NCBI GenBank assembly: GCA_005889285.1
Contig: VBFF01000017.1
Coordinates: 1-10,709, forward strand
Reading direction: 5' to 3'
Length of the DNA stretch: 10,709 nt
DNA from: Chloroflexota bacterium
GTDB taxonomy: Bacteria > Chloroflexota > Dormibacteria > CF-121
How positions within the stretch are numbered: the first letter of the stretch is position 1; the number at the start of each line of letters is the position of its first letter. Made by a program: the position numbers and the translations under genes. Positions 1-10,709 of the stretch are shown in pieces. The notes under the pieces were generated by a model. The model was not told the DNA's origin and searched no databases. It saw only the letters and a list, made by a program, of their open reading frames with translations.

Positions 1-849
1 AAGCGCTCGCTGCATGGTCAGCACGGCGCCGTCACCCTCCGCGGGGGCGGCCATGTCGAAGGCGTCGTTGCTCGAGCCGTAGCCGATCACCTCGGCGTAG
101 ATGCGCGCCCCTCGGTGGCGGGCGTGCTCCAACTCCTCGAGCAGGAGGGCTCCGGCGCCCTCCGAGATGACGAAGCCATTGCGCTCCTTGTCGAAGGGGC
201 GGGACGCCTGTGCCGGATCCTCGTGCTGGGCAAGCGCCCGCATCGCGCAGAACCCCGCATAGACGACCGGAACGAGAACCGCCTCGGAGCCACCGGTGAC
301 GATCGCCTCGGCATCGCCGCGGCGGATGGTTTCGAACGCCTCCCCCACAGCCCCGCTGCCGGTGGCGCAGGCGGAGACGACCGCCATATTCGGGCCCCGC
401 AGGCCAAGCGCGATCGCGATATGCCCGGAGGCGGTGTCGGTCAGCATGTTCTGGATGAAGGTCGGGCTGACCCGCTTGAGGCCGCGCTCCTGAAGGATGC
501 GCTGCTGTTCGAGGAAGACCCCAAGCCCGCCTGCCGCACTGCCAAAGATGACGCCCACCTGGTCGAGCAGGCCGTTGCGCGCCATGCCGGCATCGGCGAA
601 GGCCTCCTGCGCGGCGACCAGTCCGAGCTGGGCATAGCGGTCCATCCGCCGGAGCTCCTTGGGCTCGATCCGGCCGGTCGCGTCGAAGCCCTTCACCTCG
701 CCCGCGATCTGCACCGGAAACTCGCTGGCGTCGAAGAGCGTCACCTTCCCGACTCCGGACTGGCCTTCCAGCATGGCGGCCCAGGTGCTGGGCGCATCGA
801 GACCGACAGGCGTCACCGCCCCCACTCCGGTCACGACGACGCGTTTCAT
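1..849 (-). CDS. fabF: 3-oxoacyl-ACP synthase II (KAS II), partial, catalytically intact
   Basis: Elongating condensing enzyme of type II fatty-acid synthesis: it joins malonyl-ACP to an acyl-ACP in the cytosol. The reading frame is open to the left edge, so only the first 283 residues (of about 410 usual) are visible. It opens with the KAS N-terminus (RVVVTGVGAVTPVG). The nucleophile elbow is intact (S-A-C-A-T-G, Cys161), followed by helix and the IRRGDAEA / TGGSEA segment typical of FabF. The catalytic His/Lys/His part lies outside the window. The ATG overlaps the fabD stop as ATGA, so translation is probably coupled to fabD. It is the last visible gene of acpP-fabD-fabF. It is a clear paralogue of the FabF-like gene at 3237-4439 and is a useful reference for what that copy has lost. 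Confidence 0.95.
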   Translation of the reverse strand, partial: MKRVVVTGVGAVTPVGLDAPSTWAAMLEGQSGVGKVTLFDASEFPVQIAGEVKGFDATGRIEPKELRRMDRYAQLGLVAAQEAFADAGMARNGLLDQVGVIFGSAAGGLGVFLEQQRILQERGLKRVSPTFIQNMLTDTASGHIAIALGLRGPNMAVVSACATGSGAVGEAFETIRRGDAEAIVTGGSEAVLVPVVYAGFCAMRALAQHEDPAQASRPFDKERNGFVISEGAGALLLEELEHARHRGARIYAEVIGYGSSNDAFDMAAPAEGDGAVLTMQRAL

Positions 850-1817
850 CCCGACGGCGAAGGGGTGAGGACCCGGGCGACCTCGCGATCGTTCAGGGTG
901 ACGACATGGGCGTCCTGGCTGATGCGCCGGATCAGTCCGGAGAGGACTTGACCGGGTCCGATCTCGAGAAATTCCGCGCTACCACGGGCGAGCATCTCGA
1001 CAACGCTGGCCGTCCACTGGACCGGTTTGAGGATATGGTCGGCCAGCTCCTTGCGGATGTCATCGGCACTCGTCAGGATCGTGCCGGTGATATTGGCGAC
1101 GACAGGAATCCGGGGCTGACGGAGCGGAAGCCGAGCGACGATTTCGCCGAATTGCGCCGCGGCTCGCGCCATCAGCGGCGAATGCGAGGCGATGCTGATC
1201 GGCAGCCGCACGACCCGGGTGGCGCCGCGCGCGCGGGCGAGCTCGGTGGCGCGATCCAGCGCCGGGCCTTCGCCGGAGAGCACGATCTGTCCAGGAGAGT
1301 TCGCGTTGGCCACGGTGATGACGCCAAGCGCGCCGGCTTCGGCGACGACTCCCTCGAGTAGGTCTTTGTCGAGGCCCAGCACCGCGAGCATCCCACCCGG
1401 CCGCAGGGTACCGTTCTCTTTCATCAGCCGTCCGCGTTCGCGGACCAGCACGAGGGCATTCTCGAAGTCGATGACGTCGGCCGCCACCAGCGCGGTGAAC
1501 TCGCCGAGGCTGTGCCCGGCGACGTACTGCGGCGAGATCACCTGCCCCATGGCCTGCCAGCGCTCGCGCAGCGCATTGAGACAGGCGATGCTCACGGTGA
1601 GGATGGCCGGCTGGGCGTTGATCGTGTCGTTGAGATCCTGTTCGGGTCCTTCAAAGCACATGCGCGTCAGCGCGAAGCCAAGGATCTCGTCGGCGCGCTT
1701 AAAGACCTCACGGGCGGTGTCGGAGACGTCGAAGAGCGCTTTGCCCATCCCGACGTATTGCGAACCCTGCCCCGGGAAGACAAAGGCCACCGGGCCTGCC
1801 CCGTAGGGGACGGACAT
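846..1817 (-). CDS. fabD: Malonyl-CoA:ACP transacylase
   Basis: Transfers malonyl from CoA to acyl carrier protein, supplying extender units for fatty-acid synthesis; cytosolic. The protein has 323 residues, normal for FabD. The N-terminal FPGQGSQ motif is at about 14-20, the catalytic Ser103 lies in GHSLGE, and the carboxylate-binding Arg is at about 128 (RERGRLMKE). The catalytic His212 lies in ASHSPLM, and the C-terminal EIGPGQVLSGLIRRI block is present, so the enzyme looks active. The ATG at 1817 places the FPGQGSQ motif at the usual distance. It lies 14 bases after the acpP stop without a convincing Shine-Dalgarno, so coupling to acpP is likely. Its stop overlaps the fabF start by four bases. 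Confidence 0.97.
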   Translation of the reverse strand: MSVPYGAGPVAFVFPGQGSQYVGMGKALFDVSDTAREVFKRADEILGFALTRMCFEGPEQDLNDTINAQPAILTVSIACLNALRERWQAMGQVISPQYVAGHSLGEFTALVAADVIDFENALVLVRERGRLMKENGTLRPGGMLAVLGLDKDLLEGVVAEAGALGVITVANANSPGQIVLSGEGPALDRATELARARGATRVVRLPISIASHSPLMARAAAQFGEIVARLPLRQPRIPVVANITGTILTSADDIRKELADHILKPVQWTASVVEMLARGSAEFLEIGPGQVLSGLIRRISQDAHVVTLNDREVARVLTPSPSG

Positions 1818-1831
1818 CGGGAGGTTGGGCG

Positions 1832-2077
1832 TCAGGCGACGGACACCTTCCCTTTGACGTAATTCCAGGCTTCGCCGACGGTGCGCAGCTTCTGGGCGTC
1901 TTCATCCGAAATCTCCATCCCATATTCCTCCTCGAAGGCCATGATCAGCTCGACCAGGTCCAGCGAGTCGGCCTGCAAGTCATCCGTGAAGGAGGCTTCC
2001 GGGGTCACCTTCTCGACGTCGACGCCAAGCTGCTCCGCGATGATTCCGCGGAACTTGTCGAAATTCGCTTCGGCCAT
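1832..2077 (-). CDS. acpP: Acyl carrier protein
   Basis: Small acidic carrier (81 residues) that holds the growing acyl chain on 4'-phosphopantetheine. The attachment site Ser38 lies in the classic D-S-L-D-L-V-E context, in a four-helix ACP layout with the acidic helix II sequence FEEEYGMEI. It is the first gene of the minus-strand operon acpP-fabD-fabF. Its start has the clearest ribosome binding site in the window: AGGAGG on the minus strand at 2083-2088, five bases before the ATG. This contrasts with the neighbouring genes, which lack one. The strong site fits the high ACP output a cell needs. Confidence 0.97.
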
Positions 2078-2082
2078 CCTTC

Positions 2083-2088
2083 CCTCCT
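2083..2088 (-). promoter_or_regulatory. Ribosome binding site of acpP
   Basis: Perfect AGGAGG on the minus strand, five bases upstream of the acpP ATG. It fixes that start and implies a 5' leader, unlike the probably leaderless gene on the other side of the intergenic region. Confidence 0.85.
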
Positions 2089-2122
2089 ACTGGTTCTTGA
2101 AGTTGCGGGCACGGTCTTAAGC

Positions 2123-2132
2123 CCAAATTTGG
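2123..2132. promoter_or_regulatory. Perfect palindrome CCAAATTTGG upstream of acpP, candidate operator
   Basis: A 10-bp perfect palindrome lies in an AT-rich island of the 195-bp divergent intergenic region, 46 bases before the acpP ATG. Immediately beside it (2134-2144) is the near-palindrome CTAT-ACA-ATAG, which holds -10-like hexamers on both strands (TACAAT on plus, TATAGA on minus). No good -35 accompanies them. The position suits an operator or promoter for the acpP operon. Which protein binds is unknown, and it does not resemble the FapR or FadR sites I know. Confidence 0.35.
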
Positions 2133-2219
2133 TCTATACAATAGCGAACCGCGACCGGGAGCGCGAATACCCGGGCTTCCCCGCCGGAGATGTATCCCCC
2201 TGGGCGGCCCTTGGTTACG

Positions 2220-2260
2220 GTCCCGTTCAGCCCAATCGTAACGATGCGCAAAAGCGGGAC
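2220..2260. promoter_or_regulatory. Nested dyad symmetry, candidate operator of the FabH-like gene
   Basis: Two inverted repeats share the same centre, base A2240. The inner arms ATCGT/ACGAT (2235-2239 and 2241-2245) are separated by one base. The outer arms GTCCCG/CGGGAC (2220-2225 and 2255-2260) are separated by 29 bases. The outer right arm ends two bases before the -10-like TAAAAT, so a protein bound here would cover the -35 region. The structure lies upstream of the expected transcription start, so it is more likely a DNA operator than an RNA hairpin. Confidence 0.45.
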
Positions 2261-2261
2261 T

Positions 2262-2267
2262 TAAAAT
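2262..2267 (+). promoter_or_regulatory. -10 element TAAAAT of a probably leaderless promoter
   Basis: TAAAAT matches the TATAAT consensus at five of six positions and ends five bases before the GTG at 2273. Transcription would therefore start at or next to the first base of the start codon. No good -35 is visible; the inner dyad occupies that place. This supports the GTG start of the FabH-like gene, which has no properly spaced Shine-Dalgarno. Confidence 0.5.
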
Positions 2268-2272
2268 GAGGC

Positions 2273-3235
2273 GTGACCTCGGCCTCGATGCCTTCGCTTG
2301 CCCAGGCACGTCGCGGATTGGCCCTCGGGGCGATCGCCGGCCTGGGGGTATACCGGCCGCCGGCCGATGCCCAACCCGCGCGGCGTGTCACGGGCGCCGA
2401 CCTGACGGGTGTCTCCTACCGGGTGCAATCGGACCAGGGTGTGTCAACCCCGGCATTGGCAGCCGGTGCCGCGCGCGCCGCCCTGGGCGCGGCAGACGTG
2501 CCCACCTCCGACATCGAGATGATCATCGTCGGCACCACCACGCCGGACGTGCTCTGGCCGACGACCGCCTGCCTGGTGCAGACGGAGTTGAAGTTGCCGA
2601 TGGTGGCCAGTTTCGACCTCTACGCGGCTGAGACCAGCGTGCTCTCGGCGCTCAACGTCGGAATCCGCTATGTGGCGGCCGGCGCGCGGGCCCTCCTGCT
2701 GATCGGCGCCGAGTCGGATAACCAGTTGGTCGATCTGCCGGGACAGGGGGGTCGCGTTCACGGCCGCGGAGCAGCCGCCGTGGTGCTGACCTCCGCTGGC
2801 GACGACGGTGGGGTGTTGTCGACGACCGCGGGCGGCGCGGCGCAACCCGACGGCAATGGCGATGCCCAGGATCGAACCCTGTTGCGAGGCCTCACCGAGG
2901 CGGCCGCGGAATGCCTTCAGAAAGCACACCTGGCGATCTCGGAGATCGACCTGGTGATTGGCGAGCAGTCGGCGCCCGAAATCACGCAAGCCTGGAGCCG
3001 GCTCGCCGGCGTGGCATCGAGCCGCATCCTGCTGGATGAGGCGCGCTACGGATCGTTGCTGGCGGCTGCGCCGCTGACGGCGCTCTACGACGCGGTCAAA
3101 AGCGGGCGATTGCAAAAGGGGATGACGGCCCTCGTGCTCTCCTGTGGGAGCGGCCCGACCTGGGCGGCAGCGTGTCTGCGGTGGGGCGGCGGAGGGATCG
3201 CAGAAGCGAGCCCCGGTGCGGAAAGGCGAGCGTGA
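2273..3235 (+). CDS. KAS III (FabH)-like protein lacking the whole catalytic triad
   Basis: Thiolase-fold protein of 320 residues that aligns along its length with FabH, the ketosynthase starting fatty-acid synthesis. Recognisable blocks are IIVGTTTPDVLWP, SFDL-x-A-A near 114-119, GAAAVVL-like near 166-172, and GPTWAAACLRW near 294-304. Every catalytic position is changed. The Cys of the AACSG-type elbow is Glu120 (A-A-E-T-S, codon GAG at 2630-2632). The His of the PHQAN-type motif is Glu231 (I-G-E-Q-S). The Asn of the GNTSAAS-type motif is Ser261 (Y-G-S-L-L). The CoA-binding W-x-x-R-T-G-I block is also absent. The fold therefore seems kept while condensation and decarboxylation chemistry is lost. 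The GTG start follows a -10 directly; ATG 2288 is the alternative. It ends one base before the FabF-like gene. It could be a non-catalytic partner, a divergent thiolase-fold enzyme, or a relic; function is unknown. Confidence 0.8.
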   Translation: MTSASMPSLAQARRGLALGAIAGLGVYRPPADAQPARRVTGADLTGVSYRVQSDQGVSTPALAAGAARAALGAADVPTSDIEMIIVGTTTPDVLWPTTACLVQTELKLPMVASFDLYAAETSVLSALNVGIRYVAAGARALLLIGAESDNQLVDLPGQGGRVHGRGAAAVVLTSAGDDGGVLSTTAGGAAQPDGNGDAQDRTLLRGLTEAAAECLQKAHLAISEIDLVIGEQSAPEITQAWSRLAGVASSRILLDEARYGSLLAAAPLTALYDAVKSGRLQKGMTALVLSCGSGPTWAAACLRWGGGGIAEASPGAERRA

Positions 3236-3236
3236 A

Positions 3237-4439
3237 ATGGTAAACGGCTCGCGGGTTGTCGTCACCGGGACCGGCGCCATCACCTCGCTGGGGCACACCA
3301 CACGCGAAACCTGGGAGGCGGTCAAGGCGGGTCGATCCGGCGTGCGCCGGGTGCAGGCCTTTGATCCGTCCGGGATGCCGAGCCAGGTCGCGAGCGAGGT
3401 CGTGGATTTCAAGCCGGAAGCCCGGCTCGACCGCAAAGAGGCGCGCCGCATGTCGCGATTCGTCCAGTTTGCAATGGTCGCCACTCGCGAGGCCCTCGAG
3501 GGCTCGGGACTCAAGATCACCGAGGCGAACCGGGACCAGGTCGGCGTCATCGTGGGAAGCGCGATCGGTGGCCTGGAGCAGATCGAGGAAGCGCTGACCG
3601 TCCTCAAGGAACGAGGACCCTCGCGCATCAGCCCCTTCACCGTGCCGATGATGATCGCCGACATGGGCGCGGGCATGATTTCGATCGCCCTCGGCGCGCG
3701 AGGGCCGAACTACTGCACGGTTTCCATCCGGCGTGGCGACGCGAAGGCCATGATCGCGGGTGGAAGCGAGGCCTGCGTCACTCCCCTTGCGTTGGCCGCC
3801 TTCTGCGCCTCGCGGGCGGTCTCGACCCGCCAGGTCGAGCCCCAGCTGGCCAGCCGTCCCTTCGACCTGGAACGCGACGGGTTCGTCATGGGGGAGGGGG
3901 CTGGGATCCTGATCCTCGAGCAGCTCGATTCGGCGCGCAAGCGCGGTGCCCCGATCATCGCCGAGATCGTCGGCTACGGAGCGACCGCCGATGCCAGCCA
4001 TATCACGGCGCCTGACCCGGTTGGCGCCGGTGCCGCCCAAGCGATGAAGCGCACCCTGGCCAAGGCGCGGGTCGCGCCGGAGGACGTGAGCTACATCAAC
4101 GCGCACGGGACCGCGACCCAACTGGGTGACGTCGCCGAAACGCTGGCGTTCAAGGACATCTTCGGTGAGGCCGCCTACCGGATCCCGATCAGCTCGACCA
4201 AATCGATGCTGGGCCATCTGCTCGGCGCCGCAGGTTCGGTGGAAGCGGTCATCTCGGTGAAAGCCATCGAGGAGGGCGTTGCTCCACCCACCATCAACCT
4301 CGAGCACCCCGACCCGCAATGTGACCTCGACTACATCCCGGAGGGAGCGCGCGAGCTCGACGTCAAGCTGGCGCTCTCGAACTCGTTCGGCTTCGGCGGC
4401 CACAACGCGTCATTGCTCTTCAAGCAATTCCGAGGCTAA
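3237..4439 (+). CDS. KAS II (FabF)-like protein with the nucleophile elbow deleted
   Basis: FabF-family protein of 400 residues, close to family sequence throughout: RVVVTGTGAITSLG at the start, RGPNYCTVS, MIAGGSEACVTPLA, His290 in NAHGTATQLGD, Lys322 and His327 in STKSMLGHLLGAAG, and SFGFGGHNASLLF at the end. Between Ser163 and Ile164 (bases 3725/3726) about 15 residues are missing, in frame. Family members, including the paralogue at 1-849, have A-C-A-T-G plus the following helix there, so the catalytic Cys is gone. The protein cannot condense by the normal mechanism, and the lost helix is in the fold core. Either it is non-functional, it works structurally, or the reads were mis-assembled. 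The ATG at 3237 is preferred over upstream in-frame codons because it starts the family N-terminus. It follows the FabH-like stop by one base, with AAAGG ten bases upstream. Confidence 0.85.
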   Translation: MVNGSRVVVTGTGAITSLGHTTRETWEAVKAGRSGVRRVQAFDPSGMPSQVASEVVDFKPEARLDRKEARRMSRFVQFAMVATREALEGSGLKITEANRDQVGVIVGSAIGGLEQIEEALTVLKERGPSRISPFTVPMMIADMGAGMISIALGARGPNYCTVSIRRGDAKAMIAGGSEACVTPLALAAFCASRAVSTRQVEPQLASRPFDLERDGFVMGEGAGILILEQLDSARKRGAPIIAEIVGYGATADASHITAPDPVGAGAAQAMKRTLAKARVAPEDVSYINAHGTATQLGDVAETLAFKDIFGEAAYRIPISSTKSMLGHLLGAAGSVEAVISVKAIEEGVAPPTINLEHPDPQCDLDYIPEGARELDVKLALSNSFGFGGHNASLLFKQFRG

Positions 4440-4443
4440 CCGT

Positions 4444-5697
4444 TTGATCTTCCTCAGCGATTTCCTCAACGCTGAGGTGGTCGACGTTCGACAGCATCGC
4501 GTCGGGCGAGTTCGCGACCTGGTGGTGGTGATGACCGAGCCCTTCCCCAGGGTCACCGGCGTCATCCTGAAGGGCAATCGCAAGGTGCGCTCACTCGATT
4601 GGTCGGTGGTCCGCAGCTGGGACAACAAGGAGCTCAGCCTGAAGGTGGACGCCGGCAGCTTACAGCCGCACAGCCGTGCCGATACCGAGCTGTGGCTGGC
4701 ACGGCAGATCCTCGACAAGCAGATCGTCGACATGGACGGCCGCCGGGTGGTGCGAGTCAACGACCTGCAGCTTTCCCAGGTCGAAGGCTCGATGCTCGTC
4801 ATCGGCGTCGATATCGGCAGTCGTGGGCTGGCGCGCCGGGTCGGGATCGAGGGGCTGGGCCGGCGCGTCACGGCGGCACTCGGGCTGGACTGGCCGCAAA
4901 AGCTCATCTCCTGGGAGGCCGTCGACCCCGTGAAGACCGACGTCAGCTCGGTCAAGCTGCGGATCGCCCACACCAAGCTCGCCAAGCTCCATCCGGCCGA
5001 CATCGCCGACATCGTCAATGAGCTCAGCCCCGACGACCGGAGTGCCGTCTTCGCCGCCCTCGATGACGAGAAAGCCGCGGATACGTTGGAAGAGATCGAT
5101 GAGCCGCAGATGCAGGCCTCTATCCTCGAGCGGCTCGATGTCGAGCGCGCCTCGGACATCCTGGAGGCGATGGCCCCCGACGAGGTGGCGGACCTGCTCG
5201 CCGACATGCCGCGCGAGCGGGCGCAACAACTGCTGCAGAAGATGGAGGAGGACGAGGCGGGCGACGTCGAGGAATTACTCGCCTACCGTGAGGACACGGC
5301 TGGTGGCCTGATGACCACCGAGTACGTCGCCGTCCTGCATACCCTCACCGCCGCCGAGGCGATCGAACGGTTGCGCGAGCTCGAACCCGATGCCGAAAGC
5401 GTCTACTACGTCTATGTCACCGATGAGGAGGAGCACCTGCTGGGGGTCCTCTCCCTGCGCGACCTGATCGTGGCCAAGCCCGAAACGAAGATCCGTGACT
5501 TCATGATCAAGAACGTGATTTCCGTGCGCCTCGACGCGGGGCCGCGCGAGGTTGCCGAGGTCACCTCGAAGTACAACCTGCTGGCGGTCCCGGTGGTCGA
5601 CGAGCACAATCGGATTCACGGCATCGTCACCGTCGATGACGTCATGGAGCGGGTCATGCCGGCGCGGGCCGGCGGGCGCCGCCGCCGCATCTTCTAA
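4444..5697 (+). CDS. Soluble MgtE-like sensor: PRC barrels, MgtE N domain and CBS pair, no membrane domain
   Basis: Predicted cytosolic protein of 417 residues. Two PRC-barrel-like segments (about 1-60 and 84-165) are followed by an MgtE-type superhelical N domain (about 175-278, repeats such as HPADIADIVNEL and MAPDEVADLLADMP). The linker TAGGLMTTEYV and two CBS domains (about 288-345 and 350-405) come next, then an arginine-rich tail. True MgtE channels continue into five membrane helices, and none exist here. In MgtE the N and CBS domains sense Mg2+ and nucleotides. Here they probably regulate the Nramp-family transporter encoded five bases downstream. The start is TTG at 4444, eight bases after GAGG within the end of the FabF-like gene. 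The first in-frame ATG (4531) would cut the first PRC barrel. Function is inferred from domains and neighbour. Confidence 0.85.
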   Translation: MIFLSDFLNAEVVDVRQHRVGRVRDLVVVMTEPFPRVTGVILKGNRKVRSLDWSVVRSWDNKELSLKVDAGSLQPHSRADTELWLARQILDKQIVDMDGRRVVRVNDLQLSQVEGSMLVIGVDIGSRGLARRVGIEGLGRRVTAALGLDWPQKLISWEAVDPVKTDVSSVKLRIAHTKLAKLHPADIADIVNELSPDDRSAVFAALDDEKAADTLEEIDEPQMQASILERLDVERASDILEAMAPDEVADLLADMPRERAQQLLQKMEEDEAGDVEELLAYREDTAGGLMTTEYVAVLHTLTAAEAIERLRELEPDAESVYYVYVTDEEEHLLGVLSLRDLIVAKPETKIRDFMIKNVISVRLDAGPREVAEVTSKYNLLAVPVVDEHNRIHGIVTVDDVMERVMPARAGGRRRRIF

Positions 5698-5702
5698 CCG
5701 TT

Positions 5703-7010
5703 TTGGGCCCGCCGAGCGCGCTGGCCCGGCCGTTCGGTCTCCTCCGCAGCCGGCGCACGCGGCTCGTGATGTTGCTGGCGGTGGTCGGCCCCGGCATCAT
5801 CACCGGCAACGTCGACAACGACGCGACCGGGATTACTGGGTACGCGCTGGCCGGCTCGCAGTTCGGCTACGAGCTGCTGTGGTTGCTGATCGTCACCGCC
5901 ATCTGCCTGGTCGCGATCCAGTCGATGGTGGCCCGCATGGGCACCGTCACCGGGAAGGGGTTGTCGGACCTGATTCGCGAACGCTTCGGCATTGCCCCGA
6001 CGCTCTGGGTGATGATCTTCCTCTTCTTCGCCAACGCGGCCACGACCGTCGCGGAATTCGCCGGCGTCGGTGGGGCGGCCCAACTCTTGTTCGGCAACAT
6101 CGCTCGCTACGCCGCGATCCCGGTGGCCGCCCTGCTGGTCTGGTTTCTGGTTCTGCGGGGGTCGTTTCGCGTCGTCGAGCGCGTCCTTCTGCTCCTCACC
6201 CTGGTCTACCTCGGCTATATCGTTTCGGCGTTCCTTGCCCACCCGAAGTGGAGCGATGTCATCCACCACACCGTGGTTCCGACGTTCCACCTCACGCCGC
6301 CATTCATCCTCATCTTCATCACGATCATCGGCACGACGATCACGCCATGGATGGCGTTTTTTCAGCAGTCCAACGTCGCCGACAAGGGACTGCATCCCGA
6401 CGACCTGAAGTACGAGCGGGTCGACACAGTCGCCGGCATCCTGATGCTGAACGTCGTGGCCTTTTTCATCATCGTCGCCACGGGAGCCACGATCTACGCA
6501 GCCCATGTCACCGTGAACCCGTCAGACCCCTCGGCGTTCTCCAAGATTGCCCTGGCGCTCAAGCCCCTGGCGGGCCAGTATGCGGAACAGCTCTTTGCGA
6601 TTGGGCTCCTGAACGCCTCGCTGATGGCCGCGTCGGTGCTGCCCCTCTCCACCACCTACGCGATCACCGAGGCCTTTGGTCTCGAACGCGGCATCGACAA
6701 GTCCTTCCGCGAGGCGCCGGCGTTCCTCACGATTTACACGGCCACGATCGTCATTGGTGCGGGCATCGCCATGTTCCCGGGCGCTCCCCTGGTCTTGATC
6801 ACCAACCTCCCGAACATCATCAACGGGATGCTCCTGCCCCTCCTCCTGCCGCTGCTGATCCTGCTGGCCAACGACAAGCGGATCATGGGCCGCTACGCGA
6901 ACTCGCCGCTCTTCAACGTCTTCTCGGGCGTTGTCATGGTGTTCCTAACGGCGGTGACGCTGGCCTTCCTCGCCTCGATCTTCTTTCCCGGATTGTTCGG
7001 CGGCCGCTAG
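5703..7010 (+). CDS. Nramp-family metal transporter, non-canonical metal site
   Basis: Inner-membrane LeuT-fold transporter of 435 residues with about eleven hydrophobic helices, the usual Nramp size. TM1 contains GPGIITGNVDNDATG (30-43), then FGYELLW and the conserved TGKGLSDLIRERFG loop (83-96). The canonical TM1 DPGN reads D38-N-D-A, and the TM6 Met-Pro-His reads Thr214-Pro-Trp, within I-G-T-T-I-T-P-W. Three usual ligand positions are thus changed, as in divergent Nramp branches, so the substrate may not be Mn2+/Fe2+. Mg2+ is a possibility given the MgtE-like protein encoded just upstream, but this is inference. The start is TTG at 5703, with no clear ribosome site. GTG 5766 or ATG 5769 would begin right at TM1 and drop the arginine-rich N-terminal tail. 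The 3' end overlaps the macro-domain gene antisense. Confidence 0.88.
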   Translation: MGPPSALARPFGLLRSRRTRLVMLLAVVGPGIITGNVDNDATGITGYALAGSQFGYELLWLLIVTAICLVAIQSMVARMGTVTGKGLSDLIRERFGIAPTLWVMIFLFFANAATTVAEFAGVGGAAQLLFGNIARYAAIPVAALLVWFLVLRGSFRVVERVLLLLTLVYLGYIVSAFLAHPKWSDVIHHTVVPTFHLTPPFILIFITIIGTTITPWMAFFQQSNVADKGLHPDDLKYERVDTVAGILMLNVVAFFIIVATGATIYAAHVTVNPSDPSAFSKIALALKPLAGQYAEQLFAIGLLNASLMAASVLPLSTTYAITEAFGLERGIDKSFREAPAFLTIYTATIVIGAGIAMFPGAPLVLITNLPNIINGMLLPLLLPLLILLANDKRIMGRYANSPLFNVFSGVVMVFLTAVTLAFLASIFFPGLFGGR

Positions 7011-7529
7011 CTGGCGGTCGGCTTCATCGCGGAACGCGGCTTCGGCACCATCGCCGAAGAGTACAAACCGAACCTGGCGGATACTGGTTGGGTTGCGGCT
7101 ATGAGCCAGGACTTCCTCGATCATGATGCGAGCGCACTCCTCGAGCGGAAAGCGAGCGATGCCGGTACCCACGGCCGGAAACGCGATCGACCGCAGCCCG
7201 CGCAGGTCGGCGATCTCAAGGCTGCGGCGAGTGGAGCGGCGCAGGCCGTCCGCCCCGGTCCGGCCTCCCAACCGCATGCTCGCGGCATGGATGACGAAGC
7301 GCGCCGTTAACTTGCCCCCGTCCGTGATGGCGGCATCACCGACCTCGATGGGGCCGATCGCGTCGCACTCGGCCTGGATCTGCGGCCCGCCGGCGCGCGC
7401 GATCGCACCGGCGACACCGCCTCCTAACTCCAGGTCGTTATTCGCCGCGTTGACGATGGCGTCGACATCCTGCTCGGTCAGGTCACCCTGCAAGACCTCG
7501 ACCGCGAGGCTCCCGGCACGCCAGCTCAC
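6945..7529 (-). CDS. Macro-domain protein (ADP-ribose binding, possible hydrolase)
   Basis: A 194-residue protein made almost wholly of one macro domain, which binds ADP-ribose and in many members removes it from proteins or from O-acetyl-ADP-ribose. Visible motifs are LQGDLTEQDVDAIVNAAN (13-30, with Asp16 for adenine), the phosphate loop LGGGVAGAI (35-43), and IAFPAVGTGIARFP (115-128). It looks like the Af1521-type branch rather than MacroD, since Ala replaces the His after G-A-I. The chosen start is the GTG at 7529, which overlaps the pfkB stop as GTGA. The longer frame upstream lies within pfkB. The last 15 or so residues are charged, and their codons are the antisense of the end of the Nramp gene. 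Co-translated with the kinase. Confidence 0.9.
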   Translation of the reverse strand: MSWRAGSLAVEVLQGDLTEQDVDAIVNAANNDLELGGGVAGAIARAGGPQIQAECDAIGPIEVGDAAITDGGKLTARFVIHAASMRLGGRTGADGLRRSTRRSLEIADLRGLRSIAFPAVGTGIARFPLEECARIMIEEVLAHSRNPTSIRQVRFVLFGDGAEAAFRDEADRQLAAAEQSGKEDRGEEGQRHRR

Positions 7530-8452
7530 GTCATCGAGGGGAGCCAGGCCATCGACGCCATCCGGGACTCGACGTCCTCGCGGGTGATGGGCTGCAGCCC
7601 GCGCACACTGAAGTGCTGGATGGTGAAGGAGGCCATCACCATGGCGTACCCGAGGGCCAGGCGCACCGAGTCGTCCGTCTCCACCTGCTGCTCGGCCAGG
7701 CATCCCAGGAACCCGGCCGCCACCGCATCGCCCGCGCCCGTGGGGTCGATCGGCGGATCGACCGGCAAGGCAGGAAGGTGGATGTCGTCACCGTGGCGGT
7801 AGAGCGTTGCGCCTTTCGGGCCCTCCTTGATCACGAGCCCGCGCAAGGTGAAGCGGTGGCGCAATTGCTCTGAGGCTTCCTCGATGGTTCCGACCTTTGC
7901 CAGCGCCATCGCCTCGGAGGCGTTGAGGAAGAGATAGTCGAGCCGCTGAAGTACCGGTTCTAGAGCCTCGGGCTGCTCCCGAATGTAGAGCTTCATCGTG
8001 TCACCGGCGACCAGCCACGGATCGTCGAGCTGCTCGAGCACGCGCATCTGGTGACGGGGCTCCATGCTGCCGAGGAAAACGATGCGGGACTTGCGCTGAT
8101 CGGCGGTCAGGACCGGTGAAAAGCCACGGTACGCGCCCTGGTCCGAGCGCTCGTTGCGGGTGGTGCCGGTCTCGTAGTCGTGCTCGGCGAACCAGCGGTA
8201 GGTGGGGAGCTCGGAAGTCACCGTGCTTCGCAGGTCGGCGCCGGTTCCTTTCATCGCGGCTTGAAAGGCGTGCATGAAGTCCGGGCCAGCGGTGCCGACG
8301 ACCGATACGGGCGCAAAGAGCCGCGCCGCCAGCGTGAAGTAGGTGGCTGATCCACCGAGTCCGTCCGTGTTGACGCCCATCGGCGTGCGAACGTCGTCGC
8401 GGGTGATGGTGCCGGCGACCAGCAACGGCCACGGCTGGTGAGGGGGCGTCAC
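7526..8452 (-). CDS. PfkB/ribokinase-family kinase
   Basis: Cytosolic sugar or nucleoside kinase of 308 residues. It has the N-terminal substrate-lid motif GLGGSATYFTLAA (31-43), VSVVGTAGPDF (49-59), the Asn-Ala-Ser-Glu block LFLNASEAMAL (175-185), and VIKEGPKGATLY (207-218). The ATP/anion-hole signature DPTGAGDAVAAGF (236-248) carries catalytic Asp242. The G-G-S-A-T-Y-F form of the first motif marks a conserved but biochemically vague subgroup, so the substrate cannot be read off. Ribose or a nucleoside is plausible beside a macro-domain and a Nudix gene. The start is GTG at 8452 with a TAGAAT hexamer nine bases upstream and no clear ribosome site. The stop overlaps the macro-domain start. 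Confidence 0.9.
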   Translation of the reverse strand: MTPPHQPWPLLVAGTITRDDVRTPMGVNTDGLGGSATYFTLAARLFAPVSVVGTAGPDFMHAFQAAMKGTGADLRSTVTSELPTYRWFAEHDYETGTTRNERSDQGAYRGFSPVLTADQRKSRIVFLGSMEPRHQMRVLEQLDDPWLVAGDTMKLYIREQPEALEPVLQRLDYLFLNASEAMALAKVGTIEEASEQLRHRFTLRGLVIKEGPKGATLYRHGDDIHLPALPVDPPIDPTGAGDAVAAGFLGCLAEQQVETDDSVRLALGYAMVMASFTIQHFSVRGLQPITREDVESRMASMAWLPSMT

Positions 8453-8461
8453 GAGGCCCCA

Positions 8462-8467
8462 ATTCTA
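8462..8467 (-). promoter_or_regulatory. Possible -10 element TAGAAT of the kinase/macro operon
   Basis: TAGAAT on the minus strand matches five of six consensus bases and lies nine bases before the GTG of the kinase gene, in the 24-base gap after the upstream hypothetical gene. It would give a leader of only zero to three bases. No -35 is evident, and the kinase may also be transcribed from upstream. Confidence 0.3.
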
Positions 8468-8476
8468 CGGAGGTCT

Positions 8477-8938
8477 TTAGACGGCGAGCAGTTGTGGGTC
8501 CGGGCGAGCCAGCTCACCCTCGACGGCGGCGACGAAGCGGCGCACCGCCGTCGGATCGGTCAGCAGCCACGCTTCCTCGGGGTGTTCGGCATCGGGCCGG
8601 CAGATCACGGCCATCGCCGTATCGTCTCCCATCACGGCGCTGAACCAGATGTGAGACAGCCAGCCGAGGCCTGGGTCGCGACGATCGGCCTCCTGGGGAA
8701 GCGGCGTCGTGTCGGGCGTCGTCACCACCGCTCGTCGCGCGCTCCGCAGCAAGACAACTTCCTGGTCCCATTCGGCTCGAACCGCGGCTGGGTCCGGCCT
8801 GCCCAGATAGACGGTATAGCGGCCGGGCCGCATCGTCGCCAGGCTCTCGACCACGCGCCGCAGCAGCGGCACGGTGCTCACATCGGCTACCGGACGGCTT
8901 CCAGGGGTGCCTTGGACCAGTGTCGCCATCTCGCCCAT
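8477..8938 (-). CDS. Uncharacterised protein, about 153 residues
   Basis: I do not recognise the family. The protein is soluble with alternating hydrophobic strands and helices: a segment PGRYTVYLGRPDPAAVRAEW, then VVLLRSARRAVVTTP, a proline/aspartate-rich linker, MAVICRPD and AWLLTDPTAVRRFVAAVEGEL at the end. The ending resembles DICT-type sensory domains, where a strand is followed by a D-P-x-x-V-R-x-F helix, but this is a weak impression. The start is uncertain: ATG 8938 is chosen, ATG 8929 is equally possible, and a TTG at 8974 would extend the protein by 12 residues. It ends 24 bases before the kinase gene and may be co-transcribed with it. Confidence 0.65.
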   Translation of the reverse strand: MGEMATLVQGTPGSRPVADVSTVPLLRRVVESLATMRPGRYTVYLGRPDPAAVRAEWDQEVVLLRSARRAVVTTPDTTPLPQEADRRDPGLGWLSHIWFSAVMGDDTAMAVICRPDAEHPEEAWLLTDPTAVRRFVAAVEGELARPDPQLLAV

Positions 8939-8973
8939 GTCGGGAAGGCTAGCACAGGCGGTTGGAAAAAGCA

Positions 8974-8983
8974 AACATATGTT
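8974..8983. repeat. Perfect palindrome AACATATGTT between two small genes
   Basis: A 10-bp perfect palindrome in the 54-base gap between the two minus-strand hypothetical genes, in an AT-rich patch followed on the minus strand by a run of five T. With no loop it cannot form a good terminator hairpin, so a protein-binding site is the likelier reading, if it has any role. Confidence 0.25.
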
Positions 8984-8992
8984 CGTAGGCGG

Positions 8993-9340
8993 CTAGCGCC
9001 GGCGGAACAGAGGGACGACGTTGCCCGCTCGGCCAAGCCAGCGGCTTCGCGCCGCGACCATGAGGGCCTCCTGGGCCTCGAACAAGATCTCCGCTGTCCC
9101 GTCGAGGGACCGGTCGATACCAAGCCGTTGCGTGTAGCCGCCCTCCAGCTGGCCCAGCAGATGAACGATGCGACGCCAGATGTCGGTCGGGATCAACTTC
9201 AGCTCTTGGACGCGGCATTCTTCGATCGCACCGAGCAGTTGATCGGTTTCGCGCAACTGGCTGCGCGGTGTGGGCCGGTGGCGGCGCTGCCAGGCCCAGA
9301 AGCGGTGCTGAGCGATCTCGAGAACGGTGCGTTCGATCAT
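8993..9340 (-). CDS. Uncharacterised small helical protein, 115 residues
   Basis: I do not recognise the family. The sequence is predicted mostly helical, with many Arg/Gln/Glu residues, a central stretch LKLIPTDIWRRIVHLLGQLEGGYTQRLG (residues about 47-74), then ILFEAQEALMVAARSRW and a basic end (PLFRRR). It has no signal peptide or membrane segment. It looks like a real protein because the composition is ordinary and hydrophobic positions repeat with helical spacing. The ATG at 9340 is 27 bases from the divergent Nudix ATG. A TATCAT hexamer (minus strand, 9354-9359) could serve as its -10, and a weak TTAGG lies just before the start. Confidence 0.65.
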   Translation of the reverse strand: MIERTVLEIAQHRFWAWQRRHRPTPRSQLRETDQLLGAIEECRVQELKLIPTDIWRRIVHLLGQLEGGYTQRLGIDRSLDGTAEILFEAQEALMVAARSRWLGRAGNVVPLFRRR

Positions 9341-9353
9341 GACCTAAGCAGCC

Positions 9354-9361
9354 ATGATAAT
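9354..9361. promoter_or_regulatory. Overlapping divergent -10 elements (GATAAT on plus, TATCAT on minus)
   Basis: The eight bases ATGATAAT read as GATAAT on the plus strand (9356-9361) and TATCAT on the minus strand (9359-9354), each matching the -10 consensus at five of six positions. The plus element ends six bases before the Nudix ATG, so that mRNA would begin at or beside the start codon. The minus element would give a leader of roughly seven bases for the small helical gene. The whole intergenic space is 27 bases, so both promoters must overlap. Confidence 0.5.
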
Positions 9362-9367
9362 CCCGGT

Positions 9368-9913
9368 ATGGAGGAACGGGTCGAAAGCGAGGAAGTCTAT
9401 GGCGGCAAACTCTTCAAGGTCTACCGGGACCGCGTACGGCTACCGAGCGGCCAGCTGACGACAAGGGAGATCGTTCGACACCCCGGGTCGGTCGGCATCA
9501 TCCCGCGGGATGCCAGCGGGCGCATCGTGCTCGTTCGCCAGTTCCGCTATGTGGCCGGCCGCGAGTTATGGGAGATCCCGGCGGGGACGCTCGATAAACC
9601 CGGGGAGGAGATTCCAGCGGCGGCACGACGGGAGCTGGCTGAGGAAGCCGGCTTCACGGCGCGGCGATGGACCCTGCTCGGCACCGCCTACTTGATGCCG
9701 GGTTACTGCGATGAGCGAATGACGTTCTTTCTCGCCGAGGACCTCTCGCCGACCGAGTCTCATCCCGAACTCGACGAGTCCTTCAAGGTCAATCCCTTCG
9801 ACGCGCACGACCTGCAGGTGCTGCGCGCGAGTGGGGAGCTGCTGGACGCGAAGACGCTTCTCGGGCTGGCCTGGGCCGGCGTGGCGCTGTGGGCGGCGCC
9901 GAGCCCACGCTGA
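9368..9913 (+). CDS. Nudix hydrolase, ADP-ribose pyrophosphatase type
   Basis: Cleaves a nucleoside diphosphate linked to another moiety, most likely ADP-ribose to AMP and ribose 5-phosphate; cytosolic, Mg2+ dependent. It has 181 residues, normal for the ADPRase/NudF group. The Nudix box lies at 73-96: G-TLDKPG-E-EIPAAAR-R-E-L-A-E-E-A-G-F, with one extra residue between the first Gly and Glu, a spacing also seen in other ADPRases. Upstream are VLVRQFRYVAGRELWEIPAG (54-73) and downstream YLMPGYCDERMTFFLAEDL, both typical of ADPRases. The DAKTLLGLAWAG helix at the end is also typical. ATG 9368 fits the family N-terminus. The frame stays open for 310 codons upstream, but that part is antisense to other genes. 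Stop and the opposing EF-G-like stop are one base apart. Confidence 0.92.
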   Translation: MEERVESEEVYGGKLFKVYRDRVRLPSGQLTTREIVRHPGSVGIIPRDASGRIVLVRQFRYVAGRELWEIPAGTLDKPGEEIPAAARRELAEEAGFTARRWTLLGTAYLMPGYCDERMTFFLAEDLSPTESHPELDESFKVNPFDAHDLQVLRASGELLDAKTLLGLAWAGVALWAAPSPR

Positions 9914-9914
9914 T

Positions 9915-10709
9915 TTACACTTCCTCTTCCTCGCCGCCCTTCGACTTCTGATACGCGGCGATCACCGGCTGCGCTGCATGGGCCGGCACCTCTTCGTAGT
10001 GCGAGAACTTCATCGAGTACTTCCCTCGACCCTGGGTGATGGAGCGAAGATCGATGGGGAATCGGTACATCGACGACAGCGGTACCTGGGCTTTCACCTT
10101 TTCCATGTGGTCGCCCGAGGGCTCCATGCCCGCGATCTTGCCGCGCTTGCCGTTCAGGTCGCTGATGACGTCGCCCATGTTGCGCTCGGGGACCAGCACC
10201 TCGACCTCCATGATCGGTTCGAGGAGCACCGGCTTGGCATCCATCACCGCCTGGCGCATCGCCATCGCGCCCGCCAGCTTGAAGGCGATGTCCTTGCCAT
10301 CGACCTGGTGCGTTGATCCATCCAGCAGGCGGACCTTGATGTCCACCAGCGGGTTGCCGGTCAGGACCCCTTGCTCCATCGTTTCCCGTACGCCCCTCTC
10401 GACCGATGGTCGGAAGTTTTGCGGGATCGAGCCCCCGAAGATCTTGTCTTCCCAGACGAACCCAGTGCCACGCTGGACCGGGGCGATGTCGATCACGCAG
10501 TGGCCGTAGAGGCCGGCGCCGCCGGACTGCTTCTTGTATTTCTTCTCCGCCTTGGCGCTGCTGGTGATCGTTTCCTGGTAGGGCACGCGCGGCACCGCCA
10601 GCGTGCCCTCGACCCCGTACTTGCGCTTCATCTTCTCGAGCACGACGTCGAGATGGATATCGCCCATGCCGTGCACGATCGTCTCCTTCGTGATCGGCTC
10701 GTGCTCGAG
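9915..10709 (-). CDS. Elongation factor G-family GTPase, C-terminal part only (EF-G paralogue type)
   Basis: The frame enters from the right edge and gives the last 264 residues, covering the end of domain III (TIVHGMGDIHLDVVLEKMKR, residues about 10-29), domain IV and domain V. EF-G moves tRNA and mRNA through the ribosome. Domain IV carries KKQSGGAGLYGHC and KIFGGSIPQNFRPSVERGV. The tip loop keeps the His of S-x-H-x-V-D, which is important in translocation. Domain V has LLEPIMEVEVLVPERNMGDVISDLN and ITQGRGKYSMKFSHYEEVP. The spelling of the domain IV motif and the absence of the usual H-R-E-T-I wording suggest an EF-G2/FusA2-like paralogue rather than the housekeeping FusA. The GTP-binding domain is outside the window, so this is not settled. 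The tail is acidic (GGEEEEV). Confidence 0.88.
   Translation of the reverse strand, partial: LEHEPITKETIVHGMGDIHLDVVLEKMKRKYGVEGTLAVPRVPYQETITSSAKAEKKYKKQSGGAGLYGHCVIDIAPVQRGTGFVWEDKIFGGSIPQNFRPSVERGVRETMEQGVLTGNPLVDIKVRLLDGSTHQVDGKDIAFKLAGAMAMRQAVMDAKPVLLEPIMEVEVLVPERNMGDVISDLNGKRGKIAGMEPSGDHMEKVKAQVPLSSMYRFPIDLRSITQGRGKYSMKFSHYEEVPAHAAQPVIAAYQKSKGGEEEEV

Follow-up and report, generated by a model that had tools for sequence, protein, structure and literature searches.

A FabF (KAS II) gene, F2, lacks its catalytic Cys in the window analysed here, a stretch of 10,709 nucleotides that constitutes contig C155 (VBFF01000017.1) of the draft genome G000 (1.73 Mb, 193 contigs, 82% complete) of an uncultured soil Chloroflexota bacterium, and we consider it highly probable that the 45-bp gap responsible for this loss is a local assembly error. 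An assembly error is favoured because the gap is private to one genome, because the comparable deletions at this locus in related draft genomes mostly break the reading frame, and because similar lesions are present in the aspartokinase and threonine synthase genes of the same genome. Two stretches of one FabF gene would have been joined over 45 bp that the assembler left unresolved, and such a misjoin would have removed the segment from the contig, the segment itself presumably existing in the DNA of the cell. Most likely, the organism carries an ordinary FabF with a Cys-His-His-Lys active site, which would elongate acyl-ACP chains through decarboxylative condensation. In enzymes of the KAS II type, acyl-ACP hands its acyl chain to the Cys, and the two His and the Lys help decarboxylate malonyl-ACP, after which condensation follows. 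The features of the locus are listed in Table 1.

Table 1. Features of the FabF locus, with positions counted from the first nucleotide of the window.
Feature	Position	Strand	Evidence
F1, second FabF, truncated at the contig end, with the Cys elbow intact	1..849	-	Paralogue comparison
FabD-like acyltransferase	846..1817	-	PF00698
Acyl carrier protein	1832..2077	-	PF00550
FabH-like (KAS III-like) gene, directly upstream of F2	2273..3235	+	Pfam domains, structure alignment
F2, FabF (KAS II) gene with the gap	3237..4439	+	TIGR03150 score, orthologue alignment
Join in F2, where 45 bp of the relatives are absent	3725..3726	+	DNA alignment with relatives

As assembled, F2 has an open frame of 400 amino acids, compared with about 415 in its orthologues. 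Judged by its sequence, F2 is a true relative of FabF with chance likeness excluded, since its score against the NCBIfam fabF model TIGR03150, which it matches over the whole length, is 553.9 bits and exceeds the cut-off of 493.75; the best sequence match among solved structures is 1e5m. The two catalytic His and the Lys are in place (His290, His327 and Lys322, all invariant in an alignment of 35 sequences), and the catalytic Cys of the nucleophile elbow is absent. The original prediction had read the protein as running from CTVS directly into IRRGDA, in an open frame with the rest of the gene conserved, and had counted 15 residues between the same anchors in the intact paralogue. Both statements were confirmed: the protein reads RGPNYCTVS and then IRRGDA, with the join falling between codons, and F1 has the 15 residues, reading VSACATGSGAVGEAFETIRRGDA. 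Same-genus orthologues of F2 read CTVSACSSGAHAIGEAFETIRRGDA or nearly so and, unlike F2 as assembled, do not lack the Cys and the 14 residues beside it. DNA alignment with 13 orthologous loci gives a single clean 45-bp gap, and the join is blunt, in frame and free of Ns.

Chain-length factors and KSQ domains have the ketosynthase fold with the Cys replaced and the elbow kept. F2 resembles them in having no catalytic Cys, but differs in that the entire 15-residue segment is gone rather than the Cys being swapped within a kept elbow.

The original prediction had named in advance what would speak against an unusual protein, namely a close relative in which this locus retains the segment, and the segment is present in every one of the 15 further family genomes with sequence at the site. 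These 15 are the 13 aligned orthologous loci together with G001 and G013; among the family genomes not covering the site, the contig stops before it in G012 and only a paralogue was found in G006. The gap is thus private to one assembly while the segment is kept in close relatives, as is expected of an assembly error. When 5.8 billion proteins were searched, F2 with the gap formed a cluster with one member, and the best intact match (P0003, 415 amino acids) represents 388 sequences. Most of the named close protein matches are from Candidatus Dormibacteraeota; the names Chloroflexi and Candidatus Limnocylindrales occur as well. The Cys is kept in 119 of the best 120 of 7891 homologues. An internal gap is found in 11 of the same best 120, and seven database homologues besides F2 have clean private gaps elsewhere in the protein, where a gap was called clean if at least 23 of 30 flanking residues were identical on both sides; P0106, P0111 and P0120, whose gaps were ragged or terminal, were dropped.

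These comparisons bear directly on the idea that F2 is a real elbow-less FabF, kept for a non-condensing role such as that of a structural or length-setting partner resembling a chain-length factor. The open frame and the presence of the other catalytic residues would suit such a role, as would the adjoining KAS III-like protein, which itself has no catalytic residues. However, the elbow-less form is shared by no other family genome covering the site and by none of the best 120 of 7891 homologues, the orthologues retain the Cys elbow, and the AlphaFold2 model of F2 is poor (mean pLDDT 52.2, with residues 156-227 below 50), a weak argument because only the gapped form of F2 was modelled. We therefore regard this explanation as extremely improbable. 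The unusual FabF with an excised elbow that headed the original prediction is not supported as a biological feature. A functional elbow-less ketosynthase was set aside, as no relative covering the site shares the gap.

Blunt deletions are not limited to F2 of the window. In a survey of seven genes of the locus in 18 genomes, with 15 to 18 copies per gene and 119,690 aligned bases (a total that includes the G006 paralogue taken for F2 and a stretch of N in the G007 copy of F1), we found nine deletions without Ns, 29-136 bp long, each in one genome only and affecting six genomes. Four are in F2 (45 bp in G000, 35 bp in G001, 98 bp in G004 and 113 bp in G013), two in the MgtE-like gene (77 bp in G004 and 29 bp in G009), and one each in FabD (136 bp in G013), the Nramp gene (85 bp in G004) and the FabH-like gene (93 bp in G016); the N stretch in G007 F1 makes a tenth gap. 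Two of the nine are in frame and seven break the frame, where about three in frame would be expected without selection on the frame, a number of events too small for testing. When a close relative is available for comparison, the breakpoints are ambiguous by 0-2 bp; those of both G013 gaps and of the gap in G016 are less sharp, their nearest relative being distant. Only gaps of at least 29 bp were counted; a 12-bp gap in G016 and gaps or insertions of 3-9 bp lie below this threshold and were taken as natural variation. Seven of the 13 relatives at named loci have no gap of at least 29 bp at the locus, which counts against an assembly error. The private deletions of 29-136 bp in G001, G004, G013, G009 and G016 lie at L080, L082, L087, L034 and L038.

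Lesions of the same kind are found elsewhere in the genome of the window. On contig C193 (L131), 66 bp are missing from the threonine synthase gene and 41 bp from the aspartokinase gene, at about 605 and 2337; the aspartokinase cut puts the two parts of that gene out of frame with each other. Aspartokinase is uninterrupted over the cut site in 13 of the 14 other same-genus genomes and was not found in the last, G004; threonine synthase spans its cut site in 11 of the 14, with G004, G006 and G014 not covering it. For the comparison, 343 kb of G000 was set against 1.06 Mb of G003, a relative with a better assembly, using 39 of 43 and 57 of 61 pieces, respectively, after dropping four from each that were mostly N, and 91,489 bases of G000 were aligned. 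Gaps of at least 15 bp numbered 16 on the G000 side and three on the G003 side. Read by eye, the G000-side gaps include three that cut bluntly into conserved genes (45, 66 and 41 bp), another three in one long open reading frame (15, 24 and 39 bp), which are all multiples of three and may be natural, and ten in ragged or seemingly intergenic alignment. Those on the G003 side are two of 127 and 67 bp in seemingly intergenic sequence and one of 17 bp where the FabH-like gene ends. The 39 usable G000 pieces contain ten short stretches of N (6-127 bases) and the 57 usable G003 pieces contain none; we took these stretches as scaffold gaps, N being able to mark masked stretches as well.

Alternatively, the sampled strain may have undergone a true and very recent deletion that left F2 dead as a condensing enzyme, with other FabF genes covering for it. 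The clean, in-frame join would agree with this, and other FabF genes do exist: G000 has partial matches in F1 and at C170:2-211, and G003 has three that are full-length. Against it, such a deletion must have arisen independently and yet resemble both the aspartokinase and threonine synthase cuts and the private cuts of related genomes, and we judge it unlikely, with a small share of the probability. Selection on the gene fits either account. The dN/dS values between F2 of the window and that of seven relatives are 0.024-0.058, those for pairs among the relatives are 0.026-0.061, and one F2 residue is private to the window in this comparison. The rest of F2 is therefore under strong purifying selection like its orthologues, with no sign of relaxation, which is equally compatible with an assembly error and with a very young deletion. 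The original prediction had offered three explanations side by side; among these, the assembly error is now strongly favoured, the recent private deletion stays as the lesser possibility, and the protein kept for a non-condensing role is disfavoured.

As to how an assembly error could have arisen, the site itself gives little help, and it counts against this explanation that the 45-bp site has no repeat or clear hairpin able to explain a failed assembly, as it does that the join happens to be blunt, in frame and free of Ns. Collapse over a direct repeat was rejected, because alignment to the nearest relative places the best breakpoint with zero ambiguity. A GC-rich hairpin was examined as a cause, and the hairpin stability of the segment with its flanks ranks 19, 36 and 145 of 226 in three relatives. 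Chen et al. (2020; PMC7111523) describe local assembly errors as suspected to be prominent in IDBA-UD assemblies and as putting incorrect protein-coding genes into databases. The F2 gap resembles their errors in being wrong local sequence, but their diagnostic is read support, whereas the gap is known from assembled sequence. The samples of a grassland-soil study (PMC6784897) were assembled with IDBA-UD, and the sample-style names of 13 related loci resemble a sample name in that study; we infer that the window genome may come from the same grassland-soil data and may have been assembled with IDBA-UD.

In the gene neighbourhood, the acyl carrier protein, FabD and F1 genes are oriented opposite to the FabH-like gene and F2, and downstream of F2 lie a PRC/MgtE_N/CBS protein and then an Nramp transporter. 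Matches to the locus genes are found together in the seven relatives examined (G003, G009, G010, G011, G015, G016 and G017), with no Nramp match seen in the G017 stretch. The PRC, MgtE_N and CBS protein (4444-7010, plus strand) lies directly before Nramp, the Pfam scan reports no membrane domain in it, and both genes occur side by side in six of the seven relatives examined. On the minus strand at 6945-8452, overlapping open reading frames resemble, by eye only, a macro-domain protein and a PfkB-type sugar kinase.

The FabH-like protein encoded directly upstream of F2 deserves separate description. It lacks the Cys-His-Asn triad of FabH (KAS III), having Glu120 in place of Cys, Glu231 in place of His and Ser261 in place of Asn. 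PF08541 and PF08545 are above their cut-offs and the protein is alignable to FabH structures, with TIGR00747 (fabH) reaching 122.4 bits, below the cut-off of 292.1. Its AlphaFold2 model (mean pLDDT 73.4, pTM 0.79) is better than that of the gapped F2. In this protein together with the best 120 of its 359 homologues, a set that favours close relatives, the Cys position is Glu in 120 of 121 sequences and Gln in one, and the Asn position is Ser in 88, Thr in 14, Asn in 11, Ala in six and Asp in two; the His position is Glu in 119 of 120 sequences. Among 42 loci found in a GTDB-based collection, 13 Chloroflexi loci are altered: Cys is replaced by Glu in 12 and by Gln in one, and His by Glu in 12 and by Asp in one. 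The remaining 29 retain Cys. The Glu-bearing protein is confined to one Chloroflexi lineage. Since its dN/dS is 0.10-0.15 in four pairs, the gene is maintained, less tightly than F2. A canonical FabH with Cys, His and Asn is encoded elsewhere in G000, on contig C109, and therefore the altered protein is not the sole KAS III.

A wider reading, which we put forward tentatively as possible rather than probable, combines an artefactual gap in F2 with a real lineage-specific KAS III relative that has Glu for both Cys and His; this conserved protein might act as a non-condensing partner of FabF2 or as a malonyl-ACP decarboxylase supplying starters, both its function and its partner being putative. 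PqsB of PqsBC is a FabH-type subunit in which all three catalytic residues are missing (PMC4807248). The window protein is alike in being FabH-type with the triad missing, and different in that Glu is conserved where Cys and His would stand and in lying in a fatty-acid gene cluster, with a partner that is only putative. For a KAS III with Glu in place of Cys, our searches of an open-licence library found nothing on point.

An elbow-less FabF as an enzyme very probably does not stand. Caution is called for when a draft metagenome genome has a private loss of a catalytic segment that leaves the frame open, as such losses mimic new enzyme variants; this is because a gene caller shows in-frame cuts as whole proteins and frame-breaking cuts as fragments. 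Comparison with close relatives, together with a count of frame-breaking twin lesions, goes far to settle such cases without reads. The FabH-like neighbour merits more attention than the gap in F2.
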